Source: Steromphala cineraria (Eukaryota > Mollusca > Gastropoda > Trochida > Trochidae). Taken from it: a DNA stretch of 64,000 nt. The translations under genes and the position numbers were made by a program. A model generated the notes under the pieces. That model saw only the letters and a list, made by a program, of their open reading frames with translations, searched no databases and was not told the DNA's origin. Positions 1-64,000 of the stretch are shown here, piece by piece (the stretch's first letter is position 1; each line of letters opens with the position of its first letter). The stretch lies in the NCBI GenBank assembly GCA_916613615.1, contig OU744725.1, positions 69,900,754-69,964,753 of the forward strand, given 5' to 3'.

Positions 1-1590
1 TGTAGTTGTTCCACTTTATGAATCAAAGTAATGACTCCAACATAAAAGAGAAGGGCATTAAAAGTAAGAACCAATATGTCCAGACAAGTAATCAACATTT
101 ATGTCCTTAATCAGTCGTGTTATGTGGAAATTATCGCATTTTACAACTCCACCTTCAAACTGTATAAAGTTTTACAAATCGTATCATAATATAACAAATT
201 ACCAGAAAATAGGCAAGGTATAAAAATGAGCCTTTCCATTAATGTGCAACAGTATTTAAGTCATGCATTTGTTTCATCTTTAAGTTGAATTGCTAATTAT
301 TTACCGCAAGAGTGATCTTTTTTTCTTATTAGAATATTTTCACTGTCCAAAACTTTGGACTTATCTTGATAATAGTTGTAGTACCCGATGAAACATAAAA
401 TGTGTTCCAGAAATTTTGCTTCCAGCTCTTTAATAATGAAAATCGTTTTGCTTTAAACCTGACATGCCATATAAATGAATAAGCAACATTGTCATGATAG
501 GTATTAGTATAGTGTAGAAGCTATAGTTCCTTAGCTTCCCTGAACATATATATATGTCCCGAAACATACATATAGTATATTTGACCTTTGACCGTTCAGA
601 AGTGTTTCCTCTGAATTTGACATTACATTTTAAGGTTATGATTCTACAAAATAATCCAATGACTTAATCAATTTTGTAATCAATAATGTTTATTGCAGAG
701 AGTATGGTATGGTACTCTGTTTTAAGATTATAAATGCTTTGGAACCGATTGACTGAATATGGTTCCTGTTAGCTACCAGTCACAAAGAGCCCTCGAATCA
801 TTCAAATATGTACTCCCATTATGATCTACTTCTTTACTGGTGTTCATTTTGTAAATACAATGTCAGGGTCCATGTGGTGTAAATTCCAAATTGAAAAACT
901 CCAAAGCGTTTCATCATCAACGATTATTATATATAAATACTCTTTAATTGTGTATATATTGGTTCTTTTGCGAGTGTGGTTTAGGATTCTTAATATCCTG
1001 CATTAGGAATAAACATGTTATTTTGCAAGCCTTGGTCGGTGTAGGTATGTATACCGTTTTGTGCATTATAAAATTTAAATCAATTGATTCAATCTACTCC
1101 ATAACAATTTGTAAAAGTCTTATAAGGATGCGCGAATGATTTTAATTCACATCTTGCTCTACGTTACTCCACAATCTGATTAAATGCTAGTTGCAGACAC
1201 TTGGCAATATCAGTAAATACGTTCCTATGCCCACAGGTAATGAATAGGGATATCCATGGCATAATCAATACATGCAACAAGAAGATTAATGTCCTATTGG
1301 TCGAGATGAAAATTATTGCAATATGTGAAGTCACTTTCAGAAAGTTAAAGATGTGGTGAGATTTCAAAAGGATGATATTGAAACTTCCATGAAATGTTAT
1401 TGAGCAAACATTCATACAAATCTATCCTAGTCGGAGGTAAGGCGCTCTACCGCTTATTGATCGCTTATTGACCCAGCTATCACAACAGGCCGCGCAGCCA
1501 TCAACATCGATTCGGAAAATATTTTACATTTTAAGCCCCTGCCTCCTCTCCCCAGTTTATTTAATACATAGAGACTATTTTATTGTTTTT

Positions 1591-1690
1591 GCCGAATAGC
1601 ATTTCTCTCTCATCGAGTTGAGTGAGTAGCACCACAAGTGAAAATGACACTTTCTTACTTCATGAGATGAGATAGAAATACTATTCGGTA
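1591..1690. repeat. Imperfect foldback (inverted repeat)
   Basis: The left arm (1591-1626, beginning gccgaatagcatttctctct) and right arm (about 1655-1689, ending agaaatactattcggta) are imperfect reverse complements with a short loop. It may be a MITE remnant. No target duplication was identified. Confidence 0.5.
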
Positions 1691-3390
1691 CAAACAAGGA
1701 AAAAATCTATTAATTATATCATTTTAAGATCATAAAACGCAGTTTTCAGACAAAGTTTTGCTGTTGTGTTGAATGACACTATTGACAGACTAGCAACTCC
1801 ACGTATCCTTTCTCGGTAAAATAAAGTACGATAGAAATCGATAATTTTTCGAAAATAGTTTTTTGAAAAAAATATAATTTACTGAATGTTTATTGATATA
1901 AAATTTTAAAAATATGTTTTTGTTTTTGACTTGGTGAAACAAAGGCTCCTTATGTATTTTGGAAAGTCACTTTTGATGCGAACTGATACAGTGAGTAAAG
2001 CGCTATGTCGAAGTGACAGATCTCTCGCTTTGTACTTTTAGTTGGCGATAAAATGAACAACTATTGGCTACAGCAACAAAATATGAACTTTGGGTAGCTT
2101 TTTTATATCAAAGGATACATTGGCGCTTCAAAATATTAACAGTTACACACCGAATACAACGTAAAATGTAGTTTTTCTTCAATCCTAACCAACGCCGTGA
2201 CGCAAGGCATGCGTTCATTTTTCCTCAAAGGGAGATAATCGTGTTTCAAAGGGAAATAGTGAAAATATAACTTTCTACTGCTTTTCTCCAAATATGAATT
2301 GTATATCCACTGTATAAGCCTTTATTTCATTGCTAATTAAATAATAAAGATTTCTTTTTTGGAATTCAATTAACATGGATCATTGTAACGATTATATCTT
2401 ACTTCAAGAATGATTATTCTGATGAATAAATAAAAGGCTGGTTAAATTTACTTATTTTGTGCACAACATTTACAAAAGTTATCTACTGAAACTTGATCAT
2501 GAACTTACTGCAACACCTGTGTAGTGAAGTGAATTGCGCTTTATATATTTATCGAATAACCTACCTAAAACATATAGGCATAAGTAGAGGTTTATTTCCT
2601 TTTCAGTAATATATTAACATGTTTAATTGGAATAACAGTATTTGCTATATCAGCATATTTGAATCAGATTAGCGTCATCAAATAGCGTCTACCCTGATAT
2701 CTTTCGAAGCAATTGCCTCGTGTCACTAAAAAGTGCTACTAAAAGGCGTTTACAGCCACAGAAATTTCGTTCAATGAAGAACCTGAAAGAGCCCTTGAAT
2801 TCTCTCATCTGGGAACCGTATCTATGCTGGATGGGATTCATTTATGTGGCTGTTAAAAATCGAACAGCGCTTATGATTTGAGAAATATCAAGTTATGGAT
2901 GCGACCATAGCGGAAAACGAAGTACTTGAATAAACACCTACCTTTGTTTAAGGCAGGGTCAAAGCCCACTTTCTTATCTAATTTATCGCAACATTATCAA
3001 TCAACTGGTCAATAATATAACCTTATCATACTTCTTATAAGCATTCTGTAGTGTGTATAAAATGCCTTAATTGTACTGGAAAATATTGCGTGTAATGATT
3101 TTCATGAATATTTCAGTACTTTATGAACACATCATAGATCAGGAAAACACGATCGCCTGCCTTGAACAATCGTCCGGTCAAAACGATGTTTGATATAAAT
3201 AATCACCAGGCTATTTTTCAAGATTTGAAGTAACGCTGATATAAATAGCAAGATGCAATAATTCATTTAGGTCATATTCCCTTTCTTTCATCGATAAACA
3301 TATATAACCTTACACAGTTAGTGACATAGTCGCCCACTAATTGCTGCACTGTAAGAAACTAACCAAAGAACACAATACTCTATGTGAACA

Positions 3391-3582
3391 ATGTGTGACA
3401 TTCTCCCAATTGATGACTACTTGAAGTTTGAAGACTGCTGTGAAGAAATGAAAATACAAACTCTACTTGGCGGTATAACTCAAATGATAGACCACTTTGG
3501 ACTTGACGAATGGACAGCGATGATAAACATTATTGCCAGTAATATAAATTCATGGCACCTGAAATCTGTATTGCACTTGTAG
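3391..3582 (+). CDS. Possible 63-residue protein or terminal exon, unrecognised
   Basis: A short open frame starts MCDILPIDDYLKFEDCCEE, is acidic and leucine-rich, and is followed 95 bases after the stop by an AATAAA signal (3677-3682). No domain is recognised and there is no second copy in the window to test conservation. It could be the last exon of a spliced gene or a chance ORF. The poly(A) signal and non-random amino acid content are the only support. Confidence 0.2.
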   Translation: MCDILPIDDYLKFEDCCEEMKIQTLLGGITQMIDHFGLDEWTAMINIIASNINSWHLKSVLHL

Positions 3583-4955
3583 CTATTGTATGAATATAAA
3601 TACAAACTTTCTGTGAAAAGTATGTAATGTATCTCTAACATGTGACTTTGTGTATACTCTTCATTTTTATGGAGGAAATAAAGACAATTCATTCATTAAT
3701 TGTTTTTATAATCTTACACAGTTTTTCGACCTTTTATGTTGGTGTACATGCAATACATAGATCTACATGTACCTCCTATTGAAAGTCTTTAAGACTGCAT
3801 ATTTGTTTGACATGATTTGGAAAGTGAATTTTGCTGTAAAGAAATGCTTGGAAGTTTCAAATTTCAATTGACAATCATTCTTTACTGTTTAGCAAATATA
3901 TCTATTTCCATGCTAATTATCAGCCTCTAGGCGGAAGAACCTCTCAGAACCTATTCGAATTGTGTACAATATTTACAGTAATGTAGCAGTTTTATTGCAA
4001 TACTGATTCATGTCATATAAACCCTTTATGTCATTGTATCTTGTTATGTTTTTTGTTAAGAATGACAACATTTTTTAGAAACGAAGACTGTTTGTTTGAT
4101 ATGATCATGTCCCCTTCAAACCTTATCGATTGATAAGAACACTTGTAAACAGTGAAATGAAACTCTTAATTAAACCTGAGGCGACTTCCACTTATGGGGG
4201 AATCGAATTGTAGCGTGTTGTAACAAATGACGGTGACAGTTCGTTCACTCATCAAGCACAAAACATGATAGATATCCATCAATAGGAATGTACTTATCAC
4301 ACACATACATTATGTTTAGGAGTTTAGGATCTAAACAGCTCGATTACCAGCCACATGAAAACCGTTTCTTCTTAAGCTCTGATATAAAGAGTTGTCTCGC
4401 AGACTTCAAGACATAAATGTCAATTACTTAATATCGTGAAGGAGACTACCAGGACAATCCCTCCTTTTTTCTCTTCACTAGACTAACTTTTCAACAAAGG
4501 TTGTTTTAGAGTATGTTTAAATACGATATCCAATTTCTTATTTGCCATAGCTCATTAATCGCGAGATGAAAAAAAGCAAAGTTGGCAATGGTGATGTCAT
4601 ATTTTCTGCAAACGTCAATCATACTAAATTGTCCTTGTTTCGGTCATTTTTAAACTTGAAGCTTCATTGAAAAAGGTGAAATCCTAAACCAGGAATAAAA
4701 AAGAGTGGATGAGGTAAAAAACCTGTATAGAGGTCTAATCATGTTAGGTTTATTCAAAATGGAAACCTCATCACTTTTTCAATTGTTATTCAACTCTGGC
4801 AATACAATTTGAAACCGACAGACATGGCTGAAGCGCTTTAGAAGTAAATGTTACATATTCAAAACTCTATTCAAAATTCTTATACATATTCAAAATTCTT
4901 GAACCATATTGTAGGCTGGCACTGGTGTATTTATTTCATTTGATAATAAATACAT

Positions 4956-5278
4956 GACAAAATATATTGGGACAAGGAACATTACACTCGATGTAAACTG
5001 TTGAGCCTAATACATGTTATTTCATTTGATGTGTGATGCATGTGACATGTAATTTTATGGAAGGGCAAATCCAATTAGACCAAATGTCAACTCAAAACGA
5101 TTTTCTTCCAAACGAAAAGAGCACTACAATACAAGACAAAATATATTGGGACAGTGAACATTACACTCGATGTAAACTGTTGAGCCTAATGCATGTTATT
5201 TCCTTTGATGTGTGTTGCATGTGACATGTAATTTTATGGAAGGGCAATTCCAATTAGAACAAATGTTAACTCAAAACA
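4956..5278. repeat. Two-copy tandem duplication, period 179 bp
   Basis: A block of about 142 bp beginning gacaaaatatattgggaca at 4956 recurs at 5135 with few differences. Both copies end near ctcaaaac (5098 and 5277). Short AT-rich sequence separates them. Confidence 0.85.
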
Positions 5279-5881
5279 GAGCACTACTTCCGTAAAAACA
5301 TATTGCATGATTTGCATAATTCTTTTTGAAGACAATTGGAAAGAAAGAAGAAAATGTCATTCACATGTCATTTACAAACAAGAACCAAAATGAGTCTTCG
5401 CATTGCATGCCATGATTGGTGACTATAATCTAATTGTTGTTGAGACGCTATGAATGCAAAGTGGCACTGGGACCAAGACAGTGATTGCTGTGCAGAAGGA
5501 CACTTCTCCCAGGATGCTCCAAACTGGTTGCAAAAATAGAAATGTGACATCTGTAAATACCTATTCAGTGTCAAACATTTTTTCTTATGTTTTGGAAACC
5601 TTTATCAAATTACCCAAATGAGATATCCCTGAAACCAAACTCTCCGTAGGATATATTTTGATTGTGATTTTATGTCTTGATGTACAGGTTAAGGTAAGGT
5701 AAGAAGACGAAATATTGGTTCTTATATATAAATCTCAGGCGAAAGTCCGAACCATTTGATATGTTTCAAATATAAACATAACAGTAGCTATCTATTATTA
5801 TCATATTATTATTATCGCCGATGAGGATTTTTAGCTCATCCCCCTCCATTCACAGAGTCTCGAAACGCTTTCATTTACAGC

Positions 5882-7286
5882 CTGCCCGAAGACGATAACC
5901 TTAGTATCACAGATACTGATGTTATGTTAGCATTTAGGAAAATTAACAGGAGGAAATCAAGTGGACCCGACGGAGTACCTGGCATTGCACTTAAGGAATG
6001 TTGTGAACAGCTGTGTGGGATTTTTAAAGTGATGTTTCAAATGTCACTTGACACTCATTATATACCATCAATATGGAAGACATCGCATATCATCCCCGTT
6101 CCGAAAAAGGCGAAACCCTCTGTCCTCAATGATTACCGTCCAGTGGCCCTTACCCCTATAATCATGAAATCTTTTGAACGTATTGTCTTGAACCTGATTA
6201 GATTGAATACTGGACATCAGTTGGATCCTTTACAGTTTGCTTACAGGGCAGGACGCGGTGTGGAAGATGCACTCATTTCTCTTCTTCACAAAGTCTATAC
6301 TCACCTTGATAACTCAAAGTCTTATGTAAGAATTCTATTTGCAGATTTTTCCTCAGCGTTTAACACCATCCAACCACATCTTATGGTTAAGAAATTGTTC
6401 AACATGGGAGTAAACAGTAACCTCATTAAATGGGTGGAAGTTTTTTTAATTAATCGTCCCCAAAGTGTTCGAGTTAATTCTACGCTCTCTGAAGTGAATC
6501 TCCTGAGTACTGGTGCTCCTCAAGGCTGCGTCCTGTCGCCTGTTTACTCTCTATACAAATGACTGTGTATCTCTATTTTCCTCCTGTTTGAATTTCAAGT
6601 TTGCAGATGATGCCGCTTTGGTTGGGTTCATTCACCAATCAGAATTAGACTATAGAGAAAATATTGATTCATTTAACCAATGGTGTAAAGACAATTTTCT
6701 ATCCCTGAACATTAGTAAAACAAAGGAAATGATAATTGACTTCCGCAGAAAAAAGGAAAACCTGGAGCCAGTTACTATTGACGGACAGGAAGTTGAAGTA
6801 GTAGACGAGTACAAATACCTGGGAACCATAATTGATGATAAACTCTCATGGAAATCTAATACACACCGTGTCCATGCTAAAGCTCAACAAAGACTTTTCT
6901 TCCTGCGAAAATTAAGATCTTTTAATGTTGATACATGTATTCTAAAATTGTTCTATCAAACTTTCATCAATAGCATTCTGACTTTCAGTTTTCATGCATG
7001 GTATGGCAATCTTCCCCTATCACTGAAAAATAAAATCGACAAAATTGTAAATATAGCCAGCAAAATTATCGGCATCAATCTTGAACACCTTTCCTTTCAG
7101 TTTGATTCAAAAGTTCAAAAGAAAGCTCTAGCCATCCAATGTGACCCATCCCACTTTCTAAATGAATGTTATGAATTTTTACCTTTTGGACGTCGTTTCA
7201 AAATTTGGTATTTCAAAACTAATAGAAGTACAAAATCATTTGTTCCATACAGTATCAAGATTTTAAATTTACATACAAAATTGTAA
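5882..7286 (+). pseudogene. LINE reverse transcriptase, frameshifted
   Basis: The open frame runs from at least 5882 without an initiating methionine and reads into the RT domain. SSGPDGVPG, NDYRPVALT and DPLQFAYRAGRG are recognisable, followed by the first catalytic aspartate in FADFSSAFNT and by STGAPQGCVLSP. A one-base frameshift at about 6540 then moves the frame by +1. The second frame holds the FADDAA catalytic box, the thumb region (SLNISKTKEM) and DEYKYLGTIID, and stops at 7286. A single protein with both catalytic halves cannot be made, so the copy is dead. Family features match RNA-directed DNA polymerases of Rex/CR1-type LINEs. The exact clade is inferred from the tail and motifs. 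Confidence 0.85.
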
Positions 7287-7477
7287 GTCTAACTAACCGT
7301 CGCACTGTAATCATAAATTGTATTGTTCAATGTAACACCCTTAATTGTTTACAATGTTTAATATTACTGCTTGTAGAGCAAAATGTATTTGTTGTATATA
7401 TTTTATATATCTATTTAATTGTGATTTTGAAAGCTCTTTGAATGTAAAGCAAATTTCCCCGCGGGGATAATAAAGTT

Positions 7478-7527
7478 TATCTTATCTTATCTTATCTTAT
7501 CTTATCTTATCTTATCTTATCTTATCT
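7478..7527. repeat. (TCTTA)n microsatellite tail of the LINE
   Basis: About ten tandem pentanucleotide units follow ccccgcggggataataaag. The position directly at the LINE 3' end identifies it as the element's own tail repeat. Confidence 0.95.
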
Positions 7528-8213
7528 GGCCTGTAAGGCTCGATGGGCTTATTGCATTATTTGCTCTTCCAGTCAGTACTTCAAAGTGAAGTCATGTGTA
7601 CTAACGTTAAAATGGGAAAGCACTATAGCTGTATATGCTCTAATCACAGAGGTCAGCAAAATTGGATCGAGGACAATATCTCTCCATCGTTAACCAAGTC
7701 GTATATCTATCAGATGAGCATGGATCAGAAGACTTCACTTGATAAGAAATGATTTCACTGTGACTAATCAAACGTGACCTAGCTCCGACCACTTTGTTGG
7801 CTAGATAGGACAGACGTTCATAAGACTTAATGATAAAATAATTTAGACAAATTCTCCAAAAGAATTTAGATTGAATGCATATTTTCGTAGGTAGCAAATA
7901 TTTTTTTATTTAACAGTACTGTTTGACTTTTAAATTTTAGTGACACAAATCCATTGTTAAAATGTTGCTGTTGTAAAGGGTGTTCATATTGCTAAAATTT
8001 ATCAAACGTTTTTAATTTCATTAATGTTATGATTTTTCCAATTTTAGATTGTATTGTTGATGCAATTTGGAATAATTCTGCGGATTTCCAAAAACGGTAA
8101 GTTTATCTCCATTCGACCATGACAGCAATGTGTATTTGAACTATATTCTTTCATATTGACTCGAGTGTGCTGTCATGATGCCCAAGCACGATCTCAATGA
8201 ACCGACATTCAAA
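7528..8213. other. No gene seen
   Basis: AT-rich sequence between the LINE tail and the minisatellite. Only short unsupported open frames on either strand. Confidence 0.5.
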
Positions 8214-9140
8214 TAGTATTAGTTTTAGCTGGAATAACATTGACCTGAAAGTGTTAGTTTTAGCCGGAGAATCAAGAAACCCAAAAGTGTTAATTTTAGG
8301 CAGAGTAACAAGAAACCCGAAAGTGTTAGTTTTAGCCAGAGTAACAAAAAATCGAAAAGAGTTAGTTTTAGCTGGGGTAACAAGAAACCCAAAAGTGTTA
8401 GTTTTTGCTGGAGTAACAAGAAATCCAAAAGTGCTAGTTTTAGCTGGAGTAACAAGAAATCCAAAAGTGCTAGTTTTAGCTGGAGTAACAAGAAAACCAA
8501 CAGTGTAAGTTTTAGCCAGAGAAACAAGAAACCCGAAAGTGTTACTTTTAGCCAGAGTAACAAGAAACCCGAAAGTGTTACTTTTAGCTGGGGTAACAAG
8601 AAACCCGAAAGTGTTACTTTTAGCCGGAGTAACAAGAAACCTGAAAGTGTTACTTTTAGCCGGAGTAACAAGAAACCCTAAAGTGTTACTTTTAGCCGGA
8701 GTAACAAGAAACCCTAAAGTGTTACTTTTAGCCGGAGTAACAAGAAACCCGAAAGTGTTACTTTTAGCTGGAGTAACAAGAAACCCGAAAGTGTTACTTT
8801 TAGCTGGGGTAACAAGAAACCCGAAAGTGTTACTTTTAGCCGGAGTAACAAGAAACCCTAAAGTGTTATTTTTAGCCGGAGTAACAAGAAACCCTAAAGT
8901 GTTACTTTTAGCCGGAGTAACAAGAAACCCTAAAGTGTTACTTTTAGCCGGAGTAACAAGAAACCCGGAAGTGTTACTTTTAGCCGGAGTAACAAGAAAC
9001 CCGAAAGTGTTACTTTTCGCTGGGGTAACAAGAAACTCGAAAGTGTTAGTTTTAGTCAGAGTAACAAGAAACCAAAAAGTGTTACTTTTAGTTGGAGTAA
9101 CAAGAAACCTGAAAGTGTTAGTTTTAGCTGGAGTAACAAG
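8214..9140. repeat. 36-bp minisatellite, about 26 copies
   Basis: Tandem units of gtgttacttttagccggag followed by taacaagaaacccgaaa, 36 bp each. Central units (about 8530-9010) are nearly identical, while units at both edges are more diverged, as expected from unequal exchange. Because 36 is a multiple of three and the unit lacks stops in several frames, long periodic open frames exist on both strands (about 209 residues plus, about 336 residues minus). I treat these as by-products, not proteins. Confidence 0.95.
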
Positions 9141-9844
9141 TTTCTCAATACAAGACATCAAAAGTTAAGAGCAACATGTTGTGTTAGAGGTTCGCATGTC
9201 CAATTGATAAGCAGTTTTATTGGGGTAGTTTATTCAAGACGCATAATTGCAGAACAGATTTTTCAAATGAAATGATAATGAAGAAAAGAGAATTGGAACA
9301 TCAAGCCCAATGTAAGCGAGGGTTTGAGACTATTTATATTCATTATTTCCACTTCCACATATATTAAACTGTTATGAATGCTCAATGTAATCTTTAAATT
9401 CGTTTGTCAGCTTAGGACAGGTCATGTCATAAACTGATAATCGAATCTCATGGCATTTCAGGAGACTTAGATTGCCATTATAGCTTTAATTAAAAATTTA
9501 CCTCTGGGATGTTTGATAATTACATTTCATGAAAACACAGTTGTGCAACAAAGATCTCAAATCTCAGTTAATTCTGATTTTTGATATTTGATTTCATCAG
9601 AATTTGACGTCATCGGAATAAAGTCTTCCTTTTGTTTATATGCATGTACGGAATGAACTGAAACTCAACTTTCACATCATGACAGTAAGAGACTATTTAT
9701 TAACTATTTAATAACAGAAAAGTCTATAAGTTTCTAAAGACGACAATTATTATTTCATAAATCGCATTATGCACAAACATTCATATATTTGCTTAATTAC
9801 CAAGTGTTGTTCTATTCCCTGTAATTAATATAGCAAACGTGTCT

Positions 9845-10606
9845 CCGTAATTTTAAGCAACCCCAAAATAAAAGTGGAATATTGAGTATATGCTGAATCC
9901 AAAATTTAAACCTCAGTATTGTTGATAAAATAAGATTTTACTTTTTAAAAAAGCCTGTCTGTCACGTGCACGTGATTCCCGCCACCAACGTGTTGCACAA
10001 ACCAAAGTTTCAAACATTCACAAGTAATGGGTATTTAAGGATCGGTTACGATTTCATTACCACTTGTTTCACTTCTCATTGACAATGGCACGAAGGAGAA
10101 TGTCAAATGCATTGAGATGGCAGATCATTGGTCTTCATCGTTTTCTTCAAGCACTCATATGAAACGGGTATGGTTACCTCATCCCCGCTTGAACAACCAT
10201 ACTTTGAGAAATCGCCTCATAGCTGTCGGAATAAGTGCCAGAAGGGTCATCAATGCTCACAAATCACAACGGACGTGAGCATAGGTTAAAGTATGTGGAC
10301 AGGCAGAGGCGGAACCTCACGTCACTGATGTTTGGTGATTCTTGAAACACTGATTCACTTAATTTAAGCTGATGTGACAAGGCACAGCTTGTAGTAACAC
10401 TACTTAAACATCCATATGTTTTGAATGAAAATCCATGTCCATTTACAACTTCATGCACTTCTAGTGCCCACACGATTATTAAACTTATCTTATATTGTTC
10501 TCTCAATAAAAAATGGTATGTCTCATAGCATACTTCAACGAAGTACACCCCTCTGTGAAATATCAGGGGGGGCGGGGGGTGGTTGCTTAACTATTTTTGG
10601 TGTGTA
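9845..10606 (+). mobile_element. Degenerate, internally deleted Tc1-like element
   Basis: An insertion of about 0.76 kb in unit 1 relative to the matching stretch of unit 2 (about 25100-25150). The right end, tggttgcttaactatttttg followed by gtgta, has the layout of a Tc1 terminal repeat. The left end, ttttaagcaaccccaaaat, is a decayed inverted counterpart. Inside, 10085 onwards reads MARRRMSNALRWQIIGLH, the typical N-terminus of Tc1-group transposases, then breaks up with stops. A GISARR-like stretch follows near 10228. No catalytic core remains. Boundaries are approximate. Confidence 0.6.
10085..10332 (+). pseudogene. Tc1-like transposase N-terminal remnant
   Basis: The first 18 codons encode MARRRMSNALRWQIIGLH, resembling the paired-like helix-turn-helix start of Tc1 transposases. 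The frame is interrupted within 30 codons by stops and frameshifts. A later fragment with GISARRVINAHK resembles the second DNA-binding subdomain. All DDE residues are absent, so this is a non-functional fossil within the 9.85-10.6 kb element. Confidence 0.6.
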
Positions 10607-12571
10607 TATTACGAAGAGGTGATAAACATATGAAACAGATGCCCATCTTTTCACACTAGTACATTTTTGATTTTGAATAAAGGTGCTGTATGAAATTGCA
10701 AGTTTGTATAGTCAGAAATAGTTTCAACGACGAATTGAAAGAAAGGAGAAGAGCAATAAGGGTATCCAGAAGAGTTATACAGAATGCTATCACCTCAAAC
10801 AAACTCTCAATCTATGATCAATTCAGTTACTCGTATATAAAGTTCAACAGACTGTTAAAAGTTTATGCATTCATTAATGTGTGTTTCTCATGCTCAGTTG
10901 AACGCCACATATTTCTTTACAGATTTAAAGTTGGTTTTGCAATACACAATATCAATTTGTTGAGAAAACATTGTATTATTTACCAAGGACTTAAAGGCAA
11001 TTTCTAACTATAAATGTTAGGTGAATTATGCGAATGTCGAAATCTTATTACAGACATCATGTAATGCGACAACTGTTCTATCAGCTCAAAGAAAATGGCA
11101 TCATGGCAAAAGAATCTTCTTCTTTCCAATGATGAAGAATTCCAATCAATTTCAATGTTTGTTTGATTTTGTTCTTGAACTTTTGTCGAGATGTGATTAT
11201 CTGATTGTTTTATCAACATTTAATGTGTTGATGAAGACATTTGAGCTCCGAACATTGTTTTAAATGTCAAATATCATACAGATGAAATATTGTAATTCAA
11301 AATCCAATCACTGCTTCTGGTTTCTCAGATACCTCTTCTGGGCAAATTGAAATCTGAAGTAGGTTTTCGAAATTGACTGAATATGTAGGATTGATAAGTT
11401 CTTTGTAAATCCTTCTCTTAGTTTCAAAAATTACATCCTCCAATAAGGTAGAACAGTTAGGAACATCGTCACATGCAGTAGTGTGTGATTGAATTTTAGC
11501 GAATTATTTACATCATGTGTTAATCTTGAAAAGTTATTATTTAATTAAAGATCAATGCCCCGTAACACATGTGAATTCAGCGAAATGGTTTACCGTATCA
11601 TAAGAACGTTTGAAATTTTGTAAATGTCAGTATGCTTAATTTTCCGTGCGTTTGACGTAAGGCACCCCATATACATTGCTGCTTACATGTACATACTTGA
11701 TGCTTTTATCAGTGTTCTTTATAAGAAGTTACTTCACAAATATACGAAAAGTATGAGGACACAAATAAACTCTTAACTGATAATGTTTCATAAACAAATG
11801 TTTGGTTCATTTTTATGCACATCAAAACTTAGAAAAGTTATGAAATTCTGCTTATTGCCCGAGAAATGTCTACGAAATGTGTCTTTTTACGAACATTCGT
11901 CATTAATTAAGTTTTCTTCCACAGGTAATACATGAGTACATGACAATTGAAGCATAGACTTTATTTAAACAAGATTTAAGAATTTGACACCTCCTTAAAA
12001 GATTTCCCCAATATCGATCATCGAAATGGGTATAAACAACAAGGATCACAAAGATCACAAAGATCATTTATCAGTTCCATGCTTTCATCTGAAATGAGGG
12101 AAACGTTTTTCAAATTGAGAAGTTTTGTTTCACATCAAATAAAGATCAAAGGAGGAGATCAAGATCCAACATTTGGAGGAAAACAACTAGATGACATCAA
12201 ATTATTCTCTCTTTTTTGTATGTTTTATTAACAAAGATCCAAAGCGATTTTCAGAAGTTTTACGATTAAAGAAAAAAACGTTTTGAAAACATAGATTCCT
12301 TGGTTTGATACGACACGGCTTCAACATTAAAACGAGAGCTGGAACCAGAAGAAGATCTCCTTCATTAAGTAAAAGAGCACTATCGAAATGATTGCATTTT
12401 TAGCATTTTCAAATTCTTCGTTACGATTTTTAAAACCTGAATGTTAACGAAAAATGTTTACATTCTATAAGAAGTAACACATTATTTGAAAAGTCACCTT
12501 AAACTTGTAAAATGATTAGCGTCTTCGCCAACGAAATACCATTTTTCCCACCAGTTTGACCCAAAGTCACA

Positions 12572-12692
12572 CTATATGCGAACATTTATAACATCATATT
12601 GAGAAACAAAAGGAGTGTCAATGTTTTTTATATGTTCACATAAATGTAAAACGGTCGTTGTTAAACTGTTATATGGTCTTTCCAAGGTCAAA
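12572..12692 (-). pseudogene. Diverged copy of candidate minus-strand exon (unit 1)
   Basis: The reverse strand reads TLERPYNSLTTTVLHLCEHI and continues to VSQYDVINV, matching the better-preserved copies in units 2 (27341-27535) and 3 (52542-52730). Several differences are silent in this frame (ACC/ACT, ATA/ATC, TCT/TCA) or conservative (Ile/Leu), but the frame ends in a TAG shortly after NVRI. The initiator-position ATG of the other copies is TTG here. Product unknown. Confidence 0.3.
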
Positions 12693-12841
12693 CAGCTTTG
12701 TTACGCAATAAGGCATATTGTCTCTGAAGGAAGTTGGTTATATTTTTAGGGTACATTAATCTGTAAGGTAAAATATATTACACTTAATTCTTTAATGCCT
12801 TTTAAAGTATCTGACATTAATATCTAAAACACAAACAAATT

Positions 12842-14320
12842 TCACTTTGCTAGGAATACAATTCGATATTGATCTGAATAAAATGGTTGAAATGAATTAC
12901 AAAGAATAGCTATCCAAAATTGACAGACAAATGAATACATGGTCAGCTCGTACATTAACTCCGTACGGCAGAAACACTGTGCTTAAATCACTCCTACTAC
13001 CAAAACTCAATCATCTATTTTCATCTCTTCCAAATCCCCCAAAAAGCGTTATTGAAAAGTTACAAAAAAAATGCTTTAATTTCATATGGAGAAACAAACC
13101 AGATAAAGTCAAAAGAGATGTAATGATGTTAAACCCGGAACATGGGGGGATGAAATCTCCAAACATCAGGAAGATCATATCATCACAAAAATTAAAATGG
13201 ATTAAAAGAATAGGCGCTCACGACTTAAAATGGACATATATTTTTTTGTGATCAATTACTGATGAAAACTCCCTTTTTACTTTCGGATAGTGTATTCATT
13301 AAAAAAGAAATAATTCCCTCTATAACAAACTCGTTTTGGAAAGACACTCTTTTAGAATGGTCCGAATTTATAACCATTAGTAAAAAGAATATTGTAAATG
13401 GAGAAGATATACAATGCCAATCATTATGGAACAACGATAATATTTTGATTGATAAACAGCCGTTTCTGTACTATGATTGGTATAAAAAGGGTGTATTTTT
13501 TGTAAATGATTTGCTACATGTCGAAGGAAGACTGTTAACTTTTGAAGAATTTTCCAAAACTTTTTCAATCAAGACCAACTTTTTAACTTATGAATCCGTG
13601 AAAAGAGCCGTAATGACATATGTTCGATCATTGAATATAAAACAATTTGAAAAGAAACTATCAAATCCAATATACCCTTTTAATATGTCAAAGGTAGATA
13701 CCATCATTGGGAGTAAAAATTTATATGCCTCTCTTGTTAATTCGAAATGCGTTCGCCTTGCGAGTTTTTCTAAATGGGAGAAAATTCTACAAACGGATTT
13801 TGATGAAAAAGATTGGAAAATTTACAACATTGTTGCTCATAAATGTTCAAAAAGCACAGATCTAAAATGGTTGCAATACAGAATTATTCATAATATACTC
13901 CCAACAAGACATTTTCTTTATAGAATTGGATATATATCATCGCCGTATTGTCCATTTTGCCAAAGAGAAACAGAAACAATCAACCATACGTTATAAGAAT
14001 GTGAATCAATCTTTAGATTATGGAAAGAAATAGAATCGTGGTTAAACTCGGTTCAACTCAAATTAGAATTTACAAATAAAATCATCCTATTGGGAATGAA
14101 AGGAAAGAACAATAATCCTGTAAATGCAATCATTTTATTAGTCAAACAGTATATTTACAAATGCAGTATTAATGGTTTTACACCAAAGTTTGAATATCTT
14201 AAAAATGAAATTGTACGTTACTATAATTCAACAAGATATATAATTTTATCTACAGAAACAGAATTTTTTTTTAAATATTGGTCAACCTTGCATTTATTAT
14301 TTAGAAATTATCCTATTTAG
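12842..14320 (+). pseudogene. LINE ORF2 C-terminus (Tx1/L1 type), disrupted
   Basis: The reading starts FTLLGIQFDIDL, passes a TAG at about 12907, and continues with SARTLTPYGRNTVLKSLLLP and FNFIWRNK, the RT-thumb/connection motifs of L1/Tx1 ORF2 proteins. A frameshift in a T-run near 13245 moves the frame to 13262-13996. There a zinc-knuckle-like CPFCQRETETINHTL appears, followed by TAA at 13994-13996. The same frame resumes to 14320. At least two stops and one frameshift make it non-functional. Family assignment rests on the LTPYGR and CxxC-H motifs and is inferred. Confidence 0.8.
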
Positions 14321-14446
14321 TTAGTGAACTAGCCAATTGTGGATTACGTATTTGTATACATGTGATTTGTTATAAGCATTTCAACTCATGTATTTGCCTG
14401 TATTAAAAATATTGAAAATAAAAAAATAAATAAAAAAAATAAATAT
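12842..14446 (+). mobile_element. 5'-truncated Tx1/L1-like LINE fragment
   Basis: The C-terminal part of a LINE ORF2 followed by an A-rich tail (about 14408-14446). It interrupts unit 1 and replaces the sequence that in units 2 and 3 carries a candidate terminal exon (about 27640-28110). Only the region downstream of the RT core is present. There are no target duplications I can define, because flanking sequence appears to have been lost with the insertion. Confidence 0.8.
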
Positions 14447-14569
14447 CTAAAGTTGTTACAATTGTTAAAAATACTCTGTGCAATAACGTATTTACAAATC
14501 TCATTTAACTTGCATGACCAATTAAAAACTGTTTATCAGACAACACCATCTCTTCATTTAAAGGGGCAG

Positions 14570-15380
14570 TAGCACGTTTTTTGATAATTTTATATCTTAA
14601 AATTTTCACTGATAAACTTTGGACCATTCATTTTTAGTGACAAACACAGATGAGTAACGGACCAGATCAACATATTCAATGAGATCGTATTAACGAGTAA
14701 GATACAACATAAACTCATGTCCAAAAGAAACGATACCAAGTTTTCAAAGTCGTCCGAAACAAAATTCGATAACCTGACAGAGTCGAATTTAAGTGTGTCT
14801 AACAGGCATATATCTTGTAAAAAAGAATGCACATTTTCATTCTTCAGGAAAAGATACTTTTGATTTTGTGTCGTTTCAAATGTACATGGAGTGCATAAAT
14901 CGAAATTTCAAATTGTTTTATGAACAGAACTTTTGTCATTTCACTTTAAAATGTAATAAAATTGATAAAGTATTGAATTTATGTCAGAAATTTTTGTTGT
15001 TGATATAATAAACTTTATTTGACATAAATTCGTTGATGCGTCACTGCATTAGAAGTTTTAAAACAAGCAGAGTGTCCAATTTCTCTCTGCTATCTCGCCT
15101 GGTTAAGGAGATTCCAGATTGAGGATTTTTTCAAATGCATATTTCTCGCAAACATGAAAAGATAATGTTTCCAAATTTTGCATAGACGTAAATTGACTAC
15201 TGAAGAAATGATATTATTATGTTTTAATCTTATTAATCTGCAGTTGATTGAGTTTTTTTGGATTTGTATGGTATCGTTTCTTTTTGACATGAGTTTACAT
15301 TTTATGTAAAGCAAAATATAAAAGGGCTTGTAAATTTGCGAAAACCTGGATTCCCACAATGTGCACTTGCAACCGCTTTT
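14570..15380. mobile_element. Private insertion with internal inverted repeat (MITE/foldback-like)
   Basis: Present in unit 1 but absent from the matching points of units 2 (about 28240) and 3 (about 53470). It begins near aaaggggcagtagcacg. An inverted pair lies inside: actcatgtccaaaagaaacg (in 14709-14738) against cgtttctttttgacatgagt (in 15269-15298). The outer ends pair poorly, so this is an old or rearranged element. No coding content is recognised. Confidence 0.5.
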
Positions 15381-15664
15381 TTGACATGCACAGGTCGTAC
15401 CTCTGACATTTTTGCCATGGATGTAGGGGATTAAATTAATTTAATCATAGGCTCAATATGTAAAGGTCAAGGGAAGAAAACTTACCAAAGCTCAAAAACT
15501 CTTGAGATATTATCTGAAACGACCTTTACATATAGTAGTCCCAATGGTGTCATTAATATGCAGATTTGGACTTTTCAGCCAATGTTCACCAGTCGCAAAA
15601 TCAATCTCAGACGTTTTTAGTGAGTCCTTGTTCGACCAAAGAAATTGAATTATTTCATGAATTG

Positions 15665-17440
15665 AAACAATGTCTCCCCCCGAAGGGATGGGAGACATAT
15701 TGGTTTTGGTTGAGTTCCGGTCCACATTGGTGTCCACGTTGGCACCAGCGTTAGCTTTCCAATTTGTTTCCGGAGCATATCTCTGAAACTACTTGTTCAA
15801 TCTTAACTAAGTTTCGTATACATACTCGTCTTATCATGTAGATGTGCCTTTTGCGGGTTTCAAACTTTTTTCAATTTTATTATTTTAGTTCCCATAGCAA
15901 CACTTTGGACTTTGTCATTTTAGAGGGAAATGTTTGTTTCATAATTAAAAACCGAAACTTAAAGTTGTAGAGATGATGTTTTTTTACGTTACCTGTTTTT
16001 GAGCGTCACGTCTTTTCAAGCCCTTGTAAAACGGACCGGGGTGCATTCTAGATGCCTGTTTATAAATACGTAATGAAAAGTAGAGGGAAATGTGCATTTC
16101 AGATATTTATACAATAAAAAGTAATCAGTGCATTGAAAACATAGATTTCCAATAGAACACCAATCACAGTCATATTTCTAAAGCTAGCACAGTTCAATAC
16201 AATTATTTTGAGAACTGTGAAACTCGTTTTGACTAAACAGCATAACGTACCAGTCAACATCATGTGACTGGAATCACGTGACTATTTTTAACTTTCAAGC
16301 TGATTGACAGTTTGGGTCATCTCATTAGCGATCAGAAATTTTTTGGCAAAGGGTCGCCAAACGAACGTCAGGCTGCTGATCAATGCATGAAATTAAATTG
16401 ACAAAATTCTAATGAAAAAAGGCTTTAATTGATCCAAATATCCCCAAAAGTAGTTATCAAAATGCCCTTTTACCCATACAAATACCAAGAATAATGTGAA
16501 CGACTCATTTAATTTCCATACCATCGCATTGGCAGTTTCTAAGGTAAGTCAACAACTTGGATTTCTCGCATGCAATATTGATATCAAATAAAGCAATACT
16601 GATAAATGTATGATGTACAATAATTGCAATTTTATTCAAAGTTTATGTTTCTTCATTAAATATTATCAAAAGGGGAGTCAATTATATATTCCAATCAAAT
16701 AGTGTTGTGTTCTCTATCAAATGACATTCACATCTATAACCTGTTGTACAGAGGTCAGGTGCGCGTTGAAATTGACAGGATAATATTCCGGGTTTCCAGA
16801 GTTCTTTTTTTACATTAAGAAAGAAGATGCAATGCATTATTACTTTAGTAAAAAGTCAAATAAGTAAACGATCTCATAAAAGCTTGATGAATTTATTTTT
16901 CAAAATTCAGGATGCAGTTAGGGTTGTTTACGATTTATTCATTTGAAATACATATTGTAAATGCATTATGTTTTCTTTGTGATATCTCCATTTATTTGGA
17001 AAATATTAGATTTTGATACTTTTTATAAGTTCCTGCATGTAAAACTGGATAAAGGATTTTTTACTTTCGAAATTGCACCTGGAAAGCTTCGGATGTGACG
17101 ACGACGCACATAATCTAAGGGGCTTGAAAACAGGTGACGTCACAAAATGCGCGATCAAATTGACCTCTTAAAAAAACACGAGATTTTGACGGTAATGATA
17201 AAGGCTACATTAACTTTTAATTTGGTATTGAGATAGCCAAATTCATGTTACTAAAGGTATTAGAAGTATTTAGAATAAATGATATGTGGTTTAATGCAAC
17301 TGTCGCCGTTTGTCTTAGGGGCTCGAAAACACCGTACACAAGGTTAAAAGGAATTAACAAAAACCACATTTAGCTGAGCTGGTGAATGGGAGAAGACATA
17401 TGTTTTTACGAGTAAACACATTTTCTAGTTTTAAACTGTT
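15665..17440. mobile_element. Private 1.8-kb insertion, unclassified repeat
   Basis: Unit 1 sequence between two stretches that are adjacent in unit 2 (about 28795-28830). It starts near ccccccgaagggatgggaga, a type of sequence I associate with interspersed repeats in mollusc and other marine invertebrate genomes (from memory). No terminal inverted repeat, tail or ORF was recognised. Both boundaries are approximate. Confidence 0.45.
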
Positions 17441-18330
17441 CAAAAGGGAGCAAGAATGTCAACTCATGTATAATTTTCTTAATTCAGTTTTAATTGAGAT
17501 CATAAAATGAACTAGTTTGGTTATCTAGATCATAAAGTGCCTCATGAGGGGTTTTAATCTATATAGTAATTTATGCCAATTTACATGACTGTTAAAATTT
17601 GACCCAGGGTGCTATTCACTTAAAACAATAACTTCATTTATATTGGCAAATATCTTTCTACTGACATGACATAGGTCTGAAAACGGTTTAGCTGGATCAA
17701 GACAATATGATTGATCGACCAATACCAGCGACCATTCCCTTGATACTTTCTAACATTTGTAAATAACATTTAATGTGTCTGGAGATCTGATACCATCGTG
17801 GGTTTGTACTGAATCTTCCTCATTATGGGACAATGTATTGCCTTCACAATAGAGAATATGATGACAGGGTTACATTTACTTAAGCAATGTTATGTTTCTA
17901 CTACCTGGTTTTAGCACATTTTTCATTTTTTTCATAAAGAATAAGGTGGTGGTAGCGGATATCGTTTACCAGTTGTTTTTTATTTACTTTTATAAATCAA
18001 AACTTGCACTTTGTTAGAATGTTGTTTTGATAATTCAAAAAATTCTAAAACATTAATCAAATAAAGTGGGACTCTATTACTAGCTACAGTAAGGCAAAAT
18101 CCCATGTGTGACCAATTAACTATATTTCACAGTGTTAAGATAATAGCACAATTCTTTAAATTTGGACATTATTTCATTTTAGAAATTAGCATTCAAAAAG
18201 ATAAATTATGACAGCATAGTTAGCAGTTTTGAGGTTATGCTGACTGCTTGATACAAGTTGATAAAAGTAAAGGTAATAAATATCCGAGGCTTGCCGAGGA
18301 TGTTTTACTTTTATCAACGAGTGTTGATAT

Positions 18331-18680
18331 ATTTGATATCAGAAGACACGAGGGTGAGATTCTATTTATCATCCAAAATCATTTTTCATCACATAAACAT
18401 GAAAAATGTACATCTTTGACCACTGCATAGCCCAAAAACTGCTAAAATATTTGATATCAGAAGACACGAGGGTGAGATTCTATTTATCATCCAAAATCAT
18501 TTTTCATCACATAAACATGAAAAATGTACATCTTTGACCACTGCATAGCCTAAAAACTGCTAAATTTGATATCAGAAGACACGAGGGTGAGATTCTATTT
18601 ATCATCTAAAATCATTTTTCATCACATAAATATGAAAAATGTACATCTTTGACCACTGCATAGCCTAAAAACTGCTAAAC
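18331..18680. repeat. Three tandem copies, 115-118 bp
   Basis: Copies start atttgatatcagaagacacg at 18331, 18449 and 18564. They are nearly identical, differing by a few bases such as ccaaaa/taaaa near each 3' end. Confidence 0.95.
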
Positions 18681-18683
18681 CAG

Positions 18684-18800
18684 ACATGTCATAGCACTGT
18701 GACGTCATCGTGTTAATGATGTCATAGCATTGTGACGTCATTCTGTTATGGCGTCATAGCATTGTTACGTCATTACTGATGATGCAAGATGTTTGTGATG
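18684..18800. repeat. Short repeats with TGACGTCA palindromes
   Basis: Repeated gtcatagca(c/t)tg and tgacgtcat words with a spacing of about 30 bp. TGACGTCA is the consensus cAMP-response element. Whether any is bound is unknown, since it may simply be a property of the repeat. Confidence 0.7.
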
Positions 18801-19739
18801 TCATGTATGTTCTGATTACAGGGCATTGTTCAAAATCTACTGTCAAAGCGATATCTCCTGTGGCACACAGTTTTAGATGATAAAATGATATCAGCAATGA
18901 AGTAAAGTATTGTCAAATATATTTCAATAAGAACAAATAAAGTGAAGGAAATCACAGTTTGGATACCTTTTGTACAATTAATCAATGTGTTGATTTCTAT
19001 CTGTAATGTCTTGCACGATTTATTAAGTTTAGCCGACACACTCATTTTCATAGGGCAATTGGAAAATCGAATTGTCTGAAATGGGGCCTTCTGGGCTATA
19101 TAGATTTATCACACAGGTCAAGTCAACTATTTACTTGTTTCTCTGACACATGATCAATATAGGCGTCTTAAAAGATGCATTGCAGGAAAAGTCAATTCAA
19201 CTGTTACATGTACAAATGTGTGTATAAATATTGCTTGCGAAAATGATGAATGTGTGTTTACTTTTATAATAATCTTTAATACAAAAAATGTTTCATACTG
19301 GTTTCAATTTGTGTTGATTATTGGATGAACACTGGCGCCACACTAACTATAAGATGAGGTATTTGCTTTTATAAATATTTGGGTAGAAAGAAAATTTTAC
19401 TTTTCAGTGAATAATTTAACTGCTTTATATGCGAAAGAAAGTTCAACATTTACTAGTGACTCTCCTTACATTGATGATGATAATGATGGAGAAACTTTGA
19501 TACAGACTCCATGAGATATTCATGTTATTTGATTTGGCTTTAATACCTGCAAAGTGACAAATTATGAATATATTAGTAAAAAAACAACTAAAAATGAAAA
19601 CTATTGGAAATAAATACGTGTTTCGAAGCTTCAATGACAATAGACATGTACATGATACGAGCAGTCTGATGAAAATCCACTGTGATTCGAGGAAAGAGAG
19701 TGTCAAAATATTATTCATATTGGAGTTCGAACCACATGC

Positions 19740-19845
19740 AGCCAATCTTTCCTCGCATTCAGTCTGAAGTCACCCCAATTACTCGCATGTTCTGACTTAA
19801 GCTCATCTAGCCAATCAGACTGATAATATGCGAATATCTTAAAAT
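19740..19845 (-). pseudogene. Remnant of candidate minus-strand terminal exon (unit 1)
   Basis: The reverse strand reads DWLDELKSEHASN, matching GDWLDELTSEHASNEG in the copies at 30176 and 56616, but the flanking frame differs and no clear stop context is kept. This agrees with unit 1 being the most diverged copy. Confidence 0.3.
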
Positions 19846-20267
19846 CATAATAAGTGTTCATGATCTTGTTATAGCATAGCAAAATCATTTTCAAACTGCT
19901 TCAGGATATATTAAAGTATGATGTCTATTTGCTTATATTTGTTTCACTTTCTCTTCTAACGTCAATATCTAGGTAGTAAACAGGTTAATATTGCTGACAA
20001 GATGTACAACCTTACTCACTCAAAGGCACAAAACAGGAACATAAGCTCGAGTTCCAGTTGACAGACATAAGCCTCGCTGTTTGCTTTTACGTCCTATATT
20101 AGATTTGATTCCATCAAGTCTTATTAGGTCCTTGTTAAGTTGTTTCCTAAAATATTGTTGTCAATGTGTATTCAGATTAGCAAAATATTTGAATTTAAAC
20201 TCGAACATGATTGTTATATTTTAAATGTATGTAAAGGAAGCTCTGGGGCAAGTGTACATGTACATAA

Positions 20268-20294
20268 TACACTAAACCCAAAAGAAACTATCCA
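20268..20294. repeat. Left terminal inverted repeat of the Tc1 element
   Basis: Begins at the duplicated TA. It is the reverse complement of 21785-21811 apart from one missing C. Confidence 0.85.
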
Positions 20295-20530
20295 CTCATT
20301 CAAATTTTCATTGAAAAATAACAAGACACGGTTTTCTATCCTAACAACATTTTAGCTAATACTGATTCATTTGCACATCATCTTACTTCATTTGTTTTGC
20401 AATAACTCGTTTATCTTACAGCCAGGACACATTTTATTAACACTGGTGTGAAATGTTTATTTCCATTTTTTAGAAATCGAAGTTTCTGATCAAATGTTAA
20501 TGAATTTATGGAATATTGAGTCCATAGTCA

Positions 20531-21534
20531 TCAATACTTCGTATGTCTACCTTCACCTGTTATGCAGGCAAACACTCGAGGTCGCATTGATGTCGTGAGA
20601 CGTCTGACGGGACGTTCCCCCATTTATCCTGTAGGGCTTGTTCGAGCTGCCTCAGGTTGACTGGAGGGTTTGCTCTATTCCTGATTCGCCTCCCTAGGCA
20701 GTTCCACATGTGTTAAATTGGAGAGAGATCAGGAGAACGTGACGGCCAAGGCAAGACGTTGATGTTATTGTTGTCCAGGAATGTTGACACTGCTTTTGCT
20801 GAATGTGCAGGCGCGTTATCATGTTGAAACAAAGTTCCCGGGTGATTCTGAAGAAATGGCAACACAACAAGACAAATAACTTGATCAATGTATCTTTGTG
20901 TTGTCATGTTACCCATGGCGATCACCAATGGTGACTTGTTTTCTCCTCGGGTACCGCCCAAAACCATCACACTTCCCCCACCGTGTGCCTGGACCTCTGC
21001 AACACAATTTGGAGCGTTTCTTTCACCCTGGCGATAAACGCGGGCTCTGCCATCATGCTTATATAAACAAAACCTACTTTCATCGTACATACAACTGAAC
21101 ATAACATTTGGCCAATCAAGAAGCTGCCAACTTCGTTCACGTCTTGTCCAGATTAATCGGTTATGTCGATGTTGACGTGTCAACGTTGGGCCACAATAAG
21201 GTCGACGGGCCCGAATCCCTCCTGCTCTTAACCTCCTTCTGACGGTTGATTGACTAAGTACACTCCCGAGAGCCATAGACGCCGATTCTGCAACTGTCAG
21301 GAATCGATTTCGGAGATGGAGAGTTCTTAAGTATCGGTCTTCCTGACGTGACGTCACATGTGGTCTACCTGTACGCGATCTATCTAATGTTGTTACCGTG
21401 TCCCTATATCGTTTCATCAAATTTTCGATGGTTTTTCGATGACAGCCGAATGTTCTTGCAATAAGAACATTTGAAGCACCCATGTCCTTCATACCAAAGG
21501 CCCTCCGGCGCTTTTCTTGGGTCAATCTAGGCAT
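20531..21534 (-). pseudogene. Tc1-type DD34E transposase with a stop at the catalytic glutamate
   Basis: It begins MPRLTQEKRRRAFGMKDMGA, then a paired-like DNA-binding region (residues about 1-110) and the DDE core. First Asp is in MYDESRF and second in FQHDNAPAH. The third catalytic position, 35 residues after the second Asp, lies in SPDLSPI-x-HMWN and is TAA instead of GAA, so translation ends at 20713. Downstream the frame continues to CLGRRIRNRANPPVNL, then a further frameshift separates it from SMRPRVFACITGEGRHTKY, whose stop is at 20531-20533. Full family length is about 330-340 residues. The element cannot move itself but its ends could be used by a related transposase. Confidence 0.9.
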
Positions 21535-21784
21535 TATAAAATTGGTTTTATATGACCTGGCTCACATGTGAATTGATCAATTGCTAACTCACTTTCAATA
21601 ATGAATGTGCGAAACAATGATCAAAGAAAAACGTGTTTTCTCAGTTTTCAACAAAAGTCATGAAAATCACGTACCTAATCAATTTCCGAAATGAACAACT
21701 GAAATGTTACGTTTTGACGACCTGTTTCCATAAAACTTAACATTTAGCTAAAGTAAATAAAGAATATATTTGAATTCTAAAAAT

Positions 21785-21811
21785 GGATAGTTTCTTTTGG
21801 GATTTAGTGTA
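21785..21811. repeat. Right terminal inverted repeat of the Tc1 element
   Basis: ggatagtttcttttgggatt followed by tagtgta, ending in the duplicated TA. Inverted match to 20268-20294. Confidence 0.85.
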
Positions 21812-22445
21812 TTTTCAAATTAATGAAGGATTTATATGCATACAACTTTAGTCAATCTGATAGTGTTGTTCATGTGCAAATACGACTGCTACTTTTCCGG
21901 TCTGACTGCTACTTTTCCGGTCTCACGTCTCCGGTGTCTAATCACAGACACCTTCCTTAATTACCTATTTTATACATACATTTAATGTTGACCAAGAATT
22001 CACATATCCTCCTCTGTCTGTTCCTCTCTGTCCGTCTTTCTATGTGTGTCTGTCCTTCTATTTGTCGAAACCTTTCAGACATCGGATAATCATCCAGAAA
22101 TGTGTTTATAATTATCACAAAATTCATATCCAGTTACCATGAATATGATGTATATGAAAATGCCGCCCACAAGTATGTATTTATCAAAGATTTTGAGATC
22201 TGGTTTCTGTATTACAAGACACTAACTTGCCATTTATCTTTGATATTCAAAAATTGCATGTAATATTGCCTGCTACTAAAGAAACATGCTAATTATAAAA
22301 AAAAGTATGTTGAATATTTTTTTTACAATCTGTTACTGATCTTTTAAAATAACTATTTTCTAATAATATATTTCAAAGTATCCAGCTTAGTTTAACCTTT
22401 TCCTGCCAAAATTATAGATATATTCATTTAGATAAATGGTTTTCA

Positions 22446-22554
22446 ATGGAATTGTTTAATTATTTGTGCAAGTATGAGGGACGGTGGTTAATGAGTTCAC
22501 TCTTGTCTGAAGTAGGTCAGTGATGTGTTGGCTTTATGTCACTTAATTTAGAAG
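22446..22554 (+). pseudogene. Candidate exon, unit 1 copy, with premature stop
   Basis: Reads MELFNYLCKYEGRWLMSSLL and continues to NLEG before a GTAAGA donor-like site. It is homologous to the open copies at 44881 and 58752. A CAA-to-TGA type change after VGQ breaks the frame, so this copy looks inactive. Product unknown. Confidence 0.35.
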
Positions 22555-25500
22555 GTAAGATAATTTGATTTCTTTAATGAACATTTTCCTCCATCAAATT
22601 AATTGCTCTTTTATGTTGTGAACTCTGCGTGAGAACTCTTACTATACAAGCAGATTGATATTTAATAACAGAAACCAAGTGTTCAGACTTATGTTGACTG
22701 TGCTGCTTCGACTACTGCATAAACCTCCTTAAAGTGCCCTAGACCACTTAAGATATCCTTTCAAAGACTAGTTGTACTCACCGCTCTCAAACTGGTCGAA
22801 GACATTGTTCTGATGAAGTTCGAGGCATGACTATAGTTAACAAATGACAAATGCTAGTTAGCACTCAAACTTCCATAACACCTGATTAAAACTGTAATTA
22901 TTGTTGCGAATAATTATGCAACAGAAAAATCCTTCAAAGTAGTGTTGTTTGATTAAATTAAAAAGGCTGACTCAATTGTACCCAGGAAACACATTTTCAA
23001 TAACAAAGGATTAAAGCTCGAAAATGCTTAGAAAAAACGTTAATCACAAACAAATTGCAAACGAATGTCTCAGTTATAACAAATAACAAATATTAGTTTT
23101 TTCATTCTTTTGTTGGGCAGTATATCTTCAAAAGTCCTTAATGATTCTCACATCAAACCAATCGTTGATGCTTTGCTCCCAGCAATTGTTCACAAAGATG
23201 TTGTTATGATCCAGAAATCAACATTATATTCATTGTCACAGTCCAAAACATATTTCAGTCAAAGTGGTACAGGGAATAAAGACTGTAAAGATAACACTAT
23301 TTTTACAACATCTAGCGAATTGTTGAATTTATGTATCAGTTAAATTGTTAGGACAGGGGAATTATTAATCAGAAAGTCCTATATTTCATTTGTGTTTGAA
23401 GTTTTTCCCAGGACTGCATCGTAAAGTTTATATTTGCTATTTCAAATGGCAGCCATTACAATTTTGAAAATAGGTATTGACCTTCTTTGGTGAAAATTTA
23501 CAACAGAAATGTAAACTCTTTTGTGTTAACTATGAGCAATCCTTTCGAGTTGTGTATGGATAGCACATCTTTATTTCCAAAGAAGATATGGCAAGGTCTG
23601 GGGCATAACAGAAGTTCTTGCCGTTTCGTCTCACATGCTGTCGTCCATGTACACTCACTAATATCCAACCCATTGTGGCTATCTGATAACCGAATTATGG
23701 GTTAGTTATCAAGGATAACGACCTAGATACCATCATTGATAACTACCAAACGTGATGTATTCTGTCGTATATGGTTACCAATATCCTTGAGAGTAATCTG
23801 TTTGACTAGATCGTATTTCAGTACATTTTATTTTATTTACATGAATTAAAAAACAACTCTATTCTTCTGAAAAGTCATATCGTGTCCTAAACATCATACA
23901 ATGTTACATCAAATATTTCACACAAAAACACTTTTATTGTTTGAGTACACTTTGTTTAGTGTCACTAGGTGAATACATTTGATTTAGTGTCTGTTTCTTG
24001 GATATAGGCCATACGAAAGTGCTCTAGAAACCGAGAAGAGCAGTTTCAGTCAACAGTGTGTTCCAATTAAGACATGATGAGACTGATTCAATACATAAGT
24101 GTGGATTACTTATCAAAATCAATTGGTTTTGAACATAAAATGACACTCTAAATTTTTCCAGATACATTTCATTGATGGATTAACTTGCAACAATGACAAG
24201 TGGTAAGGGCATACATTAGACAAGACCTCCAATAATGTTTGCACGCAACATAAAATCAGATTGGAGACAAGCAGAGCAAATGGTGATTAAGTTTTCCTAC
24301 CATTGATTGAACTACATTGTCTTGCATAGATTGCCAGTTTCTCAATGAAAGAGATCTAAAGTTAATAGCATCTTGTGTTAGGGGTTTTCAGGTCTTATCC
24401 ATAAGCAGTTTTAATGGTGTAGTCAAATCAAGATTTGTAATTGCAGTACAGATTTTCCTAATGAAATGGCGATAAAGAAAAGAGAATTGGCACATTTAGC
24501 CACAGGTAAGCGAGGGTTTGAGACAATATATATTGCTTATTTCCACTTCCAAATAGATTAAACTGATATAATTGCTCCATGTAATCTTGACATTCATCTG
24601 TCCCCTTAGGACAGGTACTCAAATCTTAGAAATTGTAAACGTTCTTAAGTTGACAAACAAATTTCAAAATAACTTCCAATATTAAGCTTCATTGCATTTC
24701 AAGAGATTTAGATTACCATTATGGCTTTATTTATGGATTAACCTCTTTGATGTTTGATAATTACATTTCATGAAAACACGGTTGCACAACAAAGATCTCC
24801 GGCGTCAGGTAATCCTGATTTTTTATGTATGTTTGGTTTCATCAGAATTTGACATCACCAGATCAAAGAAAGTCCCCATTTTGTTATATGCATGGTCGGA
24901 ATAAACTGAAACTCAACTTTCACTTGATGACAGTATTAAACCTTTTAGTAACTTTTTAATAAATTTAATTTCATTGATTTATAAAGACAATATTTTATAT
25001 TAAATCCCATAAAGCAGAAACATTTATTTATTTGCAAAATTACAATGTCAGATCAACTGTTGTTTTATTCCCTTTTAAGTATACAGAAAACATCTCTCCG
25101 TAAGCACGATAATAGTTCATGAATCTAATTTATTTCTGTTTGATTAACAAAACATTACTATATATCATGAAGTGGTAATGAATATATGAAACAGACGTCC
25201 TTCTCTTCACGATGGGAAATTTGATTTTGAATAAAAGTGCTATACTTCTAGGGCTGTATGAAATTGCAAGTTTGTATAAGTCAGAAAAAGTTTCAAAGAA
25301 GATTGGAAAGAAAGGAAAGGCAATCAAAGCAATCAGAAGAGTTAGACAGAATGCTGTCAACTCAAATAAAGTCTCAATCTATGATTAATTCAGTTAATCG
25401 AATATAAAGTTAAAAAAGTGAGATAAACTTATGCATTCATTTAAGTGTGTTTCTCGTGCTTACGTCACAGTTGAACACCACATTTTCAGATTTAGAGTTG

Positions 25501-26360
25501 GTGTTACAATACATAATATCAATTTGTTTTGATAACTTTGTAGTTTTAACCAAGCAATTTAAAAGCAATTTCTAGCTAGTAATGTGAGGTTACTGACATC
25601 ATACAATGCGACAACTCTTCTATCACCTCAAAGAAAATAGCATCATTGAAATAAGTATCTACATTTTTTGAAAAACTTTAATTTTGTGGAGCTCTGACTG
25701 TTTTATCCACATTTCATGTGTTGATGAGGGCATTTGAGCTCCGAACGTTGTTTTAATAAATCAAATATCATACAGATGAAATATTGTTATTCACAATCCA
25801 ATCACTGATTCTTGTTTCTCAGATACTTCTTCTGTGGAAATTGAAATCAGAAGTAAGCTTTCCAAATCGACTGAATATGTACGATGGATAAGTTCTTTGT
25901 AAATCCTCCTCTTAGTTTAAATAATTACAACCTCCATTATGGTAGAATAGTAGAGAATATTTATTCATCGTAACGTGCAGTAGGGTTTGATTGAATATTA
26001 ACGAATTATTTACATCATATGTAAATCTTGCAAAGTTATTTTACTGGAGATCAATGCCACGTAACACTGGATGAAATTGTGAATTCGCAGAAAGAATTTA
26101 CTCTGTCATAAGAATTTGAAATGTCAGTAAGCAACTTTTTTCCATGCATATGAATTCATGCACCCCATATTAATATGCTGGTTACACACTTGATGCCAAT
26201 ATCTGTATATAATAAGAAAGTTATTTAAAAAGTATCGGATGATAGGTGTGTAGACACATACAAATGTATAAACTCTTATTATTGCAAATAATTCTTCAAA
26301 CACAAATTATTGGTCCTTTTTTATTCACATCAAAATTTAGAAAGAATGTGTAATTTTGCT

Positions 26361-26590
26361 TATTGCCTGATAAATGTCTACGTTATGTGTCTTTTTACAA
26401 TCATTTGTAATTAGTGCGTAAGTTTCTTCCACAGAAAATACATAGGTACTCATGTTTAGTTTCTTCCACAGAAAATACATAAGTACACATGCTTATTGCC
26501 TGATAAATGTCTATGTTATGTGTCTTTTTCCAAACATTTGTAATTAGTTTGTACGTTTCTTCTACAAAAAGTACATAAATACACAATTAA
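26361..26590. repeat. 133-bp partial tandem duplication shared by units 2 and 3
   Basis: tattgcctgataaatgtcta at 26361 recurs at 26494. Inside, tttcttccacagaaaataca is also doubled. Unit 3 has the same arrangement at about 51562-51790, and unit 1 (about 11855-11940) has a single copy. Confidence 0.85.
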
Positions 26591-27340
26591 AGCATACACT
26601 TTATTTAAACATATTGATTTAAACCAGCTTTAACTTGTTTCAACCGAGGTGTAGACATGGTTCTTATCAGAACATGACGGTTACTTTGAAGTTGATTCGA
26701 GGGGTTTGATATGTGTTAGGTATAAAAAAGATACCCACCGCTACCCTAAAAGTGATACTATCAGCAACAAATTATCTTAGAAAATGTATTAACTTATTTT
26801 CATTGTTATTGGCTGCTTCACTCTTGACCCACGCTAACAAGATTTAAGAATTTTGACACCTCCTAAAACGAATTACCCAGTAGTTATTATAGAAATGGTA
26901 ATAAACAACAAAGATCATTTATCAGTTTCATGCTTTCATCTGTAATGAGGGAAACGTTTTTCAAATTGAGAATTTTGGTTTTGCATAAAATAGAGATGAA
27001 ATGAGGCAATCAAGATCCAACATTTGAAGTAAAAAGAACTAAATGACGTATAATTATTCTTTTTATATGTTTTCTTAACAAAGATCAGAACGATTAAAAG
27101 TAAAAAGTTTAAAAATATAGATTCCTTGGTTTGATACGACAACGCTTCAACATAAAACGAGAGCTTGAACCAGAAGAAGATCTGCCTCATTAAGTAAGAG
27201 AGCACTATCGGAATGAATGCATTTTCAGCATTTTCAAAGTCTTCGTTGCGATTTTTAAAACTCGAATGTTGACGAAAAATGTTTACATTCTATGAGAAGT
27301 AGCACAGTATTTTATGAGTCACCTTTAAACTATAAAATTG

Positions 27341-27535
27341 TTAGCGTCTATGCCAACAATATACCAACTTTTCCCCACCAGTTTGACCCATAGTCATACC
27401 ATACCATAACAAGGTTTCAATGGGAACATTTATAACATCATATTGTGAAACAAAAGGAGTGTTAATGTTTTTGATATGTTCACATAAATGTATAACAGTC
27501 GTTGTTAAACTGTTATATGGTCTTTCCAAGGTCAT
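27341..27535 (-). CDS. Candidate minus-strand exon, unit 2 copy
   Basis: Reads TLERPYNSLTTTVIHLCEHI, then KNINTPFVSQYDVINVPIE and LLWYG. Unit 3 is almost identical. Compared with the more diverged unit 1 copy, several differences are silent in this frame, which suggests past selection on the protein. The other strand is also open but its differences are mostly amino-acid changing. In-frame stops lie just upstream, so if real it is an internal or initial exon with its acceptor near acaaag. No domain recognised. Confidence 0.33.
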   Translation of the reverse strand: MTLERPYNSLTTTVIHLCEHIKNINTPFVSQYDVINVPIETLLWYGMTMGQTGGEKLVYCWHRR

Positions 27536-27939
27536 ACGGCTTTGTTATGTAATAAAGCATATTGTCTCTGAAGTGAGTTGGTTATATTTTGAGGGTACAC
27601 TAATCTGTAAGGTAAAATATATTACAATTATTTCTTGATGAAATTTTATAAAATTATTATCAAGTATTTGAATAAACAAAATTGTGGAAAAAGTATTGTG
27701 AAACAATTACAGCTTCATAGGCTGTTGCCTTTATAGATGTTGCATGTTCACAAATATACAGAAAGTTGAATTCATGACTACATCATGGTTTGCTACAGAA
27801 GTTATAAGTCCTGATTTGAATTGTTGGTGGCATTGAATTCTAAAAGTCCCTGGGGGACATTAAACTCGACAACATTAGATTACCAATTTCATCTACAATT
27901 ACTTATTTCCCCACATAAGTTTTTGGAGAACCATTTTAG

Positions 27940-28090
27940 AATTTGGAAAGACAATAATGCAGAGGAATTTATAGATGACAACTTCTGTGTGAATTGTATG
28001 CGACGTTTCGACACAGATTCTTGTGTCATTCTCCAGCAGAGGAAGAGTAATGAGTTAGGAGCATATTTATTGTACTTTTTACGTATCTAA
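27940..28090 (+). CDS. Candidate terminal exon, unit 2 copy
   Basis: Follows an acceptor-like ccattttag. Reads IWKDNNAEEFIDDNFCVNCM and then RRFDTDSCVILQQRKSNE, with a stop at 28088-28090. The unit 3 copy (53158) stops right after KSNE and has AATAAA 40 bases downstream. The two copies differ at several amino acids and few silent sites, so selection is not obvious. Unit 1 lost this region to a LINE insertion. Unrecognised. Confidence 0.25.
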
Positions 28091-30175
28091 GTGTTATAAA
28101 ATAGTTGACTTCCATTTATACTTGTTACAATAATTCAAGTACTTTGTGTAATAACTTAATTCATAATTCTCAATTAATTTGCATGATCAACTAAAAACCG
28201 TTGATCAGACAACACAACTTCTTAATTTAATCTATGTTGAATATTTTTTATGACGAACTCATACGAAAGCTAAAATAACTTAGACAGTTGTAACTTGTAA
28301 CAGATAATAAGTAAACCTGATACAAAGTATATGCATTAGCAAACTCTTTTTTAAACAAGAACTTTCCACTATAAATAATGTAAATCGTGATTTCATTAGA
28401 ATTGTAATTCGTAATTATCTTAGTTAAGTAATATACTATCGGTGTCTGTCATTGACTCTGTCGATTAAATCACGATACGGATCGTATCATGCACAGGTCG
28501 TACATCTGCCATTTCTGCCATGGAAATTGGTAACCAAATTAATTTACTTACAGCCTTAAAATGTAAAGTTCAAGGGGGGGAAAACTTACCAAAGCTCAAA
28601 ACTATTGAGTTGTTATCTGAAACGACCTTTACATATAACATGTCCCAATGGTGTCATTGATGTGTAGAGTTTGACCTTTTAGCCAATGTTCACCCTCAGT
28701 GGTCGCAAAAGGAAACACTTCAATATTTAAACGTTAAAATTGAGTCCTTGTTGGACCAATGAAATTGAGTTATTTCAATTATTGAAATTATACATTGTTC
28801 ACAATTTGCTCCTTTGACATATTGTACAATTTTCTTATTTGAGTCATTCTTAGTTGTGCTTATATGAGCTATTTTGGTTATGTAGATCATAAAGTGACTC
28901 TTCATTGCCTCATGGGGGATTTTAATTCATATAGTAATTTATGCAAATGAACTTAACATGACTGATAAAATTTGATCCAGGGTGCTATTCATTTAAAACA
29001 ATATCTACATTTTCATTGGCAGCTAAATATCTTTCTACTAATCATACATGACATAGGTTTGTAAACAGTTTAGCTGAACCAAGACGGTAAGATTGATCGA
29101 CCAATACCAGGCACCATTCCCTTGATACTTCATAAGATTTGTAAATAACATTTAATGTGTCTGGAGATCTGATACCATTATGGGTTTGTACTGAATCTTC
29201 CCCATTGTGGGACAATGTATTGCCTTCACAATACAGAATTTGATGATAGAGTTACATTTACTTAAGCAATGTTATGTTTCTACTACCGGATTTTAGCACC
29301 TTTTTCAATTTGTTCATAAAGAATAAGATGGTGGTGGCGGATATCGTTTACCAGTTGTTGTCATTGTTCAGTGAATTAAAACTTGCACTTTGTTAGACTG
29401 TTGTTTTGATAATTCAAAAAGCAAACAAAACAGAATCAAATAGGATGGGACTCTATTACGAGCTACCATAAGGCAAAACCCCGTGTGTGATCAATTAATT
29501 AAAGTTCACAGTGTTTAGATAATAGCACAATTCTTTACATTTGGACATTATTTCATTTTAGAAATTAGCATTCAATAAGATAAATTATGATAACATAGTT
29601 ATCAATATCAGTTTTCAGGTTATGCTGACTGCTTGATAGAGTGATAATGATAACAGCCATGAAGCAAACTAATGTCACATATATTTCAATAAGAAAAAAT
29701 AAATTGAAGGAAATCACAGTTTGGAAGTCTTTGTTACCATTGATTCTATCTTTAATGTCTTGCAGAATGTATTAAGTTTAGCCGACACACACATTTTCAT
29801 AGGGCAATTTGAAAATCGAATTGTCTGAAATGGCGCCTTTTGGGCTATATTGGTTTATTACACAGGTCAAGTCAACTACTTCCTTGTTTCTCTCATACAT
29901 CATGATTACTATAGGCGTCTTAAAAGATTCATTGCAGGAAAAGTCAATTCAACTGTTACATGTACAAATGTGTGTACCTGCAAAGTGACAAATTATGAAT
30001 ATATTAGTAAAAAAACTAAAAATGAAAACTATTGGAAATAGATACATGTTTTTAAGTTTCAATGACAATTGACATGTACATGATACGAGCAGTCTGATTA
30101 AAATCCACTGTGATTCGAAAAGTGTAAAATATTATTTTTATTTGGGTTTGAACCACACCCAGCCAGACTTTCCTC

Positions 30176-30373
30176 TCATTCAATCTGAAAGAGAGAACCC
30201 TCATTACTCGCATGTTCTGACGTAAGCTCATCTAGCCAATCGCCAAACTCCTGCGAATCCATTTCTACATGATCTTGATGTTGGCTTTTGAAAGGGACGA
30301 TGTGATTGGTCCGCATGTTACTAGGGTTTTTCTGCGCTAAACTGGTGTTGAACATTTTAATCAGACTTATGAT
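30176..30373 (-). CDS. Candidate minus-strand terminal exon with poly(A) signal, unit 2
   Basis: The reverse strand encodes LIKMFNTSLAQKNPSNMRTN, then HQDHVEMDSQEFGDWLDELT, SEHASNEG and a stop at 30176-30178. A reverse-strand AATAAA lies 34 bases beyond (30137-30142). The unit 3 copy (56616-56816) keeps the whole frame with two silent changes (TCG/TCA, CAG/CAA) and a few replacements. The same DNA also holds CCAAT-like and TGACGTAA words and could instead be a promoter on the plus strand. Product unknown, acidic C-terminus. Confidence 0.33.
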   Translation of the reverse strand: MISLIKMFNTSLAQKNPSNMRTNHIVPFKSQHQDHVEMDSQEFGDWLDELTSEHASNEGSLFQIE

Positions 30374-30395
30374 ACAAGAATAACTTAAAACGATA

Positions 30396-30399
30396 TTAA
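30396..30399. other. Left TTAA target-site duplication of piggyBac element
   Basis: gatattaa immediately precedes CCCTTACGATGCGG. The empty site gatattaagtgttc is intact in unit 3 (TTAA at 56835-56838). Confidence 0.97.
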
Positions 30400-30413
30400 C
30401 CCTTACGATGCGG
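30400..30413. repeat. piggyBac left terminal inverted repeat
   Basis: CCCTTACGATGCGG directly after TTAA. Perfect inverted match to 43654-43667. Confidence 0.95.
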
Positions 30414-30639
30414 GGAGCGGTATATTTCCGTGCCAAATATAAACTGGCGCGCAAGCCCTCTAGGCGAAATCCGGAGTCCGGACTCTAACTTTCACGAGAA
30501 GGCAAAAATTTACTGCAAGCAGTTTTGGCGGCTCCCGGATTGCTCGTAATTATTTTCCGCGCCTCGCTAAACGCCGTTGTTTTATGAAAATTGGTTTAAC
30601 TGGCGCAGACAGCGAGCCCCGTGAAAACATGTATTTTCT

Positions 30640-32600
30640 CTGTTGAATTGTTGACAAAAAGCAGACAAAATGTGTTCTTTCGGGCTTGATATTTCACTAA
30701 CCAAGTGGTGCGCTCTAACACATGATATATCGATGGAAAGAGAATAAAATTGTCTTCAATTTGGTGTATAATTTGTATATGCGCAGTTGCAAATAATTGT
30801 ACTATAAAGGCCGTAAAAGGCCGCAAAAGCAGACAAAATGTGTTCTTTCGCGCTTGATATTTCACTAACCAAGTGGCGCGCTCTAACACATGATATATCG
30901 ATGGAAAGAGAATAAAATTGTCTTCAATTTGGTGTATAATTTGTATATACGCAGTTTTCAAATAATTGTACTAAAAAATATTTAAAAGTTTTCGACTTTC
31001 GTGCATGATATTTCACTAACCAAGTGGCGCGCTCTAACACATGATATATCGATGGAAAGAGAATAAAATTGTCTTCAATTTGGTGTATAATTTGTATATG
31101 CGCAGTTGCAAATAATTGTACTATAAAGGCCGTAAAAGGCCGCAAAAACAGCCAAAATGTGTTCTTTCGCGCTTGATATTTCACTAACCAAGTGGCGCGC
31201 TCTACCACATGATATATCGATGGAAAGAGAATAAAATTGTCTTCAATTTGGTGTATAATTTGTATATGCGCAGTTGCAAATAATTGTACTATAAAGGCCG
31301 TAAAAGGCCGCAAAAGCAGACAAAATGTGTTCTTTCGCGCTTGATATTTCACTAACCAAGTGGCGCGCTCTAACACATGATATATCGATGGAAAGAGAAT
31401 AAAATTGTCTTCAATTTGGTGTATAATTTGTATATGCGCAGTTTTCAAATAATTGTACTAAAAAATATTTAAAAGTTTTCGACTTTCGTGCATGATATTT
31501 CACTAACCAAGTGGCGCGCTCTACCACATGATATATCGATGGAAAGAGAATAAAATTGTCTTCAATTTGGTGTATAATTTGTATATGCGCAGTTGCAAAT
31601 AATTGTACTATAAAGGCCGTAAAAGGCCGCAAAAACAGCCAAAATACGTTCTTTCGCGCTTGATATTTCACTAACCAAGTGGCGCGCTCTACCACATGAT
31701 ATATCGATGGAAAGAGAATAAAATTGTCTTCAATTTGGTGTATAATTTGTATATGCGCAGTTTTCAAATAATTGTACTAAAAAATATTTAAAAGTTTTCG
31801 ACTTTCGTGCATGATATTTCACTAACCAAGTGGCGCGCTCTACCACATGATATATCGATGGAAAGAGAATAAAATTGTCTTCAATTTGGTGTATAATTTG
31901 CATATGCGCAGTTGCAAATAATTGCACTATAAAGGCCGCAAAAAGCCGCAAAAGCAGCCAAAATACGTTCTTTCGCGCTTGATATTTCACTAACCAAGTG
32001 GCGCGCTCTACCACATGATATATCGATGGAAAGAGAATAAAATTGTCTTCAATTTGGTGTATAATTTGTATATGCGCAGTTGCAAATAATTGCACTATAA
32101 AGGCCGCAAAAAGCCGCAAAAGCAAACAAAATGTGTTCTTTCGCGCTCGATATTTCACTAACCAAGTGGCGCGCTCTACCACATGATATATCGATGGAAA
32201 GAGAATAAAATTGTCTTCAATTTGGTGTATAATTTGTATATGCGCAGTTGCAAATAATTGTACTAAAAATATTTAAAAGTTTTCGACTTTCGTGCATGAT
32301 ATTTCAATAACAAATTGGCGCGCTATAAAACATGATATATCGATGGAAAGAGAATAAAATTGTCTTCAATTTGGTGTATAATTTGTATATGCGCAGTTGC
32401 AAATAATTGTACTATGAAGGCCGCAAAAAAAAAGCTTTTGCGCTTGATATTTTACTAACCAAGTGGCGCGCTATAAAGCAAGATATATCGATGGAAAGAG
32501 AATAAAAGTGCCATCATTTTGGTATATGATATGTATATGCGCAAAGAGAAATAAAGATGCAAGAAGCCCCGCAAAATGTGTGTAGGTCTTTTTGACATAA
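30640..32600. repeat. Left-arm tandem array, alternating 168- and 151-bp units
   Basis: About twelve units marked by atttcactaaccaagtggcg. Starts of the cactaa word (30695, 30863, 31014, 31182, 31350, 31501, 31669, 31820, 31988, 32156, 32305, 32454) give spacings of 168, 151, 168, 168, 151, 168, 151, 168, 168, 149 and 149. The longer type carries an aaaggccgtaaaaggccgc insert. The shorter type has tatttaaaagttttcgactt. Reverse-strand open frames of 118-174 residues here are products of the periodicity. Two more units occur at about 38890-39200, beyond the nested element. Confidence 0.95.
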
Positions 32601-32619
32601 AACATTTTTTCCGGTTTTT

Positions 32620-33300
32620 AGTCATGACGTAATGGGAAACTTGTCCCATTACCAAACTTACATGATCGGGTTGCGATGACGTCAGAGGTTCCGAACCACT
32701 TCCAGGCATCGAAATTTTTTTCCGGGTCTCGGCATGAGGTAATGGGAACGTTTTCCCATGACGAAAGGGACGTCCGAGTGTTCTGACCACTTCCGGCCAT
32801 CGGAAATTTTGTCCCGGGTCTCGCCATGATGTAATGGGAAAGTTGTCCCATGACCACATTCACACTATCGGGTTTTGAGCACGATCGTGCTTTTGTTCTA
32901 CTTTTCCGAGACCACCCGGCGGTATGGGCTTTTTTTGGGCCACTTTCACTCTCGGGTTATGACGAAGGCCGGAGATTTTGACCACTTCCGAGCTTCGCCG
33001 TGAGGTATGGACTTTTTTCCCATGAAAAATCGAGCGTACTCGGAGTTTTCTTTCGAGGATTTTCAATATTTTTAGTGCGGGCCTCGCCACGAGACATGGT
33101 ACAAATTTACCCTTAGCCCCCCAAGCTAAAAACTGTCGAAGCGAAAGTTTGCTTCCAGTTCTGCCTAAAAAGTTATAACTCGGAAACAGAAATATTGTCA
33201 TGATCGAGACGCTTTTTCCGACTATAGTCGTTTTTGTGAGAAAAATTTCCCACTAAATTTCGGCTGCACTTGGGTTTTTTAGAACTGCGTGAACATTTTT
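32620..33300. repeat. Degenerate GC-richer repeats in piggyBac left arm
   Basis: catga(c/g/t)gtaatgggaa starts at 32623, 32733 and 32824, each followed by a ttcccat/tcccatta-type inverted word and by ccacttcc and ccgggtctcg stretches. A related segment at about 33010-33130 (ttttttcccatgaaaaatcg, agtgcgggcctcgcc) recurs at about 38615-38735 on the far side of the nested transposon. No coding function is recognised. Confidence 0.7.
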
Positions 33301-33506
33301 GTTTGTGATGCCATTTGCTGAAACTGCACATGTCCAAACTTTGAGTGTCAATGTCTACCCTTTCACGTCCCTGGAAGAAAGGAGAAGTTACTAATTATTG
33401 AAATATTTACATAAAACCGTTTTCGTCAATAACAAAATAAAAAAAAATTATTTGTGAAAAGTGACTAATTGGAGAGGTGGAAAAGTCGGGGCTCTATCTG
33501 CGGTAT

Positions 33507-33510
33507 AAAT
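33507..33510. other. Left AAAT target-site duplication of nested transposon
   Basis: AAAT precedes GAAGGGTTCAGAAGC. An identical AAAT (38523-38526) follows the right end. The 4-bp length is one criterion for superfamily assignment. Confidence 0.8.
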
Positions 33511-33540
33511 GAAGGGTTCAGAAGCAAAACGACCTAAGTC
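33511..33540. repeat. Left terminal inverted repeat of nested transposon
   Basis: 30 bp. It pairs with 38493-38522 with two mismatches. The adjoining bases 33531-33556 form a near-palindrome (gacctaagtc facing acttaggtcg). Confidence 0.92.
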
Positions 33541-33975
33541 ACACTTAGGTCGTTTTGACATAATTATATCACGTTAATCATTATGAAAAGATCTACCTTT
33601 TGGTGAAGTGTCATGTTGATAAAATAATTTTTGACGAAGTTACAGCTCATTGAAATTGGCATATTTATGCACAAATGACCTAAGTCAGACTTAGGTCGTT
33701 CTGACTCTGAATGGGCCAGACTTAGGTCTTTTTGCCTCCAAACTCTTCTGAAAGGAGGTGAAAATAGGTGTCATGACCACATGTCACTCTGGAAGCAGTG
33801 TCTGAGGAAACTGGTAACAACTTTTAAAATCGGAATCAAATTGGTAAGTTTTGAGACAGATATTGAAAATTAAGTGATAGGGTATATTTTTTTGTGATTT
33901 TTTTTTAAAAACAACGTTAATTACTACTTAAAATGTGCTAAAAGTTGGTTTCAGGACTTAGGTTGTTTTGGCACA
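33541..33975. repeat. Left subterminal repeats (GACTTAGGTCG words)
   Basis: Plus-orientation copies occur at about 33543, 33688, 33718 and 33955, with reverse copies at 33531 and 33677. The core is acttaggtcgttttg with variants such as ttaggttgttttgg. Mirror copies occur at the right end. Such clustered subterminal motifs are typical transposase binding sites, so the role is inferred. Confidence 0.8.
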
Positions 33976-34161
33976 AAACTATTGAAGCACAAAAGAAAAG
34001 GATAAAACATAAAGTAAAAGCTATAAAAGTCAAAAAGTCAAGTTGATTTCCTTTCCATCAACTTTTTGATATTTTCAATCGCATCTTTGATTTCCACTAT
34101 CATAATCTGTAAATAAATATGCAACAGTAGTAGTAATTTTCATGGGAAAATTGTTGAAATA

Positions 34162-34950
34162 GTGAATCTTTTTTTCCTTGTTGCAGGGATCTCCACGCTC
34201 AAAATTCCAATGAATGGCTTCAACTTGCCAACGGAACTTCAAATAGAAATTTTACAGTATATTTCCCCATGTGTTCTTGTCCAGGATGTTGCCGCTGTCT
34301 GTAAACTGTGGCATGAAATAGTAGAAAGTCGTTTTCTATGGGCAAAATTCACTTGTTTGGACCTTCGTTCCTGTGACTGTCGCATACAATATGAACAGCA
34401 TATAGACTTTTCAAAGTATATACCATTATGCGTGAATGTTCGAAAACTTATCATGAGCCTACAGCATGTCCCGGTCATTGGCAATGTAAGTCATGTTCCC
34501 AATCTGACAGAGTTGACAGTTTCTGGATGGAACTCTGATGGCATATCATACATTTTCAATGCTTTGACCTTATGTGTGAATTTGACACATCTCTTCACAC
34601 ATGGACTTAGAGATCTAACTGAAGATCAACAACTGGAAATTGTTATGAGGATGCCAAATCTTCGTTACTTGGACATTAGTAACTCCAAACCTGTTTCAGC
34701 TAAAACTGTTCGAAAGATGCTTTCAACAAGAAGAAGTCTGGCTTTTATCTCATTATTTCCGAAAGAAGACCCATTAGGGTGGTCATGTTTAGTCAATGAC
34801 TATGTTGGAGAGGTTTGTTTCGGACATTGTATCATGGAATTCCACGCAGCATGCTGTCAGAGAAGAGATGGGTTTACTCTGTTCCACATCCAAAGAGAGC
34901 ATGTGCAACTGATTAAAAGAGTCATTGAATCGATAGTGTTGATTTTCTAA
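34162..34950 (+). CDS. F-box / LRR-like protein encoded by the nested transposon
   Basis: An F-box-type segment (residues about 20-66) reads FNLPTELQIEILQYISPCVL and then DVAAVCKLWHEIVESRFLW. Leucine-rich-repeat-like segments follow (VPNLTELTVSGWNSD, MPNLRYLDISNS). F-box proteins recruit substrates to SCF ubiquitin ligases through Skp1, so a transposon-encoded one could act on host repair or silencing proteins (inference). The first 16 residues follow no clear start context. A polypyrimidine-CAG acceptor (about 34187) suggests splicing, and Met17 at 34210 (MNGFNLPTEL) is the likelier start. The stop at 34948 is only two codons before, and in frame with, the 831-residue ORF. Confidence 0.75.
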   Translation: MNLFFLVAGISTLKIPMNGFNLPTELQIEILQYISPCVLVQDVAAVCKLWHEIVESRFLWAKFTCLDLRSCDCRIQYEQHIDFSKYIPLCVNVRKLIMSLQHVPVIGNVSHVPNLTELTVSGWNSDGISYIFNALTLCVNLTHLFTHGLRDLTEDQQLEIVMRMPNLRYLDISNSKPVSAKTVRKMLSTRRSLAFISLFPKEDPLGWSCLVNDYVGEVCFGHCIMEFHAACCQRRDGFTLFHIQREHVQLIKRVIESIVLIF

Positions 34951-34956
34951 ATCAAA

Positions 34957-37452
34957 ATGGAGAAACTCACAACTGAAGATGTCTTACAAATGTTGTTTAA
35001 TGATGATTCAGAGAGTGACAGTGACTCAGTATTTGAACTGGACAACACTCAAAAGACACTTCAAGAGTCCATTGAATTTGCAATTGAATCTGCAGCAAAT
35101 TTACATGTTGCTGATTCACCAATTGATGATCAGAATGATGATGTTGTTTTGCCGTCAGATCCAAAAGAAACCAGTTTTGTGCCTGACTCCAATTCATCTG
35201 ATCTGGAAGACGATGTTTCATTGCCAACAGATGTTAAAGATCCTGATTTCGTGCCTGATTCGCATTCGTCTGAGGATACTGACGACTGTGATAACAATAA
35301 ATCAGTTCCAATACGTAATATGGCTTCTTTCATCGTTGACAAGCAGATGGAATGTCAAACTGAAGTACTTGAAGAACATCCTGCAGAACGTCCTGAATAT
35401 CAAATGTTAAACACAGATGTCATTGCAGCTCAGGTTGATGTGTCCGAGGCATCTGGTGGTATAGGTGTAGCAGCGACAGTTGACTCGACAGCTAAATTAG
35501 ATTGTGTTATGGAATTTGAGGAGACAACAGATGACAATGTGCCTAATGACAAAAATGATGATGTTTATGATTTTCTTAAAAGAAGAAAAACGGCAAATCC
35601 TTCAGACTGGAAAAGAACTGTCCAGAAAAGGAAACGAAGCACTGGTCAGGAATATAGCAATGCCAGTAACAAAAAAGTAGCTGCAAAGAAACTAAAATCA
35701 AGAAGTTGTCGTGCAAAATGTTTTGAAAAACTTGGTAACCATGCCCAGGTAGTTTTCAATGAATTCTACAAATTAGGCAACAAAAGAGAGCAAGATATGT
35801 ACCTTTGTGGATTGATCGATTCATCAACAGAGAAAATGCAACACAAACCGAGAGCAGAAACTCCGAGACATAGAAGCTGCCCCTACAAGTATCATGTTAT
35901 TATGGCAGATGGAGCACGTCGCCAGATATGCTATGGATGCTTCCTTCAAGTTCATGCTGTGGATCGATCACGCATAAGACATATCCTAGGGTCTGATAAT
36001 CCAATGTCTCCTCCGCCTGATAAAAGAGGACGACACGTTCCAAGTAACAAGATACCTGAAGAGGTAATCATGAAAATTAAAGATCATATCAAAAGTTTTG
36101 CCCCAGTGAAATCACATTACTCGCCTAAAGATAACCCTAATAAACAGTATCTGCCAGCTCATCTCAACATCAGGAGGATGTGCAGAATGTGTCTCAGGGA
36201 ATACGAACCAGATACCTGGGAAGCCATGGAAAATAACATGGAGTGTCAACCTGTTATAACAGAGTATGCATACAGATCAGTGTTTAGTGAATATTCACTG
36301 TCCTTTGGATATCCCCGTACTGACACCTGTGGTACCTGTGATCTATTGGAGTCTAAAGTAGCAGTTGAGGAAGATGCCGAGCAGATGGAAAAGCTTCAAG
36401 CTGAGAAGGACAAGCATTTGTATCATGCAAACCTGTCCTATGATGAAATGAAACAGGATCGTAAATGTGCACAAGACTCATGGGAGGTTGAGCGCAACTT
36501 TAACCAGAATGACCCATGCTCAAAAGAAGCAATTGACATGTACTCTTTTGATTATCAAAAGAATTTCATGATCCCAAACTTAACCCACACAGAAATGTAC
36601 TACAGCAGACAATTAAACATGTTCAATTTCGGAATCCATGACCATGTAAATGGCGATGGTATAATGTGCATCTATCCAGAAACAGTGGCCAAAAAAGGGG
36701 GCTCTGAAGTTGCTTCATGCCTTAAGAAGGTTCTTCAGAATAGACAATCGGGAGCGAAAGCCTGCATTGTCTATTCAGATGGATGTGGGGGACAGAATAG
36801 GAATCATGATATGGTGTCTTTTTTTCAAAGTCAAATTTACTATGGTAAGTTTGAAAGTATCAACCACAAGATACTACTTAGAGGCCACACACGTCTGGCC
36901 AATGATCGCGATTTTGGCATCATCCAGCAAAGAACAAAGGTTGAAAGCATCGTTACACCATCAGACCTAAAGGAAGTAATTGAGAAAGCAAGGGTTTACC
37001 CAAGTGCCTTCAAAGTTGAGGAAATGCAAATGTCAGACTTCAAGGATTTTAGAGATCTGAGCACCAGAAGCATCAAAACAGTTTTCAAAGATGCTAATGG
37101 AGGAAAGGTTGGCTTCTCAAAGGTACGATGGTTCAGTTATGGCACAAGCGAAGAGATCGACTGGGAGACTGGACAAGTGAGACAAATCAAACATGAAGAT
37201 CAGGTCTGGTGTAGGTACACCCTTGACAAAGCAGAAGCTTGGAAGAAAGTTCCAATCCTAAAGCGTGGAGCTTTCACTATGGATCTGTGTGAGAAGTACA
37301 ACGCACCAATCAAGCTGAAGCGTTGCAAATGGCAAGATATCTTAAAACAGATACCCTACATACCAGATCTGGAGAAGCGCACATTCTTTGAGATGCTTCC
37401 ACATGACACCAACTCTGATGAGGAGAGTGAATACTGTGATGACAGTGATTAA
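34957..37452 (+). CDS. 831-residue putative transposase (YSDGCGGQN family)
   Basis: Order: acidic N-terminus with a duplicated block (LPSDPKETSFVPDSNSSD and LPTDVKDPDFVPDSHSSE, residues about 65-105); basic nuclear-localisation-like stretch (KRRK to KRKR, about 208-226); Cys pairs CRMC (409-412) and CGTC (458-461); then a core with FDYQKN (Asp532), YSDGCGGQNRNHD (Asp608) and LRGHTRLANDRDF (Asp650/652); acidic tail. Proteins with YS/FSDxCGGQN are widespread in invertebrates and usually listed as uncharacterised (I recall the label DUF7869). The spaced acidic motifs look like an RNase H/DDE fold. Its place between matched terminal repeats supports a transposase role, by inference. The ORF has no internal stop or frameshift. 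Confidence 0.75.
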   Translation: MEKLTTEDVLQMLFNDDSESDSDSVFELDNTQKTLQESIEFAIESAANLHVADSPIDDQNDDVVLPSDPKETSFVPDSNSSDLEDDVSLPTDVKDPDFVPDSHSSEDTDDCDNNKSVPIRNMASFIVDKQMECQTEVLEEHPAERPEYQMLNTDVIAAQVDVSEASGGIGVAATVDSTAKLDCVMEFEETTDDNVPNDKNDDVYDFLKRRKTANPSDWKRTVQKRKRSTGQEYSNASNKKVAAKKLKSRSCRAKCFEKLGNHAQVVFNEFYKLGNKREQDMYLCGLIDSSTEKMQHKPRAETPRHRSCPYKYHVIMADGARRQICYGCFLQVHAVDRSRIRHILGSDNPMSPPPDKRGRHVPSNKIPEEVIMKIKDHIKSFAPVKSHYSPKDNPNKQYLPAHLNIRRMCRMCLREYEPDTWEAMENNMECQPVITEYAYRSVFSEYSLSFGYPRTDTCGTCDLLESKVAVEEDAEQMEKLQAEKDKHLYHANLSYDEMKQDRKCAQDSWEVERNFNQNDPCSKEAIDMYSFDYQKNFMIPNLTHTEMYYSRQLNMFNFGIHDHVNGDGIMCIYPETVAKKGGSEVASCLKKVLQNRQSGAKACIVYSDGCGGQNRNHDMVSFFQSQIYYGKFESINHKILLRGHTRLANDRDFGIIQQRTKVESIVTPSDLKEVIEKARVYPSAFKVEEMQMSDFKDFRDLSTRSIKTVFKDANGGKVGFSKVRWFSYGTSEEIDWETGQVRQIKHEDQVWCRYTLDKAEAWKKVPILKRGAFTMDLCEKYNAPIKLKRCKWQDILKQIPYIPDLEKRTFFEMLPHDTNSDEESEYCDDSD

Positions 37453-37995
37453 TGAACAGAAACATGACACAATGGTTAACTGCAGTTGCATTAGTTTGAC
37501 ATTGTATGCATTTTGTGACGGACAGTCACTTTGTTCGAGGTTCATCTGATTTGTTCTTACCCTAGTAAAGTAATATCAGAATGATTTTTTCTGACATTCA
37601 TGCTGACATGCACTGATGAGAATCATCAAAACTAGTACTGATTCAGAAGCACTAGCAGGTTAACATTGAATTTTATTCGTTCTTTCAATCTCAAGTTCAC
37701 CTTTATTGAAGTTACTGTTACATTAAATGTTACGAAAGGACATAACAGATGTATTGTTTCATATGGTTAAAGTTTCACATTTTCAAATTTAATTGTTTGT
37801 GTTATCAGAACCTGTTATTTTTTAAGATCTTTTTTTATATGAGTCACCAATGTTCTTTCTGTGACACAAGTAAAAGTAAGGATCAAAAGTTTCTATATTC
37901 TGCAATACGTTTCTTCTTTTTCTAATGTTTGAATTTAGAAGTTAGAGACATATTTCTTGCTTATTGTAGTTTCTATTCAGGATGTTTCAAGTTTG

Positions 37996-38001
37996 AATAA
38001 A
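37996..38001 (+). terminator. Poly(A) signal AATAAA for the nested transposon genes
   Basis: AATAAA in gtttgaataaatttgatgg, about 540 bases after the 831-residue ORF and before the right subterminal repeats. Confidence 0.5.
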
Positions 38002-38225
38002 TTTGATGGTACTTAAAATGTTGTTGTTTTATCATTCTTAATGCTGTGACCAATGAAACGGATTATTTTTTAGATATCATCAATACAAAACACGTTATGT
38101 ATATTGAATCAAAATGCAATACTTTCATTAATAACAAAATAAGCCAATTCAATAGTTAAAATATAGTTTGGCTATCATAATTGTCATAATAATGTGATTT
38201 TAATTACATGAACTTACAGAATAAT

Positions 38226-38306
38226 GACTTAGGTTGTTTTGCTTTTCAAATTCGGGGACTTAGGTCGTTCTGCCATGAAAAATATACCTGACTTAGGTCA
38301 TTCTGC
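38226..38306. repeat. Right subterminal repeats of nested transposon
   Basis: gacttaggttgttttgc (38226), gacttaggtcgttctgcc (38257) and gacttaggtcattctgc (38290) are in the same orientation as most left-side copies. The word also forms part of the terminal repeat at 38493. Confidence 0.85.
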
Positions 38307-38492
38307 TACAAAACAGCAATGGGAAAATCATTTAAGCCATGATAACTCTGTAAATACTATTTGAAACTTCGTTAAAGTTTAGCATTGTGTATTGTATACC
38401 ATAACAAAAGTCAAAATAAAAAAACATTGACACTTCCCCGAATAGTTTTAAAGAAAGTAGTTTTTCGTGTCTCCTGAAAAGTTGCAAAAAGG

Positions 38493-38522
38493 GACTTAGG
38501 TCGATTTGCTTCTGAACCTTTC
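38493..38522. repeat. Right terminal inverted repeat of nested transposon
   Basis: gacttaggtcgatttgcttc followed by tgaacctttc. Inverted match to 33511-33540 with two mismatches, followed by the AAAT duplication. Confidence 0.92.
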
Positions 38523-39210
38523 AAATGTTGTTGACGCGAAGCAATCGGTTTTTGACTTATTCAACTTTTTCGGAGACCGAGAATTTTCTCCCGAGAGGGA
38601 CGGAACGTTTGTGGGAATTTTTCCCATGAAAAATCGAGGGTGCTCGGAACATTCATTCGAGAATTTTCACTATTTCTAGTGCGGGCCTCGCCGCAAACCA
38701 TGGGAAAAATTGACCCTTAGCACCCAAACTTTCAAAATCAATATCATGTTTAGTGAAATTCAAAAACTATTTTCGGTGTTATTCCGAGGTCTGAAACATT
38801 TTCCTTATATGTCGGGCGAGGTCCTTCCATTCGAGAACAACCAATTTCATGGGCAACGTTGCCCAGTGCCTCGGATTTCAGAACACAAAGTCCGAGAGAT
38901 TGCTTTCGCGCTTGATATTTCACTAACCAAGCGGCGCGCTCTAACACATGAGATATCGTTGGAAAGAGGATGAAATTGCCTTCATTTTGGCATATCATTT
39001 GTATGTCCGCCCATACAATAATTATACTATAAAGGCCGCAAAAGTATGTACTTTCGCGCTTGATATTTCACTAACCAAGCGGCGCGCTCTAACACATGAG
39101 ATATCGTTGGAAAGAGAATAAAAGTGCCATCATTTTGGTATATCATATGTATATGCGCAAAGAGAAATAAAGATGCAAGAAGCCCCGCAAAATGTGTTGA
39201 TGTCCTTTTT
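38523..39210. repeat. Resumption of piggyBac left-arm repeats
   Basis: After the nested element, a segment like 33010-33130 recurs (about 38615-38735), then two array units (near 38920 and 39069). The last stretch (39060-39210) repeats 32450-32600 almost exactly, including agagaaataaagatgcaaga. This suggests an internal duplication around the nested insertion. Confidence 0.75.
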
Positions 39211-39647
39211 TTGACATCGGCAATTTTGTTCGGGTTTCGTCGCGACGCTGCGGCGGTTAGGTCCGTGGAACCTATCAAAAGTTGCAAAACTTTTGTAATC
39301 CACAACTGACAATCAGAGCTTCCCTGACGTAGATGGTTGTTTCGTTCGCGACTCGCCAACTCGTCGCCTAGGAAGTCAGAAGAAAGCCCAGGTTTTCGAC
39401 TTTGGGGGAGTCGTATGAATAAAAGAACCGGGGTTAGCCGGGACAGTCATGAAACGTCCAAATATGTGAATTTTACCATTGCCTTTGGTGCCGTCGGCGC
39501 CGATGGTGTGATTGTTTCAAATACTTTGGAATGACGGCAAATGAATGTCCATGAGGCTCACACTGATTTTCTCTGTAAAATGCTCCTGAGTTGTTCTTAC
39601 TTGCACATGTCTAAATCTGTTTCAATCTATTACAGATGATATAGAAG

Positions 39648-41252
39648 ATGCCAAGATTTAGAGGAAGGAGACCGAGGACTCGGAACTATGGGGGGCCGTA
39701 TGCTTCAGACGACGAGTTCTCTTCCGAAGTCCATGCTGATGAAACTTCTGATATGGAAACTACTGATGATAGTGATGTGAAAAGTGATAGTGATGGATTG
39801 GTATCGGACATGGACAGTGATCCAGACATAAGGAACATTGCAAGACGTATACTAGCTGCTACGGCGAGCGCAGCTTCTGCTGGTTCTTCCACTGACGAGT
39901 TCGTTGACTTGGATGATCAAGACAGTGACACCTCTGATACAGGGGAGGGGGATTTTGCGGCAAACTGGAAGGACGGGCCGAGGCCACGTGGACGTGTTGA
40001 TCTGCCTTTTACGGGACAGACTGGGCTGGGACAGTTCAAAGAATTGCCTGAGCAACCAAAACCTATTGACTATTTCGAAATGTTCTTACAAGAAGATGAT
40101 TACGGATTAATGGCAACGGAAACCAATAGATACTTTCACCAAGAATGCGACGACGAGGTCCTCCCGCCCAAGTCAAGAATGCGCCAGTGGAAGGATACGA
40201 ATGCTGAGGAAATGAAAGTATTCGTAGCGATGACTATCGCCATGTCCTTAGTTGTACAGAGGAACTTTTCAGAGTATTGGTCGACTAGTGATGTTACCTC
40301 GACGCCTTTCTTCCCAAAGTGTATGCCTAGAGACAGGTTTTGGTTGTTGCTCACGTTTCTTCACTTATCTGATAACAGTACAATGCCAGGACGAAACACA
40401 CCACAGTTTTCCCCACTCAATAAACTTGGAATATTGTATAACCGCATCATACATCGGTTCTCAAGAGTTTATATACCGCATCAACATATCTCAGTTGATG
40501 AGGGATTGGTGCCTTGGAAAGGCAACCTCAGCTTCAAGGTTTACAACCCTGACAAACCTAAGAAGTATGGCATCAAGGCTTACATGTTGTGTGACTCGCA
40601 CAATGGATACGTCTGTAAATTCAAACTCTACACTGGAAGAACCAACGAAGTTTCTATTGGAGGGAAAACGTATGATTTGGTCATGGATTTGGTCAAAGAT
40701 TACTCTCGTAAGGGATATCATGTTTACATGGACAATTTCTATTCATCTGTGACATTGTACATCAATCTGTGGAAGTGTGGTTTCGGTGCGACGGGGACGT
40801 TGCGAGGAAATAGGAGCGGAATCCCAGTCAAACTGAAGAGAAAAACGAAGAAACCAGAGAAAGGTTCTATGTTGCAGCAACACAACAAAGAACTTCTGAT
40901 CGTCAGGTATGAGGACAGAAAGTCAGTCTTGCTTATGTCCACTGTTGAGGACACGGAAGATGTCGAGTCGGGAAGGAAGAACAGGGTGACTGGAGAACCA
41001 ATTACAAAACCTCGGATCGTTCATGAATACAACAAGTACATGGGTGGCGTCGACCGGGCCGGTCAGATGTTGTCGTACACACCGTTCAAGATGAAAACTC
41101 TAAAGTGGTGGAAGCGTGTGTGGTTTCATATCCTCAACGTTGCTCTTTTGAATGCCTACGTTCTGTACAAAGAACTCTCCAAAGATAAAACACTGAAGAC
41201 AAACAGAGAATTTAGGAAAGAAATAGTTCAACACCTTTGCCGACAGAGATAA
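39648..41252 (+). CDS. piggyBac transposase, catalytic core (C-terminus frameshifted)
   Basis: A 534-residue ORF. Acidic N-terminus (residues 20-110), then the DDE_Tnp_1_7 core. Catalytic Asp284 in ISVDEGLVPWKG, Asp362 in YMDNFYSS and Asp469 in GGVDRAGQM match the family's DDD triad. HILNVALLNAYVLYKEL is the usual end of the core. PiggyBac enzymes cut and paste at TTAA without leaving a footprint. Start chosen at ATG 39648, with an in-frame TAG just upstream. The frame leaves the family alignment at EIVQHLCRQR and stops, while the linker and cysteine-rich domain continue in the next frame, so this copy lacks the end-binding domain unless frameshifting occurs. Confidence 0.92.
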   Translation: MPRFRGRRPRTRNYGGPYASDDEFSSEVHADETSDMETTDDSDVKSDSDGLVSDMDSDPDIRNIARRILAATASAASAGSSTDEFVDLDDQDSDTSDTGEGDFAANWKDGPRPRGRVDLPFTGQTGLGQFKELPEQPKPIDYFEMFLQEDDYGLMATETNRYFHQECDDEVLPPKSRMRQWKDTNAEEMKVFVAMTIAMSLVVQRNFSEYWSTSDVTSTPFFPKCMPRDRFWLLLTFLHLSDNSTMPGRNTPQFSPLNKLGILYNRIIHRFSRVYIPHQHISVDEGLVPWKGNLSFKVYNPDKPKKYGIKAYMLCDSHNGYVCKFKLYTGRTNEVSIGGKTYDLVMDLVKDYSRKGYHVYMDNFYSSVTLYINLWKCGFGATGTLRGNRSGIPVKLKRKTKKPEKGSMLQQHNKELLIVRYEDRKSVLLMSTVEDTEDVESGRKNRVTGEPITKPRIVHEYNKYMGGVDRAGQMLSYTPFKMKTLKWWKRVWFHILNVALLNAYVLYKELSKDKTLKTNREFRKEIVQHLCRQR

Positions 41253-41619
41253 GGTTGCATCTCTCGGCAGACGTCCCCGGGGTCGGCGATGTACGACCGA
41301 CGACAGTATTGTACGCCTGCATGGCCGTCACTTTCCTTCAAAGATCGAGCCTGTAGGAAGAAAGAAGAATTTGTCACGCACCTGTGTTGTATGTTCTAAA
41401 GCCAGACGTGAACTCATGCGGCGTGGAGCGGCAGCTGCCAACCAGCCAGCAAGAAAGAAGAAAAGAGTAGGAAGAGAATCTTGTTTCGAGTGTCTAGACT
41501 GCAATGTTGCTTTGTGTGTAGAACCATGTTTCCGCCTATACCACACATCACAAGATTTCTGTAAAGCCTATATCAGTATGATAGAGAGGGAAGACGAAGA
41601 TGGGGATGAAGATAATTGA
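41239..41619 (+). pseudogene. piggyBac C-terminal cysteine-rich domain, displaced frame
   Basis: Frame +1 relative to the core. From about 41239 it reads ADRDKVASLGRRPRGRR, then RLHGRHFPSKI, then the Cys-rich domain CVVC, CFECLDC, ALCVEPCFRLYHT, ending at 41619. This is the RING/PHD-like domain that in piggyBac proteins binds the transposon ends. No stop interrupts it, so the only lesion between core and domain is a one-base change between about 41225 and 41249. Combined length would be about 655 residues. A local ATG (41371) allows only a truncated product. Confidence 0.85.
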
Positions 41620-41755
41620 AGAAAGAAAAAAGAAGTAGAAGTATGGACTGAACTCTAGACCTTGTTAGGTTCTATAAAGCTGTTATTCGCACCTTTGAAG
41701 GTGATTATTGTTATACTTATATATTTGTTGATTATATTGTACAAGCATTTATAAA

Positions 41756-41761
41756 AATAAA
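41756..41761 (+). terminator. Poly(A) signal for piggyBac transposase
   Basis: AATAAA in tataaaaataaattttt, about 135 bases after the cysteine-rich domain stop. Confidence 0.55.
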
Positions 41762-42009
41762 TTTTTCTTTTTTTATTTCGTAACAGAGACAGAGAAAGTC
41801 AATGTGAGCTGTCCGTGGAAGTTCAACTGAAGCCGCATCATGAACCCCCACCCCTTCTTTGGCACTATATACAATTTTGGAAGGGGGTGGGGATCAAATC
41901 ATTTACATGATTGTAAAGAGCGAAGAATGAGCTTCAGTCCAATGTGTCATTTGTAAATGCGCACGAAAAACTAAAGAAACTGCAAGCTATCTGTCGGAAA
42001 TATCAAACC

Positions 42010-43375
42010 TTTTCTCAAAAATGATTGGGGTTACCCACCTTGCGGCATTCATATCTCACGGAACGTTTGAGATAATTTCAAAATTTTTTCTCCATTTTGT
42101 AGAGGAGTAAATTGTCTTCATTTCAATGTATCATTTGTCTATGCGCGCACAATGATAAAGAAGCGGCAGCGATGCATGGAATAAATGACATCGTCCACCC
42201 GCGCTACTTGCGCGCCGGCGTTCGCTAATTGAACTTGTATTTAACTCCCGCACCTTGTGGCACTCATATCTCACGAACCATTAGAGATATTTTTATAATT
42301 TTTATATCAACTTGTAGAGAAAAGAATTGTCTTCATTTCCATGTATCATATGTCTATGCGCGCACAAAAAAAAAGAAGCGGCAAGCGAAAGATAAGTGAT
42401 CGTTCACACGCGCTACTTGCGCTCCGGCGTTCGCTAATTGAACTTGTGTTAACTCGCGCACCTTGCGGCACTCATATCTCACGAACCATTAGAGATATTT
42501 TTATAATTTTTATATCAACTTGTAGAGAAAAGAATTGTCTTTTTTTCCATGTATCATATGTCTATGCGCGCAATGAAGAAGCGGTGCGCGCTCTACTTGC
42601 GCTCCGGCGTTCGCCAATTGAACTTGTATTTAACTCGCGCACCTTGCGGCACTCATATCTCACGAACCATTAGAGATATTTTTATAATTTTTATATCAAC
42701 TTGTAGAGAAAAGAATTGTCTTTTTTTCCATGTATCATATGTCTATGCGCGCACAAAAATAAAGAAGCGGCAAGCAAAAGATAAGTGATCGTTCACACGC
42801 GCTACTTGCCCGCCGGCGTTCGCTAATTGAACTTGTGTTAACTCGCGCACCTTGCGGCACTCATATCTCACGAACCATTAGAGATATTTCTATAATTTTT
42901 ATATCAACTTGTAGAGAAACGAATTGTCTTTTTTTCCATGTATCATATGTCTATGCGCGCAATGAAGAAGCGGTGCGCGCTCTACTTGCGCTCCGGCGTT
43001 CGCCAATTGAACTTGTATTTAACTCGCGCACCTTGCGGCACTCATATCTCACGAACCATTAGAGATATTTTTATAATTTTTATATCAACTTGTAGAGAAA
43101 AGAATTGTCTTTTTTTCCATGTATCATATGTCTATGCGCGCACAAAAATAAAGAAGCGGCAAGCGAAAGATAAGTGATCGTTCACACGCGCTACTTGCCC
43201 GCCGGCCTTCGCTAATTGAACTTGTATTTAACTCGCGCACCTTGCGGCACTCATATCTCACGAACCATTAGAGATATTTTTATAATTTTTATATCAACTT
43301 GTAGAGAAAAGAATTGTCTTTTTTTCCATGTATCAAATGTCTATGCGCGCACAAAAATAAAGAAGCGGCAAGTGG
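42010..43375. repeat. Right-arm tandem array, alternating about 208- and 181-bp units
   Basis: Seven units marked by accttgcggcactcatatct (ccttg starts 42038, 42253, 42461, 42642, 42850, 43031, 43240). The long form adds aaagataagtgatcgttcac and the short form aatgaagaagcggtgcgcgc. Parts (agagaaaagaattgtcttca, then tatcatatgtctatgcgcgc) resemble the left-arm unit (agagaataaaattgtcttca, then tgtatatgcgcag) in the same orientation. Confidence 0.95.
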
Positions 43376-43628
43376 AATTAAAGACTTTCTTTTGATGACT
43401 TTTGGAAAAAAAATATGAGGCGCATCGTAATGTTTTTTTATATATTTATAAAGAGGCACAGTGTATCTAGAAGTCCATGTAAAAAGAATTATTGTGTGTG
43501 CATAAATAAACATTTTACAAGGCTCTAAATAAAAATCTGGGATCCGCGAAATAGATACACCAATTGTTGTAAAAGACCCGGGACTCGCTACATAAACATA
43601 TTCAGTGGGCGGTGCAATCAGGATATAA

Positions 43629-43656
43629 CGGCTAGTTGAGCAAAAATATCTAGCCG
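43629..43656. repeat. Subterminal hairpin at piggyBac right end
   Basis: cggctag and ctagccg form a 7-bp stem with a 14-base loop, just inside the terminal inverted repeat. Confidence 0.7.
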
Positions 43657-43667
43657 CATCGTAAGGG
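43654..43667. repeat. piggyBac right terminal inverted repeat
   Basis: CCGCATCGTAAGGG, followed by TTAA (43668-43671). Confidence 0.95.
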
Positions 43668-44880
43668 TTAAGTGTTCATGATCTTGTTATAGATAATATT
43701 TAATTATGAATCTATTTGCTGAGATTTTTCACTTTTTCTTCTAACATCAATATCTAGGTAGTAAACAGGTAAATATGGCTGACAAGACGTAAACCTTGCC
43801 CACTCAAAGGCACAAAACAGGAACATAAGCTCAAGTTTCAGTTGGCAGACATTAGCCTTGTCGTTTGCTTTTATGTCCTATATTAGATTTGATTTCATCA
43901 AGTCTTATAAGGTCTTTGTTAAGTAGTTTCATAAAATAATTTTGTCAATGTGTGTTAAGGTTAGCAAAATATGAACTATATTTTAATTCAAAATTAGTCA
44001 GCAATAGCTTCAAACATGATTGTTATATTTTAAATGAGTGTAAATTAAGTTTTGAGTACAGTGTGCATAATATATTCAAATCAATAAAGGATTTATATGT
44101 ATACAACTTGAATCAATCTGATATTATTGTTCATGTGCAAATATGACTGCTACTTTTCCTGACTCACCTTTCTGTTGTCTAATCTCAGACACCTCTACTT
44201 AATGACCTATTTGATACATAAATTTGATGTTAATCAAGAATTCAAATATCCTCCTATGTCTGTTCTTCTCTGTCCGTCTCCCTCTTTCCGTCTCCCTCTG
44301 TGTGTCTGTCTGCCTGTTTTTATACCCTTAATTGTAGGGAGGTTTTAGGGTAGCATTACAGTGATTAAGCAGGATGTACTTTGTCGAAACCTTTCAGACA
44401 TTGGAGAATCATCAAGAAATGTTGCTTAAAATTATCACAAATTCATATCCAGTTACCATAAATAGGATATATATTAACATGCTGCCCACTAGAATGTATT
44501 TGTCATAGATTTTGATATCCCGTTTCTGAATGACAGGACACTTACTTGCCATTTATTTTTTGATATTACAAAATTGAATGTGATATTGCAGCTACTGAAG
44601 AAACATGCTTATTTTAAAAGAGTTTGTTGAATATTGTTTTCACAATCGGTTACTGATCTTTTAGAATTACTATTTTCTAATAATATATTTCACACTTACC
44701 TTTCCTACTAGTATGATGTTGTGTGCAAAATGTGTCTGTTATCCTCTATAATTAATGTTTCAAAGTCAAATCACAAATGGGGTGACAAGTTATCTTATAA
44801 ATTAGTAATTGATTTTTTCCTTCCTATTCCAAAGCTTAGTTAAACCTTTTTGTGCCGAAATCCTAGACATTTTAATTAAG

Positions 44881-44989
44881 ATCGATTTGTTTACTTATTT
44901 GTGCAAGTATGACAGACAGTGGTTAATGAGTTCACTCATGTCTAAAGTGGGTCAGCAATTTGTCGGCTTTATGCCAGTTGATTTAGAAG
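44881..44989 (+). CDS. Candidate 109-nt exon, unit 2 copy
   Basis: Bounded by an AAG acceptor-like site and a GTAGGA donor-like site. It reads IDLFTYLCKYDRQWLMSSLM and then SKVGQQFVGFMPVDLEG. The unit 3 copy at 58752 has the same length and edges. Of the seven base differences nearby, about four are silent and the rest conservative (Met/Leu, Val/Leu, Pro/Ser), as expected if the protein is or was selected. The unit 1 copy has a stop. No domain recognised and the rest of the gene is not identified. Confidence 0.38.
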
Positions 44990-45792
44990 GTAGGATCATT
45001 TGATTGCTTTAAGGAAATGAACATTTTCCTCCATCGAATTAATTTCTCTTTTATGTCTTGAAATCTGGGTGATAACTCTTAATATCGAAGCAGACTGATT
45101 CTTGGAAGTACATAAACTTGGACTCAAGACTAACCTTCGACTACGCTGCTTCAACCAATGCCAAAACCTTCTTAATGTGCCCTAGACTACTTTAGATATC
45201 CTTTCAATGACTAGTTGTACTCACTGCTCTCAACTGGCCGATGGCATTGTTCTGTTGAACTTAAGTAAGTCGAAGCATGACTATACTTAACAAATTACAA
45301 ATGCTAGTTAGCACTCAAACTTCCATAACACTTGATTTAAACTGTAATTATTGTTGCGAATAATTATGCTACAGTAAAACCCTTCAAACAAGTGTTGTTT
45401 TGACTGACTCTATTTCATTCTGGAAGCACATTTTCAATAAGAAAGGATTCAAGCTCGAAATGCGTTGAGAAAAGAATCATCACAGACATATTTCAAACGA
45501 ATGTTTCATTTATAACAAATAACAAATATTGGTTTTGTCATTCTTTTGTTTGGCAAAATATTTTCTTATAAGTCCTTAATGATTCTCAGATCAAACCAAC
45601 AGTTAATGCTCATCACATTGAAGAGGACAGAAGTTAAATTTGCTTCCAGCAATTGTTCACAAAGATGTTGGTGGTCTTTACACCATTAAGAAATAAACAT
45701 TATATTCATTGTAACAGAGCAAAACATATTTAATTCAAAGATAACACAATCTTACAACATATTACCAATTTTTGAACTAATCAGTTAAGTTG

Positions 45793-46110
45793 TTAGGACA
45801 GGAGAATTATTAATAAAAAAAACGCGATATTGTAAATGGGTTTGAAGTTATTCTGAGGACTGCATAGTTTTATTTGCTCTTTCAAATTGCAGCCATTACA
45901 ATTTGCAAGTTGGTATTGAACTTCTTTGGTGAAAATTGACAACAGAAATGTAAACTCTTTTGTGGTAACTACTAGCAATCCTTTCGAGTTGTGTACGGAT
46001 AGCACATCTTTATTTCCAAAGAAGATATGGCAAGGTCTTAAGCATAACCAAAGATCTTGCCATTTCGTATCAAGGCAAATGTTCATGTGCTGTCGTCCAT
46101 GTATACTCAC
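45793..46110 (-). CDS. Possible minus-strand exon, unit 2 copy
   Basis: The reverse strand reads PCHIFFGNKDVLSVHNSKGL, then LVVTTKEFTFLLSIFTKEV. Unit 1 (about 23440-23610) keeps most of this with Val/Ile-type changes but has a stop within the frame. The opposite strand is also open in both copies, so strand and coding status are uncertain. Unrecognised. Confidence 0.2.
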   Translation of the reverse strand: MSIHGRQHMNICLDTKWQDLWLCLRPCHIFFGNKDVLSVHNSKGLLVVTTKEFTFLLSIFTKEVQYQLANCNGCNLKEQIKLCSPQNNFKPIYNIAFFLLIILLS

Positions 46111-48130
46111 TAAAATCCAACCTATGTGGTTATCTGATTCATGGGTCAGTTATCAAAGATAACGACCTAGATACCATCATTGATAACTACCCAACGTGAT
46201 GTGTTTCGTCGTATTTGGTTACCAATATCCTACATGTAGATAATAACATTTTTAACTAGATCGTATTTCAGTACATTTTATTTCATTTGTATGGATGTAA
46301 AACAACCCTATTTGTCCGAATAGTCATATCGTGTGCTAATCATCATACAATTGTACATTAAATATTTCCAACAAACAAAACCTTTAATGTTTGAGGACAT
46401 TTTGTTTAGTGTCACTTAGATGAATACATTTGTTTTATTGTCTGTTTCTTGGATATAGGCCTTACGAAAGAAAGAAACCCGGAAGAGCAGTTTCAGTCAA
46501 CTTTGTGTTCCAATTAACACATAATGAAACTTGATTCAATACAAGTGTAGATTACCCATCCAAATCATTTGGTTTTGAACACAAAATGACACTCCAAATT
46601 TTACCAGAGACATTTCATTGATAGATTAACTTGTAACAATGACACATGGTAAGGGCATATAATAGACAAGACATCCAATAATATGTGTGCACAACATAAA
46701 ATCAGATTGGAGACAAGCAGCGCAAAGGTGATAAAATCTTCCTACCAGTGATTGAACTGCATTGTCTTGCAGAGATTGCCAGTTTCTCAACGCAAGTTAT
46801 CTACAGTTAAGAGCAACATGTTGTGTTAGGGGTTCGCAGGTCCTATCGATGAGCAGTTTTATTGGCTTAGTCAAATCAAGATGCGCAATTGCAGTACGGG
46901 TTTTCCTAATGAAATGACGTTTAAGAAAAGAGAATTGGAATATTTAGACAAAGGTAAGTGAGGGTTTGAGACTATATATATATATTCCTTATTTCCACTT
47001 GCAAATAGATTAAACTGATATGAATGCTTAATGTAATCTTGACATCCGTCAATCACCTTAGGTCAGGTCATGTTGTCATTAACTGATAATCAAATCTAAA
47101 AAATGTTAAACGTTCTTAAGGTGACAAAGGAATTTCAAGATAACTTCGAATATGAAGCTTCAATTCAAAAGACCTAGATTACCATTATGGCTTTATTTAT
47201 GAATTAACCTCTTGGATATTTGCTAATTACATTTCATGAAAACACGGTTGCGCAACAAAGATCTTAGATGTCAGGTAATTCTGATTTTTATGTATGTTTG
47301 GTTTCATCAGAATTTGACGTCATCTGATGAAAGAAAGTCCCCATTTTGTTATATGCATGTACGGAATGAACTAAAACTCAATTTCCACTTGATGACAGTG
47401 TTAAACTTTTTAGTAATTATTTAATCATTTTAAATTCAAAGATTTATAAAGACGACAATTTATTTTAAATCACATAATGCAGAAACATTTATTTATTTGC
47501 ACAATTACAATGTCAGATCAACTGTTGTATATTCCCTTTTAAGTATATAGAAAACATCTCTCCGTAAGCAAGATAATACCCAGCAGGCATTTTAACGTTG
47601 AACCAACGTTGAAATAACGTCGTTTACCAACGTTGAATTGACGTCGAATTTTGATTGGATTTGAAATTGTCGAAATCTAACGTTGTTTCAACGTAGAAAC
47701 GACGTTAATAAATACGACGTCGCAACAACGTTGGTATAACGTTGTCTCGACGTATATACGATATTGTATTAACGTCGAAACGACGTTTTATGGACGTAAT
47801 TATAACGCGACATCAACGTCGATACACAGTTGATACGATGTTGCTTCAACGTTGGTTAAAAGTTGATCCCATTTCTAATGATGCTGAAAAGGTATGAGGA
47901 GAGACGTTTTTCAATGTATATAACACTGCTGAGAATCATAGAGACCGGAATCGTATCATTTAAATTAAGGTTTATCGTCGGGAATAGCTTTATCAATTCA
48001 ACCAACAAATTAACAAGTCAAAAACAAACCGAGATAATGTTTACATAATTGTTTATTAATCGTTTATACATTTCTATCAAAAGCCGTCTTATCCTGTCTT
48101 CTTGTACATGTTTCTTCACAGCGTTGGTCA

Positions 48131-48141
48131 TCAGCAAAGTT
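48131..48141 (-). CDS. Candidate last exon of minus-strand gene in the 3.3-kb element
   Basis: Preceded on the reverse strand by a strong acceptor (tttatctttcttttgtacag). Joined to the exon at 48394-48499 it adds Glu-Leu-Cys and a TGA. A reverse-strand AATAAA occurs within about 85 bases. The coding part is tiny, so support is mainly the splice geometry. Confidence 0.3.
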
Positions 48142-48393
48142 CTGTACAAAAGAAAGATAAAAAAAACAGATATAAATGAAGTGAAAAATCAATCACATAA
48201 ATTGTATATGTCGATACCTTATCAAATATGTGCTAATAACTTGTCCCGTTCTTATGAATCCTGCCTTGAATGACTTTTGTGTGCATTGTAACTGATTTAT
48301 TGTTTATTTGTTAACTTATTCAACATTTGAAACTGGTAAAATTAATACATAATGAATGTAAATGTCATTTACAACAGTATACACTATACATAC

Positions 48394-48499
48394 CTGAGGG
48401 TACTCCCCGATAGTTTGACAGATCAACTCCCAGAAGCACGTGCATGTATCTTCTCTGCCTCGCCTCTCCAGCTCTCTCCTCCCTCTCAATCAGCAGACC
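48394..48499 (-). CDS. Candidate 106-nt internal exon in the 3.3-kb element
   Basis: The reverse strand has acceptor acttttctcag and donor GTATGT. One frame is open: GLLIEREERAGEARQRRYMH then VLLGVDLSNYRGVPS, very rich in Glu and Arg, helical in character. GC content and base composition stand out from the AT-rich surroundings. The first exon may be near 49905, where ATG directly precedes a consensus donor GTAAGT. No family recognised. Confidence 0.35.
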
Positions 48500-49904
48500 C
48501 TGAGAAAAGTTTATATTATTGTATTATATTTAAATATAAACAATATCTTCGGACTCTGCCTAACACATTTCTTTAAAACACTTCTTGATGCATGGATTGA
48601 GTCATAGGAGAGCTTCAAACAAAACTGTAATGGAACTGAAAAGTGCCAGTTAGTAATTTCCCTTAAAATTAATTTTTATATATACAGTATTGCACATTAT
48701 GATTATCCAATGAATCGTACATGTAGGTTCAAGCCTAGGCTAAGTGAGTAGATATCAATTTTAGTCCTATTATATACTATAGTATAGTTATGCTAAACTG
48801 TCATGCATTAAAATATTAGATTGTCACTGGTAATATTGTGTTTTGCAACTGCAAGGAAATAAATAATTGAAAACGAATTTCATCCATCAACAGTTCAGAA
48901 AGAAATATGTGGTATGCCATCATTCCGTCATATTTGAACATAATTATAGGATTAGTTTGATAAAGAAATATAAAGTTAACAATGAAAATAAAATTAGTTT
49001 AATATAACTGGACCCCTCCTAGATAGTTCTTAAATACGGACGTATAATTTCTACTTTTGACAAATGATATTTCAGTTATTATCATTGAATACTAATTACA
49101 TCTATAAGGCCTACATGTACATCATGTGCAAATGATATGCCATGTGGATCCTATTTGATGTCATTCATATGACGCAATGCGGAACAACACTATTACAACA
49201 ACACTCACTTAAATAGCCATATCTTTCTATGACGTGATCATAGTTCAAGTGACTTGTCACTTAGTCATTCAAATAATTGATCAATATTATGTAGTTTTAT
49301 TGCTAATCTACCCGGTTTGAACACAACCCTTTTCGTGATGTTTTTCCTACAAACATAATATGGGACAACGCTGATTATGATGCCGTCATTGCCACTCAAT
49401 GATAACAATTCAACTGCTGTTTCATTTAAGCTGATGCTCAGAGTAAGACAATTATTAATCAAAAACAACAACGGAACTGTACAGTGAACGCTTTGAACCA
49501 CATGAACTCGTAAACAGCTGATCGAAAACTTTACGAGCTCCGTGCAACACCGGTTACGATATCAAGCACGTTATGCTATGCCACAACACTGTATGGAGTT
49601 CAACATGGTTGCGGACACAAGTCGAATGACAGCAGAAGTTTTGAAACCTATGACTTTCTTTTATCCGTGTGACTCACTTAACTAAACAAATGTTATTTTT
49701 CAAATAATAGTTTGATATCAGTGCTATAATAATATATAATCGTACTAGATCTACAGTTGCCTTGGCACAAGGCCTACATGTAAGTCAACGAGATGCGTTA
49801 AATTTTGACGTGACAAGTGTGATAACTTCAAGTTTATAAGTATTGGAATGACTACTGAAACTCAATGATGGAAAGTTTGTTAGTAGAAGAAGGGAAATAC
49901 TTAC

Positions 49905-50060
49905 CATTTGAGAATAGTAGAGCGATGTCAGTCCACCCGAATCGTGATCCGATATAAGATCTAACCGAACGTTGATTTCCCCTTACAGTTACATCGACCG
50001 ACAAACATGGCGACGAAAGTTCTAAGATTGTGACGTAATAGTTGAAACAGTGACGTCATC
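49905..50060 (-). promoter_or_regulatory. Possible promoter and first exon of minus-strand gene
   Basis: The reverse strand has TGACGTCA (50051-50058) and TTACGTCA (about 50030-50037), then GC-richer leader sequence, then TCAAATG joined to GTAAGTATTT (donor at 49904). CRE sites close to a transcription start are common in constitutive promoters. Start site not determined. Confidence 0.3.
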
Positions 50061-52541
50061 AGCATTTGTGCTGGCGCGAAAATGTGGTATGCTTGTTGGC
50101 GTTCAAAGTAACTTCGGAAATATAAGAAAAACTACTTTTTTCATATGCATACGCCGTTTAGGGAAACAAATTATCGGCAAATATTGTTTATGAATAAAGT
50201 GCTCACGAATTCGTTCCTGGATTTTCAAGTGTTAGCCTATTCATGAAACATTGCTTTTAAAACGATATATTTATTCATTTATTCATTGATATAGATTCAT
50301 GATTGTTTTACATAATTAATGTATATTTTGCGTACTTTTTTTTACTGATTTCATATCTATACATTGCATTGTTAGTTAGTCCTTCCATAACGGGGCGCTC
50401 TTTACAAGTTTATAGGCGAATATCACACAATTTTAGAATTATTTCGCGTTTTTAATGAATGATCAACTAACAAACGAAAATATTTAGTTTCACAAGAGAC
50501 AAACCTATTTTCATCTGATATAATTCGTAGGTTGTAAAATCGGAACAACGTAAAGTCATTTATAAACATAAATCTCATAGACATAGACCTCGGAAAAAGC
50601 AACGTTGAAACGACGTTGTGTATCTTTATTTTTTCGACGTTGAAACAACGCCACCTTAACCGAAATAACCAACGTTGAAACAACGTTGTTCAGTCAACGT
50701 CGAAAGTACCGACGTCGGGGCCACGTCGTTGTTTTCGACGTCGAAATGAGCGACGTTGTAACAACGTTGTTACATCAACGTCGAACCAACGTTGTCTTTA
50801 TCGACGTCGAAATTACTGACGTGGAAACAACGTCTTTTTTAAGTTGACCACATATCAGCTAAAATCCAACGTCGATTCCACGTCGTGTGCCTGCTAGTTC
50901 ATGAATCTAATTTATTTATGTTTGATTAACAAAACATTACTATATATCATGAGCTCCAAACGTTGTTTTAATAAGTCAAAATATCATACACATATATCAT
51001 TCACAATCCAATCACTGATTCTTGTTTTTCAGATACCTCTTCAATGCAAATTGAAATCAGAAGTAAGCTTTCAAATCGACTGAATACGTACAATTGATAA
51101 GTTCTTTGTAAATCCTACTCTTAGTTTCATTAATTACAACCTCCATTATAGCAGAATAGTAGAGAATATTTATTCATCGTAACGTGCAGTAGGGTTTGAT
51201 TGAATTTTAACGAATTATTAACATCATATGTAAATCTTGCAAAGTTATTTTACTGGAGATCAATGCCACATTACACTGGATGAAATTGTGAATTCGCAGA
51301 AAGAATTTACTCTGTCATAAGAATTTGAAATGTCAGTAAGCAACTTTTTTCCGTGCATATGTATTCATGCACCCCATATTAATATGCTGGTTACACACTA
51401 GATGCCAATATCTGTATATAATAAGAAAGTTATTTAAAAAGTATCGGATGATAGGTGTGTAGACACATATAAACTCTTATTATTGCAAATAATTCTTCAA
51501 ACACAAATTATTGGTCCTTTTTTATTCACATCAAAATTTAGAAAGAATGTGTAATTTTGCTTATTGCCTGATAAATGTCTACGTTATGTGTCTTTTTACA
51601 AACATTTGTAATTAGTGCGTAAGTTTCTTCCATAGAAAATACATAAGTACACATGTTTAGTTTCTTCCACAGAAAATACATAAGTCCACATGCTTATTGC
51701 CTGATAAATGTCTACGTTATGTGTCTTTTTCCAAACATTTGTAATTAGTTTGTACGTTTCTTCCACAGAAAGTACATAAGTACACAATTAAAACAAACAC
51801 TTTATTTAAACATATTGATATAAACCAGCTTAAACTTGTTTCAACCGAGGAGAAGACATGGTTCTTATCAAAACATGTCGGTTACTTTGAAGTTGATTCG
51901 AGGGGTTTGATATGTGTTAGGTATAAAAAAGATACCCTACGCTACCCTAAATGTGATACTATCAGCAACAAATTATCTTAGAAAATGTATTAACTTATTT
52001 TCATTGTTATTGGCTGCTTCTCTCTTGACCAACGCTAACAAGATTTAAGAATTTTGACACCTCCTAAAACGAATTACCCAGTAGTTATTATAGAAATGGT
52101 AATAAACAACAAAGATAATTTCCATCAGTTCCATGCTTTCATCTGTAATGAGGGAAACGTTTTTCAAATTGAGAATTTTGGTTTTGCATCAAATAGAGAT
52201 GAAATGAGGCAATCAAGATCCAACATTTGAAGTAAAAAGAACTAAATGACGTATAATTATTCTTTTTATATGTTTTCTTAACAAACATCAGAACGATTAA
52301 AAGTAAAAAGTTTAAAAATATAGATTCCTTGGTTTGATACGACAACGCTTCAACATAAAACGAGAGCTTGAACCAGAAGAAGATCTGCCTCATTAAGTAA
52401 GAAAGCACTATCGGAATGAATGCATTTTCAAAGTCTGCGTTGCGATTTTTAAAACTCGAATGTTGACGAAAAATGTTTACATTCTATGAGAAGTAGCACA
52501 GTATTTTATGAGTCACCTTTAAACTATAAAATGGTTAGCGT

Positions 52542-52730
52542 CTATGGCAACAATATACCAACTTTTCCCCCACCAGTTTGACCCACAGTCGTACCATACC
52601 ATAACAAGGTTTCAATGGGAACATTTATAACATCATATTGTGAAACAAAAGGAGTGTTAATGTTTTTGATATGTTCACATAAATGTATAACAGTCGTTGT
52701 TAAACTGTTATATGGTCTTTCCAAGGTCAT
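52542..52730 (-). CDS. Candidate minus-strand exon, unit 3 copy
   Basis: Nearly identical to the unit 2 copy at 27341-27535 (TLERPYNSLTTTVIHLCEHI to VSQYDVINVPIETLLWYG). The two differ only after LLWYG, where the frame may already be intron. Confidence 0.33.
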   Translation of the reverse strand: MTLERPYNSLTTTVIHLCEHIKNINTPFVSQYDVINVPIETLLWYGTTVGQTGGGKVGILLP

Positions 52731-53157
52731 ACAGCTTTGTTATGTAATAAAGCATATTGTCTCTGAAGTGAGTTGGTTATATTTTAAGGGTACACTAATC
52801 TGTAAGGTAAAATATATTACAATTATTTCTTGATGAAATTTTATAAAGTTATTATAAAGTAACTGAATAAACAAAATTGTAGAAAAAGTACTGTGACACG
52901 ATTACAGCTTCATAGGCTGTTGCCTTTATACATGAGTATGTGATTTTGCGAGTGTTTCATGTTGCATGTTACAAAAAGTTGAATTCATGACTACATCATG
53001 GTTTGCTACAGAAGTTATAAGTCCTGACTTGAATTGTTTGTGGCATTGAATTCTAAAATCCCTGGGGGACATTAAAATCGCGACATTAGATGGTTGTATT
53101 CTATGCAACAAATTACCAATTTCATCTCCAATTACTTATTTTCGAGAACCATTTTAG

Positions 53158-53275
53158 AAGTTGGAAAGACAATAATGCAGAGGAATTTATGGATGACAAC
53201 TTCTGTGTGCATTGTATGCGACGTTTAGACACATATTCTTGTGTCGTTCTCCAGCAGAGGAAGAGTAATGAGTAA
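53158..53275 (+). CDS. Candidate terminal exon, unit 3 copy
   Basis: After acceptor-like accattttag it reads SWKDNNAEEFMDDNFCVHCM and then RRLDTYSCVVLQQRKSNE, with a stop at 53273-53275 and AATAAA at 53315-53320. In this copy stop and poly(A) signal are well placed. Homologous to 27940-28090. Product unknown. Confidence 0.28.
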
Positions 53276-55732
53276 AGAGCATATTTTTATTGTACTTTTT
53301 ACGTTTGTAAGTGTAATAAAATAGTTGACATCCATTTATACTTGTAACAATAATTCAAAGTACTTTGTGTAATAACGTACATATGTAATTCATAATTCTC
53401 ATTTTATTTGCATGTTCAATTAAAAAACGTTGATCAGACAACACAACTTCTTCATTTAATCTATGTTGAATATTTTTTATGACGAACTCATACGAAAGCT
53501 AAAATAACTTAGACAAAAGAAATTGTCATAAACAATTTCTTGTAACAGTTGATAAGTAAACCTGATACAAAGTATATGCGTTAGCAAACTCTTTTTAAAA
53601 CATAAAAACTTTCCGCTATAAATAATGTAAATAGTGTTTTCATTAGAATTGTAATTCGTAATTATCTTAGTTAAGTAATATACTATCGGTGTCTGTCATT
53701 GACTCTGTCGATTAAATCACGATACTGATCGTATCATGCACAGGTCGTACATCTGCCATTTCTGCCATGGAAATTGGTAACCAAATTAATTTACTTACAG
53801 CCTTAAAATGTAAAGTTCAAGGGGGGGAAAACTTACCAAAGCTCAAAACTATTGAGTTGTTATCTGAAACGACCTTTACATATAACATGGCCCAATGGTG
53901 TCATTGATGTGTAGAGTTTGACCTTTCAGCCAATGTTCACCCTCAGTGGTCAGAAAAGGAAACACTTCAATATTTAAACGTTAAAATTGAATCCTTGTTG
54001 GACCCATGAAGTTTTGTTATTTTATGAATTGAAAATTGAAATTGTACAAAATGGGGCAAAATGACTTCTGATTTAAAATAATGTATACTGTTCTGATTAG
54101 AGTCGTTCTTAGTTTGGATCATAACATGAGCTTTTTTTGGTTATCAAGGTCATAAAGTGATTCTTCATTGCCTCATTAGGTTTCAATGTATATAGTTATT
54201 CATGCAAATGAACTTTATATGACTGATAAAATTTGATCCAGGGTGTTATTCATTTAAAACAATATCTACATTTTCATTGGCAGCTAAATATCTTTCTACT
54301 AATCATACATGACATAGGTTTGTAAACAGTTTAGCTGAACCAAGACGGTAAGATTGATCGACCAATACCAGGCACCATTCCCTTGATACTTCATAAGATT
54401 TGTAAATAACATTTAATGTATCTGGAGATCTGATACCAGTATGGGTTTGTACTGAATCTTCCTCATTGTGGGACAATTTACTGCCTTCACAATAGAGAAT
54501 TGGATGATAGAGTTACATTTACTTAAGCAATGCTATGTTTCTACTACCGGGTTTTAACACCTTTTTCAGTTTGTTCATAAAGAATAAGGTGGTGGTAGCG
54601 GATATCGTTTACCAGTTGTTGTCATTGTTCAATGAATTAGAACTTGCTATTTGTTAGACTGTTGTTTCGATAATTTAAAAAAGCAACAAAACAAAAAAAT
54701 CAAATAGAATGGGACTATATTCGGGCTACAATAAGGCAAAACCTCATGTGTGATCAATTAACTATTGTTCACAATGTTTAAATATTAGCACAGTTCGTTA
54801 CATTTGGACATTATTTCATTTTAGAAATTAGCATTCAATAAGATAAATTATGAAAGCATAGTTATCAATATCAGTTTTCAGGTTATGCTGACTGCTTGAT
54901 AGAGTGATAATGATAACAGCCATGAAGTAAACTAATGTCAAATATATTTCAATAAGAAAAACTTAACTGAAGGAAATCACAGTTTGGAAGTCTTTGGTAC
55001 AATTAATCAATGTGAGGATTTCTATCTTTAATGTCTTGCAGAATGTATTAAGTTTAGCCGACACACACATTTTCATAGGGCATTTGGAAAATCGAATTGT
55101 CTGAAATGGCGCCTTTTGGGCTATATAGGTTTATCACACAGGTCAAGTCATCTATTTCCTTGTTTCTCTGACACATGATCAATATAGTTGTCTTAAAAGA
55201 TGCATTGCAGGAAAAGTACATTCAACTGTTACATGTACAAATGTGTGTAAAAATATTGCTTGCGAAAATGATGAATGTGTGTTTACTTTTATAATATTAT
55301 TTACTACAAAAAATTTTTCATACTGTATTCAATTTGTGTTGATTATTGGGTGAACCCTGGCGATACACTAACTATAAAATGAAGCATTTGCTTCAATAAA
55401 TATCTGGGTAGAAAAGAAAAGTGCACTTTTCAGTGAATAATTAAACTGCTTTATATGCGAGAAAAAGTTCAACATTTACGATTGACTCTCCTTACATTGA
55501 TGATGATGATAATGACGGAGAAATTTGAACACAGACTCCATGAGATATTCATGTTATTTGATTTGGCTTTAGTACCCGAAAAGTGACAAATTATTAATAT
55601 TATAAAAATAAACCTAAAAATGAAATTTATTGGAAATAGATACAAGTTTCGAAGCTTCAATGACAATTGACATGTACATGATACGAGCAGTCTGATTAAA
55701 ATCCACTGTGATTCGAGGAAAAAAGTGTTAAA

Positions 55733-56577
55733 TACTAGATTAGCGTTTGCGGGATACCGCCTTACCCTGTTCCGCCTTTTACAGGCCTAACCAAATTGGG
55801 AATTATCTCGTGACCTTGACCTTTGACACTCAAGGTCACACAATCAATGAACACATTTCATTGAGTATAACATTATTGTAATGAAATAAAGTGTTAAAAA
55901 TTAAATTAATCCATTTTCTCCATATATGTTGACCTTGCTGTGACCTTTGACCTTAGACAGTTCGTACCCAAAACTTTTTGAAAATTTTGTACTTCTCAAA
56001 AGATAATATATACAAAATCTAAACTTCATAGCACAAAGCTTTTCAAGTTATTGTGTTTACAAGGAATTGCAATAACTCATATCTCATGACCTTGACCTTT
56101 GACCTTCAAGGTCACACAATAATTGAACACTTTTTATTGAGTATAACAATCATGTATTGATTAAAAGTGTTCATAGTTAAAATAAAGCATTTTCGCTAAA
56201 ACATGAGTACGTCATGACCTTGCTGTGACCTTGACCTTTGACGGATTGTAGCCAAAACCTTTTCAAAATTTTTTACTTTTCCAAGGATGATATATACCAA
56301 GTTAGAGCTTCATAGCATAAAAACTTTTCAAGTTATCGCGTTTACAAGGAAATCTTAGAGTGAATACATATCTCATGAACTTGACCTTTGACCTTGAAAG
56401 TGAACGTGTAAAAATCGTTCCCCCGAGGTATGAGTACTAAGATATGAATATGAGTTCTGGAAAGCTTAGTGGGAAAAAGTTATAGCTAGTAGTACGAGTG
56501 CGGCGGCGGCGGTGGCGGTGGCGGCGGCGGCGATGGAAACTTCACATAAATTCTAAGGACGGGGCTGCTAATTATCT
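55733..56577. mobile_element. Private insertion with GACCTTTGACC repeats and GGC microsatellite
   Basis: Unit 3 only. It interrupts the 3' flank of the candidate exon at 56616 and separates it from the region that holds the poly(A) signal in unit 2. It contains tandem copies with a period of about 283 bp (tgaccttgacctttga near 55811 and 56097, diverged at 56376) and a (GGC/GGT)n run (about 56499-56534). Repeats of this type are common in mollusc genomes (from memory). Confidence 0.65.
56499..56534. repeat. GGC/GGT trinucleotide microsatellite
   Basis: Run of ggc and ggt triplets. Reads as polyproline on the reverse strand, which I do not regard as coding. Confidence 0.95.
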
Positions 56578-56615
56578 CTATTGGGGTTTGAACCACACTC
56601 AGCCAGACTTTCCTC

Positions 56616-56816
56616 TCATTCAATTTGAAAGAGCGGACCCTCATTACTCGCATGTTCTGACGTAAGCTCATCTAGCCAATCGCCAAACTCCTGTGAATCC
56701 ATTTCTACATGATCTTGATGTTGGCTTTTGACAGGGACGATGTGATTGGTCCGCATGTTACTAAGGTTTTTCTGCGCTAAACTGGTGTTGAACATTTTAA
56801 TCAGACTGAGATACAA
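56616..56816 (-). CDS. Candidate minus-strand terminal exon, unit 3 copy
   Basis: Same product as 30176-30373: LIKMFNTSLAQKNLSNMRTN, HQDHVEMDSQEFGDWLDELT and stop. The frame is intact, but the downstream poly(A) signal of unit 2 is cut off here by the 55733-56577 insertion. Alternatively the region acts as a promoter in the other direction. Confidence 0.33.
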   Translation of the reverse strand: MYLSLIKMFNTSLAQKNLSNMRTNHIVPVKSQHQDHVEMDSQEFGDWLDELTSEHASNEGPLFQIE

Positions 56817-58094
56817 GAATATCTTAAAACGATATTAAGTGTTCATGATCTTGTTATAGCACTGCACAGCCAAACTTTCAAATTGCTTTAGAAAATATTT
56901 AAACATGAAGTCTATTTGCTGAGATTTCTTTCACTTTTTCTTCTAACGTCAATATCTAGGTATTAAATAGGTAAATATTGCTGACAAGACGTAAACCTTA
57001 CTCACTCAAAGGCACAAAACAGGAACATAACCTCGAGTTTCAGTTGGCAGACATTAGCTTTGTCGTTTGCGTTTATGTCCTATAACAGATTTGATTTCAT
57101 CAAGTCTAATAAGGTCTTTGTTAAGTAGTTTCATAAAAAAAAATTGTCAATGTGTGTTAAGGTTAGCAAAATATGAACTTCATTTTAATTCAAAATTGGT
57201 CAATAACAAGCTTCAATAGCTTCAAACATGATTGTTATAATTTATTATTTTAAATGTGTTTAAATTACGTTTTGGGTACAGTGTGCATAATATATTCAAA
57301 TCAATGAAGGACTGATATGTATACAACTTTATTCAGCCATGTGCAAATACGACTGCTAGTCTTCCGGTCTCGCGTTTCCAGTGTCTAATCTCAGACACCT
57401 TTTCTTAATGACCATTTGATACATACATTAGATGTTAATCAAGAATTCAAATATCCTCCTCTGTCTGTTCCTCTCTGTCCGTCTCCCTCTGTGTGTCTGT
57501 CTGTCTGTTTCAATATCCTTAATTGTATGGAGGTTTTATGTTAGCATTACGGTGATTCAGCAGGATGTCCTTTGTCGAAACCTTTCAGACATTGGAGAAT
57601 CATCCAGAAATGTGCTTATAATTATTACAAAATTCATATCCAGTTACCATGAATGTGATATATATATGAAAATACCGCCCACAAGAATGTATTTGTCAAA
57701 GATTTTGATATCCCGTTTCTGAATGACAGGACACTTACTTGCCTTTTATTTCTTTATATTACAAAATTGAATGTGATATTGACGCTACTGAAGAAACATG
57801 CTTATTTTAAAAGAGTTTGTTGAATATTGTTTTCTGAATCGGTAACTGATATTTTAGAATATTTTTTTTAAATTATAATATATTTCACAGTATCCTATCC
57901 AAGTAGTATGATGGTGTGTGCAAAATGTGTCTATTATCCTCGATTATGATTATTTTTTCAAATTCAAATGACAAATGGGGTGACAAGTTATCTTATAAAA
58001 TAGTAATTGATTTTTCCCTTTCTTTTTTTAAATGCTTAGTTACACCTTTTCGTGCCAAAATTATGCACATTTTCATTTAGATAAATGGTTGTCA

Positions 58095-58203
58095 ATGGAT
58101 TTGTTTACTTATTTGTGCAGGTATGACGGACGGTGGTTAATGAGTTCACTCTTGTCTAAATTGGGTCAGCAATGTGTTGGCGTTATGTCACTTAATTTAG
58201 AAA
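58095..58203 (+). pseudogene. Candidate exon, first unit 3 copy, donor lost
   Basis: Reads MDLFTYLCRYDGRWLMSSLL and on to SLNLERR. The donor-like GAAG-GTAGG of the other copies is GAAAGAAGG here, so splicing would be lost. Confidence 0.3.
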
Positions 58204-58751
58204 GAAGGATAATTTGATTGCTTTAAAGAAATGAACATTTTCTTCCATCAAATTAATTGCTCGTTTATCTTGAAATCTGGGTGATAATTCTTAATTTTAT
58301 CATTCATATCCAGTTGCCAGTAATATGATATGATATTTATGAAAATGCCGCCCACAAGAATGTATTTGTCAAAGATCAGTTTTGAGATCTGGTTTCTGTA
58401 TATCAGGACACTGACTTGCCATTTATCTTTTGCTATTTTGTTAATACAAAACTGATTGTGATAATGACCGCTACTAAAGAAACATCCTAATAGAGTTTGT
58501 TGAATTTTTTTTCACAATCGGTGACTGAGCTTTTAGAATTACTATTTATAATCATAATATTTTCAAAGTTCCCTATACCACTAGTATGATGTGTGCAAAA
58601 TTTGTCTGTTATCCTCGATGATTATTTTTTCGAAGTCAAATGACAAATCGGGTGACACGTTATCTTATAAAATAGTAATTTATTTTTTCCTTTCTTTATC
58701 CAAAGCTTAGTTAAACCTTTTCCTGCCAAAATCATAGACATTTTCATTTAG

Positions 58752-58860
58752 ATAGATTTGTTTACTTATTTGTGCAAGTATGACAGACAGTGGTTAATGA
58801 GTTCACTCTTGTCTAAAGTGGGTCAGCAATTTGTTGGCTTCATGTCACTTGATTTAGAAG
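58752..58860 (+). CDS. Candidate 109-nt exon, second unit 3 copy
   Basis: Preceded by cattttcatttag (acceptor-like) and followed by GTAGGA. Reads IDLFTYLCKYDRQWLMSSLL, then SKVGQQFVGFMSLDLEG. Same length and edges as 44881-44989. Confidence 0.38.
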
Positions 58861-59599
58861 GTAGGATAATTTGATTGCTTTAAGGAAATGAATCATTTCT
58901 TCCATCGAATTAATTGCTCTTTTATGTCTTGAAATCTGGGTGATAACTCCTAATATCGAGACAGACTGATTCTCGAAGTACAGAAACTTGCTCTCAAGAC
59001 TAATCTATGACTTTAAGATTAACATTAACTAACAACAGGAAACATTTGAGGAAACAGCAAGAGATAAAATTATACAATATAAGAGAAACGTATAACTAAC
59101 AACCAGCGTCACAATCTAGTCACAGATTCATATCCATGTTAATTCTATAGGATTATATATTCATACATTGATAGTTTCATTTACCCCCTCAACACCCTCT
59201 TCACGATATACACCAGACCATACATGTACCTGATAACAAAGCAGGTAGATTGTGAAGGTTTTATCTTGTCAATTGTGTGTTTCTGGGATTTAGTGCTCTA
59301 GAAACACGGCAGAGCAGTTTCAGTCAACAATGTGCTCCAATTAACGCATAATGAGACTGATTAAATATATATAAGTGTGCATTACTCATCCAAATCAATT
59401 GGTTTTGAACATAAACTGACACTCTATTTTTTTTCAGAGACATTAAAATAGATTAGTTTGTAACAATGACACGTGGTAAGGGCATGTATTAGACATGACA
59501 TCCAATAATGTGTACACAACATAAAATCAGATTGGAGACAAGCAGCGCAAATGGTGATTAATTCTTCCTACCAGTGATTGAACTACATTGTCTTGCATA

Positions 59600-61970
59600 A
59601 AACGGACAACCTTCTTTGGGTTTTTTGACTCATCTTAGATTCCATGAAATGCTAATAATTTATGACTGATTTCAGACTCTTCCATCAGATCGAAATCTGT
59701 GGAGATTTTATTACTTACATAACCTGTCAATAACTGAAAACTACCACATATAGAGTATTTATTTATACCTTAACATAATCACAACTTGTCTACTGAAACT
59801 TCAGGTATTAATATAATTGGTTGTCAAGATCGGGTTCTTCTAAAGTTTGCATCATTCAAGGCAGAGACTCATTTTTACTCGTCATATATGATCTACATTT
59901 GGTTGTAACAGATTCCCGAGATATTAATATTTGATGTTTGATAACCTTAATAGCTAAGTGATGATGAGGATGATATGTGAAGATTTCATGGCAAGATAAC
60001 TGCATGTTTATCGCCTTTTATTTAGGTCACAGAATCAGGGTTCAAGGGTTATGAAACTGACATAGTGACAAACTGCTCTAAAGGTTAAATGATTAATAAA
60101 CATTGGAAAATTGCAAAAAGATTCATTAAACATATTTCCTGAGGAAATAAGTTTGGTTGAAACTATTAGTGAAATAGTTTCCCTTATCCGTTTATCTTTT
60201 CATAAAATGTTACTTGCTGTACTCAATTGTTTTCTTCTCAGCATATAGTTAGCCATTTTCCACTGTCATTTCCCCAATGCTGTTGAGTTTCCCATGGTAT
60301 TTACTTGAGATGAAAAAGTGTCTTTGCTTGACAATTAATTAGCCAAATGACTAAACGAAATTAACTTTGAGTGATTCATACAGCCCAAAACATGATTAAT
60401 GTGTTCAGAAGATGACGTTCTGTATCTTAGAGACTAAAATAAATCTGGAATAGTTTATCATTTAAACCCTACATAAATCGCATGTTCCAAATTAATTTAA
60501 AATCATCTACAGTACAATTCTTATATAGACATGTTTTTTGTTTATTTTTGACAACCAGCATACCTCAGATCAATTTTAAAGGCACGATTGCTCTGAAATG
60601 ACAACAGATGATAAGACATCATGACATTTTAAAGTACACAGGACACTTGAGCAATTTTGGTCGATCGTTACCACAATCAGAGAACATTGGAAAAAAAATT
60701 GAACCACTGTTAATCTCACATTGAAATAATTACCATTGGTTTAGGATTTTGCGTCGAAACTGTCTATGATGACAGTTAGTTTTGTTTTTAAAAAGTGAGT
60801 ATCTTCCTCTTTTATCATTAGTCAGCATAACCAATCATGACGCATTCTAGACAGTTGGTCTGTCAGCTATTTGGTCCTACATGTGGGGTTCGACCTCCCA
60901 TATAAGGACTTGTCGCGCAGTGTTCGAGACATTACAGGCACTTAATTTACTGAAAGGGAATGCCAATATCAACTTAGCAATCAACAAATGCAACCCGCAA
61001 AGAATATCGTTAGGTTGGAAGAAGAAACAAAGCTGTAAATACTAAACACCGATTGACCATTGCTCATGCCAGTCATGGTTATCTTCTAAATAAGAAAGAA
61101 AAGTAAGATATACGTTTCAGTGTTTTTCATTTGTGAATGACAGGGTAAGGACAATATAAGTGACTATGTGACAAGTGCAAATAAAGGTTCATACCGTTAG
61201 ATGAAAGATTAATGACATCATGTTGAAATATCCTCTTTTTTCATATGCTTTCGAGGTCGGAAATGTTTTGCAATTATTTTGCGTTTGAAGGAACATGGCA
61301 GATAGAGCTGTTAGATTACGCTTGAGGGCTTAAGTCAGATTGAGTGGTCCTTACGATTGAATATTCCCTCGACATTTCATAATATTTGCACATATTATTT
61401 AATGTGTCTGGTTATCTGAATAAGATTATGGATTTGCACAGAATATTTATCATTATCTAGTGATGGGAACCACGAATTCGCTTCAAGCAATTCTCATTTG
61501 AGATATGGATAACTCATCATAAAGCAATTTCTTTAGCTCTCATTATTTTCTTACGCGTAATTTTTGCAAGACGAAACAGTGTCTCGAACAATGTCAGTAT
61601 TTTAAACTGCTCCAAGTAATCTAAGTTACAAGTCATAAAACTAATGAAAATCATGTCATTTTTAAAAGTAATTAGCATTTGTGTTTGTTATAATGACAGT
61701 TTAGCATAACACTTGATACAGAGAGCGATACATGGTATTTGCCTTGATAGAAGGATATGGATTTGAACTGTGATGATCAGTGATGATCGAAACCTTCCAC
61801 TTTTGTGTGCACATTATAACTAAACCACCGTGCAAAAATATTATAACTGCCATACTGACCCGACTTAAAATAATACATCTACCTGGATAAAGTGCTTGAG
61901 TTAGACTGGTTCATATCCTGTATATCATGATAAATGGAATTCATGACTAAACTATTGTTGTTAACTAAAA
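59600..61970. other. Right flank, nothing recognised
   Basis: AT-rich single-copy sequence after the end of the tandem duplication. No long ORF, no repeat shared with the rest of the window, no RNA gene seen. Confidence 0.5.
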
Positions 61971-62859
61971 TATACACAAAGAACTTAATTAAGCACCCCC
62001 CTATTTTGTAAAATGAATTTGGGTGCTCTTGGACTATTTGGATTAATTTGATGTATTGACCACTCCAGATATAACAATTGCTTTTTTATTGACTATTTAA
62101 TTGAACAAAAAATCGCTTGTGTGCAAAAATAACGAAAATATGAGAAAAACTGTGAGACTACTGAAATTTGGCCAAATATAACTATTGTTATAGGGGGAAA
62201 ACTACACATTAAACTTTGGATGTTATGAATAAAAAATGACAATTTTGATCCCTAGTTGACATTCATACACATAAACCCTTTTTATCATGCATGATAATAG
62301 GCCAGCAAGACATTGAATTTTCAGTACTTTTTTCATCAAAAATTGATAAAATGTCTATAATCTTAACATCTGTGAGTAAATTTGAGATTTCTTGAGTTGA
62401 ACTTGTTGATCAAACACTTCTTCCTTTAGATAAGCCATTATCTTTGACAGTGGCCAATTAATGTCTTTGTGCAGTTTTCTTTAAATTCGATTTTTGATAA
62501 TTTTGTGATTTTGAAGGTTCATACTGCTTTAACGATTGACTTTTGCTATGGGGTTATTTACTAAAAAGTCATCAATTCACTCTAGAGAATAATTAAAATC
62601 ACATTGCAGCCAAAAATATTGACTTTCATTTTCAATTTTAAGGTAACTTGGATTTTGACTAAAAAATACCAAGATTTTGTAAAACCAGTTATTCAGCCAC
62701 AGTGAATCGTAAACCGAATGAAGTTTTCGTTCCCACAATGCTAGATGATCGTTCTATTTAAAAATCCTTATTGTTTGATTGTACTTTTGTTTTGTTTATT
62801 ATCAGCAGTGTTTTTCTGTTTGAAAAAGTGGGGGTGCTTAATTAAGTTCTTTGTGTATA
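61971..62859. mobile_element. 889-bp MITE with perfect 30-bp terminal inverted repeats
   Basis: The left end, tatacacaaagaacttaatt then aagcaccccc, is the exact reverse complement of 62830-62859 (gggggtgcttaattaagttc, then tttgtgtata). The outer TA may be the target duplication, which would suggest a Tc1/mariner-group parent. The interior is AT-rich with no ORF. Perfect ends imply recent activity driven by a transposase elsewhere. Confidence 0.9.
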
Positions 62860-64000
62860 TATAACCGGTGCAACGCATCATGGCTTCTCAAAACCACAGA
62901 CAAATGATTGTCACTTTTTCAGTCAGTTAGAATTAACAAGTTGCAGATACAATAACACAATAGTTGATCAATATACAGCATGGGCACTTGGTATAAATGT
63001 ACCTTCTCTTGGACGAGAAAAAAGAGTTCGTTTATATTTATTTGCTTGGCACTTGTACTTGGTAGTAAATTTCACATGTTTCAGGAACTTTAACTTTACG
63101 TTGTGGTACCGTTTATTTTCACGTTATTATGCTTCAATTGTTTCAGCAATTTCAGGAGAAAAGATCATGTTGGCCATGGTTTTCATTGTGACTTTACCTT
63201 CATCTGTCTTTAATCACACATTTTGATGATTCATTCACAATAACTAAAGATGTAAGATAAACGAAACGTGAACACTCCGAATACATTTTCCGAAGCCGAA
63301 ATCCCACTTTACATTTACAAATTAATGGTATCTGTTTAAAAGAAGTCCATATGCTTACATTTGTATATGTTACTTTCTGGTGACTGTCAGCATTAAAATG
63401 TTTATTAGCTCAAATATGGCTCATAGCACATTAAACCATTCACATTCAAACGGACCAGAGCAGATCGAGTTCAGGAGAACGACTCACAAACTGTTAATGG
63501 CTAAATTTCCTTCATTTACAGTACCTTCCAGGATTTTAATGAGGTTTTAAATAAAAAACTATCATTTGAATGAGATTAAATTTAACTCCATTTGATTAAA
63601 CAATAAAGAGCAATTCCTGGTATATTTGTTCGAAACGTAAAAAAAAAAGCTTTCAGGACAGTGTTGTTATTCACAATGTCAATATATGAATAACTTAAAA
63701 TTAATGGAGATATATTTTGCAATTTGTAGTTAGCTGATTTTGCATTCCTTTTCAGAAACAATGTTGCTTGATCTCACAACAAGAACTGAATGAGCTTTAT
63801 AACATCCCGTGTTATGTCCTTGCGATAGTGATTAGATTGTCAACTAGAAATAAATCCTTACGTATACGCCTGAAAAAGTCATCAATGGGATTGGTGAAAC
63901 TACATTCTGTCTTCCTGTTTGTCTCCCTTTTTTAACCATGCTGATAATAACTTTTACATTACGCATAGCATATTTTGATTTGTGTTTGCCAATTATAAGT
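62860..64000. other. Right flank, nothing recognised
   Basis: AT-rich sequence to the end of the window with only short chance ORFs. Confidence 0.5.

Follow-up and report, generated by a model that had tools for sequence, protein, structure and literature searches.

The window analysed here is a stretch of 64,000 bp from the genome of the gastropod Steromphala cineraria (1.27 Gb, 281 contigs). Between positions 33511 and 38522 it contains an element of 5012 bp with inverted ends, a 4-bp direct repeat at its flanks and two genes on the plus strand. Its features are listed below; copies B, C and D are further genomic copies, to which we return.

33507..33510, no strand: left target-site duplication, AAAT
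33511..33540, plus strand: left terminal inverted repeat, begins GAAGGGTTCAGAAGC; same terminus in copies B, C and D
33530..33965, no strand: left cluster of GACTTAGGT words in both orientations, starting at 33530, 33676, 33688, 33719 and 33955
33844..34186, plus strand: predicted leader intron, GTAAGT ... TTGTTGCAG, directly 5' of the F-box ORF
34210..34950, plus strand: ORF1, F-box protein of 246 aa, with the F-box at residues 5-48
34957..37452, plus strand: ORF2, protein of 831 aa with DUF7869, probable transposase
36550..36552, plus strand: codon of D532 (F-D-x-Q), candidate catalytic residue 1, present in 13/13 aligned proteins
36778..36780, plus strand: codon of D608 (YSDGCGGQN), candidate catalytic residue 2, 13/13 aligned
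36904..36906, plus strand: codon of D650 (GHTRLANDRDF), candidate catalytic residue 3, 13/13 aligned
38226..38300, plus strand: right cluster, three GACTTAGGT words
38493..38522, minus strand: right terminal inverted repeat, paired with the left arm and seen in other copies too
38523..38526, no strand: right target-site duplication, AAAT

The terminal arms are 30 bp long and about 94% complementary, with two mismatches, and AAAT lies at both flanks, just as an earlier sequence-only reading of this DNA had described. The symmetric word clusters that it reported are equally real: GACTTAGGTYR occurs eight times in the window, all eight within the element and near its ends, versus a mean of 0.04 in shuffled sequence. 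We infer that these subterminal words are probable transposase-binding sites. The two long ORFs are exactly as reported (246 and 831 aa), and they lie head to tail in one frame, with a gap of 6 nt between the stop of ORF1 and the ATG of ORF2. An acceptor-like sequence such as the one that ends the predicted leader intron is also found 5' of the F-box in two of the relatives described below (fam2 and c6). ORF1 matches the Pfam F-box-like family (7.8e-10, 38.8 bits against a cut-off of 24.3), and its leucine-rich-repeat (LRR) matches are all below the Pfam cut-off. F-box proteins are of the adaptor type that marks other proteins for destruction. For the 831-aa protein, the single significant Pfam match is to DUF7869 (7.2e-9, 35.9 bits against a cut-off of 26). 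As for the surroundings, a nearby ORF to the right of the element (39648-41252, plus strand) is open and encodes a piggyBac-type transposase of 534 aa (DDE_Tnp_1_7, 6.6e-90). Elsewhere in the window there is a minisatellite-looking ORF of 335 aa (8151-9158, minus strand) made of repeated units like LVTPAKSNTFGF and, by eye, reverse-transcriptase pieces and a Tc1-like transposase (5924-7286, plus strand, and 20713-21534, minus strand).

A DNA search of the genome with both end regions recovered three more copies with the same ends, each with its own duplication: copy B (C7:53476911-53481143, ATAT), copy C (C7:17928153-17933141, AAAT) and copy D (C1:73521922-73526933, ATTT). Counting the window copy as A, all four end-defined copies have matching 4-bp duplications, and they agree in their outermost 15 bases, the sole exception being a single changed base at the right terminus of copy A. 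Copies C and D are 98.3 and 97.5% identical to the window copy, respectively. In copy B positions 47-817 are deleted, which removes the 5' part of the element together with the first part of the F-box gene; elsewhere it is 99.0% identical to the window copy, and its 831-aa ORF is open. In copies C and D both transposase ORFs are broken, and the F-box ORF (truncated in C, with stops in D, without its start in B) is full length in the window copy only. There is also a partial copy E (C32), 91.8-94.1% identical and with no defined ends. The window element is thus confirmed as a transposon that is present in several copies, has exact ends and is flanked by 4-bp duplications. Two outcomes had been named as fatal to this idea, that other copies would end elsewhere or lack the ORFs, and that the 831-aa family would consist mainly of single-copy host genes devoid of inverted repeats. 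Neither was observed: copies C and D have the same ends and retain the two gene regions, though with breaks at some points, and the family has several copies with inverted ends. A relic of a left end, 58 bp long and 86% identical, was seen at G000:C43:8508827-8508883 (L049).

With the 831-aa protein as query, tblastn against the genome gave at least 57 matches (54 of 143 candidates were scored) that merge to at least 46 loci, several of them in further elements with defined ends. Five copies of one family, fam2, could be end-mapped; they measure about 5.0-5.2 kb, are 98.0-99.4% identical, have ends GAAGGGTTAAGTGG (one GATGGG) and are flanked by AATT in four cases and AACT in one, a sixth locus (c5c) being without end mapping. 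The c6 family has two such copies, c6 itself (3.35 kb, AATT) and c1x (4.19 kb, perfect 20-bp ends, ATTT). Single elements were defined at c35 (5.43 kb, ATTT, with 22-bp ends CGTGGGTTCAGAACTAAAAGGT that pair perfectly), at c39 (5.83 kb, AATT) and at c1t, which is 8.2 kb long, is flanked by AATT and contains a tandem pair of transposase matches. Over the 14 end-defined elements the duplications are AATT (seven), ATTT (three), AAAT (two), ATAT (one) and AACT (one), so that 13 of 14 have the form AWWT. A matching duplication was part of the end search for c39, c6, c1t, c1x and c35, but the AWWT composition was not. Kolobok elements duplicate TTAA. The same duplication is reported for piggyBac (PMC5199201, in the part of that text available). 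Membership in either group was considered and rejected, with TTAA duplications in 0/14 of the end-defined elements.

At other loci the ends are less clear. The c40 region (C40:31608500-31621000; L058, L089, L090) has candidate ends GGATACCATGAAGCC, with two mismatches in 22 and AAGT on both sides, that would delimit an element of about 5.78 kb in which a transposase relative is followed downstream by an LRR/F-box-like ORF; it is not counted among the 14. The limits of c37 are ambiguous: the left end of its family is present, and the locus also lies within another inverted pair (AATT, 5280 bp). At c5b there are inverted arms of 142 bp with flanks that do not match, at c4x no convincing ends were found, and a search restricted to GAAGGGTT-type ends gave none for c5, c39b, c41b, c4, c7b and c5c within the stretches examined. 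Subterminal repeats like those of the window element are present in c35 (CACTTGGTAC, 10 in the terminal 700-bp stretches), and the same count gave few or none in fam2, c39 and c1x.

We aligned 13 of the proteins, namely those of the window, fam2 and eleven loci picked from the tblastn matches; three of these sequences were assembled from pieces on either side of a stop, and two pairs, c5b/c4 and c37/c1t, are near-duplicates. D532 (FDxQ), D608 (SDxCxGQN) and D650 (GHxxxxxD) are invariant in all 13, as are E575 and E584. E657 was set aside as third catalytic residue: 12 rows of the alignment have a residue at this position, and it is E in 11 of them, but Q in the window protein (copy A), as it also is in copies B and C. 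The D532-D608-D650 set fits a DDD transposase and is our candidate for catalysis. DUF7869 scores over the Pfam cut-off in fam2, c39, c1x and c7b and below it in c35 and c39b; Pfam did not find it in c40, c41b, c4 and c5b, where kinship is given by tblastn and the alignment. A PDB sequence search with the 831-aa protein had 0 hits, and a structure prediction for residues 201-831 from the single window sequence yielded an unusable model (mean pLDDT 34.7). Because the relatives were located through the 831-aa protein, its presence in each of them follows from the search itself, which does not hold for their inverted ends and duplications. The sequence-only reading took the YSDGCGGQN protein for the transposase, and we concur that the 831-aa DUF7869 protein is very probably one, because its relatives sit in several other end-defined elements and because three invariant D residues go together with 14 such elements with 4-bp duplications. 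DUF7869 carries no assigned function in Pfam, we found no naming of it in the literature searched, and the family here gains a probable function as transposase. No relatives were confirmed among viral, phage, plasmid and prokaryotic collections (a result that is uninformative for other eukaryotes), and 23 pattern loci from those collections (L001-L023) had no significant tblastn match.

The F-box partner gene was described before as unusual. Its presence inside exact ends holds (7.8e-10), and the word understates the case, as it recurs in about seven related families. The 246-aa protein by itself gave 16 tblastn matches in the genome, comprising copies A-E, a 40% match 5' of the c5 transposase relative and weak others. 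In fam2 an F-box/LRR ORF of 276 aa (3.1e-10) lies 5' of the transposase, overlapping it by 14 nt in a different frame; among the end-mapped copies it is open in three of five, and the 594-aa transposase in all five. In c6 and c1x an F-box ORF (1.5e-9 and 7e-9) is followed, after one stop, by the transposase frame. The F-box ORF of c39 (2.3e-7) lies 3' of the transposase, and c4x, the second copy of the c39 family, has a broken F-box below the cut-off (0.00027). The downstream ORF of c40 has LRR over the cut-off and an F-box below it (0.015). Altogether, mapped ends enclose an F-box in fam2, c39, c6 and c1x as well as in the window family (copies A, C and D); an F-box/LRR gene is therefore inside the ends in four families (window, fam2, c6/c1x and c39), and about three more have an adjacent F-box match.

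Genome-wide, at E <= 0.01, there are at least 109 F-box-like matches (150 of 278 candidates scored; 1.27 Gb). Such a match is found within 4 kb at 17 of the 46 listed transposase loci, always on the transposase strand (17/17) and upstream in 15 cases, downstream in two, against 0.04 expected for uniform placement (the copies are not independent). By spacing and identity these 17 loci fall into about seven families (3, 6, 2, 2, 2, 1 and 1 loci), three of which are known from coordinates alone, and outside the window family their transposases are 26-38% identical to that of the window. An F-box partner gene is thus a recurrent feature of the transposon lineage to which the window element belongs. 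At the remaining 29 listed loci the 4-kb surroundings contain no F-box-like match; among them, weaker or broken F-box sequence is present in copies B and E, c5, c40 and c4x. A profile of five F-boxes found nothing over the inclusion threshold in c1t, c37, c5b, c39b, c41b, c4, c35 and c7b (stretches examined), and since c1t/c37 and the OTU-bearing relatives show none there, the F-box is not universally required. A duplication of its own also flanks copy B, in which the 5' part and the beginning of the F-box gene are missing; this deletion may postdate insertion. Apart from these loci, F-box matches with identical scores are scattered over eight places (C1:60711496, C4:61549535, C6:66743297, C6:66751569, C37:64020290, C41:41086920, C44:43601881 and C4:40476634), and a second identical-score set over four (C3:81768427, C4:73691072, C6:29692647 and C32:55544285). 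Both sets are possibly further transposon-borne F-box families.

Some of the relatives carry another domain. In c35, c39b, c4 and c5b an OTU (deubiquitinase-like) domain is N-terminal to the transposase core in one ORF, with scores from 2.1e-6 to 9.3e-5 that are over the cut-off, two of them barely; these OTU-fused relatives are at L060, L056, L059 and L055. They are four of the six proteins scanned from a branch that includes c5b, c4, c39b, c35, c7b and c41b, and the Pfam scan did not find OTU in c41b and c7b. The maximum-likelihood tree sets the window, c39, c37/c1t, fam2 and c6 against c40 and the OTU-bearing branch. That the F-box came first and OTU later is one reading only of this tree, because it is midpoint rooted and c6 is a long branch.

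F-box genes were also seen beside transposases of another kind. Harbinger elements carry Myb/SANT and transposase ORFs. Three loci (L081, L098 and L099) were reached through weak F-box tblastn matches, and at L098 (C7:47807800-47813000) a Myb/SANT ORF (3.2e-13) is followed by an F-box ORF (5.4e-7) and a DDE_Tnp_4 transposase ORF (7.2e-22), with 7 nt between the F-box stop and the transposase ATG. A second copy, about 96% identical, is L099 (C7:30285500-30290900). At L081 (C35 around 2626351) an F-box ORF (4.2e-7) has an ATG 3 nt past its stop; the frame that follows is by eye like the L098 transposase, and Pfam found nothing in the pieces scanned. No Harbinger ends were found at L098. The F-box ORF closely 5' of the transposase ORF is a likeness to the window element, but the transposase family is different. 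C4:2690273 may be another F-box locus of Harbinger type.

The explanation towards which we lean, with somewhat more than even confidence, is that the window element is a cut-and-paste Sola2-like DNA transposon whose F-box protein is a long-kept accessory that would recruit SCF and be made together with the transposase. The DUF7869 protein would bind the subterminal words, cut at the GAAGGG...CCCTTC ends and insert the element into A+T-rich 4-bp targets. Both proteins would come from one transcription unit with the leader intron (donor at 33844, acceptor ending at 34186). The F-box protein would recruit the host SCF ubiquitin ligase through SKP1, and the SCF target, be it a host silencing factor or the transposase itself, would limit or regulate transposition. 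The OTU domain fused to some relatives could then be an alternative module acting on the ubiquitin system. If these F-box proteins work, the transposon brings its own substrate adaptor for the protein-destruction machinery of the host. A broader proposal, which we offer tentatively and at less than even confidence, is that F-box/LRR proteins are a dedicated class of mobile accessories, produced jointly with the transposase from ORFs set close to one another, common to Sola2-like and Harbinger elements and swapped for OTU elsewhere, that would steer the host ubiquitin system.

There are other ways to account for the F-box gene. One would be a host gene that lies beside a transposase by chance; the F-box between mapped ends in the copies and families named above, together with 17 of 46 loci observed where 0.04 were expected, leaves this next to no probability and refutes it for the families with an F-box inside the ends. 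A passive passenger, picked up several times in an F-box-rich genome and of no help to transposition, deserves more weight. The F-box proteins of the other families are only 17-23% identical to that of the window, a low identity that may be compatible with one capture or several; their placement varies, mostly upstream and downstream in c39, and many of the F-box loci are broken. Within families, the F-box dN/dS is 0.55 for A-D (12 changes) and 0.44 for A-E (29 changes), the other pairs having zero synonymous changes, and for the transposase it is 0.75-2.15 in the window family and 0.26 and 1.28, or uncountable, in fam2; these values are near neutral or uncountable and contain no clear signal of selection. 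However, the gene is found in about seven related families, always on the transposase strand and usually directly upstream, in a genome where F-box-like matches number at least 109 in 1.27 Gb. Moreover, open F-box ORFs persist across families whose transposases are about 34% identical, which suggests constraint on the F-box; taken together, these observations exceed what passive capture would easily give. We therefore regard the passenger as unlikely, though a real contender. A different possibility is that the F-box region is spliced onto the transposase to give a single F-box-transposase fusion, comparable to the OTU fusions of the relatives. In the window and c1x, ORF1 and ORF2 share a frame and are separated by just one stop codon, an acceptor-like sequence lies 5' of the c6 transposase core, and the c1x transposase frame is without M in its first 90 residues. 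Yet the fam2 ORFs overlap in different frames, the F-box of c39 is downstream, and the window, c37 and c39 proteins, each beginning with its own ATG, have N-termini that are alike by eye, so that a fusion seems improbable to us. An accessory protein made separately from the same transcription unit is what we prefer.

As to classification, for which the sequence-only reading had pointed to Sola and other DDE families, Sola elements are described, in the part of PMC10741241 available, as having a DDD transposase, 4-bp duplications and inverted ends of 11-1124 bp, with most elements of 2-9 kb, and the extract of PMC3627910 reports AWWT duplications (including ATAT, AAAT and ATTT) for Sola2 of social amoebae. 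The AWWT form is found in 13 of 14 end-defined elements here, the 30-bp arms and 5012 bp of the window element fall inside the Sola size ranges, and the three D residues invariant in 13/13 proteins (some of them near-duplicates) could correspond to the DDD described for Sola. The element is thus probably Sola2-like, being set beside Sola2 by published features rather than by sequence comparison. The alternative is a separate undescribed superfamily that shares AWWT by coincidence. The comparison by description only, a DUF7869 with neither a Pfam function nor a name in the literature searched, and the candidate ends of another kind at c40, with AAGT, all speak for it, but the AWWT pattern reported for Sola2 and the DDD residues and 4-bp duplications described for Sola speak against, and we consider a separate superfamily doubtful.

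The descriptions of Sola2, in the extracts we could consult, contain no F-box partner, and in the open-licence literature searched we found no description of an F-box gene inside Sola or Harbinger elements. The new point is the F-box gene carried by the window transposon and its relatives. According to the same part of PMC3627910, Sola2 of social amoebae may carry Fanzor1; such chimeras likewise have an extra gene, but it is Fanzor1 and not an F-box gene. Closer in content is Zisupton, for which a protein isoform with an F-box has been described (Bohne et al. 2012, via the available part of PMC12062965). Here too an F-box domain belongs to the product of a DNA transposon, although the superfamily is another and the F-box is a domain within an isoform, whereas in our elements it is a separate ORF. 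In Caenorhabditis F-box A2, a host F-box gene captured a transposase domain (PMC12062965, same extract). F-box genes are linked to transposon parts in that case as well, but there it is a host gene, and here transposons carry the F-box gene. The same extract of that work (published in 2025) names F-box capture by transposons as an alternative for which it found no evidence. The elements described here, multi-copy transposons with an F-box within exact ends in several families, are evidence for such capture.
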